Assembly: GCA_011088105.1 (NCBI GenBank)
Contig: JAALKI010000025.1
Span: 1-39,457, forward strand
Length of the DNA: 39,457 nucleotides
Source of the DNA: Nitrospirota bacterium
Lineage (GTDB): Bacteria; Nitrospirota; Nitrospiria; Nitrospirales; UBA8639
Direction: 5' to 3'
Under the pieces are notes generated by a model that saw only the letters and a program-made list of their open reading frames with translations, was not told the origin of the DNA and did not search any database. This document shows, one piece after another, positions 1 through 39,457 of this stretch. The translations under genes and the position numbers were made by a program. Position 1 is the stretch's first letter; every line of letters begins with the position of its first letter.

Positions 1-52
1 ATTCTGCCAGAAAGCTCTACATTGCGCCTGTCCGTGGTTGGGGGAAGCTTAC
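1..52 (-). mobile_element. Probable end of an IS66-like insertion sequence
   Basis: Read on the minus strand, the pilC gene matches its family up to a Leu-Ala pair. The sequence then switches to one beginning GTAAGCTTCCCCC. IS66-family elements typically begin with GTAAGC, and the switch falls exactly where family similarity stops. No transposase is visible in the 52 bases, so the assignment rests on this terminal motif and on the break in pilC. A contig ending inside a multicopy IS would also explain why the window starts here. Confidence 0.35.
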
Positions 53-508
53 AGCCAACCGGGGAAGGACAGAATCTAACATCCCCCCGGCTTCACCAGC
101 TTCCACCATACTGATATAGGAAGGGGAAAACACACGAGGATGTTTGCGAAATGAATCAGCCAAGGCACTACCTTTTTCGACATCTTGCCGAATGCTCATG
201 AGAGTCTGTCGAAATATTGAGGTGTTGGCATGACTCGAAAGAATATTCAGACATTGGATGAGAGGAATACCCGCCTTGATCATCGTGGCAAACTGAAGCG
301 TGAAGGCAACCAGGTCTTTGCCAGAAATTCGGGAGCGTTGGAAGAGACTTTGCCACAGCATATGCGTTTCCGATATTTCCCGAAGGCGTGTGACCAAGAT
401 CTGGCGATGACGCAGCACGCGTGTGGCGTCTTTGGGGTCGCGGGCTACGACCTGTCCTGTCTGCCGTTCGCCTTGACGCGTTACGCCTTGATACGAAAAT
501 GTTGGCAT
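17..508 (-). pseudogene. pilC: Interrupted type IV pilus inner-membrane platform protein (PilC/GspF family), N-terminal part
   Basis: PilC/GspF proteins form the inner-membrane platform on which the PilB ATPase acts to assemble pilins. The first ~152 residues are typical: an N-terminal MPTFSYQG start, a basic region, then the cytoplasmic helical domain with TLQFATMIKAGIPLIQCL and the conserved VEAGEAGGMLD segment near residue 140. Normal members are about 400 residues long with two such domains and three membrane helices. Here the frame ends after 163 codons, and the last ~12 residues come from the putative IS end at 1-52. The start codon lies 14 nt after the pilB stop, so the two were co-transcribed. 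The remainder of pilC, if it survives, is outside the window. Confidence 0.8.
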
Positions 509-522
509 CGCATTCGATCTTG

Positions 523-2394
523 CTAGAGAAGGGCAACGTCCTGTTCTGTAGCCCCGAGTACTTCATCAATAGTTGTCACACCATCTTGAATTTTTTGAAG
601 GCCATTTTGCCGAAGGGTTCGAAACCCGTTGGCCATAGCCATTTTTTTTAATTCTCCAGGAGACACACGCTGGAGAATTCCTTGGCCCAGGGTTTCAGAG
701 AGGGGGAACACTTCGAATAGTGCGATGCGACCTTTGTATCCTGTGTAATGGCACACTGCGCATCCGCGTCCTCGCATCGGAACGAGCAAACCAGCATCAG
801 ACTTGTTGAATCCAATCTCGACAAGTTGGGCCACCGGTACGGCATAGGGTTCACGGCACGATGAGCAAATTTGCCGAATCAGCCGCTGTGCAATGATCAA
901 TGCCACTGATGAGGCAACCATAAAGGGCTCGATACCCATATCCAGCAGCCGAGAAATAGTTCGTACTGCATCATTGGTATGAATTGTTGATAAGACGCGA
1001 TGGCCGGTGAGAGCGGCCTTGATCGCCATCTGTGCAGTTTCATGATCACGAATTTCCCCAACCATGATAATGTCAGGGTCCTGTCGGAGAAACGATCGCA
1101 AGGCTGCGGCGAAACTGAACCCGATGTCTTCTTTGATTTGAACCTGATGAATACCGGGAAAATTGTACTCGACGGGATCTTCTGCGGTGACAATGTTCAC
1201 GGTTGGGGAATTGAGGACCTGAAGCGCCGAATATAATGTCGTCGTTTTTCCACTCCCGGTGGGGCCTGTCACCAGTATCATGCCATACGGTTTGGATAAC
1301 GTGTTGCGAAAGGCTGCCAACTCTTGTGGCTCCATCCCGAGCTTCGTCATATCTAGTTGGAGATTGGCCTGGTTGAGTAGACGCAACACGATTTTTTCTC
1401 CATAAAGGCCAGGCAACATTGAAATTCGCACATCAATCTCATTCTGTTCAGCTTGTTGGAATTTCATCCTCCCATCTTGAGGTAATCGTCGTTCGGCAAT
1501 ATCCAGATGGGAAAGGATTTTCAGTCGGGAAATGATAGCATTGCGAAGCGTGAGGGGAATCGTCATGACGGGATGTAAGACTCCATCTAACCGGTAGCGA
1601 ATCCTGACATGAGTTTCATAAGGTTCAATATGGATGTCGCTGGCCTCCATTGCCACACCTTCACCCAGGATCCGATTGACTAATTGAACAATGGGCGCCT
1701 TTTTTTCAAGAGAGGAATCGCTTTTTCCAGATTGGTCACTCACGGAAAGTGTCGCAGCGGCGGCTTCCAATAAGTGTTCCAACTCCTTGGTTTGAAGTAA
1801 CTGAGGGGGATGAAGATGTGCGTCGATGGGCAGAGAAGTGGCTGATTCTTGTTGAGACGTGGGTGCTCCTTCCGGCGCAGTGCTCGCTTGGTTCATAGGG
1901 TGGGCGATATGGTGAGATGGGTTCCATGCCGGCCTACCATACAGCATCTGTATATATGTCTGGATTTGAGATTCTGTGGTGACCAAGGGCACAAGCTGGC
2001 ATCCTGTTCGAAAGGTAAGTTCATCAATGATGGCAACGTTGGAAGGATCAGCCATAGCAAGGGTTAATTGGGACTCCACTATCGTGATCGGAGCAACAAG
2101 ACATTCTCTGGCGAGTTCATGCGGAACGAGGTCCACCAGAGAGGGACTCCATCCCAGGGGGAATGCTTGAAGGAGAGGGATTCCATATTGATGACTCAGG
2201 AATTGACATAGGGCCGTTTCGGTCAAGGCGCCCATGGAAACGAGAAGGCTGCTCAAGCGCCGACCATAGCGTGGTTGGACCTGTTGGGCCTCGCGAAGCT
2301 GTTGATCGGAAATCAATCCAGCGTTGATGAGGCGTTGACCGAGTGGTTCTTGAATGGGGGTGGTGTCTGACCTCTGAGCATGGGGAGGATTCAT
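523..2394 (-). CDS. pilB: Type IV pilus assembly / type II secretion ATPase (PilB/GspE family)
   Basis: Hexameric cytoplasmic ATPase that powers pilus or pseudopilus extension. The 623-residue product has an N-terminal MshEN/GspE-N domain (GQRLINAGLISDQQLREA, residues ~18-160), a linker, and a C-terminal secretion-ATPase core. The core has Walker A GPTGSGKTTT near residue 377, an Asp box (VTAEDPVEY), Walker B (IIMVGEIRD), a His box (STIHTNDA) and a tetracysteine zinc site (CSSC...CAVC, ~511-546). The reading frame stays open upstream to 2550, but I chose ATG 2394: the longer version overlaps pgsA and starts with non-family sequence, while this ATG overlaps the pgsA stop as ATGA. The following gene is pilC, which supports a pilus role over a T2SS one, though the two cannot be separated by sequence alone. 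Confidence 0.93.
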   Translation of the reverse strand: MNPPHAQRSDTTPIQEPLGQRLINAGLISDQQLREAQQVQPRYGRRLSSLLVSMGALTETALCQFLSHQYGIPLLQAFPLGWSPSLVDLVPHELARECLVAPITIVESQLTLAMADPSNVAIIDELTFRTGCQLVPLVTTESQIQTYIQMLYGRPAWNPSHHIAHPMNQASTAPEGAPTSQQESATSLPIDAHLHPPQLLQTKELEHLLEAAAATLSVSDQSGKSDSSLEKKAPIVQLVNRILGEGVAMEASDIHIEPYETHVRIRYRLDGVLHPVMTIPLTLRNAIISRLKILSHLDIAERRLPQDGRMKFQQAEQNEIDVRISMLPGLYGEKIVLRLLNQANLQLDMTKLGMEPQELAAFRNTLSKPYGMILVTGPTGSGKTTTLYSALQVLNSPTVNIVTAEDPVEYNFPGIHQVQIKEDIGFSFAAALRSFLRQDPDIIMVGEIRDHETAQMAIKAALTGHRVLSTIHTNDAVRTISRLLDMGIEPFMVASSVALIIAQRLIRQICSSCREPYAVPVAQLVEIGFNKSDAGLLVPMRGRGCAVCHYTGYKGRIALFEVFPLSETLGQGILQRVSPGELKKMAMANGFRTLRQNGLQKIQDGVTTIDEVLGATEQDVALL

Positions 2395-2990
2395 GGAGAT
2401 GGGTGTAACTGCTTGATGCCTCGAAAAACATAACGCAATCCTGATGCCACGGTTAGCCCGCTCATCACATAAAGTACAGGCTCTAGGAGAAAAAGATTCG
2501 TTGACCAGGCGTGAAGGGCGACCACGAGAAAGACATAGATGAGTTGACACAATGTCGTCATTTTCCCCAAGACTGTTGGGTCAACATTCATGCGTACGGC
2601 TGTTAGGTGGGCCAGCAGTGTGCCAGCCAGTAACATGGCGTCACGACTGACGACAAGGATGACACTCCAGGCCGGCACGAGCTCTAATCCAGCTAATGTG
2701 ATAAAAGAAGACATTAAAAGGAGTTTATCGGCAAGTGGGTCGAGATAGGCCCCGAACTGAGTCTGTTGATTCGCTAACCGGGCGATCGTGCCGTCAAGGG
2801 CGTCAGTGATTCCTGCTACCAGCAATGTCAGGAGCGCGGAGGTATAACGACCATATATCAGAAAGCCCACAAACACGGGAATCAAAACAATCCTTAGGAT
2901 GGTGAGACTATTCGGAATGTTGAGGGGAATCACATTGTCCGTAGGGTCTTGGCCTGCTGCTGAATGACGAATCTGAAGGTCTGAGGGCAT
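2391..2990 (-). CDS. pgsA: CDP-diacylglycerol-glycerol-3-phosphate 3-phosphatidyltransferase family protein
   Basis: Membrane enzyme of the CDP-alcohol phosphatidyltransferase family. It would transfer the phosphatidyl group from CDP-diacylglycerol to glycerol 3-phosphate, the committed step of phosphatidylglycerol synthesis. The family motif D-x2-DG-x2-AR-x8-G-x3-D-x3-D is complete (begins DALDGTIAR and ends DPLAD, residues ~66-92). Several hydrophobic helices surround it, and the length of 199 aa is typical. A GGAG sequence lies 8 nt before the ATG. Its stop overlaps the start of pilB (ATGA), so translation is probably coupled. Other alcohol acceptors are possible within this family, but the N-terminal NSLTILRI motif fits PgsA. 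Confidence 0.9.
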   Translation of the reverse strand: MPSDLQIRHSAAGQDPTDNVIPLNIPNSLTILRIVLIPVFVGFLIYGRYTSALLTLLVAGITDALDGTIARLANQQTQFGAYLDPLADKLLLMSSFITLAGLELVPAWSVILVVSRDAMLLAGTLLAHLTAVRMNVDPTVLGKMTTLCQLIYVFLVVALHAWSTNLFLLEPVLYVMSGLTVASGLRYVFRGIKQLHPSP

Positions 2991-3135
2991 TGGGTGCTCC
3001 GGAGAATCTACTAAGAAGCGTACGGGGGACTCCTATGGATGTCAACTGATTCCATTAAGGAAGGATGCATCAGGTGTGTTATGCCATGGCCTAGGAGTAC
3101 AAGAGGAAAGAGCTTCCATGCCTCATATTAGAAGG

Positions 3136-4227
3136 TCAAATCGGAACGATCACATCAGAAGACCGATCGCGAAAGATAATCGTAAAGAAGGTTTGGTCAG
3201 AGATGGTGATACTTGAGATTGTCGCCTCTGCGGGAAACTCTTGCCCATTGGCCCGTCTCCCGTGTAATCCTTTCTTTTCAGAAATCATGGCTTCTTGGCC
3301 TTCCCGACTATGAGACGCGTGAATGTGTTGTGTCAGCCATTGAGAAGACTGTGCAGAAAGAAATTGAGAGAAGGGTTGTCCCTTGGCCGATGGACTAGGG
3401 AGCCCAAACAAACTTTCTGCTGCGCTATTGAATAGCAGAATATGCTGATCCGATGTCATGGTAATAATGGCCTCTTTGGCTGTAGTTACGATTTGCTCAT
3501 ACCGTTTTTCACTTTCCTGAAGCGAGAGTTCTGACTGTTGTCGACTGGCTGTTTCTTCCTTCAATGCCCGCGTTGCACGTAGGACTTGTCTGGTGAGAAA
3601 GATGCCGAGCACAGCAACCATGGCGCCAATGATGAGCTCCCAGCGAATCATCCACTGAATTTTTGAAGAGGTCTGGAGGCTATAGAGCCTGACGGCCTCA
3701 TCGGCAACAGTATGTAGATTAGCGGTTAAATCGAGGAGAGCATGAAGGTGTGGTGTGTGATGTGAGTCTGTGGAAGAATTTTGAAGAAAGGTATCAGCTT
3801 TCTGGGCAAACTCAGCAAGCAGTGTCTGTTGGGCTTGAAGTTTCTCAATGAGCGCGGGGGAAGGAGCAGAAGGAATGATATCAGTTCGATTCGTTTGCAA
3901 GTTGACCCGTGCAACTCCGCCATGCAGTAATGCTTGCAAGGTTTCAAAGGCAATCGTCCGAGTCGTCATGTAATCAGCCTGATGTCCTTGGGATACCAGA
4001 ATAACTTCTTTCATGTGACGTTGATGCAGCATGCGTTGGCGACCCGCTAAGTCGATCACAAGCGAATCCAATTTTTGGTTCTGAATCGTGATAATGGTGA
4101 ATAGGATAATGCCAAGAATGGCAAGAATGAACAAAGCAGTTGCCGCAATTAATTGGTAGCTTATCGATGATGGAGCTGCGGTGACAGAAACATGTTGAGT
4201 GGGAAAGAGGTTTGTGCGCGGCGCCAT
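3136..4227 (-). CDS. Membrane sensor with PilJ/NarX-type periplasmic domain and a PAS domain, no output domain
   Basis: The product (363 aa from ATG 4227; a GTG at 4242 would add five residues) has a first membrane helix at ~25-50, followed by LVIDLAGRQRMLHQRHMKE. That motif is typical of the type IV pili methyl-accepting N-terminal domain (PilJ_N, related to the NarX nitrate sensor P-box region). A second membrane helix lies near 195-215, a short coiled coil at 220-245, and a PAS domain at ~245-360 (ITMTSDQHILLFNSAAESLFG). The protein stops right after the PAS domain (IIFRDRSSD), where related proteins continue into a histidine kinase, GGDEF or MCP module. It is therefore either a stand-alone regulator or the front part of a truncated kinase. 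It is divergent from the chemoreceptor gene at 4529. Confidence 0.75.
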   Translation of the reverse strand: MAPRTNLFPTQHVSVTAAPSSISYQLIAATALFILAILGIILFTIITIQNQKLDSLVIDLAGRQRMLHQRHMKEVILVSQGHQADYMTTRTIAFETLQALLHGGVARVNLQTNRTDIIPSAPSPALIEKLQAQQTLLAEFAQKADTFLQNSSTDSHHTPHLHALLDLTANLHTVADEAVRLYSLQTSSKIQWMIRWELIIGAMVAVLGIFLTRQVLRATRALKEETASRQQSELSLQESEKRYEQIVTTAKEAIITMTSDQHILLFNSAAESLFGLPSPSAKGQPFSQFLSAQSSQWLTQHIHASHSREGQEAMISEKKGLHGRRANGQEFPAEATISSITISDQTFFTIIFRDRSSDVIVPI

Positions 4228-4528
4228 GGGACTCTCATTCACAGTGTGAAGATACTGAATATACTGCTATATTTATTGTTTCAGGGTATTCACGTGTAAC
4301 GCAAGTGCGGAAAGAGAAACGGTTGGAGAAAGAATCGCTAGATCTTCCCATTACATGCTACAATAAACAGCTGGATGGCTGTTGTGGATTCAGGGTAGGC
4401 CCAGCAGACGAGGGCATTTCAATTCTTTGGATTCGACTTCAGATGAGTCTCAATGATGAGTCATGCAAGATTTCTCATGACGGGTTCAGAGCATTTCCCG
4501 TTCCATAAGTCAAATAGAAGGTTTAATC
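4228..4528. other. Divergent intergenic region between the PAS sensor and the chemoreceptor
   Basis: About 300 bp without a convincing gene; open frames here have no family resemblance. It is AT-rich near 4255-4275 and probably carries divergent promoters for the PAS sensor (minus) and the chemosensory operon (plus). An extended -10 candidate is listed separately. Confidence 0.5.
4356..4364 (+). promoter_or_regulatory. Candidate extended -10 promoter of the chemosensory operon
   Basis: TGCTACAAT matches an extended -10 element (TG-n-TACAAT). No good -35 hexamer is seen 17 nt upstream, which extended -10 promoters can tolerate. A start near 4371 would leave a leader of about 158 nt before the ATG at 4529. 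Confidence 0.3.
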
Positions 4529-6052
4529 ATGGAAGATATGAAAAAGTCTACAAAGCAAAGTAAGGTTGTATTGCCTATTCTTTTGAGTGCTTTGATGGTC
4601 TTAATAGTCTGTGGAGGGGTGCTCTTTTTCGTTAAAACACAAAATATCGAACAAGTCGGGGTCGATAAAGCCAAAGCGCTTGCAGATCAAATCACGCTAC
4701 TTCGTACATTTTATACTAAGGAGGTCGTCAGTCGTGCCAAGCGCAACAAGATTCGAGTGAATTACGATTGGAACGAAGATGAGGTCACACTGCCGCTCCC
4801 GGCCACGTTTACCAACGAAGTTGGAGAACGTATTGCGAAAGCTAACCCTGGAACCAGCATTCGGTTATATAGTCGGTATCCCTTCCCTCATCGAAAGCCG
4901 ACAGAAACATATGATCAATTTGAACTGGATGCCTTGGAGCAACTAGAACGCGATCCTCAATCGCCATTTTATCGGTTCGAAACAATCAGCAACAGGTTAT
5001 CGGTCCGTTATGCCATTGCGGATGTGATGCGTCCAGCCTGTGTCGGTTGTCATAACAACCATCCGGAAACGCCAAAAACTGGATGAAAAGTTGGAGACGT
5101 TCGTGGTGTTGTGGAAGTGATCACCCCCGTTGATGAAGTGGAGCATGATCTCTTCGTAGGAACGTTGCTCTTATTGATCATTATTGCCTCCGGGTTTACC
5201 TTGGTGGTTGGGGTGAGTCACTTTTCAATCAAAAAACCACTTCGTGAAACTGTGGGTGTGATGTCATCAACGTCGTCACAAATTGCAGCGACTGTCGAAC
5301 AGTAGGAACAAACCGCCATGCTGCAGTCCGCTTCCATTACACAAACGACCGAAACGATGGAGGGTTTAAGTGTCTCATCGCTACAAGTGGCCCAACAGTC
5401 CGAATCAGCAGCCCATCGGTCGCAACAGGCTTCTCAACTGGCACAAGAAGGCGCTTTGATGGTTCAGCAGGCGATGGATGAAATTCTCAGCATGAAGGAT
5501 CGTGTCCAAGATATTGCCGGGCAAATTAGCCATTTGAGCGATCATACGGGAAAAATTGGGAATATCACGAAACTCGTGAGCGATCTCGCCAATCAGACGA
5601 ACCTTCTGGCATTGAATGCCGCAGTGGAAGCTGCCAGAGCCGGAGAACATGGAAAAGGCTTTGGCGTGGTTGCCGGAGAAATTCGAAAGCTTGCTGACCA
5701 AAGTAAAGCCTCAGCTGAAAAAATCCATACGTTGCTTGAGGATATTCAAAGAAAGACGGATTCGACGGTGTCGGTGACACAGGACGGCATGCATACTGCC
5801 GAACAAGCCGTGCAGATGGCTCGACATGCGGCAGATAAATTCTCCGATGTCCGAGCTGCGCTCGATTTGGCATTAGAAAATGCCCAGCAAATCTCCTTGA
5901 ATGTCAAACAGCAAGCCACGGCGGTCAAACAAGCCGTGGATACAATGAGTTCAATCAGAAAAGGTGCTCAGGAAACAGCCGCTGGATTGCATGAGACACG
6001 TGCGGGGATTCAAACGCTCAATGACGCCGCACACCGGCTGAAAGCCATGTGA
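4529..6052 (+). pseudogene. Methyl-accepting chemotaxis protein with heme-type (Tll0287-like/DUF3365) sensor domain, broken by two in-frame stop codons
   Basis: One frame runs through 508 codons and encodes a complete receptor. It has a membrane helix (~12-33), a periplasmic DUF3365/Tll0287-like domain ending in the c-type heme motif CVGCH (~171-175), a second membrane helix (~207-228), and a cytoplasmic signalling helix hairpin with the conserved tip [19 protein letters not shown]. Two stop codons interrupt it without any shift of frame: TGA at 5084-5086, where the family normally has Trp (PKT-x-W-KVGDVRGV), and TAG at 5303-5305, where Gln or a similar residue is expected (ATVEQ-stop-EQTAM). 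Each needs only one transition from TGG or CAG. As written, translation yields a secreted/anchored heme-type domain alone (185 aa). Re-initiation could make the signalling part (from ATG 5318). A classical HAMP domain is not evident. It heads the che gene cluster. Confidence 0.85.
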
Positions 6053-6267
6053 CGGGCGTCGTGTGCCCACGGCTCGAAGCCTCATGAAATCGACATGTGA
6101 TGATCTGCTAGCCCTTTGGGGCCTGCAGGACAGTGTGGGCGAAGAGCATGAAACAGCAAGGATGTTCATGTCTGGTTCAAGACGTCGATCTTGAGCAATA
6201 GCCAAAAAGCGTGCCAGGAACAGCATGTGAAGCTAGTGATGAAACTCTCTATGAGCTGACTCTCTTC

Positions 6268-7287
6268 ATGATCGCTGAGACCGCTTACCTCATTTTTACG
6301 CTTCGTCATACGCATTACGCAATTGAAGCCAATACGGTGCGTGAAATTGTCTGGCTTCCAGCATTGACCCCTATCCCATCTCTTCCTACTCATTTCGCAG
6401 GCATGCTGAATTATCGTGGTGATCTCATCCCGGTCATTAATTTAGCCAAGCGATTAGGATATCCGTCGGGTACCTTTCACCTCAACGATCGTGTCGTCAT
6501 TTTTGTGTGGAATACGTTAACGGTGGGGGTTATTGTCAATGAAGTTAAAGATGTGCGGGGTATTGCCGAGTCAGAAATTAGTGTGGTGCCCCTTGAGGAA
6601 GTTGGCGTCGACGCACAGCTCCGATTTGTGAAGCACATGGCAAAAGTAGATCAGGAGCTGTTGATGATCATCAACCCCGCCACGGTGATTCATGATGTTG
6701 AAATGATGGCCCCGTCGACTGAAGAACCACTCAAAGAGACAGAAGCATTGTCTTGGCCCACAGTGACGCACGAGGAACAGGTCGTGTTGCAGGAACGAGC
6801 AGTCGCGCTTCAGCAACAGCCAGACCATGAGGACGTATCGGGATGTCTCCCGTTCGCGGTTGTCCAGTTGAATGAAAGTTACCTTGCGGTGGATTTGTCA
6901 TACATTCGAGAGTTCACCGAGGCGCGGCATATGGTACCTGTTCCCTGTTGCCCGGCCTTTGTTGTCGGAAATATGAACTTGCGCGGGGATATCTTGACCC
7001 TGATTGATGTTCGAACAACATTGAATTTCACTCTTCATGGGGGGCATCTTCCAACCAAGGTCATGGTGATCACCTGCGGTCAATTACTGGTGGGCATATT
7101 GATCAATGACGTGCTTGAGTCGATACATGTGAGCCATACCGCGTTGCAACCATTGCCGCTCGCGACCAGTGTGGAAAACGAGCGATACTTGTCGGGCACC
7201 TTTCCGTATCGTGGAGGGCTAGCCAGTATCCTCAATGTGCCAAAGCTCTTGACCAGTGGAGCCATGATGGTAAACGAACAAGAGTGA
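6268..7287 (+). CDS. cheW: Double CheW-domain chemotaxis coupling protein
   Basis: CheW domains link receptors to the CheA kinase. This protein carries two. The first spans about residues 5-150 (YLIFTLRHTHYAIEANTVREIVWLP, then FAGMLNYRGDLIPVINLAKRLG) and the second about 205-335 (LPFAVVQLNESYLAVDLSYIREF, NMNLRGDILTLIDVRTTL). The hallmark NYRGD/NLRGD segments are present in both. The frame is open to a GTG at 6211, but the 19 extra residues do not resemble CheW, so I chose ATG 6268. It lies between the receptor gene and cheA in one direction. Tandem CheW proteins occur in chemosensory clusters that do not control flagella, but function is inferred from domains and context only. Confidence 0.88.
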   Translation: MIAETAYLIFTLRHTHYAIEANTVREIVWLPALTPIPSLPTHFAGMLNYRGDLIPVINLAKRLGYPSGTFHLNDRVVIFVWNTLTVGVIVNEVKDVRGIAESEISVVPLEEVGVDAQLRFVKHMAKVDQELLMIINPATVIHDVEMMAPSTEEPLKETEALSWPTVTHEEQVVLQERAVALQQQPDHEDVSGCLPFAVVQLNESYLAVDLSYIREFTEARHMVPVPCCPAFVVGNMNLRGDILTLIDVRTTLNFTLHGGHLPTKVMVITCGQLLVGILINDVLESIHVSHTALQPLPLATSVENERYLSGTFPYRGGLASILNVPKLLTSGAMMVNEQE

Positions 7288-7335
7288 GGACTGGGCATGA
7301 TCGCGTAATGCTTAGGAAGCAAACGGTAATCGTTC

Positions 7336-9666
7336 ATGATGATTGAAGATGAAGAAATGCGAGAACTCTTCCGCATTGAAAGCGAAGAGCATCTGCAGCA
7401 CCTCGACGATGGACTGTTGCGGCTTGAAGCCAATCCGCATGATCGGCCAGTCCTAGAAGAAGTCTTCCGTGGGGCCCATAGCCTGAAAGGTGCGGCTCGG
7501 ATGTTGGGTGTGACGGATGTGGAAACTGTTGCGCATTGTTTCGAAGATGTCCTCGGTGCGGCTAAACGTGGAGAAGTTCCTCTGTCCTCAGATTTATTTG
7601 ACGGACTGTATCAAGGGCTCGATAGCATTCGGAAACTAGTTGATGAGGCCATTACGGGAACAATGGCAGGCGTTGATGTGGCGACCTTCTTAGATCGATT
7701 CACTCGAGACTCGGGCCAGTCCCATTCATCTCTCGACACCTCCAATCATGCTCAGGAGACTCTGTCGGTAACAGAGGTGGCTCTCGCAAAGACGTCGGAG
7801 TTGGCAGTCAAAGACGAGGTGCCTCCGGTCATTGAGACCTCAGGGATCACACCACTTCAATTTCCTCCGCAGCCTTCGCAACAATCTTCACCTCGTCCAT
7901 CTTCTCACATGAACACGATCCGTGTGGATTCCAGCAAGTTGGACTTGTTGATGACCCAAGCCGGTGAACTCAAAGTGGCAAAGATTCGTATGGATCTTTA
8001 TGTAGAAAAGGTTTCTCAGCTAGTTGCGCTCTGGGAAGTATGGAATCGAGAGGTCATGCAGAATATGGCGGCAAAAAATGTGGTCGAACAGCCCACGATG
8101 CTCGAGTCTAATATCGCCCAAGAGGGGACAACGCAATCCGAGTATGTCAACCAAATTGGGGACCTGCTTGAGTCATTGGCTCAAGCGACGACTGAAGAAC
8201 ATCGACATTTGGAAACGATTGCGCATGCCCTCGAGGAAGGGATTCGCATGGTACGCTTGCTGCCGCTTTCTACATTGTTTCAGCTGTTTCGTCGCCTTGT
8301 ACGAGACATTGCTCGAGATCTCGGCAAGGAAGTGGATCTGGTCATCAAAGGTGGAGAAACGACTGCAGATAAGCAAATTGTGGAAGAGATGAAAGACCCG
8401 CTCATGCATATAATTCGCAATGCTATCGACCATGGGATTGAGTTGCCGGAAGACCGAGTCCAACGAGGCAAACCTCGAACAGGGACCGTGAGGCTTTGTG
8501 CATATCAGACTGCCACCGAGGTCGTGATCGAAATTCAGGATGATGGGCAGGGATTAAATATGGATGCGATTAAACGGACGGCACTTGAACGACAGGTGTG
8601 TCGAGAAGAAGACCTTGTTGCGATGACACCTGCCGAGATTCAGTCATTGGTCTTTGCCTCCGGGTTTTCGACTCGCGACGTTGTTTCCGGATTATCGGGT
8701 CGAGGTGTGGGCATGGACGTTGTGCGTACTCATGTGGAACAGCTCAAAGGCACCATTCACCTCGATTCCACGCCAGGAAAAGGGTGCATGACGCAGATTC
8801 GTTTGCCGATGACCATTGCCACCACGCCCGTCCTCCTCATTGCCATTCATGGGTATCCCTATGCTCTGCCGTTATTCAATGTGCAGGTGACCTGTCTCAT
8901 TGATCCACACGATATCGACGATCTAGAAGGGAGAGAGATGATCACTCTCCAAGGACAATCTATGGCGGTTGTCCGATTGGCCGGTCTATTAGAGATCAAT
9001 TCGCCACTGCCAGCGCAACAAGCTCTTAGCGCATCAAAAAATAGGGCAGAGGCCATCCCCTGCGTGATCCTTACAGTTGGCAACGAGCAGGTGGCCTGTT
9101 TGGTCGAAGCCTTTCTCGATGAACAAGAGATTGTCATGAAACCACACAATGGGATCTTACAGCGGGTTCGGCATGTTTCAGGCTCGACAATTCTGAGCTC
9201 CGGTGAAGTCTGTATTGTCTTGAACCCACACGATATCATTAATTCAGCAAGGAAAATGTTGGGGCATCGGTCAGCAATAGAAAACATGCCTGTCACCACA
9301 AGGCGAAAGCGGCGTGTCCTGGTGGTCGAAGATTCTTTAACGATTCGGACGCGAGTCAGCCGAATGCTGGAGCATGCAGGCTATGTGGTGGCCAGTGCAA
9401 CAGATGGCTTGGACGCACTCGACCAGATGCAGACCGCTGAATTCGATGTGATACTTTCTGATGTGGAAATGCCTCGTATGGATGGGTTGACGTTGACCAG
9501 AACAATTCGTGAACAATCGGGGGGCCATGTGCCCATTGTGTTGTTTACGTCTCTTTCCACCGAAACTGATAAACAACATGGAATGGAGGCAGGGGCTACC
9601 GCCTATCTGAGCAAGGCCACGTCCAGTGATGCGGAACTGTTGGAGACGATCAGGGGCTTGATATAG
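7336..9666 (+). CDS. cheA: Hybrid chemotaxis histidine kinase CheA with C-terminal receiver domain
   Basis: The 776-residue protein has the modules of a CheA-REC hybrid in order. There is an HPt domain (residues ~5-105) with phospho-acceptor His48 in GAHSLKGAARM. The dimerisation/P3 region follows at ~195-320 and carries a long insertion. The ATPase domain (~325-500) has an N-box (HIIRNAIDHGIE), a DDGQGLN motif and GRGVGMDVV. A CheW-like P5 domain lies at ~500-640 and a receiver at ~652-776 (VLVVEDSLTIRTRV, phospho-Asp in ILSDVEMPRMDG). The attached receiver, as in FrzE-type kinases, suggests internal phosphotransfer or a phosphate sink. A second ATG lies one codon downstream. The stop codon directly abuts the cheB start. 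Confidence 0.94.
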   Translation: MMIEDEEMRELFRIESEEHLQHLDDGLLRLEANPHDRPVLEEVFRGAHSLKGAARMLGVTDVETVAHCFEDVLGAAKRGEVPLSSDLFDGLYQGLDSIRKLVDEAITGTMAGVDVATFLDRFTRDSGQSHSSLDTSNHAQETLSVTEVALAKTSELAVKDEVPPVIETSGITPLQFPPQPSQQSSPRPSSHMNTIRVDSSKLDLLMTQAGELKVAKIRMDLYVEKVSQLVALWEVWNREVMQNMAAKNVVEQPTMLESNIAQEGTTQSEYVNQIGDLLESLAQATTEEHRHLETIAHALEEGIRMVRLLPLSTLFQLFRRLVRDIARDLGKEVDLVIKGGETTADKQIVEEMKDPLMHIIRNAIDHGIELPEDRVQRGKPRTGTVRLCAYQTATEVVIEIQDDGQGLNMDAIKRTALERQVCREEDLVAMTPAEIQSLVFASGFSTRDVVSGLSGRGVGMDVVRTHVEQLKGTIHLDSTPGKGCMTQIRLPMTIATTPVLLIAIHGYPYALPLFNVQVTCLIDPHDIDDLEGREMITLQGQSMAVVRLAGLLEINSPLPAQQALSASKNRAEAIPCVILTVGNEQVACLVEAFLDEQEIVMKPHNGILQRVRHVSGSTILSSGEVCIVLNPHDIINSARKMLGHRSAIENMPVTTRRKRRVLVVEDSLTIRTRVSRMLEHAGYVVASATDGLDALDQMQTAEFDVILSDVEMPRMDGLTLTRTIREQSGGHVPIVLFTSLSTETDKQHGMEAGATAYLSKATSSDAELLETIRGLI

Positions 9667-10725
9667 ATGACGAATGGGCGTATTCGAGTCTTTCTCGTTG
9701 AGGATTCCTTGGTCTGTTTGACCATCCTCAAGCAAATGCTAGCCACATCTCCAGCTGTGGAAGTCGTAGGGACCGCCAAAGATGGCAAAGAAGCCTTGGA
9801 TCTGATTCCGTCCGCTGCCCCGGATGTCATCTGTACGGATCTCGAAATGCCAGTCATGGATGGCTTGGAACTCACCAAAACTCTGATGAAGATCTATCCT
9901 CGAGCAATTTTGGTGGTCAGTAATTATGTACAGAAAGAGGACACTCGTACGATTTTTCAGGTGCTGGAAGCGGGAGCTATTGATGTCTTTCCAAAACCCA
10001 GAGGAGGGAAAACCGAGGACTTTTTGCTGAAGGCACAGGAACTCATTGCCAAAATCAAGATCCTAGCTGGTGTAGTCGTCTTTCGCCGGCAGGAAGATGC
10101 AATGAGCTTACCATCGCTTTCCCTTTCTCAGCCAACGTCACCGTCCCGGTCATCGCGACGGTTTTCGCTGGTGGTTATGGGGGCTTCAACTGGAGGACCG
10201 CAGGCATTCCAGGTAATTTTAACTCGATTGCCGGCAGACTTTCCTGTACCCGTGATCTGCATTCAACATATCAGCGAAGGGTTTTTGCAAGGCATGGTGG
10301 ATTGGCTATCTACCCAATGTGCCATGAAGGTCAAAACGGCTACAGTGGGTACTGTCCCACAACCAGGGGTCATCTATTTCCCAATAGAAGGCATGCATTT
10401 AGAATTAGATGTCAAAGGGGCCTTGAGCTCATCAACGGTCGAAGCCGTCGAAGGGCATCGACCGTCAGTCGATGTGACCTTTCAGTCCATCGCTAAACAC
10501 TGGTATGGGAAATCGGCCATTGGTGTGTTATTGACCGGGATGGGACGTGATGGCGTTGCTGGGCTCAAGACGCTTCGAGAAGCGGGCAGTTTGACAATTG
10601 CACAGGATGAACAGAGCAGTGTCGTGTTTGGCATGCCCAGGCAGGCGATTGAACTGGGGGCAGCGGCACAAGTGCTCCCCTTACAAAAGATTGCCCCAAC
10701 CATCGTGTCAGCGGTGAGCCGATAA
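9667..10725 (+). CDS. cheB: Protein-glutamate methylesterase CheB with receiver domain
   Basis: CheB removes methyl groups from receptor glutamates when its receiver is phosphorylated, giving adaptation. The receiver occupies residues ~1-125 (VFLVEDSLVCLTIL; phospho-Asp in VICTDLEMPVMDG; conserved Lys in FPKP). The methylesterase domain (~165-350) shows the catalytic Ser in GASTGGPQ, the catalytic His in CIQHISEGF and the catalytic Asp in LTGMGRDGVAGL. Length (352 aa) and layout are standard. The ATG follows the cheA stop with no gap. No CheR methyltransferase gene is in the cluster, so the matching methylation activity must come from elsewhere or be absent. Confidence 0.94.
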   Translation: MTNGRIRVFLVEDSLVCLTILKQMLATSPAVEVVGTAKDGKEALDLIPSAAPDVICTDLEMPVMDGLELTKTLMKIYPRAILVVSNYVQKEDTRTIFQVLEAGAIDVFPKPRGGKTEDFLLKAQELIAKIKILAGVVVFRRQEDAMSLPSLSLSQPTSPSRSSRRFSLVVMGASTGGPQAFQVILTRLPADFPVPVICIQHISEGFLQGMVDWLSTQCAMKVKTATVGTVPQPGVIYFPIEGMHLELDVKGALSSSTVEAVEGHRPSVDVTFQSIAKHWYGKSAIGVLLTGMGRDGVAGLKTLREAGSLTIAQDEQSSVVFGMPRQAIELGAAAQVLPLQKIAPTIVSAVSR

Positions 10726-10746
10726 GGAGTAGGAAAGGAACTTTTC

Positions 10747-12054
10747 ATGGAACAGACCATCCTTCATGCCGATAATCAAGAAATCCTGATTGTGGAAGAT
10801 AGTCCTGTCCAAGCGACTATGTTGAGACGGATCTTGACCCAACATGGATATAAAGCGACGATAGTGAAGCATGGCGGTGATGCGCTGCCAAAGCTTAGGG
10901 AGCATCCATTTGGCTTGGTGATCGGGGATGTGGAAATGCCAGTCATGAATGGCTATGAACTCTGTGTCGCCATTAAAGCGGATGAACAACTTCAGGATGT
11001 ACCGGTCATGCTCCTGACGTCGCTGGCAAGTCCAACGGATTTAATGAAGGGGCTCAATGCGGGCGCTGATAGTTATGTGACCAAACCGTATGATGAAGAA
11101 GTTCTGCTGGCTCGTGTGGGGGCGTTGCTGAAAGATTTTTACCATTCCCCAGAACATGAACAGGAAGAAGTGGTATTTGCGGGAGAGCAGTATACCATTA
11201 CGGCAACTCGTCAGAGAATCTTAAACCTCCTCCTATCGACCTACGAAAATGCAAGACAACAGAATCGAGCCTTGACCAAAGCCCAGGTCGAGTTGACCAA
11301 ACTCAATCAGCAACTTGAAGAAAGCAAACAGGAGTCCGAACAATTGCTGATGAATATCCTACCTAAACCCGTCGCAGAAGAACTCATTGCGTATGGATCC
11401 AGTACTCCGGCGAAATTCGATGATGTATCGATTTTGTTCACGGACTTTATCGGGTTCACAAAAATGGCGGAACAGCTTACTCCACAAGCGTTGATTGATG
11501 AATTAAGTATCTTTTTCAATCACTTCGACACCGTAGTCAAAAAACATCGCTTAGAAAAACTGAAGACAATTGGGGATAGCTACATGGTAGCCGGCGGTCT
11601 GCCAAAACCAACTGTCACGCATCCGATGGATTGCATTCTCGCGGGGTTGGAAATGCAACAATTTCTCATGGCACGGGCTGAGAAGCTAGAAGAAGCCCAT
11701 GCTGTTGCCTGTGGCATGCGAGTCGGAATTCATACGGGGCCGGTGGTTGCCGGTGTGATCGGAAAAGAAAAGTTTGCGTATGATGTGTGGGGAGATGCTG
11801 TCAATCTTGCCAGTCGGATGGAATCATCGGGCGAAGCTGGTCGAATCAATATCTCGTGCGATACCTATGAACGTGTGAAAGATTGGTTTTCGTGTGAACC
11901 ACGTGGAAAGATTCAAGCTAAAAACAAAGGGGAAATGGAAATGTACTTTGTCCATGGCCTCAAACCAGAATTTTCAGAAAAAGGCGAAGGCCTGATCCCC
12001 AATGCGGGATTCCTTCGAGAATACAAACGGGCACAATCTCTTATGAATACCTAA
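10747..12054 (+). CDS. Response regulator with class III adenylate cyclase output domain
   Basis: An N-terminal receiver (~11-130: ILIVEDSPVQATML, phospho-Asp in VIGDVEMPVMNG, TKPYD) is joined by a coiled-coil linker (~150-210) to a class III nucleotide cyclase domain (~220-400). Catalytic features are all visible: the metal-binding Asp residues in LFTDFIGFT and KTIGDSYM, the adenine-selecting Lys in LKTIGD and Asp in YDVWGD, and the Asn/Arg pair in NLASRME. The Lys/Asp pair predicts ATP rather than GTP as substrate, giving cAMP. The gene is 21 nt after cheB, and no separate CheY is present. It is therefore the likely output of the CheA kinase, so receptor state would set cAMP level. Confidence 0.92.
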   Translation: MEQTILHADNQEILIVEDSPVQATMLRRILTQHGYKATIVKHGGDALPKLREHPFGLVIGDVEMPVMNGYELCVAIKADEQLQDVPVMLLTSLASPTDLMKGLNAGADSYVTKPYDEEVLLARVGALLKDFYHSPEHEQEEVVFAGEQYTITATRQRILNLLLSTYENARQQNRALTKAQVELTKLNQQLEESKQESEQLLMNILPKPVAEELIAYGSSTPAKFDDVSILFTDFIGFTKMAEQLTPQALIDELSIFFNHFDTVVKKHRLEKLKTIGDSYMVAGGLPKPTVTHPMDCILAGLEMQQFLMARAEKLEEAHAVACGMRVGIHTGPVVAGVIGKEKFAYDVWGDAVNLASRMESSGEAGRINISCDTYERVKDWFSCEPRGKIQAKNKGEMEMYFVHGLKPEFSEKGEGLIPNAGFLREYKRAQSLMNT

Positions 12055-12086
12055 CTCTCATAAACATCACAAACTCATCAATTGTT

Positions 12087-12191
12087 ATGGAACGGTTGAA
12101 GCATTCAAAAATCTTTTGGTTGCAGGCCGTTTTGACAGAGACCCTCAAACATCAGAAGGAACAGGGGATTTATTCAACGATCCCTTCATGA
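12087..12191 (+). CDS. Possible 34-residue peptide, uncertain
   Basis: A short frame in the 147-bp gap between the cyclase and the SLATT gene begins MERLKHSKIFWL and ends in TIPS. It has a helical, basic character but I recognise no family and see no strong ribosome binding site. It could be a gene remnant or chance. Confidence 0.2.
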   Translation: MERLKHSKIFWLQAVLTETLKHQKEQGIYSTIPS

Positions 12192-12201
12192 AAGATTCAT
12201 C

Positions 12202-12729
12202 ATGTCACTAATACTAAATATCAGTCCACAGGAAATACTCGGTCGGTGGTATAAAGGCATGCGTATTCTTGAACTAGCTCACCATACCACGGCGGCCGAT
12301 TATAGTCGGCGGCATCGATTATTTGGGACACCTGTCGTGATTGTCTCTACCGTCGTGGGCACGGCAGTCTTTGCCACGATTTCGGAATCGCCACATCCCG
12401 CGATTCAGATTGTGGTGGGCTTGCTCAGTATTACGGCTGGAGTGTTATCCAGCTTGCAGACATTTCTCAATTATCCCGAACTGGCGGAAAAGCATAAAGT
12501 CGCGGCTGTCAAGTACGCCGGGCTTCGTCGGGAAATCGAACAAGTCATGGCCGTTTCATCCTCAGAGCCCGACACCATCCAAGAATTTCTGACATCATTC
12601 CGTGATCGCTGGAATGCCCTTGACGAAGACTCCCCCTCAGTATCTATGCCCGTGTATCGAAAGACCACAGTGCTTGTTGAAGAAGCTGAACGCACCAGAA
12701 TGGAACTCAAAGGCCCCAATCAAACATAA
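12202..12729 (+). CDS. SLATT-domain (DUF4231-like) two-helix membrane protein
   Basis: The 175-residue product has an N-terminal helix (ILGRWYKGMRILELAHHTTAADYSRRHRLFG), two adjacent membrane helices (~48-70 and ~72-92, GTPVVIVSTVVGTAVFATI and AIQIVVGLLSITAGVLSSLQTF) and a cytoplasmic helical tail rich in Ala, Arg and Glu. This pattern, with FLNYPELAEKHKVAAVKYAGLRREIEQ, is that of SLATT proteins. These are predicted pore-forming or membrane-acting effectors often tied to nucleotide-signalling and conflict systems. The KAP NTPase frame starts 2 nt after its stop, so the two formed one transcription unit. The upstream cyclase gene ends 147 nt away in the same direction. Function is predicted from the family, not shown. 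Confidence 0.72.
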   Translation: MSLILNISPQEILGRWYKGMRILELAHHTTAADYSRRHRLFGTPVVIVSTVVGTAVFATISESPHPAIQIVVGLLSITAGVLSSLQTFLNYPELAEKHKVAAVKYAGLRREIEQVMAVSSSEPDTIQEFLTSFRDRWNALDEDSPSVSMPVYRKTTVLVEEAERTRMELKGPNQT

Positions 12730-12731
12730 GC

Positions 12732-13115
12732 ATGGCCAATCCCCGATCATACAACTCCAACCCCCCACATATCATCAGTGATGAGCCGTTGAAGGGCAAT
12801 CTCGAGTTTGGGTTTGACAAATATGCCCAAACGTTGGCTGAGATGGTGGCAAAGAAAACTAACCAGACGCCATTGGTCCTGGGGGTTTATGGCTCGTGAG
12901 GCTCAGGAAAAACGACATTGATGCATGGGATAGAGGCTGAACTTCAGCATATCAATGCAGGATTGAAAGATCGGGATTGGCTGGGAAATGGTGTCTATCG
13001 TCCTACCAAAACCGTGTGGTTTCAGGCTTGGAAATATGCAGAAGAAGACGCCATCCTGGCCGCATTTTCCAAGCCGTTTTACTATGGAACACAACGGTAT
13101 ATCTGTGTCTATTAA
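12732..13115 (+). pseudogene. KAP-family P-loop NTPase remnant with TGA in the Walker A motif
   Basis: KAP NTPases are membrane-associated P-loop ATPases with a very conserved GxWGSGKT Walker A. Here the frame reads LVLGVYGS, then TGA (12897-12899), then GSGKTTLMHGIEAEL, and further on VWFQAWKYAEEDAILAA, the typical second KAP motif. The stop sits exactly at the expected Trp (TGG to TGA, one transition). After FQAWKY...AILAA the family similarity ends and the frame closes at 13115. The gene is therefore also cut short: KAP proteins usually run to 400-600 residues or more. The start ATG is 2 nt after the SLATT gene. No further KAP motifs are seen before the ABC-F gene at 13273. Confidence 0.75.
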
Positions 13116-13272
13116 GTGTGGTGAAGTCATTTATCCGCATGTCTTGCTAACGTCTTTCTCAGGAGTGATAATGGGCGGCCTGACGGTTTGCTCACTCTTC
13201 AGATCCCCCTTGGTCCTTTTGCCCATCGCGTTCCTGCCAAACATGCTGACGTAAAAAGGAAACACGCATTTC

Positions 13273-15096
13273 ATGGCGGCCCTGATCCATTGTCAGTCTA
13301 TTAGTAAGTCGTTTGGGACGAAACGCTTGTTCACGGACCTTACGCTTGGCGTCTCTGATAATGACCGGCTCGGAATTATTGGACCCAATGGATCCGGTAA
13401 GTCCACATTGCTGAAGATCTTGGCCGGGCTTGAACCTGCCGACGAAGGTGATGTGGTTCGACGTCAGTTCCTCAGAATTGCCTATGTTCCTCAAGAGTCG
13501 ACGTTTGCTCCCGATGCGACGGTGGCCAGTGTCCTTGAACAAGCTGCTCTCGCGTCGGGTGTGTCTGAAGAGGATTGCATTGCACGGGTGCAGGAAACGT
13601 TAGGAAGAACAGGATTTGAGAATGGAGATCAACACGTTAGTCCGCTATCCGGTGGATGGAAAAAACGGTTAGCCATTGCCTGTGGGTGGGCTCAAATCCC
13701 GGATGTCATGTTGTTGGATGAACCGACTAACCATCTCGATGTAGAAGGCATGCAGTGGTTGGAGTCCATGATGTCTCAAGCTCCATGGGCTTGGGTGATT
13801 GTGAGTCATGATCGGTGGTTGTTGGATCGTTCCACAACGAAAGTGGCGGAGCTGAACATACGATATCCCGATGGCCTCTTTCTTGTCACTGGGCGCTACT
13901 CAGATTTCTTGCAGAAACGAGAAGACTATCAGCATGTGCAAACGCAACAGGTCCAAGCTCTGGCTGGCAAAGTCCGACGAGAAGTGGAATGGCTGCGGCG
14001 TGGGCTCAAAGCCAGGACGACGAAGGCTAAATATCGAGTAGACACCGCCCATGCTCTTCAGGCCGAATTGGTGGAGACGACCGCGCGGTTACGAGAAACC
14101 GAGTCCTCCGTTGATTTTGTCGGCTCCGGTCGTCGAACCAAGCAATTGATTGTTGCGAAACAGCTCTCCCATTCTTTTGACGCACGGGTGTTGATGCGGG
14201 ATGTGGAGATGGTGTTGGCTCCAGGGCGTGCTATTGGGGTTTTAGGACAAAATGGTTCCGGTAAATCGACCCTCCTCAAGTTGCTGGCCAAGGAACTCGA
14301 GCCTGATCAAGGAACGGTCACTCATGCGGAGAACTTGCAGATGGTCTATTTTGATCAACATCGTCATCGTCTCGACCCCACCATGACGTTGCGGCGAACC
14401 CTTTCTGACACGGGCCATACGGTGACCTATCGAGGCCAGACCATCCAGCTTGCTGGATGGGCGAAGCGGTTTCGCTTTCAACCCGAACAGCTCGATCTTC
14501 CCATTGCCCTTTTATCAGGAGGGGAGCAAGCCCGGGCTGTGATTGCCCAATTGATGCTTCAACCTGCCGATGTCTTGATTGTGGATGAACCAACCAATGA
14601 TCTCGATATTCCTACCCGTGAAGTGTTGGAAGAGAGTTTGAGCGAGTTTCCGGGGTCACTCGTGTTGGTGACGCATGATCGGTATATGCTAGAAGCTGTT
14701 TGTACGGACTTTGTCGGGTTCGACGGGCATGGCGCTCATGGTGTCTTTGCTGAGTATGAACAATGGGAAGTCTGGTTTCGCCGGCAACGGGCTGGCATGG
14801 CACCGGAATCAAAATCGGCTCGTCTCTCACGCCGTGCGTCATCATCGCCGAAGCCTAAAAAGTTGAGCTTTCGGGAACAGCAAGAATATGACACCATTGA
14901 GGAGCGTATCCTCGCTGCCGAAACAGCTCGAGATGTCTGTCGTGCTAAAACGGAAGATCCAGCTATTGCCACGAATCATCTTGACCTTCAAGAGGCCTAT
15001 GATGCCCTGAAAGCGGCGGAAGCCTATGTGGAGCAATGCTATGCTCGATGGACGGCATTAGAGACGAAACGGCAGCTGAGCCAGCCTCAGGGTTGA
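13273..15096 (+). CDS. uup: ABC-F family ATPase (Uup-like)
   Basis: Soluble protein with two ABC ATPase domains and no membrane part, the ABC-F class that acts on ribosomes. Domain 1 (~1-240) has Walker A GPNGSGKST, signature LSGGWKKRL and Walker B VMLLDEPTNHLD. Domain 2 (~290-510) has GQNGSGKST, LSGGEQARA and VLIVDEPTNDLD. The linker between them is rich in basic residues. The C-terminus (~530-607) is a coiled coil beginning KKLSFREQQEYDTIEERI, the Uup-type tail implicated in DNA/RNA binding. At 607 aa it fits Uup. An AAGGAA sequence precedes the ATG by about 10 nt. Exact assignment within ABC-F (Uup versus EttA-like) is by the tail and is fairly sure. Confidence 0.92.
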   Translation: MAALIHCQSISKSFGTKRLFTDLTLGVSDNDRLGIIGPNGSGKSTLLKILAGLEPADEGDVVRRQFLRIAYVPQESTFAPDATVASVLEQAALASGVSEEDCIARVQETLGRTGFENGDQHVSPLSGGWKKRLAIACGWAQIPDVMLLDEPTNHLDVEGMQWLESMMSQAPWAWVIVSHDRWLLDRSTTKVAELNIRYPDGLFLVTGRYSDFLQKREDYQHVQTQQVQALAGKVRREVEWLRRGLKARTTKAKYRVDTAHALQAELVETTARLRETESSVDFVGSGRRTKQLIVAKQLSHSFDARVLMRDVEMVLAPGRAIGVLGQNGSGKSTLLKLLAKELEPDQGTVTHAENLQMVYFDQHRHRLDPTMTLRRTLSDTGHTVTYRGQTIQLAGWAKRFRFQPEQLDLPIALLSGGEQARAVIAQLMLQPADVLIVDEPTNDLDIPTREVLEESLSEFPGSLVLVTHDRYMLEAVCTDFVGFDGHGAHGVFAEYEQWEVWFRRQRAGMAPESKSARLSRRASSSPKPKKLSFREQQEYDTIEERILAAETARDVCRAKTEDPAIATNHLDLQEAYDALKAAEAYVEQCYARWTALETKRQLSQPQG

Positions 15097-15141
15097 CGAC
15101 ATGTCTGTTCTAAGGTTCAGATCACGAGAAGGGAACGCATC

Positions 15142-15990
15142 ATGACATTCACCACGTATAATCATGTCACCATTCCGGCGTTGATGTATGGCACGGCGTG
15201 GAAGGAAGGGACGACGTCTACCCTAGTTGAATTAGCCGTCTCATCGGGATTCACGGCTATTGATACGGCGAATCAAATTATTCATTACCGGGAAGCGCTG
15301 GTGGGCGAGGCCTTGTTGACGCTTGCAGAGAAGGGTGTCTCACGAGAATCGCTCTTTCTCCAAACCAAGTTTACCTCGGTCGGTGGTCAAGATCATCGAA
15401 CTCCCTATGATCCCACGGCAGACCCCGCGACCCAAGTGACTCAGTCCTTTGAGAGTTCACTCACACATCTCCACACATCCTATGTCGATGCGTATGTCTT
15501 GCATGGGCCTTCTTCACGGATGGGATTGAGCTCGTCGGATTGGGCCATCTGGAAAGCTTTGGAAGGGATTTATCAGGCAGGACATGCCAAGATGATCGGT
15601 ATCAGTAATGTCAATGCGCACCAACTTCAGCAATTGTGCGAACAGGCGGCGATCAAGCCCATGGTGGTTCAGAATCGGTGTTTTGCCATGATGGGATGGG
15701 ACCACGACGTTCGGACTGTTTGCCGAGCCTATGATATTGTCTATCAAGGTTTTTCTCTGCTTACCGCCAACCAACATGTCTTGCCACATCCTGAAGTCCA
15801 TGCGATGGCTGAGCGCTTGAGCGTGACGCCCGCACAGGTTCTTTTTCGATTCGCGCTCCAAGTGGGCATGCTTCCCTTAACTGGAACAACGAGCGCGCAA
15901 CATATGAAGGAAGACCTTCACATTCTCGATGGTTTCGAACTAACCTCTGATGAGGTAACCCGTCTTGAAATGATTAACATGTCAGTTTGA
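15142..15990 (+). CDS. Aldo/keto reductase family oxidoreductase
   Basis: A 282-residue (alpha/beta)8-barrel NADPH-dependent carbonyl reductase. The expected catalytic tetrad can be followed: Asp in FTAIDTANQ, Tyr in IIHYREALVGEAL, Lys in FLQTKFTS and His in DAYVLHGPS. The phosphate-binding end of the barrel is seen as LPLTGTTSAQHMKEDL near residue 255. An AAGGGAA Shine-Dalgarno precedes the ATG. The substrate cannot be told from sequence. It lies 45 nt after the ABC-F gene and 55 nt before the DUF427 gene, all in the same direction, but no functional link is obvious. Confidence 0.9.
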   Translation: MTFTTYNHVTIPALMYGTAWKEGTTSTLVELAVSSGFTAIDTANQIIHYREALVGEALLTLAEKGVSRESLFLQTKFTSVGGQDHRTPYDPTADPATQVTQSFESSLTHLHTSYVDAYVLHGPSSRMGLSSSDWAIWKALEGIYQAGHAKMIGISNVNAHQLQQLCEQAAIKPMVVQNRCFAMMGWDHDVRTVCRAYDIVYQGFSLLTANQHVLPHPEVHAMAERLSVTPAQVLFRFALQVGMLPLTGTTSAQHMKEDLHILDGFELTSDEVTRLEMINMSV

Positions 15991-16045
15991 GACGACATCC
16001 TAAGTTGATGAGATTTCAGCCCTTGCTATAGCGACGAAAGGAACG

Positions 16046-16423
16046 ATGAATATGACCGCCACGAATCATCCTCATGCCATTACGATCGAGAAGAATCCAA
16101 ACCGCGTGACAGTGACGTTTAATGGTACGATCATTGCTGATACGCAACGGGCGCTTGTGCTTCGTGAAGGGCCTTTGCCGTCGGTTCCCTACATTCCTCG
16201 TGAAGATGTGATGATGTCCTACTTACGCAAGACGGATCATACGACGCATTGTCCATTTAAAGGGGATGCGTCCTATTTTACGGTCGATGTTAAAGGCCGA
16301 GTTGCAGAAAATGCTGTGTGGAGCTACGAAGCCCCATTCTCTTCGGTTTCAGCCATCGCAGACTATGTTGTTTTTTATCCGGACCATATGGATGCGATTG
16401 AAGAATGCTCTCTTGATGAATAA
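16046..16423 (+). CDS. DUF427 domain protein
   Basis: The 125-residue product is almost entirely a DUF427 domain. It has an FNGTIIADTQRALVLREG strand region, then VPYIPREDV, the conserved HCPFKGDASYF segment and a C-terminal VVFYPDHMDAIEE. This small beta-rich family has no firmly known reaction. The conserved Cys-Pro-x-Lys-Gly segment probably lies in a pocket. AAAGGAA precedes the ATG. No signal peptide or membrane segment is present, so it is cytoplasmic. Confidence 0.85.
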   Translation: MNMTATNHPHAITIEKNPNRVTVTFNGTIIADTQRALVLREGPLPSVPYIPREDVMMSYLRKTDHTTHCPFKGDASYFTVDVKGRVAENAVWSYEAPFSSVSAIADYVVFYPDHMDAIEECSLDE

Positions 16424-16525
16424 CGCAAGAGAACGGTTCCGCTTGGTTTTTGTAGTCTCTCACGGCTCTGCCATCTCTGGCCGTTGCAGGTGCGTATAGA
16501 GGCTGTATGGAGAGGGTTTGCGTCG

Positions 16526-16554
16526 TTGACACATTTTTTTCGGTATGTTACAAG
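16526..16554 (+). promoter_or_regulatory. Candidate sigma-70 promoter of yebC-ruvA
   Basis: TTGACA at 16526-16531 is followed after 17 nt by TACAAG (16549-16554); with a 16-nt spacer the hexamer is TTACAA. The -35 is perfect, the -10 is moderate. It lies 57 nt before the yebC start in an otherwise empty 187-bp gap. Confidence 0.4.
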
Positions 16555-16610
16555 CAGCCAGTTGAATGTTTTGGGAGTTTTCTTTGATTTCTTGCCAATA
16601 GGAATGTCAT

Positions 16611-17363
16611 ATGGGTGGTCATAGTCATTGGTCGACAATTAAGCGGCATAAGGGCGCGCAGGATGCCAAGCGCGGAAAAATCTTCACCAAAATTATCCGT
16701 GATATCACGATTGCGGCACGCAATGGCGGTGATCCTGATGGAAACCCTGGGCTTCGCTTGTGTATTGCAAAAGCGAAGGAATCCAATATGCCGGCTGATA
16801 CGATTAAGCGTGCCATCCAACGGGGAACCGGTGAACTTCCTGGCGTCAATTACGAGGAATTTGCTTTGGAAGGGTATGGCCCGGGAGGCACGGCTGTGTT
16901 GTTAGAGATTATGACGGATAACCGGAATCGAACGGTTGCCGAAATTCGCAGTCTCCTCACGAAAAATCATGGCAATATGGCTGAAGCTGGTGCGGTTGCG
17001 TGGCAATTTGATAAGAAAGGGCTGTTGGTCGTTGACGGGACAACGGTTGACGAAGATCGCTTGCTTGACGTGGCTTTAGAAGCGGGTGCTGAGGACGTCA
17101 AACAGTCAGGGACATCCTTTGAAATCACGACATCTCCCTCAGACTTTGAGGCGGTCAAAGAGGCGATTCATGGCGCGCAGATTGAACCGTCTTTGGCTGA
17201 AGTGACCTTTCTTCCTCAAAATCAAATCAAGCTTGAGGAAAAAGCCGCTGAGCAAATGTTGAAACTCATGGAAGTTCTTGATGACCATGATGATGTTCAG
17301 AAAGTCCATGCCAACTTTGATATCTCAGATGATGTCATGGAAAAGGTTGCCGCAGTTGGATAA
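16611..17363 (+). CDS. yebC: YebC/PmpR family regulator
   Basis: Full-length YebC/TACO1-family protein of 250 aa. The N-terminus [23 protein letters not shown] is diagnostic, followed by [22 protein letters not shown], then [17 protein letters not shown] and the acidic C-terminal [15 protein letters not shown]. Members are described as DNA-binding regulators. Some YebC proteins also help ribosomes translate proline-rich stretches. It is followed after 2 nt by ruvA. In many bacteria ruvC sits between the two; here it is absent. Confidence 0.96.
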
Positions 17364-17365
17364 TC

Positions 17366-17977
17366 ATGATTGCCAATCTGACGGGCCGGCTTAGTTCAAA
17401 GGCTCCGTCCCAGGTCATCCTCGACGTTCATGGCGTTGGGTATGACATCCTCATTCCCCTCAGTACGTATTTTGCCCTTCCCAACCTCGATGATACCGTC
17501 GGGTTGCACATTCATACGCATTTCCGAGACAACGCGATTCAACTCTTTGGTTTCTTCACCGAGCCGGAAAAATCCGCCTTTGGATTGCTAACGGGCGTGT
17601 CTGGGATTGGGGGAAAGCTAGCGTTGAATGTCTTGTCAACCTTACCAATTGCGGATTTGCTCTTGGCGCTGCAAACCGATAACGCGGAAAAACTGGCCAC
17701 AGTTCCTGGAGTCGGGAAAAAGTCGGCCGGCCGGATGATTTTAGAGTTGAAGGATAAACTCGAGACCATTCAAACGGTGCTCCCTGTTTCAACGGCGTTG
17801 CCCGTACCCTCTCCGTCAAGTCAATTGGAGACCGATGCCGTTTCGGCACTCATTAATCTTGGCTATCGCCCACAAGAAGTCAAACAAACGGTTAAGGCCT
17901 GTGCAGCGAAATATCAGGGTTCCCTCTCGCTTGGAGACCTTATCCGTGAGGCGCTCAAAGGGTTGGCTCAATCGTAG
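17366..17977 (+). CDS. ruvA: Holliday junction branch migration protein RuvA
   Basis: RuvA binds the four-way Holliday junction as a tetramer and loads the RuvB motor. The 203-residue protein shows the OB-fold N-terminus (MIANLTGRLSSKAPSQVILDVHGVGYDI), two helix-hairpin-helix motifs (LLTGVSGIGGKLALNVLS and KLATVPGVGKKSAGRMILELKDKL) and the C-terminal domain III (ALINLGYRPQEVKQTV). It is co-directional with yebC. Neither ruvB nor ruvC is in the window, so the complex is encoded at separate loci. Confidence 0.96.
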   Translation: MIANLTGRLSSKAPSQVILDVHGVGYDILIPLSTYFALPNLDDTVGLHIHTHFRDNAIQLFGFFTEPEKSAFGLLTGVSGIGGKLALNVLSTLPIADLLLALQTDNAEKLATVPGVGKKSAGRMILELKDKLETIQTVLPVSTALPVPSPSSQLETDAVSALINLGYRPQEVKQTVKACAAKYQGSLSLGDLIREALKGLAQS

Positions 17978-18004
17978 ACAGACGGTTCTCGGGCCTGCCT
18001 CACA

Positions 18005-18643
18005 TTACGACGTTCCCTGATACACAGCAAGGTTTCGTGGTTGGACGCGAGATCGAAGTGTGAAGGTGCGGCGCCCATTATTCTTGGGATAGCGAGGATC
18101 AACATGGGCTGTTTGTGCGGTGATGGTGAGCTCGACCGTTCGAATATGGGCAGAGGTCGTGGTTGGTTGGCCATCTTGATCAAAATACTCTACGCTAAAT
18201 GCCTGGACCTGATCGGCAAGTGGTTGCCACCCGCCTCTTCCTGTTCTCCTCCTAAGTGTGAGTGTTGTGGTGTCATGTGAATATTGAATTGATTCATTCG
18301 CTTCGCTGAGATTCCCATTGCCACTCAGATCAGCCTGGATATGGAGATGAAACGGATTGTAGACAATGCCTTCAAAATCATTGGTTGGATCGTTATCGGC
18401 ATTAACCCCACGTGGGTCATACCCTGCCATCCTCAATTCACGGACGAGTAAATTGAGTGCGGCTCGTATTTCTTGTTGCATGCCCACGACATCTTCTTGC
18501 ACGATTTGGGTTTTGGTTTGTGTCAGATATACGGTATAGATCGCGCCAAGGATTACGGTACTGATCCCTAATGCCACCAGCAGTTCGGCCAACGTCACTC
18601 CCCGTTGATGTTGTGACGGTTGATACCCTTGGATGTTCCTCAT
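18005..18643 (-). CDS. pilW: Minor pseudopilin, PilW-like
   Basis: Exported minor pilin with a class III signal. After a short basic leader comes HQRG followed by VTLAELLVALGISTVILG, i.e. a Gly at -1 and Glu at +5 of the mature protein, cleaved and N-methylated by the prepilin peptidase PilD. The body includes EIRAALNLLVRELRMAGYDP, which is typical of PilW. ATG 18643 is chosen because it overlaps the pilV stop as ATGA. A 16-codon longer form from 18691 would overlap pilV much more. It is the last gene of the minor-pilin set; the usual next genes pilX and pilY1 are missing, and ruvA converges 27 nt away. Confidence 0.8.
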   Translation of the reverse strand: MRNIQGYQPSQHQRGVTLAELLVALGISTVILGAIYTVYLTQTKTQIVQEDVVGMQQEIRAALNLLVRELRMAGYDPRGVNADNDPTNDFEGIVYNPFHLHIQADLSGNGNLSEANESIQYSHDTTTLTLRRRTGRGGWQPLADQVQAFSVEYFDQDGQPTTTSAHIRTVELTITAQTAHVDPRYPKNNGRRTFTLRSRVQPRNLAVYQGTS

Positions 18644-19062
18644 TCTGTGAATGCCGTCGTCAATGTGACGGAATGAGTATCCTGTTCCCATGAGACCATG
18701 ACGGTTGTGGTGTGCATGCCCGAAAGGGGGGTGTGCGGTGTGGTCTGACTGACCCGTTTATAGAGAGGGAAATCTGGAATCGATCCATAAGATTCAGTTT
18801 CTGTATGTCGTGTAGCCAGATGAGGCCTATATCCCGTTCTGATTATGTCTTCAAGTTTTTCCTGTGCCAACGTTGTCGCCGTGGTCAACTTGTTCGCTGT
18901 TGAAGCGCCTTTGATTCCGACAATGGCAAGCCCGGAGAGGGTAAACAGTGCCACCGTTACCAAAGCCATCGCGAACATGACTTCCAGCAATGTGAGGCCT
19001 TGAGTCTCTTCTATCTTGTGACGCAGCGTCTGTGGCTGTCTCCATAAACGTGTTGTGCTCAT
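18640..19062 (-). CDS. pilV: Minor pseudopilin, PilV-like
   Basis: Small (140 aa) prepilin. The N-terminal leader ends in ETQG and is followed by LTLLEVMFAMALVTVALFTLSG, with Glu at +5. The globular part is short and includes ATTLAQEKLEDIIRTGY, characteristic of PilV/GspI-type minor pilins. The start overlaps the fimT stop (ATGA), and the stop overlaps the pilW start in the same manner. This indicates tightly coupled translation of three minor pilins that prime pilus assembly. Confidence 0.8.
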   Translation of the reverse strand: MSTTRLWRQPQTLRHKIEETQGLTLLEVMFAMALVTVALFTLSGLAIVGIKGASTANKLTTATTLAQEKLEDIIRTGYRPHLATRHTETESYGSIPDFPLYKRVSQTTPHTPLSGMHTTTVMVSWEQDTHSVTLTTAFTE

Positions 19063-19532
19063 GAGAGACGTACTTTCACTCTTCCAGTAATCCCCACTGT
19101 TAATGTTTTTGTTCCGGCTGAATTCGTGAGCGTAATGGTCGCGAGGCTCGACGCTGTTCCTCTCGGATGAAAAATAGGATCATTGGTAGCATTGAGTGTG
19201 ACATCGCCATACTCAATCCGCAGATCTCTCGACTCTATCTGCTCTCCAGCATCAGGTTTCCCATTGTTGTTGTCATCGTCAAGAATATCGTATCGATACG
19301 GATCGCGAAAAAATATACGGAATTCATTGCCTTGGTTTACGGCAGCCATTCTTGCCGCGAGACAATCAGACCGAATCTGGCGAACCGCTCCACGTATGCG
19401 GAGGGTTGGCATGTGTTCCAGAAGCCAAGTACCGCTCAAGACTGCAATAATGCCCATGATGCTTAGCGTGATGAGTAGTTCAGTAAGGGTATATCCTTCC
19501 CGGCATATATGCATGGGCAGAAATATCTGCAT
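19059..19532 (-). CDS. fimT: GspH/FimT family pseudopilin
   Basis: 157-residue prepilin with leader ending CREG, mature start YTLTELLITLSIMGIIAVLSG (Glu at +5). A FimT/GspH body follows (RGAVRQIRSDCLAARMAAVNQGNEFRIFF), as does the common C-terminal VGITGRVKV. An Asp/Asn-rich insert (DILDDDNNNGKPDAGE) resembles a calcium-binding loop. A second ATG at 19514 is possible. It is first of three overlapping minor pilin genes. The 200 bp upstream (19533-19732) hold no recognisable gene. Confidence 0.82.
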   Translation of the reverse strand: MQIFLPMHICREGYTLTELLITLSIMGIIAVLSGTWLLEHMPTLRIRGAVRQIRSDCLAARMAAVNQGNEFRIFFRDPYRYDILDDDNNNGKPDAGEQIESRDLRIEYGDVTLNATNDPIFHPRGTASSLATITLTNSAGTKTLTVGITGRVKVRLS

Positions 19533-19732
19533 TTCCCATGCCTGAGAATGTTGGAAAAGGGCATCAGTGCGGTTTTCAGCCCGTTGTCGTGCTCAGGTAC
19601 TAGCCTGCACGCTTCATGCGCCATCGACTTTGCTGTGCATCCCTTTAGGAACCGTCGTTGAACCGACAGCATAGCAAGGATGTTGACGAGCGTTGATGAA
19701 TAGCTGGACGTAAAGAATGAGGGCAGAATGGC

Positions 19733-20062
19733 TTACGTAAACAAAAGTGGATGAAACTCGGCCATGAACCCGTAATAGAGGGGGGCGAAATCTTTCAGGC
19801 TATGTGGACTGGTTTCCTTTAATTTTTTGAAAAAGAAAACTTGTTGGCGAGGGTCGAGCTGTTCGAGTAACTCCGATAACTTGGCAATAGAGTATGCATT
19901 TTTAGGAACACTCAAAACATAATGGACTAATCGTTCTACAAATTGTTCGGTGATATAGTCGCTCACTAAGATTCTCTCTGGAATCTTCCCTGTTTCTAAC
20001 AGCTCTCCAAATGGGATGGCTTTCGCAGCAAAGGGTGTTTCTTGCGAGGGGAGGGTAGCCAT
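19733..20062 (-). CDS. Hypothetical 109-residue protein
   Basis: I do not recognise a family. The product is soluble, with no signal or membrane segment, and has two visible parts: an N-terminal segment PFGELLETGKIPERILVSDYI, and a helical C-terminal half (KLSELLEQLDPRQQVFFFKKLKET) ending in the aromatic LYYGFMAEFHPLLF. Composition looks like real protein. No clear Shine-Dalgarno precedes the ATG. It lies 151 nt downstream of the DUF3501 gene on the same strand and may be the last gene of that cluster. Confidence 0.5.
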   Translation of the reverse strand: MATLPSQETPFAAKAIPFGELLETGKIPERILVSDYITEQFVERLVHYVLSVPKNAYSIAKLSELLEQLDPRQQVFFFKKLKETSPHSLKDFAPLYYGFMAEFHPLLFT

Positions 20063-20213
20063 AGTCTTGACGTTTGAACGCTATGAGATTGTGTCTCTTG
20101 TGTACGAATAGAAAAGGCTTTCAAGGAAGACGGTCCTCCCTCTGCGTCGGAGCATCTTACTTGATAGCGGCATGTTTGAAAAGATCGTTTCGAAAAAAGT
20201 TTCTCCGGATCTG

Positions 20214-20807
20214 TTAGGGCAAAGGGATGTCTAGGTCTGTGAGCCATTCCTGTCTCAAGGCCGTGGGGATGGACACGTCAGCCTGACAGTAGGGGTGCCG
20301 GATCTGAATGTATGCCGACGTATGAAGGTCTGGGAGCATGGCCGTGCAGGCTGGTGTCAGGGGAAACTGGACGAAATGCACGGCGCTGATCTTATCTTCT
20401 TTGCTATGCCCGCTCTCGAAGGTAGCATAGACGACTTCGTTGCCGATACGAATGGCGAGTGTGTCCGGGCCGTCGATGTGCCGAAAGGCATTGAGGAGTG
20501 TTTCAATACGATCTTGATCGGTGATTTCAATAAAGAGGGTGGCACTGAGCCCATTCTTGGTCGGGAGTAATGCATTATAGACGTCCAGTTCCTCTTGAAT
20601 TTTCTGAGTATCAACGATGTGCTCTGCACGAATCATCTCTTGTGTCTGAAACTGCACGGTCTCTCGGTTTTCAAACACGAGGGTGATGCAGTCTGCCACG
20701 GTAATCCGTCTCCGTTTTTTTCGTTCAATGATGCGTTGCCGATATTCTTGCCGACAATGCTCATAGTCGACAGATGACAACAAGTCTTGAATGGTCACGG
20801 GTGTCAT
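20214..20807 (-). CDS. DUF3501 family protein
   Basis: The 197-residue product matches the DUF3501 pattern as I know it: N-terminal VTIQDLLSSVDYEHCRQEYRQRII with basic KKRRRI, then LVFENRETVQFQTQEMIRAE, a central NALLPTKNGLSATLFIEI and C-terminal AVHFVQFPLTPA. Its function is unknown. Its start overlaps the stop of the Fe-S protein gene (ATGA), and rubrerythrin lies upstream. I recall this trio as a conserved set in several bacterial phyla, which suggests a role in peroxide or oxygen protection linked to Fe-S electron transfer. It has no membrane segment. Confidence 0.8.
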   Translation of the reverse strand: MTPVTIQDLLSSVDYEHCRQEYRQRIIERKKRRRITVADCITLVFENRETVQFQTQEMIRAEHIVDTQKIQEELDVYNALLPTKNGLSATLFIEITDQDRIETLLNAFRHIDGPDTLAIRIGNEVVYATFESGHSKEDKISAVHFVQFPLTPACTAMLPDLHTSAYIQIRHPYCQADVSIPTALRQEWLTDLDIPLP

Positions 20808-22084
20808 GGCTGCCTCTGCAACGCGTCTCGGACGATTTGAATCGGATGAAGGGTTGGGAGTACCGCGTCAGATTGTCCGGTCCTCGCTTGGTCCAGCTGG
20901 AGAGCGGACAGTGGACAGTCCGATGCCACGCGGTCGACAGGAGCTTGGTCAATGTCACGAACGGCCTTCTTGGCAATAGTCATTGAGAGGTCAAAAAATT
21001 CTTTTTTGACGCCCCAGGTTCCGTCATGTCCGGAACAGCGTTCAATAAGGTTGACCTGTGCGCCGGTCAGCTCCATGAGTTCCTTGGACTTCCACCCAAT
21101 GTTTTGGTCTCGCAAATGGCAGGGAATTTGATAGGCAATGCGGCCAGGGTTTGAGTGAAACGTCATGGAGAGCCCACCTTCTTTTTTGACTCTCATGAGG
21201 TATTCACAGACATCAAAGGTTCGTGTTGCCATGTGCTCGAGTTCCGGGCTTTTGGTGATGTAGGGATATTCCCGCTTAAACATCAGACTGCAGCTTGGCG
21301 CTGGAATCACGATATCATACCCTTCATTCACATAGGGCTTGAACATGTGCCATTGCTGGTGTGCTGTCTGCGCCATGGTCTCGATGTCGCCTAGCTCTAA
21401 CGACGGCATCCCACAACATTGTTGCCCTTTAGGCACGACAACTTCAATGCCGTTGCTCTCAAGAACTTGTACGGTCGCTTTGCCGATGTCGACAGCCTGG
21501 TAATTCACCAGACAGCTTGGAAACAGCACAACTTTGCGGGTTGGTGAGGTCTGTGGTGTCGATGCCGTATGGCCCTGCCACCATGTTGAAAACGGTTCTT
21601 TGTCATAGGGAAGCACGTGCCGATCACGATGAATCCCGATGGTGGATTCCATGATACTCCGTATCCATGGCTGGCGTAAGGCCCAATTTGTGATTGTGGC
21701 CGTGAGGGATCCGAATTTTCCAAGACGATCGGTTTTGACTAAGAGCCGGTCGCGCCAGGTGATGCCTTGTTCCGTAATCCGTTGTTTTTTCCATGCCGTC
21801 ATCAGATGCGGAAAATCGATGCCATATTGATGCGGAGGCGTATAGGGGCAATGGTTGTAGCACAGTTTACACGAGTAACATTCTTTCTCAACTTGCTCGA
21901 AGTCTGGGTTCGTGAGTTTGGTGACATCGCTGTCATAGTTATCAATACGATCAAGAAGGGTGTTGAAGGATGGGCATAAATTGAAACACCGGCGGCAGCC
22001 GTCACACACATCATAAACTCGGTGTGTTTCTTGTTCGAGTTCCGGACGACCCCATCCTGGGGTCACGAGGTCGAATCGACTCAC
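20804..22084 (-). CDS. Heterodisulfide reductase-related (Fe-S)-binding protein with CCG domains
   Basis: A 426-residue protein starting at GTG with an AAGGA sequence 6-7 nt upstream. The N-terminal part has two [4Fe-4S] ferredoxin-type motifs: CDGCRRCFNLCP (~27-38) and CYSCKLCYNHCP (~68-79). The C-terminal half has two CCG-type cysteine-rich domains like GlpC and HdrB/D: QQCCGMPSLELGD near residue 220 and RCSGHDGTWGVKKEFF near 345. In the second CCG motif one Cys of the usual pair is Ser. Such proteins pass electrons between a quinone or thiol pool and a partner. Together with rubrerythrin and DUF3501 it probably serves peroxide detoxification, which is an inference. Confidence 0.85.
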   Translation of the reverse strand: MSRFDLVTPGWGRPELEQETHRVYDVCDGCRRCFNLCPSFNTLLDRIDNYDSDVTKLTNPDFEQVEKECYSCKLCYNHCPYTPPHQYGIDFPHLMTAWKKQRITEQGITWRDRLLVKTDRLGKFGSLTATITNWALRQPWIRSIMESTIGIHRDRHVLPYDKEPFSTWWQGHTASTPQTSPTRKVVLFPSCLVNYQAVDIGKATVQVLESNGIEVVVPKGQQCCGMPSLELGDIETMAQTAHQQWHMFKPYVNEGYDIVIPAPSCSLMFKREYPYITKSPELEHMATRTFDVCEYLMRVKKEGGLSMTFHSNPGRIAYQIPCHLRDQNIGWKSKELMELTGAQVNLIERCSGHDGTWGVKKEFFDLSMTIAKKAVRDIDQAPVDRVASDCPLSALQLDQARTGQSDAVLPTLHPIQIVRDALQRQP

Positions 22085-22138
22085 GGCAGTCCTTCTGATC
22101 AGATCAATGAGGATAAATGAAAATAAATACGGAAGGTG

Positions 22139-22164
22139 CGAGGTGGAGACTAGGCTCCACCTCG
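22139..22164 (-). terminator. Strong hairpin after the rubrerythrin gene
   Basis: A perfect 10-bp inverted repeat (CGAGGTGGAG and its complement, 6-nt loop) begins 8 nt downstream of the rubrerythrin stop. There is no immediate run of U on the minus-strand transcript, so it may be a partial terminator or a stabilising 3' hairpin that keeps rubrerythrin mRNA more abundant than the downstream Fe-S gene. Confidence 0.5.
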
Positions 22165-22171
22165 TCAGAGA

Positions 22172-22597
22172 TTATTGACCCAGCGAGTCCAACCCTTTGG
22201 TAAACCGGTTTGCATGTGATCGCTCGGCTTTCGCCAATGTTTCAAACCACTCAGCTAATTCTTCAAATCCTTCGTCTCTCGCTGTTTTCGCCATCCCTGG
22301 GTACATTTGTGTGTACTCATAGGTTTCCCCTTCAATGGCGGCTTTTAAGTTGGATTCTGTATTCCCAATGGGGAGATCGGTTGCGGGGTCGCCAACTTCT
22401 TTTAAGAAATCCAGATGTCCAAAGGCATGACCGGTTTCAGCTTCCGAGGTGTCTCGGAAGAGGCCCCCAACATCGGGGTAGCCTTCAATATCTGCTCGAC
22501 GGGCAAAGTAGAGATACCGTCGATTTGCTTGAGATTCTCCAGCAAACGCGGCTTTGAGGTTATCGTGACTTTTTGTTCCTTTCAACGGTTTGCTCAT
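22172..22597 (-). CDS. Rubrerythrin (diiron peroxidase), without rubredoxin domain
   Basis: A 141-residue ferritin-like four-helix protein that reduces hydrogen peroxide at a diiron centre. Ligand motifs are visible: E in [13 protein letters not shown], ExxH in [13 protein letters not shown] in [15 protein letters not shown], and ExxH in [11 protein letters not shown]. The C-terminal rubredoxin-like Cys4 domain of classical rubrerythrin is absent, so an external electron donor is needed. The adjacent Fe-S protein is an obvious candidate. ATG 22597 is chosen because AAGGAGA lies just upstream; the frame is open further to 22729 but that extension has no family similarity. Confidence 0.93.
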
Positions 22598-22736
22598 CGT
22601 TGTCTCCTTCATATTCATCTTAGTAATTTGAGCCATGAGGGTGTTTGAACAATAGGGAAAAGGGTATATCACTTTACGCGGGTAATACAAGCCTCGATTT
22701 GGCAACGATTGGGTGTCATGTGCCCCCATTGTCCCT

Positions 22737-23207
22737 TTACATTGCGGTGAGATAGCTGGCGATCAGCAGGATACAAAGCGTCAAGAACAGGATGGTGTGC
22801 CGAAGCCAATGTGTTCGGCTGGGCTGATGCGGTGGGCGTGAGGGTGTCGGGATGGCATCAGGCACGTGTGTGTGAGGGTCGAGAATGAAATCATGAATAA
22901 GCAGAAGCCCAAACGTGATCGCAAAGACCAAGAGTTTGATCATGAGTATCACGCCCCATGTTGTCTCAATTCTCGCGGTTCCGCTCTCATTGAGCATTTG
23001 CGCCGCGCCTGTCACAATTAAGGTAATAATACTCACCCAGGCGATGGTCCGAAATCGACGATTGGTCTGTCGTATCACCTCCATCCGTTGTGACATAGGC
23101 TCAAGCTTGTTCAGAATGGGTCTCAAGACCACGTCAAGGCAAATCAATCCGCCAACCAAGGTCACGACGGCAACAAGATGAATCCATGTCAGGAGAAATG
23201 TAGGCAT
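22737..23207 (-). CDS. CopD-like small integral membrane protein
   Basis: A 156-residue protein with four membrane helices. The first is FLLTWIHLVAVVTLVGGLICLDVVL, the second AWVSIITLIVTGAAQML, the third WGVILMIKLLVFAITFGLLLIHDF, and a last one lies at the C-terminus (HTILFLTLCILLIASYLT). The helix-1 WIHLVA-VV-x-GG pattern and the helix-3 KLLVF...IHDF pattern are those of CopD/DUF4149-type copper or heme-associated membrane proteins. ATG 23207 is preferred to a TTG at 23231. The cargo is not known. Confidence 0.6.
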   Translation of the reverse strand: MPTFLLTWIHLVAVVTLVGGLICLDVVLRPILNKLEPMSQRMEVIRQTNRRFRTIAWVSIITLIVTGAAQMLNESGTARIETTWGVILMIKLLVFAITFGLLLIHDFILDPHTHVPDAIPTPSRPPHQPSRTHWLRHTILFLTLCILLIASYLTAM

Positions 23208-23343
23208 AGGGCAAAAGACTGGTGAAGACAATTGGACTATATAGGAGCGTTCTTCAACGAGTCAAAGCCCTCATGTGTGGCGCATCCTTTCACGCGTGAC
23301 TTGTGTACAATGATAAGAAAGAAGACGTGAGCGAGGGGTGATC

Positions 23344-24651
23344 ATGGATAAACGAGTCAAACTGGATGTGAATGGGACGGTGACGGAGTTCCCCGTGATT
23401 CAGGGTACACAGGGCGAGCAGGGGATTGATATCAGTCGATTGCGGGAACGGACGGGGATGACGACCTTTGACCCTGGGTACGTTAATACTGGAGCCTGTG
23501 CCAGTCACATTACCTATCTTGATGGAGATCAGGGCATCCTTCGGTATCGTGGCATTCCGATTGAACAACTTGCCGACCGTTCGAATTTTCTGGAGACCGC
23601 CTATCTGTTGATCCATGGCAGCCTTCCGACCTCGGGGGAATTTCACACATTTCAGGATGCTATTACCCGGCACACGATGCTCCATGAAGATGTCAAACGA
23701 TTTTACGATGGGTTTCCCAAAGATGCGCATCCCATGGCAATCCTTTCTGCGGTGACCGGAGCCCTCTCCACGTTTTATCAGGATAGTCATGACCCCACGG
23801 ATCCGGAACAGGTGAATATTTCAATTTATCGCTTGCTTGCGAAACTGCCAACGATTGCCGCGTATTCGTACAAAAAATCCATTGGCCAGCCTTTTGTGTA
23901 TCCGAAGAACTCTCTTGAGTATTGCACAAACTTTTTCCACATGATGTTTTCGGTTCCCACGGAGTCCTATAACGTGACTCCCATTTTGGCGAAGACTTTG
24001 CAACGATTGTTCATTCTTCATGCCGATCATGAACAAAATTGTTCCACTGCCACTGTCCGATTGGTGGGATCTTCGTATGCGAATCTTTTTGCTTCCGTGG
24101 CTGCGGGTGTGTATGCCTTATGGGGGCCACGGCATGGCGGCGCAAATCAAAAGGTTCTGGAAATGTTGGAACAGATTCATGCCGATGGCGGCAATGTTGA
24201 CAAGTATGTGGAGATGGCACGGGATCGCCAGAATCCGTATCGGCTGTATGGGTTTGGGCATCGAATTTATAAGAGTTATGACCCAAGAGCGAAGATTTTA
24301 AAGCAGGCCTGTGACGACGTACTGGCGGAGATCGGTCTTCATGATCCTTTAGTGGATATTGCCAGGCAGATCGAAGCCATAGCCTTGCAGGATGATTTTT
24401 TCCTTACCCAACAACTCTATCCTAATGTGGATTTTTACAGTGGAATTCTCTATAAGGCGATGGGGTTTCCCACCAACATGTTCACGGTCCTCTTTGCCAT
24501 TGGTCGGTTACCGGGGTGGATTGCGCATTGGAAGGAAATGATGGCCGATTCACGTGTCAAAATTGGTCGCCCCCGTCAGATTTATACGGGGCTTCGGCAT
24601 CGTGACTACGTCGACATACACGAGCGAACTGCTGGTGCATCGTCTTCGTGA
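23344..24651 (+). CDS. gltA: Citrate synthase
   Basis: Condenses acetyl-CoA and oxaloacetate to citrate. The 435-residue protein is a full-length type II-like citrate synthase. The N-terminal beta domain has TTFDPGYVNTGACASHITYLDGDQGILRYRG. Active-site segments are HADHEQNCSTATVR (His in the first catalytic position), WGPRHGGANQKVL (second His), FGHRIYKSYDPRA and NVDFYSGI (catalytic Asp). ATG 23344 is chosen over a GTG two codons earlier because GAGGGGTGAT sits just before it. No other TCA genes are adjacent. Confidence 0.96.
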   Translation: MDKRVKLDVNGTVTEFPVIQGTQGEQGIDISRLRERTGMTTFDPGYVNTGACASHITYLDGDQGILRYRGIPIEQLADRSNFLETAYLLIHGSLPTSGEFHTFQDAITRHTMLHEDVKRFYDGFPKDAHPMAILSAVTGALSTFYQDSHDPTDPEQVNISIYRLLAKLPTIAAYSYKKSIGQPFVYPKNSLEYCTNFFHMMFSVPTESYNVTPILAKTLQRLFILHADHEQNCSTATVRLVGSSYANLFASVAAGVYALWGPRHGGANQKVLEMLEQIHADGGNVDKYVEMARDRQNPYRLYGFGHRIYKSYDPRAKILKQACDDVLAEIGLHDPLVDIARQIEAIALQDDFFLTQQLYPNVDFYSGILYKAMGFPTNMFTVLFAIGRLPGWIAHWKEMMADSRVKIGRPRQIYTGLRHRDYVDIHERTAGASSS

Positions 24652-24667
24652 GCCTCACTGTCCTCTG

Positions 24668-25012
24668 CTAGGATTTTCCTCTGAAGTACCAGGATCCATA
24701 CAGCCCCGCGAGCGCAATCGTGACCAGCTCGATGGTTTGCAGTGCTCGACTGACAACAGCGGTAGGCGTTGGCCCCTCAAAGATAAAATGAAATCCTAAA
24801 TATTGCGGAGGGTCCCCTGGTGGGCTTTCCCAGGGAGGAAAGAGTAGGGCAATGATCAGGGTGCCAACCATAAGATATAAGATGTGGATATTGAGCGCAT
24901 CAGGCTCTGTGGCGTCTGCAGGGGCCGGAATCTGTTTCCCGCAGTGGGGACAAAACCTGGCATGATGCGGCAGATCACGCTGACAAAATGGACAGGGCTT
25001 CATCTCATTCAT
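24668..25012 (-). CDS. Zinc-ribbon membrane protein of unknown function
   Basis: 114 residues. The N-terminus is a zinc ribbon (CPFCQRDLPHHARFCPHCGKQI, residues 7-28). It is followed by two membrane helices (NIHILYLMVGTLIIALLFPPW at ~42-62 and TIELVTIALAGLYGSWYF at ~93-110). The loop between them is short and Pro-rich. The ATG is preceded by GAGGCA. It converges on citrate synthase with a 16-nt gap. No function can be given. Confidence 0.7.
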   Translation of the reverse strand: MNEMKPCPFCQRDLPHHARFCPHCGKQIPAPADATEPDALNIHILYLMVGTLIIALLFPPWESPPGDPPQYLGFHFIFEGPTPTAVVSRALQTIELVTIALAGLYGSWYFRGKS

Positions 25013-25162
25013 GGTCTTGCCTCAGTCTTCATCGCGATACGATGGCTGTTCAGTTCTTCTACCCTGGAAACGGGAATGGCCGGTTCTAGGGCCGAAGCCT
25101 ACACGAGTCATGGGCCGCTTTCCAGTCAGTGTGGATGACTCAAGCAACTTGTTGTTGGTTCG

Positions 25163-25191
25163 TTGACAGACAACACCCTCCTTCTTATACT
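25163..25191 (+). promoter_or_regulatory. Sigma-70 promoter upstream of gpsA
   Basis: TTGACA (25163-25168), a 17-nt spacer and TATACT (25186-25191) make a near-consensus housekeeping promoter. The expected start near 25198 leaves a leader of roughly 23 nt before the gpsA ATG at 25221, which lacks an obvious Shine-Dalgarno. Confidence 0.65.
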
Positions 25192-25220
25192 GCCTCCCTG
25201 ATTTCCCCTCAGTCTTTTTT

Positions 25221-26279
25221 ATGAATCAATTGTCTACACCCATCCATCGTGTCGCGGTCATTGGGGCTGGAGCATGGGGCACTACACTCGCTCGACACCT
25301 TGCGAACAAAGGATTGACTGTCCATCTTTGGGCGTATGAGTCCGAGGTGGTCGAAACCATTCGAACTCACGGCGAGAATACCCTGTTTTTGCCAGGGGTG
25401 CGCTTGCCTGATCGGTTACGTTCCTCAACCGATATTCAAGAGGTCGTCCAAGATGCAGAGCTTCTCGTCTTGGGAGTACCTTCCCATGCCATGCGTGTAG
25501 TATGCAGTCGCCTTGGCTCCATGTTGTCAGAGCCTCGTCCTGTTGTCATTGCCTCTAAAGGCATTGAGGAGGGATCTCATCACTTTATGTCTCAACTCTT
25601 GTGCGAGGTTCTCCCGCCTTCTTGGCACTCGTGGCTGACAGTCTTGGCGGGTCCCAGTTTTGCCTCAGAAGTCTGTCAGGAAAAGCCCACGACGGTTGTT
25701 CTTGCTGGAAAAGACTCTCAATTGGTGACGTCCCTTCAAACCGTCTTTATGACTCCTCAGTTTCGCGTCTATACCTCAACGGATGTGTTGGGGGCTCAGA
25801 TAGGAGGCGCATTAAAAAATGTGATGGCTATTGCGGCAGGCGTCGTGGATGGCTTGGACCTTGGGTACAATGCTCGTGCCGCTCTCATAACCCGTGGATT
25901 AACTGAAATGGTGAGGATTGCCACTGCTTTGGGTGCCGATATGCGCACCCTCTATGGGCTCTCTGGCTTGGGAGACCTTGTGCTGACCTGTACGGGACCG
26001 CTTAGCCGAAATTATAGTGTCGGACAGAAACTTGGTGCTGGGCAATCTTTACCTGAGATTTTACAAACAACGAAGACGGTAGCTGAAGGTATTCGAACCA
26101 CTCGTGCGGTTGTCGGCCTTGCGAACCAGTTGAGCATTGATATGCCCATTGCCCAAAGTGTGTATGGCATTCTCTTTGAGGAAAGAGATCCACAGGAAGC
26201 GGTGAGCAGTTTAATGGTTCGGGCTGCAAAACGTGAAAGTGATTCGACAACTCTTTCCACATTTCCCTCTTCGTCTTAA
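25221..26279 (+). CDS. gpsA: NAD(P)-dependent glycerol-3-phosphate dehydrogenase
   Basis: Reduces dihydroxyacetone phosphate to sn-glycerol 3-phosphate for phospholipid synthesis; its product is the acceptor used by PgsA, encoded elsewhere in this window. The 352-residue protein has the N-terminal nucleotide-binding motif GAGAWGTTLARHLA (residues ~14-27), the VLAGPSFASEV segment, the catalytic Lys in GGALKNVMAIAAG, and YGLSGLGDLVLTCTGPLSRNY with the GpsA substrate-binding signature. Length is typical. larB follows after 7 nt. Confidence 0.95.
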   Translation: MNQLSTPIHRVAVIGAGAWGTTLARHLANKGLTVHLWAYESEVVETIRTHGENTLFLPGVRLPDRLRSSTDIQEVVQDAELLVLGVPSHAMRVVCSRLGSMLSEPRPVVIASKGIEEGSHHFMSQLLCEVLPPSWHSWLTVLAGPSFASEVCQEKPTTVVLAGKDSQLVTSLQTVFMTPQFRVYTSTDVLGAQIGGALKNVMAIAAGVVDGLDLGYNARAALITRGLTEMVRIATALGADMRTLYGLSGLGDLVLTCTGPLSRNYSVGQKLGAGQSLPEILQTTKTVAEGIRTTRAVVGLANQLSIDMPIAQSVYGILFEERDPQEAVSSLMVRAAKRESDSTTLSTFPSSS

Positions 26280-26286
26280 TACCGTC

Positions 26287-27042
26287 ATGGACCCTCGCCA
26301 ACTGAAAAAACTTCTTGCTCAGGTCAAAAATGGACGTGTCTCGATTGAATCGGCCATGGCCCGTCTGGCGCTCTTGCCGTCTGAAGACTTAGGCTTTGCC
26401 TCGGTCGATCACCATCGAAGTCTTCGCCAAGGATTTCCAGAAGTCATTTTATGTGAAGGGAAAACCGCAACCCAAGTTGTAGAAATTGCCACAAGCCTGC
26501 GTAAAGCCCAAGCAACATTATTAGCAACCCGTGTGAACTCGGATATTGCCAAGGCTCTGAAACGGTGGAATCGCCGAGTGGTCTATCATGAGCTCCCTCG
26601 CCTGGTTGTCTTGCAATCCCGTCCGGTTTCCTTACAAGGAGACATTGTCCTTGTGACGGCTGGGACAGCTGATCTTCCTGTTGCAGAAGAAATGAAAATT
26701 TGTGCGACTGTGATGGGCAGTCGTGTGCATACGGTATACGACGTCGGTGTTGCCGGCCTGCACCGTCTTGTCCCAACGCTTGACCGATTACGCCAGGCGC
26801 GGGTTGTGGTTGTGGTCGCCGGTATGGAGGGCGCCTTGCCAAGTGTGATAGGTGGTTTGGTCCAATGTCCGCTGATTGCGGTTCCAACGAGTCAGGGTTA
26901 TGGCGCAAATTTCGGTGGCCTGTCGGCGTTGTTGGCCATGCTAAATTCTTGTGCAGGTGGCGTCGGTGTGGTCAATATTGATAATGGATTTGGGGCGGCT
27001 TGTCTTGCTCACCGGATTAATCTTCTTGGAGAGGGCGCATAG
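26287..27042 (+). CDS. larB: Nickel pincer cofactor biosynthesis protein LarB (PurE-related)
   Basis: LarB carboxylates and hydrolyses nicotinic acid adenine dinucleotide, the first step in making the nickel-pincer nucleotide used by lactate racemase and other LarA-type epimerases. The 251-residue protein shows the N-terminal LKKLLAQVKNGRVSIESAMARL, then LGFASVDHHRSLRQGFPEVILCEGKT. The C-terminal PurE-like core has TAGTADLPVAEEM, VVAGMEGALPSVIGG and VPTSQGYGANFGGLSALLAMLNSC. The open frame extends back into gpsA, but ATG 26287 starts the family similarity. No larA, larC or larE is adjacent. Confidence 0.9.
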   Translation: MDPRQLKKLLAQVKNGRVSIESAMARLALLPSEDLGFASVDHHRSLRQGFPEVILCEGKTATQVVEIATSLRKAQATLLATRVNSDIAKALKRWNRRVVYHELPRLVVLQSRPVSLQGDIVLVTAGTADLPVAEEMKICATVMGSRVHTVYDVGVAGLHRLVPTLDRLRQARVVVVVAGMEGALPSVIGGLVQCPLIAVPTSQGYGANFGGLSALLAMLNSCAGGVGVVNIDNGFGAACLAHRINLLGEGA

Positions 27043-27103
27043 CGACACTTTTACGTGGGGATTGTATGACTAAGGCTTTGAATGGAGAGAGATGAGGCGT
27101 TTC

Positions 27104-27799
27104 TCATTTGGTGCTGCGTTCTAATTCGTCAGCTTCCGGTCCCAGCGGGAAATATTCAGGGTGCTGCGAGGGTCTTTTCCCTGTGAAAGAGGAGTGTTGA
27201 GGCGGTTTCACTTCGACCTCTCCTCGAGCTCGTATGGAGACCATCGTTGTGCGCGGCCCATGTTCTCCAATGGCCATCAGTTTTGCTCGAACCTCATATT
27301 CATACTGGCCGGCTTCGACAAATTCATCGCTTTGATCCTTCCCATCCCATCGTAAAACAGAATAGGCCCGTTGTTTGGCGGTTTGCTGGGGTAAGAGGAC
27401 AACCTGTTGGCGATGAGCAAGAAACCGAATCGATCGCTTCGTGGGAAAACTAATGAGCGAGGAGACCTCAAGGATATTCTGACGATTTTCATTTTTCCCT
27501 TTCATTTTTTCAGGCAATTCGACCTCAACGGTGATTTCAAGAGGGTCTTTCCCTGGGATAAACGGTACCGGGTCCATCGAAACATTCAGCACTTTCAGTG
27601 GAGGTGGACGGTAAGCTCGCTTGCGTTTCGCTTCAGCAAGAGGAATGTGAAGAAGGCAGACTGCTAATATCAGGAGCGTACCCCACTGCAGAAACCGAAG
27701 AACCCTACGTGTTCCTAAACCTGAACCAAGATTTTCTCTAGCGACTGCAGAGGACTTGTTCGTCAATCGAAATTTCTCGTGAGACCATTCCAATTTCAT
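27104..27799 (-). CDS. Exported protein with FlgD-like Ig fold
   Basis: 231 residues. A long basic n-region is followed by a hydrophobic segment (FLQWGTLLILAVCLLHIPLAEA, ~37-58) that acts as a signal peptide or anchor. The mature part begins with basic KRKRAYRPPP and then a beta-rich domain. The segment YSVLRWDGKDQSDEFVEAGQYEYEVRAKL near 145-175 is the classic FlgD/FlgD-like Ig repeat pattern (WDG-x-D-x-G-x-V-x-G-x-Y-x-Y). The function is unknown; such domains often bind cell-surface partners. A GGAG lies 12 nt before the ATG. Confidence 0.6.
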   Translation of the reverse strand: MKLEWSHEKFRLTNKSSAVARENLGSGLGTRRVLRFLQWGTLLILAVCLLHIPLAEAKRKRAYRPPPLKVLNVSMDPVPFIPGKDPLEITVEVELPEKMKGKNENRQNILEVSSLISFPTKRSIRFLAHRQQVVLLPQQTAKQRAYSVLRWDGKDQSDEFVEAGQYEYEVRAKLMAIGEHGPRTTMVSIRARGEVEVKPPQHSSFTGKRPSQHPEYFPLGPEADELERSTK

Positions 27800-27854
27800 C
27801 GGTCAGTGTTTCTCCATTCATGCCAATTACGATCCCATCCTCTTCGTCAAACAT
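27738..27854 (-). CDS. Possible 38-residue acidic protein, overlapping the FlgD-like gene
   Basis: The frame starts MFDEEDGIVIGMNGETLTDEIG and ends at a TAG at 27738. The sequence looks protein-like (acidic, well-spaced hydrophobics), but I know no family and the Shine-Dalgarno (GAGAAA) is weak. It overlaps the first 62 nt of the exported-protein gene in another frame, so it could be an upstream regulatory peptide or the end of a lost gene. Confidence 0.3.
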   Translation of the reverse strand: MFDEEDGIVIGMNGETLTDEIGMVSREISIDEQVLCSR

Positions 27855-28136
27855 GTGAATTTCTCAAGAGTGTATTGAGAACTTTTCCATTGGATTGTGA
27901 GAGGAAATGCCAAGTGGTGAGATAGAGCGAAGAGAACTGTGAGTAAGACCAAAGAACATAAGTCAAACGCATGCTACCATAACAATTCTGCAAAAAGAAG
28001 AAGTGGTTGCCAAGAGCCATAACAAATTTTCTCAATGTTGAAAAAACAGGGGGCTCTCAGTAGTATGGCTCTTCTCTCCGTAAGGTCTATCGAGCCTGTA
28101 TAGACGACATAGCTGATTACAGCAGTTTAGAGATGT
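27855..28136. other. Non-coding stretch upstream of tRNA-Ser
   Basis: About 280 bp, AT-rich in 27860-28035, with no supported gene. The only feature I see is a candidate promoter at 28038-28066 directed at the tRNA. Confidence 0.5.
28038..28066 (+). promoter_or_regulatory. Candidate sigma-70 promoter of tRNA-Ser
   Basis: TTGAAA (28038-28043), 17-nt spacer, TAGTAT (28061-28066). The position gives a leader of about 64 nt before the tRNA 5' end. Confidence 0.4.
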
Positions 28137-28224
28137 GGAGGGGTGCTAGAGTGGACGAATAGACCGGTCTTGAAAACCGGCGTCGTGCAAGCGACCGTGG
28201 GTTCGAATCCCACCCCCTCCGCCA
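28137..28224 (+). tRNA. tRNA-Ser(UGA)
   Basis: A complete class II tRNA of 88 nt. The acceptor stem GGAGGGG (28137-28143) pairs with CCCCTCC (28214-28220), followed by G and an encoded CCA. The anticodon arm is CCGGT-CTTGAAA-ACCGG with anticodon TGA, reading UCA/UCG-type serine codons. A long variable arm follows, and the T arm GTGGG-TTCGAAT-CCCAC is perfect. The 3' part serves as attachment site of the adjacent integrative element. Confidence 0.97.
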
Positions 28225-29372
28225 ATAAAATCAACAACTTCTGAGTTATCTGGTATAACTTTCTCCTCTTTTAAATCTGAAGGTGTAACCGTAAATGTAA
28301 CCATTTCCTCTCGAAGATAGTCTGCTAGTCTTGTTGCGGCTTCTTTCAGATCCTTCTCATTGGTAATATTGTAACGGTCGAAAACAGAGCGAGTCTTATG
28401 CCCACTGATGCGCATGGCCACGGTTTCTGGGACTCCTGCACGAACCAAGTTGCGCACCCCGTTACGTCTTAAGTCGTGGAAAGTTTTTCCCTTTAAACCA
28501 ATACGACGACAAGCTGCTCTCCAACTATGCTGAAAATCATTGAAAGGTTTGCCATCGTGGTGACAGACATATGGGCAATGCGGATAATTGAGATCCCTTA
28601 ACTGTTTTGCCTTCATCATGACAAACAAGAAGTCACCAGCCATATAAATCACACGTGATTCTTTTGTCTTGGTTTGCTGAGATGCTAGACGGATGCTTCC
28701 TTCTTCCAAATTGACTTGATCCCACCGTAACCCTTTATGACCAATGATCTCACGCTTACGCATTCCAGTATAATAGGCGATTGTCATCGCTACTTTAATG
28801 TGATCAGGTGTAACAGCGCGAAGAGCCAGAAATTCATCGTGTTCAAAGAACCCTTCACGCACATTGTCTTCTCTCAGTTTAGGGAAATGCGGAGTCCGAC
28901 CTACCTTTGGAGGAGTCTGATGAGCACCTAAGACCATCATTCGGTGAAGGCAATCGAGCTCACGATTAATCGTTGCATGGGAGGCAACTTCACTCAATCG
29001 TCTTGAGACATACTCCTGTAGCCGGTCTGTCGTGATAGCCTTGACTCGCATGTTTTGAAATGTTTTTCGAAGATGTACCAGATGTTCTAAGCGGCGAGGC
29101 CATGTCTTGCGACCATTTAAAACATAGTCTCGTCGCAAGTCTTCAATGAGATCTTCAAACTTTGTACGGTGAATGGCCGGACCTTCGTGCTGTCCTTCGG
29201 CGGCCTTACCCTCAGCCTTCTGGAGGGCTCTCTGTGCTTCTCGTTTCTCATACTGCTCTGTACTTCGGTACACGGGCTTGCCCTGATCGTAATATTTCAT
29301 CCACCAGGGACCTGTCGGTTCAAGCTTGCCGGTCTTCGGATTCCTCTTCTTGCGTCGGTATAACATGCCCAT
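28146..29372 (-). CDS. int: Tyrosine-type site-specific integrase whose C-terminus is encoded in tRNA-Ser
   Basis: 408 residues. The N-terminal region (~1-90) is basic with an arm-type DNA-binding look (YRRKKRNPKTGKLEPTGPWWMKYY). A SAM-like core-binding domain spans ~65-165. The catalytic domain (~170-370) shows all key residues: Arg in YYTGMRKREI, His and Arg in FHDLRRNGV, His in SGHKTRSVFD and the nucleophile Tyr in DRYNI. The last ~25 residues (GGGGGIRTHGRLHDAG and onwards) are a read-through of the antisense strand of the tRNA-Ser gene, up to a stop at 28146-28148. In the excised circle this tail could differ. ATG 29372 follows a GAGGTG sequence. Confidence 0.93.
   Translation of the reverse strand: MGMLYRRKKRNPKTGKLEPTGPWWMKYYDQGKPVYRSTEQYEKREAQRALQKAEGKAAEGQHEGPAIHRTKFEDLIEDLRRDYVLNGRKTWPRRLEHLVHLRKTFQNMRVKAITTDRLQEYVSRRLSEVASHATINRELDCLHRMMVLGAHQTPPKVGRTPHFPKLREDNVREGFFEHDEFLALRAVTPDHIKVAMTIAYYTGMRKREIIGHKGLRWDQVNLEEGSIRLASQQTKTKESRVIYMAGDFLFVMMKAKQLRDLNYPHCPYVCHHDGKPFNDFQHSWRAACRRIGLKGKTFHDLRRNGVRNLVRAGVPETVAMRISGHKTRSVFDRYNITNEKDLKEAATRLADYLREEMVTFTVTPSDLKEEKVIPDNSEVVDFIGGGGGIRTHGRLHDAGFQDRSIRPL
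28197..28224 (+). other. Probable attL of the integrative element (3' end of tRNA-Ser)
   Basis: Tyrosine integrases of islands commonly use the T arm and 3' end of tRNA genes as the crossover core, and the integrase gene starts right beside this one. The exact core cannot be set because I found no matching repeat on the right side of the element. Confidence 0.45.
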
Positions 29373-29387
29373 GTGTCACCTCAGTAT

Positions 29388-29570
29388 TTAATCGATTAGG
29401 TCATGAATTTTGACCTTTAAAGCTTTGGCCAATGACCGTAAGGTACTGAGCCTAGGATCAAACGTGCCAGTTTCAATTCGCGCAATAGTGACATGACTGA
29501 CTTTGCTTTTTTTGGCAAGGCCTCGTTGGCTCAATCCTTTTTCTTTCCTACGTTTGACAAGTCGATTCAT
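29388..29570 (-). CDS. XRE-family HTH repressor
   Basis: From ATG 29570 the product is 60 residues and consists of a single Cro/C1-type helix-turn-helix: VKRRKEKGLSQRGLAKKSKVSHVTIARIETG, then STLRSLAKALKV. A frame extension to 29660 exists but overlaps the excisionase-like gene and adds sequence unlike an HTH protein. A perfect palindrome at 29573-29592 lies immediately upstream of this start and is the likely operator, implying autoregulation. There is little room for a Shine-Dalgarno before ATG 29570. The longer form is therefore not excluded. Confidence 0.78.
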   Translation of the reverse strand: MNRLVKRRKEKGLSQRGLAKKSKVSHVTIARIETGTFDPRLSTLRSLAKALKVKIHDLID

Positions 29571-29572
29571 AA

Positions 29573-29592
29573 TGCTAACATAAATGTTAGCA
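29573..29592. promoter_or_regulatory. Perfect palindrome, probable operator of the XRE repressor
   Basis: TGCTAACAT, two A, then ATGTTAGCA: 9-bp arms with a 2-bp centre, touching the repressor start. The size and position match operators of small Cro/C1-type regulators. Confidence 0.6.
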
Positions 29593-29619
29593 CTCTTTTC
29601 TATTTCCAGGCAAGTCCTT

Positions 29620-29814
29620 TCAAGTGAGTTCCTCTTCTTTATGCTTGTCGATGAACTCATTCATGTCCCGAATATCGACATGGACGCGTCCACCAGCCCG
29701 TACTTGCGGTAAGTCCCCGTTCCAAATCAATCGTCGGATTGACCACACTGAGCGGCCAAGATAGATAGCGGCTTCATGAAGAGTGAACAATCGTTTCAGT
29801 TGTTGAGAGTTCAT
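29620..29814 (-). CDS. Excisionase-like helix-turn-helix protein
   Basis: 64 residues with the MerR/excisionase-type (HTH_17) pattern: FTLHEAAIYLGRSVWSIRRLIWNGDLPQVRAGGRVHVDIRDMNEFIDKH. The order is recognition helix, wing (GRVHVDIRD) and closing helix. Such proteins act as recombination directionality factors or regulators of mobile elements. It lies two genes upstream of the integrase in the same orientation, which favours an excisionase role. Confidence 0.8.
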   Translation of the reverse strand: MNSQQLKRLFTLHEAAIYLGRSVWSIRRLIWNGDLPQVRAGGRVHVDIRDMNEFIDKHKEEELT

Positions 29815-29821
29815 GCTTTAT

Positions 29822-29887
29822 CTAGCGATGCCTAGAACCCAAATTGATATTCGAGACTCGCCGCTGACTGAAAATAGGCATGTCTAG
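29822..29887. repeat. Imperfect 12-bp inverted repeat upstream of the excisionase-like gene
   Basis: CTAGCGATGCCT (29822-29833) and AGGCATGTCTAG (29876-29887) are complementary at 10 of 12 positions, 42 nt apart. They could be paired binding sites of a regulator or a weak terminator for the upstream genes. The rest of the gap 29815-29975 shows nothing else. Confidence 0.3.
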
Positions 29888-29975
29888 CCAATGGCTTCCG
29901 CTCCTCCAACATTAATTGGCCTTTCTAAGAGATTGTGCTCGGCATGAATTATTTTGTTGGGATTGACCGCCACGT

Positions 29976-30281
29976 TCACCCTCTTTCTGAGACCACTCGT
30001 CTTACTTTTTCAACCGCTGCTTGAAACCGTGGCCAATCATTAGGCAGGAAAGCCCTATCACACTCATCCAGAGCCTGCAGAACTGGGTGAAATTGCTGTT
30101 CGGTTTTCTCGATCCCGTTAGTTAGGTGGGCGAGCTCTCGCCAAGAGGTGACCCATTGCTCCGGAGTGGGGGGAGGCACCGCCTGGGGTTCTAGGGCCGT
30201 GGCACAGGCCGGACACGATGCCCAATGGATATTGATGACCGCTCCACAAGATGGACAAACACTAACCCCGGCAATGGCCAT
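29976..30281 (-). CDS. Small zinc-ribbon protein of the integrative element
   Basis: 101 residues with a strong AAGGAGT Shine-Dalgarno. The N-terminal CPSCG...CPACA (residues 9-26, spacing 13) is a zinc ribbon. The rest is helical, with PPPTPEQWVTSWRELAHL and a C-terminal DWPRFQAAVEKVRRVV. No family is recognised. Its position between the origin-like repeats and the excisionase-like gene suggests a replication or regulatory accessory role. Confidence 0.65.
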   Translation of the reverse strand: MAIAGVSVCPSCGAVINIHWASCPACATALEPQAVPPPTPEQWVTSWRELAHLTNGIEKTEQQFHPVLQALDECDRAFLPNDWPRFQAAVEKVRRVVSERG

Positions 30282-30295
30282 CGTCTACTCCTTTT

Positions 30296-30483
30296 AGGAA
30301 ACATTGGAGGAAACCACACGTTTCCTCAGCCTCTTTCTGTTTCCACTCCAGGAAACCACCCATCCCAGCGATGGAGAAGGGAATGCTCTTCAACGTTTCC
30401 TGTTTCCTCTGTGCAATTTTATGCTCAGAATTTAGGAAACCTGCCCGGTGCCCAGGAAACATTAGAGGAAACCTCCAGGAACA
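30296..30483. repeat. Cluster of AGGAAAC heptamers in both orientations, candidate iteron origin
   Basis: Exact AGGAAAC occurs at 30296, 30308, 30350, 30434, 30454 and 30466. The complement GTTTCCT occurs at 30320, 30395 and 30402, and near-copies lie at 30339 (GTTTCCA) and 30477 (AGGAACA). That is about 11 copies in 188 bp, in the only sizeable gap of the element, next to the primase-helicase gene. The last copies run into the 3' end of that gene. A replication origin or copy-control region is the most likely role. Confidence 0.65.
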
Positions 30484-32303
30484 CATCCCTGCTTCATTTT
30501 GAACTTGCATGACAATTTCGACGCATATCTTCTGGTAATCCCGATCGCGTTTGCCAGCTCACTTGGCGAAGTCATGCCCTCTTCAAAGAGGGTACGCGCT
30601 TGATCTTCCTTAGAGACTTCCAGCGGCTTCCATACCCAGGAGAGTCGCCCTTGCTGTTCCTGTAACCGGACATCCAGAGAACCCACCTCCTCGCCTTTGG
30701 CTGATCGACATTTGGTAAACCCGAGTTCAAAGTGACAGCCTTCCTTGGGATCGTAATTGGTGGGTGGACTCAATTTGATGACCGTATCGAGTGCATCTTC
30801 ACGGCCGGATGTGCCCCGTTGTTGTCCCCCTTTCCCGCCATGATGCACCAAGACCACGGTGATGCCCCGATGGCGAAGGTGCACCAACCACGCGGCGATC
30901 GGCTCCCAATCCTGTTTGCGATTCTCATCAATGCCGGAGAACAAACAGGAGATGTTATCAAGAATCAGGACACGGAGGGCCGCATCCTCATCGAGAATAT
31001 GTGTGATTTCTTCACGCACCGCTCGATTGGTCAGGACTAAGTCTCGTTGTAAGGTGGTATAGACGTAATGACCTGTGAGAAACCGCAGGGGGGCTTTGGG
31101 CGGTTCCGGAAGTAAAGCGGTCATGCGCGCGCGCAGTTCGCCAAGATCCATTTCCCCATCCACATACAATACCCCCGTGGGTTCTGGCGCTGCCCACCGT
31201 AAAAAGGGAGTCCCCGTGCACAGGCTCGCGGTGAGGGATAAATTAAAAAACGTCTTGCCCACCCCACGAGGGCCGAACGGCATCACGCTGCCACCCACTG
31301 GCAGAAACGAGAACAGACAAGCTCGCTCTGGCACAGCGAGCGAGAGCATTGCGGAATAATCCAGCACGGCCTCTTGTAAGGGCAGGACAGGAGACGGGGT
31401 CATCGCTGACGGTGTCAACGGTTGTTGCACGACATCTGCGTGTTCTTCTGTCGGGGTAGATTCCTTATCGGCGGAAGAAGAAAAATGAGCCGCGTTCTGC
31501 AAGCATTCGAGAAATGCCTCAGGGGTGCCTCCCGCTGTCTTCCAGTCGGTCCAATCGTTCGAACCTTCAGGCACAGACAGCTGCTTGATCTCGCCGACTT
31601 TGTCTTCCAACCACTGCCCGCATTTCTCGACATACGTGTGACCCGTAAGGTCATTATCTCCACTCAGATATATCGTGTGTTTGCCATGCAACGGCACTAA
31701 CACGTCAGCGCGGATGGCGGATTCGCCGGTGTACGGCGTCGTCGCAAAGACTTCTTCGAGTCCTAACGCGTCAAGCATCGCGTTGAGGGTGTCCTGGTCA
31801 CGTTCTCCGGCGCAAAGAATAATGGCCGGGGCTTGGGCCATACGGTCCAGATTCCGACAGGTGGGCTGACAGGGGCCTAATCCTGAAGTCTTCCCTTCCG
31901 AATCTTGACTCCAGCTAAACTTGTTTCCGCATGACCATCGCAGGTGCCAGGCTACCTGGCCGTGGTGATCTGTCCACTGATACCGACGAAGGATTCGTCT
32001 TTGAGAAGAGTGTAATGCCGGTTTCAATTGGAAGCTTTCTAGTAACCAGGTATTGGCAGCAGCAAATGAACACTGTCTCACTATTTGGACCAGTGCAAAA
32101 ATATCTGCCCCTTTGTTCCCAAAACATTCCTGCGACCAACAAAAACCCCGGTCCTGCCGGAGCTGGACCGAAGGATTCCGATCACCATTATTGTGTCGCT
32201 CCGGTTGTAAACAATGCCAATACCCATTGGTCCCTTGTCGTCCTCCTAATGCCTGATAGACGGTTTCGATGGACACGCGTGCTTTCAGCTCATTGGCGGT
32301 CAT
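30462..32303 (-). CDS. Primase-helicase of the integrative element (CHC2/TOPRIM-like plus RepA-type ATPase)
   Basis: 613 residues in three parts. The N-terminal ~90 residues hold a CHC2-like zinc finger (WHCLQPERHNNGDRNPSVQL, FCWSQECFGNKGADIFALV). Residues ~100-270 contain a TOPRIM-like region (AIILCAGERDQDTLNAML, IYLSGDNDLTG). Residues ~330-560 form a RecA-like replicative helicase of the RepA/AAA_25 type: Walker A FGPRGVGKTFF, VLYVDGEMDLGELRARM, VLILDNISCLF and VVLVHHGGKGGQQRGTSGREDALD. A C-terminal HTH (TSPSELANAIGITRRYASKL) may bind the nearby repeats. It overlaps the upstream CHC2 gene by ATGA. GC content seems higher than in the host genes. Confidence 0.85.
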   Translation of the reverse strand: MTANELKARVSIETVYQALGGRQGTNGYWHCLQPERHNNGDRNPSVQLRQDRGFCWSQECFGNKGADIFALVQIVRQCSFAAANTWLLESFQLKPALHSSQRRILRRYQWTDHHGQVAWHLRWSCGNKFSWSQDSEGKTSGLGPCQPTCRNLDRMAQAPAIILCAGERDQDTLNAMLDALGLEEVFATTPYTGESAIRADVLVPLHGKHTIYLSGDNDLTGHTYVEKCGQWLEDKVGEIKQLSVPEGSNDWTDWKTAGGTPEAFLECLQNAAHFSSSADKESTPTEEHADVVQQPLTPSAMTPSPVLPLQEAVLDYSAMLSLAVPERACLFSFLPVGGSVMPFGPRGVGKTFFNLSLTASLCTGTPFLRWAAPEPTGVLYVDGEMDLGELRARMTALLPEPPKAPLRFLTGHYVYTTLQRDLVLTNRAVREEITHILDEDAALRVLILDNISCLFSGIDENRKQDWEPIAAWLVHLRHRGITVVLVHHGGKGGQQRGTSGREDALDTVIKLSPPTNYDPKEGCHFELGFTKCRSAKGEEVGSLDVRLQEQQGRLSWVWKPLEVSKEDQARTLFEEGMTSPSELANAIGITRRYASKLSCKFKMKQGCVPGGFL

Positions 32304-32491
32304 GTTTCATCACCTCCATCCTGAATCGATCCCGAGGTGGGGAGGCAGACCCAATGCCCGGATCGCAGATTGACGCGGAACGTGTCGGGGTCGCCGCAGA
32401 AGGGACAAGAGCCCGAGGCCCAGCCTTCGGCATCCGGACGACTCAGATCAGGCACGTAGCGTTGGAACAAACTGGCAAAGGGATAGGTCAT
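32300..32491 (-). CDS. CHC2-type zinc-finger protein
   Basis: 63 residues, ATG 32491 preceded by GGAGGTG (a TTG one codon upstream is less likely). The motif CPFCGDPDTFRVNLRSGHWVC matches primase-type zinc fingers, but the usual fourth ligand is unclear: after WVC the sequence is LPTSGS rather than a second Cys. The stop overlaps the primase-helicase start, so the two are probably made together. It may be a split-off extra zinc-binding domain of the primase. Confidence 0.6.
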   Translation of the reverse strand: MTYPFASLFQRYVPDLSRPDAEGWASGSCPFCGDPDTFRVNLRSGHWVCLPTSGSIQDGGDET

Positions 32492-32567
32492 CAAGCACCT
32501 CCATAAATTGTGATTCTAATATAGGAAGCGCCGAAATAAGGGAGGGGCTTAACTTATGGGATACGAC

Positions 32568-33455
32568 TTATGCTTTGGTGTCTTTGTCGACATAAGCCAG
32601 AAATTTCGGACAGAGTGCCTCCGCGGTTTGGGCCTTTTGGCACCGGCTGCAGGTCCCGAGATGGAGTTGAAACTCCGCCTCAGGGTTCTTGAGGACTTGG
32701 GCCCGGCGGTGTTTCATCGGTCCCGTGGGAGCATCCCCATCCACTAGATAGCGGCCGCGGAGAAACCGGCTCTGCACAGTGCTTTTGGGTAGCTTGAACT
32801 GCTTCATGACAGCGGCAAACGAGGGGTGTTCACAATAGTAGTCATAGATGACCAGGGCTTCTATGTCTTTGTCCGGATGCTGTCGCGTCGTGGCTGGCTT
32901 CAAGGCCCGCCGATGGAAGTGCAGCATCCGTTTTACGGCCTCCAGTGTGTGTTCGATCGGGGCCTTCGTATCCACCTCCAGCAAGAGGGTGCCGTCGCGG
33001 GTAGTCTTGGTTCCCCCAGAATGTTGTCGGGACCGCGGTGGATCGAGCACGGTCACCGAGCTGGGCTGGAGCTGGGGATAGAAGAGGGTCCAGGCCGTGT
33101 CTGGGGTGATGCCGGGAGCGTCGGGGGCCCACCAATAGAACAAGTGAAACTGCTGGCAAATGGTCTCTTCTTGTGCTTCTCGTGCCTGCCACGCCTTGTC
33201 GTAGGCCTGTTCAGCTTTGATCAAGGCTCGCCGCTGTTGTGGGGTGTCGCGTTCAGTAAGCGTCTGTCGAGTCTGCTGCAACGTTTCCAGAGCCACACCT
33301 TCCTGGTGCAAGAGGTCAGTCATGGCCTGGGAGGCCGTCAAGTAGTCGACTGATCGTTTGAGCCGCAGCCATTGGGCGTACCCTTGGCTATGATGGGAGG
33401 AAAACGGAGCAGCAGTCTTTTCGTTCGACGGGCACTCATGTGCGGCCTCCTGCAT
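32568..33455 (-). CDS. Element-encoded DNA-binding-like protein of unknown function, start uncertain (possible frameshift)
   Basis: 295 residues. The N-terminal third is coiled-coil-like (QTRQTLTERDTPQQRRALIKAEQAYDKAWQAREAQEE). The central part is beta-rich and conserved-looking. A helix-turn-helix lies near 210-245 (LVIYDYYCEHPSFAAVMKQFKLPKSTVQSRF). The C-terminus has HLGTCSRCQKAQTAEALC, a putative zinc site. I do not recognise the family. ATG 33455 has no Shine-Dalgarno. A perfect AGGAGG (33446-33451) with good spacing serves ATG 33439 in another frame, which could join this frame if one T were added in the T run near 33402. The gene may therefore start at 33439 and carry a 1-nt deletion. 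Confidence 0.6.
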   Translation of the reverse strand: MQEAAHECPSNEKTAAPFSSHHSQGYAQWLRLKRSVDYLTASQAMTDLLHQEGVALETLQQTRQTLTERDTPQQRRALIKAEQAYDKAWQAREAQEETICQQFHLFYWWAPDAPGITPDTAWTLFYPQLQPSSVTVLDPPRSRQHSGGTKTTRDGTLLLEVDTKAPIEHTLEAVKRMLHFHRRALKPATTRQHPDKDIEALVIYDYYCEHPSFAAVMKQFKLPKSTVQSRFLRGRYLVDGDAPTGPMKHRRAQVLKNPEAEFQLHLGTCSRCQKAQTAEALCPKFLAYVDKDTKA

Positions 33456-33463
33456 GGCAATGA

Positions 33464-34804
33464 GTGATGTGGGGCTACAATGCTGTCACAGCTGGGGATG
33501 GTGAAGACGCTCTCAAAAAAATTAAGCAAGAATCTCCTGATCTCGTGTTGCTAGATTTGGAACTGCCTCAATTGCCTGGGCTCGATGTATTGAAGCAGAT
33601 GAGAATAAATCCAGGAAATGAGGCGATGGAAAAACTAGGGGTGTATCAGTTGGTTGATCCTCCTGTGATTGTCATGACAGCCTATGGTGATATAAAAACA
33701 GCCGTCGATGCGATGAAATTGGGAGCCTATGATTTTCTAACCAAAACCTTTAACTTTGAACACTTGTCCGTCCTCATTCAACGGAGCATTGAACAAACCT
33801 CTCGTTTAAAACAGGCGGAACACCTGGATCAGGAGATCAATGATCGCTATGGCACCATTGTGAGAGAAAGTCCTTCTATGAAAGCGGTAGTAGATGAGGC
33901 TCAAAGAGTAGCCAGCACATCCGGAAAGGTCCTCCTCTTGGGGGAAACAGGAACAGGAAAAGAGATTCTCGCAAGGCATATTCACCGGTGGAGCAATCGT
34001 CATGCTGGTCCCTTCATGGCGATTAACTGTTCAGCATTCACAGAAGACCTCCTTGAGAATGAACTGTTTGGTCATGAAAAAGGTGCCTTTACAGACGCCA
34101 AGGAAAGACAGAAGGGAAAGATTGAGGCGGCAAATGGAGGAACCGTGTTTTTGGATGAGATTGGGGATATGCCCACTCAACTACAGGGTCGGCTTCTACG
34201 ACTCCTTCAGGATCAAGAATTTTATCGAGTAGGAGGTACGACCCCCATCCAAGTGAATGTGCGCTTTATTGCAGCGACCAATAAGGACCTCAATAAATGT
34301 ATTGACGAAGGAACGTTTCGAGAGGATCTTTTTTATCGTCTGAACATTTTCTCGATTACCGTACCTCCACTTCGCACGCGGGTAGAAGAAATTCCTAAAC
34401 TGGTCAGACTTTTCTTAGCCCGACAGCAAAAGAGAGCCCTTCGATTAAGCCCTTCGGCTCTGGAGGCCATGATGCAGTATCATTGGCCAGGAAATATTCG
34501 TGAACTTGAAAATGTCTTAGAAAGGGCTGCGCTCTTAAGTCAGGGAGACGAAATCTTACCGAAGGACTTGAGATTACGGGAAGGAGAATCACAGAGTCCC
34601 CAAGAATCAACGCCCTTGATGCATATCTCCTCCTATCGGGATTCTATGGACAGTCATAGCCGTTTTTTGTTGTGGGAAGCACTCAAACAAACCGGATGGA
34701 ACCAAACCAAAGCTGCAGAGGCCTTGAAAATTCATCGGTCGTATTTTGTCCGACTGATGAAACGCCTGAGAGTTCCGAGTTCACCTCCCATTCCATCAAA
34801 ATGA
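33464..34804 (+). pseudogene. Sigma-54-dependent response regulator (NtrC family) lacking the start of its receiver
   Basis: 446 codons. The receiver begins at its alpha1/beta2 region (WGYNAVTAGDGEDALKKI). The phospho-Asp in LVLLDLELP and the VMTAYG and LTKTF segments are present, but beta1 and the acidic metal-binding pair that normally precede residue 1 are missing. The AAA+ domain (~130-370) is intact: Walker A GETGTGKEI, the sigma-54-contact loop GAFTDA (usual GAFTGA), and Walker B TVFLDEIGD. The C-terminal Fis-type HTH is TGWNQTKAAEALKIHRSYFVRLMKRLRV. An in-frame stop (33461) lies just upstream, at the border of the integrative element. Phosphorylation is probably lost, so activity, if made, would be constitutive or dead. 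It converges with the histidine kinase gene. Confidence 0.85.
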
Positions 34805-34837
34805 TCGAAAGAGTGGAAGCATCGCATTCAGTGAAGA

Positions 34838-37063
34838 TTATTGAGAAACACTAGGAACGGTTCCAGCATTATCAAGAGGCAATGTAAAAAAGAAGCGACT
34901 CCCCTGATTCGGGGTGCTCTCTACCCAAAGTGTTCCACCATGCATCTCGACCAACCTCTTGGTAATAGCCAAACCAAGCCCTGCACCGCGATTTTTAACG
35001 GTAGCCAAGGAAGATCGGTAGTACGGAAGGAAGATATTCTCTAGGTCTTCAGGGGGAACACCATTGCCTGTATCAGCAACACAGGCTTGTGCGTAGCCAT
35101 TCATGCCTTGCTCAGTGATAATTCGGACCTCACCACCGCCTTGGGGAGTAAACTTTAAAGCGTTGTGCACGAGATTCACAAGGATCTGGTCTAGTTTATC
35201 CTCGTCAGCCCAGACCATTATCGGTTTCGAAGGGGTAATCACTTTAAGTTTGAGATGATTTTTGGTGGCGAAGGGTTGAAGGGTATCTGCCACTTTGCTA
35301 ACGACTTCGGGCAAAGAGACAGAGATGAGGGCCAGGGTGGAATGACCAGATTCTATCCGTGAAAGGTCCAACACGTTGTTAGTGAGCCGACAAAGTCGTT
35401 CCGTATCATTCCGAACACGGTTCCAAGAACCTCTTTGTTCTATACTCAGATAGCCAATCCCTCCATCAAGCGCATTATCCACATGCATCTTAATGGATGC
35501 CAAAGGTGTTCGCAGTTCATGGGAGACACTTGCGACAACAGCCGATTTGAGCCGATTAAGCTCTTTGAGTTCTTCATTGGCTTGGTGAAGTGCCTCGGTT
35601 CGTTCTTGGACTCGTTCATCTAAGTTTTTCATTAACGTCTCAAGTTGGTGATAGGCTTGGGCGTTATCAATGGCAACTCCAACTTGGCTGCCAATCGTGG
35701 AGAGTAAGTCCAGGTCTTCTTGAGTACAAGGAACATTGCCACGGGACGCTCCAACAAATCCTAAGATTCGTTGCTGACTTGTTAGGGGGGCTAAGATAAG
35801 AGAAGTCGTCTCCATGGATCGAGCCCATTGTAAAAGCTGAGGATCCATTCGAAACGCGATGTCCTCAAGGTCCGCAACCAAGATTCTCTTTCCTTTCATG
35901 AGGATCTCTGAGGGAAGAGGTCCGTCTTGTTCGATGGGAATAGTAACCATGCAAGCTGCCTCAGCAACTTCCTGAGAAACCCCCGCAATACGAGCATCAA
36001 AGGCCATGTGGCGTTCAGGGTCGTATAGCATCAACAGCGTTCGCTGAAAACCCACATTTTTCACGAGGAGTTCCAACACCATGTCTGATACTCGTATGGG
36101 GTCGAGCGATGAAGCAATGGCCGTTCCGATTTGGTTGATGGTGCTCAAGCGTTTGATTTGATGGGCTAACGCCGCATCTCGTTGTTCCAAAGAGGAAATC
36201 ATGTGATTGAATGCTTGAGCTAACTCTCCAATTTCGTCAGTCGTGGTTGGTTTCACGGTTACCGTGAGGTCCCCACCTGCGACTTTGGTGGTCAGAGATG
36301 CCAAATTCTTCAAAGGGGTTGTCACCAGGCGACCTGCCAAGAGAATGGTCACGCCCAGTGCCGTGAGAATAATAAACCCGGTCCTCGCGAGGCTTTGTTG
36401 GGCCATAGAGAGAATTTTATCTTGAAGTTCCTTGTTGCTGATCCCAATTTGGATAAATCCGTGAAGGGTTTTATCAGAAGGAGCTCCGAGAGAGGTCAAT
36501 TCCAAATCTTGTAGGAGGGATGGATCCAATTCAGGCGCACGGATGGGGTGTATGACATCAAAAATGGTTTCTCCCTTGGCGATACCCATCATCATGAACA
36601 GCAGTTCAGTGGTCGTCAAGTGATCATCGAAGGGTTCCACTTTTTTCCCGATGACTCGAAAGGAGGTGTCTTGGGTTTGAATGAATGACTCCATCCTCAG
36701 CAGGTTATTGAGTTCAGAAACCTGTTTCATTCCCAGATCGGTTTCTGGTTCAACGAACAGAACTTCGCCTTGATCCCCTAAGAATCGAATATATTTAATT
36801 TCAGGGATTCCACGTATTTCTTTAGATAAGAAGCTGAGACTGACCGTATCTCTGGTGATCACACTAAAAAGACTGGTAGAGGCCAGTCGCTCTGTCAGAA
36901 TGGTTCTGGTGTCGATTAAGGACTTATGAATGAGTCGAGCTTGCTGAACAATCAAATACCAACTCAGGGTGCACCATACTCCAATGATAAGTAGGCTAAT
37001 GAATAGGGTGAGTTTGTGACGGAGAGAAAACCGAAAGAAAGGGATAGAGGATCTAAAGGCCAT
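34838..37063 (-). CDS. HAMP-GAF sensor histidine kinase
   Basis: 741 residues. Two membrane helices (~12-33 and ~233-255) flank a periplasmic domain of about 200 residues. A HAMP domain follows (~255-310, TTPLKNLASLTTKVAGGDLTV), then a GAF domain (~325-480), a coiled coil, a HisKA dimerisation domain with the phospho-His in SVSHELRTPLASIK (~525), and an HATPase (N-box LVNLVHNALKFTP, VADTGNGVPPED, GAGLGLAITKRLVEMHGG). All catalytic motifs are intact. It lies 18 nt after the substrate-binding protein gene, whose product could present its ligand to the kinase. The converging response regulator is its natural partner but is damaged. Confidence 0.92.
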   Translation of the reverse strand: MAFRSSIPFFRFSLRHKLTLFISLLIIGVWCTLSWYLIVQQARLIHKSLIDTRTILTERLASTSLFSVITRDTVSLSFLSKEIRGIPEIKYIRFLGDQGEVLFVEPETDLGMKQVSELNNLLRMESFIQTQDTSFRVIGKKVEPFDDHLTTTELLFMMMGIAKGETIFDVIHPIRAPELDPSLLQDLELTSLGAPSDKTLHGFIQIGISNKELQDKILSMAQQSLARTGFIILTALGVTILLAGRLVTTPLKNLASLTTKVAGGDLTVTVKPTTTDEIGELAQAFNHMISSLEQRDAALAHQIKRLSTINQIGTAIASSLDPIRVSDMVLELLVKNVGFQRTLLMLYDPERHMAFDARIAGVSQEVAEAACMVTIPIEQDGPLPSEILMKGKRILVADLEDIAFRMDPQLLQWARSMETTSLILAPLTSQQRILGFVGASRGNVPCTQEDLDLLSTIGSQVGVAIDNAQAYHQLETLMKNLDERVQERTEALHQANEELKELNRLKSAVVASVSHELRTPLASIKMHVDNALDGGIGYLSIEQRGSWNRVRNDTERLCRLTNNVLDLSRIESGHSTLALISVSLPEVVSKVADTLQPFATKNHLKLKVITPSKPIMVWADEDKLDQILVNLVHNALKFTPQGGGEVRIITEQGMNGYAQACVADTGNGVPPEDLENIFLPYYRSSLATVKNRGAGLGLAITKRLVEMHGGTLWVESTPNQGSRFFFTLPLDNAGTVPSVSQ

Positions 37064-37081
37064 GTCATAATTAATGAAAGA

Positions 37082-38134
37082 TTATTGAATGGCTGACGTG
37101 TCTTCTGGTACGCCGGCCTTGGGGTTCGACTGACCTGATGCATCCATCTGAACCCGCACACTGGAACCGCCGAACACGGTACCGGCCAATTGAATCACTT
37201 TTGAAGGAGTGGAAAGCCCAAGAAACTGAGAAGTTCCAAGGTTGAACGCCAGTTGGGGCTGTTGCGGATCCAAAAGTTGGGGAAGGGATGAGGATAGTGC
37301 TCCTTGACGGAGAATCTTCTTGGCGAGGGTGCCAGCTTGCTCGCCCAGTTTTGTGTAGTCTACGGATAACGTCGCGAGAGCTCCATGTTGAGCCAGCCCA
37401 GACGAAAATCCAAACACGGGGCGTCTATAATGAAAGGCTGTTTTTAAAATAAAGGGAATGGATTCTTCGGTGATCACCGTAGTATCACGAATAAGCCACA
37501 GAATGTTCACTTGTGGCAGAAGCGTTCGAAGGCTCTCCGGCAACTCGGAAGAATCAGTAATCTCCTTGGAGACAAGCGTTACCCCCAAGTCTTGAGCGTC
37601 TTTCTCCGCCTTTGCCACAAAGGAGCCAGATTTTTCTGAGTCAAACACAATACCTACGGACTGGACGGAAGGGAGGACCGATTGAATGGCTTGCAATTGT
37701 TGATGACTTGGCACTCGCAAAGAGATTCCTACCATGTTGGGAGCTGTAAGCCCATGGTCTACAGGATTCAAGACCAGACAAAACACAACAGGAACATCCA
37801 CGATCTCTAATTGGGCTGCCCATGCGGCTTTGAATCCGACAGCCAAAATCAGATCGGCCTGGGAGGCTCGGATACTTATGGCCATTTCTTGACCCTGGAG
37901 TATGTCCCCCTTTAAATGATACTGAGTCACCTGAGTTTGAGGTGGAAGCCTACTGGCAAAGCCGTTTACTGCCTGATGATAGGGGGGGAAGTCGGCGGAG
38001 ATGAGAATGGCGATCTCATGCGCTACACTCTCGACCGATTTGAAGCCAACACATAAGAAGACCAAGAAGACCAACAAAGGCCATCGACGGGTGCGTGCCC
38101 CGTGGTGGGGAGGAATGGAGAGCATCTGTATCAT
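37082..38134 (-). CDS. ABC transporter substrate-binding protein (TrpX-like/PF04392 type)
   Basis: About 350 residues from ATG 38134 (ATG 38125 is nearly equivalent; both fit a signal peptide RRWPLLVFLVFLCVGFKSVESVA). The long frame upstream to 38374 overlaps the TonB receptor gene and lacks similarity. The mature protein shows the type I periplasmic fold of PF04392: ILISADFPPYHQAVNGF, DLILAVGFKAAWAAQ, VVFCLVLNP, MVGISLRVP, VGIVFDSEKSGSFVAKAEKDAQDLG, and PVFGFSSGLAQHGALATLSVDYTKLGEQAG. No permease or ATPase is adjacent, so it probably works as a sensor subunit for the histidine kinase behind it. Confidence 0.85.
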   Translation of the reverse strand: MIQMLSIPPHHGARTRRWPLLVFLVFLCVGFKSVESVAHEIAILISADFPPYHQAVNGFASRLPPQTQVTQYHLKGDILQGQEMAISIRASQADLILAVGFKAAWAAQLEIVDVPVVFCLVLNPVDHGLTAPNMVGISLRVPSHQQLQAIQSVLPSVQSVGIVFDSEKSGSFVAKAEKDAQDLGVTLVSKEITDSSELPESLRTLLPQVNILWLIRDTTVITEESIPFILKTAFHYRRPVFGFSSGLAQHGALATLSVDYTKLGEQAGTLAKKILRQGALSSSLPQLLDPQQPQLAFNLGTSQFLGLSTPSKVIQLAGTVFGGSSVRVQMDASGQSNPKAGVPEDTSAIQ

Positions 38135-38307
38135 CAAGCAAAGTGAAGAGGAAAGTTTCAAAAACATTTCGTCAAGTTTACTACTAAACAAACCATGGTA
38201 GCAAAGGAAATTCTCAAGGTATGGGCCCAAGGGGGTCCTCTGCTCCCCGTGACCTTTTTCTGCATGGCATTGAGGAAATCGTAAGCGTACTAATCGTAAG
38301 CCTATTA

Positions 38308-39409
38308 TTAGAAAGTGACCCCCTCTATAGTTCTTTGAAAGTTCTCGGCAAAACCCCATTTTACCGTTAGCCACCCCATCACGCGGCTGCCGATGGAATC
38401 TCCCTGCGGGTGCTCTTTATGTCGATCGTTCAAGGCGTTGAACACAGATACGGCCAACTCGGCCTGATCGTCCCAGAACCGATACCCACCACGGAGGTTC
38501 AAGAGGGTGTAGCTGTTCAGGTGGGTGGGCGGTGCCTCCACGCCGAGTGGTGCAAATAAGCTAAAGACATCAATCGGAGGATGGGTTGTCGCTTCTACAT
38601 AATGCACCAAAATTTCCCCGCTGAGACCATAGGGGCCATCCAGCCGGACTCCCCCATTAACTTTGAACTCAGGGCCTACCCGACGATTTTCCTCAGAAAT
38701 CTTTTGCTCTATGTCTTGATAGGTCACGTTCACAAATCCTCGGAGCCAGGGTGTCACCCACGCTTCTAGGCCTATCTCGCTTCCATAGATCTCCGCCTCA
38801 CCCACATTGGTGGCCACAGTGGGCAAAAGATCTGGTGCAGTTCCACCTCGAAATTCAATCAAATCGGATAGTTCATTGTAAAAGATACTGGCACGTGTCC
38901 GCAGGCGATGCTTCAAAAACCAACCCTGGTACCCTAACTCATACGACCGAATATGTTCGGGCTTCAAGTCAGAGGAGCCCATGACTGAAACAGATTTGGG
39001 GAGTGGCCTGGAAACGTTATTCAGGAAGTGGAGGTGGCGATCAACAAGGGTAGGAGGCCGAAACCCTTCTGCGTAGGAGAGACGCACCGTGTGGTCTTTT
39101 CGTGGGTAAACGATGAGTGCAATCCGGGGGCTGACGGTAGGCGTAATCCCCGAACTGAGGTCATACCGAACCCCGCTGATCAGCCGGAGGCCAGACGTGA
39201 GCAGCCATTCATCTTGCAGGTATATCCCCAAACGATTTTCATCATGGAAGCCATTGGTAAAATTTGAGGAGAGGGTATTGTGTCGGTAATTGATCCCAAC
39301 CGTCACGTCAGTGGTCAACCATTGGGAGGAATGTTGGGCCAACAGGTTGTAGGAATCACTCTTGCCTTTATTCCTTGTCTCGCCCTTGAGGCCGGTGACG
39401 AAAAAAAAA
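38308..39409 (-). pseudogene. TonB-dependent outer-membrane receptor, C-terminal part, cut by an IS
   Basis: The frame continues open from the stop at 38308 to the IS junction, about 367 codons, and covers the C-terminal half of the 22-strand barrel: GIYLQDEWLLTSGLRLISGVRYD, VRLSYAEGFRPPTLVDRH, then paired beta strands ending in an ELAVSVFNALNDRHKEHPQG segment and a short C-terminal strand. The plug domain, TonB box and signal peptide are missing because the left half lies beyond the IS end at 39410. A TTG at 39342 could be mistaken for a start, but the similarity clearly continues upstream of it. Ligand (siderophore, cobalamin, metal) is not evident. Confidence 0.88.
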
Positions 39410-39457
39410 GGGGCTGTCCTAGATAACGAGAGTTATCTTAGGATGGCTGGATGCGGA
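39410..39457 (-). mobile_element. Terminal inverted repeat of an insertion sequence
   Basis: The receptor frame stops making sense at a run of nine A residues followed by GGGGCTGTCC. GGGGCTGTCC-type ends are seen in IS4/IS5-like elements. Just inside lies a near-perfect hairpin (TCCTAGATAAC, GAGA, GTTATCTTAGGA). The transposase itself is beyond the window, so the family is not certain. Confidence 0.55.

Follow-up and report, generated by a model that had tools for sequence, protein, structure and literature searches.

A gene cluster for a chemosensory pathway was identified in a draft genome from the Nitrospirota, in a stretch of 39,457 nucleotides, which was analysed at its full length and is referred to here as the window (Table 1). 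The genome, which is probably a metagenome assembly, consists of 2.6 Mb in 70 contigs and is 97.6% complete. Translation of the frame at 4529-6052 (plus strand), which codes for a methyl-accepting chemotaxis protein (MCP), gave 508 codons, the terminal TGA stop included, and revealed only two internal stops, TGA at codon 186 and TAG at codon 259. This confirmed the original prediction of a chemoreceptor frame broken by these two codons. With the TGA at 5084 and the TAG at 5303, an uninterrupted frame linking the sensor to the signalling domain is not present. The domains and the receptor tip had been described as otherwise intact, and this was also found, with PF11845 located 5' of the TGA, PF00015 located 3' of the TAG and the tip conserved.

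Table 1. Features of the interrupted receptor gene and its operon.
Feature	Position	Strand	Evidence
Receptor 5' part, codons 1-185: first TM segment and most of the Tll0287-like (DUF3365, sCache_heme) sensor, with CVGCH	4529..5083	+	PF11845 53.3 bits, model 2-116/144; open frame
In-frame TGA, codon 186	5084..5086	+	TGG (Trp) in 8/8 orthologues
Inter-stop stretch of 72 codons: sensor domain end, second TM segment, linker leading into the signalling helix	5087..5302	+	Hydrophobic stretch in translation
In-frame TAG, codon 259	5303..5305	+	CAG/CAA (Gln) in 8/8 orthologues
MCP signalling domain, hairpin tip intact, normal TGA end; possible 244-aa ORF from ATG 5318	5306..6052	+	PF00015 125.5 bits
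Gap at the place of cheR in relatives	6053..6210	+	158 bases
CheW-like protein, frame intact	6211..7287	+	PF01584 164.5 bits
CheA-type hybrid kinase (Hpt, HATPase, CheW, REC), frame intact with catalytic motifs	7336..9666	+	Domain matches; motifs by eye
CheB (REC and methylesterase), frame intact, GASTGG kept	9667..10725	+	Domain matches; motif
Response regulator with adenylate/guanylate cyclase domain	10747..12054	+	PF00072 and PF00211; counterpart with 62% identity at this place in G011

Several other features were identified in the window. Just downstream of the operon lies the remnant of a KAP P-loop NTPase gene (12731-13112, plus strand), the Walker A motif of which is interrupted by an in-frame TGA at 12897. 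The remnant is truncated, its hydrophobic continuation is located in another frame by an apparent frame change, and it is clearly an ordinary, older pseudogene. A SLATT_4-type membrane ORF (12202-12729) adjoins it. The region 28137-32303, in which a tRNA-Ser(UGA) stands beside a phage-type integrase gene (28146-29372, minus strand) and an AAA_25 ATPase gene (30462-32303, minus strand), is probably an integrated element. A sigma-54 response regulator (33464-34804, plus strand), in the receiver domain of which roughly 21 positions at the start of the model are missing, is possibly truncated or wrongly started.

The Tll0287/DUF3365 family (PF11845, sCache_heme) has been described as a Cache domain with covalently bound heme c (PMC12889525, a 2026 preprint). 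The heme insertion sits between strands 3 and 4, members fused to signalling domains show NO-sensor properties, and complete stand-alone domains are common (PMC12889525); the structures cited there are 5B82 (Tll0287) and GSU0582/GSU0935. When the TGA is read through, the receptor matches the whole PF11845 domain (67.6 bits, model 2-144/144). In the fragment before the TGA the match ends at model position 116, so that positions 117-144 are missing and the final strands would be absent. The CXXCH heme-c motif is present as CVGCH at codons 171-175, with C171, C174 and H175 invariant in a six-sequence alignment, and the sensor fragment stops just past it. The suggestion that the sensor part alone would still be a heme-type protein thus held for the motif, which is kept, and was weakened by the loss of the domain end after the heme insertion; judged from these matches, a working stand-alone heme protein from the fragment is doubtful. 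The ligand of the intact receptor was presumably NO. Six other matches to PF11845 were identified in the genome by profile search, all of them without stops.

The gene was compared with relatives in the family, for which 49 genomes were available, and a full-length orthologue was identified in eight besides the present genome (G009, G011, G013, G025, G031, G066, G067 and G070; 58-66% protein identity). None of the eight contains an internal stop, and the closest one was shown to be intact by tblastn. Codon 186 is TGG in all eight, and codon 259 is CAG in six and CAA in two, so that the expectation of Trp and Gln at these sites was borne out, and intact homologues with sense codons at both stops are available, as is found for nonsense pseudogenes. 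This implied that each stop arose by a single G:C-to-A:T transition, G to A in the first case and C to T in the second. The absence of frameshifts, which had also been claimed, was upheld against the eight orthologues, the only length difference being an in-frame one of two residues compared to G009. Both the two domains and the identity of about 58-66% to the eight relatives continue past the two stops, far more than chance would give. No other relative of the same genus was present among the genomes searched, and a scan of contigs revealed distant relatives only.

In the relatives checked, cheR sits between the MCP gene and cheW. At this place in the present genome no recognisable cheR remnant was found within 6053-6210, and CheR (PF01739) had no match anywhere in the 97.6%-complete genome, so that a CheR for the methylation of this methyl-accepting chemotaxis protein was not identified. 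The receptor gene is also the only match to PF00015 in the genome by profile search, and the CheA-like kinase core of the operon is the only one found. The remaining components are well preserved: the N and G motifs of the kinase, the Hpt histidine motif, the GASTGG motif of CheB and the metal region of the cyclase were all identified by eye. The response-regulator cyclase is the probable output of the pathway. Across the family, one MCP was counted in G009 and two to nine in most other genera, while in one genus, represented by 14 small genomes, neither MCP nor CheR was found over the cut-off. In G009, no cheA match was identified beside the MCP gene, and a run of N follows there. In G031, the cheR gene of the orthologous operon (L062, G031:C95, about 8129-8131, minus strand) contains an in-frame TGA at a position where the relatives have Arg (WAF*KVD) and is otherwise intact. 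Provided that both assemblies are correct, this pathway has been hit by nonsense changes more than once.

Programmed readthrough or a reassignment of stop codons would yield the full receptor from the interrupted frame. The two stops stand for Trp and Gln, residues which can be inserted by near-cognate readthrough, and in the nearby KAP remnant a TGA is likewise located at an expected Trp; however, this remnant is also truncated and shifted, and in G031 cheR the residue lost to the stop is Arg, a third amino acid. Moreover, two different stops would both need to be read, and the anticodons UCA and CUA are both absent from the tRNA genes found, the one Trp tRNA among them carrying CCA. Of 42 tRNA matches in the genome, all but one were named by ARAGORN, and the unnamed weak match (C27) has the anticodon CAU and is not a suppressor; the list is incomplete, since Gln-UUG was not found although CAA is frequent. 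Ordinary genes of the window end in TGA or TAG, among them those for CheW, CheA, RuvA and an ABC-F protein, and 185 long frames were unbroken in a sample consisting of the window and about 399 kb scanned elsewhere. On these three grounds, the tRNA list, the normal gene ends and the unbroken frames, recoding of TGA as Trp or by a TAG suppressor was rejected, and we regard readthrough in general as extremely improbable.

The age of the stops was approached by comparing the constraint on the gene. With G011 as outgroup, 57 lineage-private amino-acid changes were counted in the MCP of the present genome versus 31 in G009. Eleven control genes of the window gave 252 versus 111 private changes (Fisher p = 0.44 against the MCP), and this like excess implied that the difference belongs to the genome rather than to the receptor gene. 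An old pseudogene with a raised rate was therefore rejected, since the excess vanishes against the control genes. Within the inter-stop stretch of 72 codons, conserved sites had changed at 2 of 25 in the present genome versus 3 of 26 in G009. Had codon 186 been the end of translation for a long time, this stretch would have drifted, which argues that the stops are recent or not real. The two stops themselves are a poor clock, as a count of mutational chances made them compatible with about 5 to 190 neutral substitutions. The location of both stops in the MCP gene rather than elsewhere in the operon had a probability of p = 0.04, which is no proof of selection on the other operon genes.

The normal constraint along the whole gene, the stretch between the stops included, would also be expected if the draft assembly had introduced the stops as errors of the consensus or had taken them from a minority strain, with the receptor intact in the living population. 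The division of the assembly into 70 contigs and the fact that all differences are single-base ones agree with this. However, two independent errors would be required in one gene, and the loss of CheR is an independent sign of decay. In addition, a coding-potential scan of three other contigs and part of a fourth, about 399 kb, gave as top candidates for interrupted genes what by inspection look like ordinary same-frame neighbours; the detector used is imperfect, as it ranked the TAG of the MCP gene high and the TGA not. An artefact of this kind is therefore considered unlikely, although it is the main alternative to a recent pseudogene.

A further possibility is a functional split of the receptor, in which a shortened heme protein would stay in the membrane and a soluble MCP signalling domain would be started separately at ATG 5318. 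This codon lies 12 bases past the TAG and opens the 244-aa ORF, and the tip of the signalling hairpin was shown by alignment to be conserved. However, its ribosome-binding (anti-Shine-Dalgarno) energy of -4.2 is equalled or bettered by 44% of the ATGs of the window, and the 72 codons, which would be non-coding after a split, are still conserved. Positions 117-144 of the model are missing from the sensor fragment, and a split receptor was found in none of the eight relatives. We consider a functional split very unlikely. In this genome, in which CheR was not found, three sites with Glu in every one of the eight relatives have changed to Gln (E289Q, E306Q and E327Q). These changes could mimic a methylated receptor. 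That signalling through CheA and the cyclase continues from a split receptor in the absence of methylation, with E289Q, E306Q and E327Q mimicking a permanently modified receptor, is given hardly any probability.

The original prediction had left very recent decay, a consensus error and readthrough side by side. Decay by transitions, of very recent date, has the best support, from the two G:C-to-A:T changes, the absence of indels and the lack of a rate excess over the control genes, while readthrough found no tRNA to read the stops and is opposed by the ordinary genes that end in TGA and TAG. The missing CheR and the lack of a second MCP in the genome, the independent nonsense change in G031 cheR and the KAP pseudogene next to the operon also speak for decay. 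We consider it probable that the gene became a pseudogene recently, by nonsense mutation, in a chemosensory pathway that is decaying and was already without its methyltransferase. Given that neither frameshifts nor a rate excess were found, decay is visible in the sequence only as the two stops. At low indel rates, a young pseudogene may well be free of indels, and relaxed constraint would not yet have to show in a very recent one.

In the ancestral state, the gene would have coded for a membrane-bound chemoreceptor, the periplasmic sensor of which was a heme-c Cache domain of the Tll0287/DUF3365 family, of the NO-sensor type. This receptor would have signalled into the CheW/CheA/CheB pathway, with the response-regulator cyclase as the likely output. 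Since CheR and other MCPs are gone from the genome, the adaptive pathway was probably of declining value by that time. Two separate G:C-to-A:T transitions would then have created the in-frame stops, and the receptor would now be in the course of being lost. According to this order the methyltransferase presumably was lost before the receptor, and a functional receptor is presumably no longer made. The intact frames of CheW, CheA, CheB and the cyclase suggest that the pathway may still be of some use. The locus would thus be a snapshot of pathway loss, in which the methyltransferase is gone and the last receptor has only just acquired its stops, with kinase, coupling protein, esterase and cyclase still readable. 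For annotation this implies that a heme protein and a soluble MCP would be listed here, neither of which is likely to be a working receptor.

Compared to the sCache_heme chemoreceptors described in PMC12889525, the receptor has the same design, with a PF11845 domain containing CXXCH (here CVGCH) that is extracytoplasmic between two TM segments and fused to an MCP domain. In contrast to these, the present copy is broken by two stops, and the binding of heme and NO is a prediction here. With its eight orthologues the gene shares homology over the full length and, in seven of them, the gene order MCP-(cheR)-cheW-cheA-cheB. However, seven orthologous operons have kept cheR, as an open frame in six and with the one TGA in G031, and in none of the eight is the MCP gene interrupted by internal stops. 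Like bacterial nonsense pseudogenes in general, the gene acquired its stops by single-base transitions and has lost a partner of its pathway, and it differs from them in that indels are still absent and an excess in rate is undetectable.
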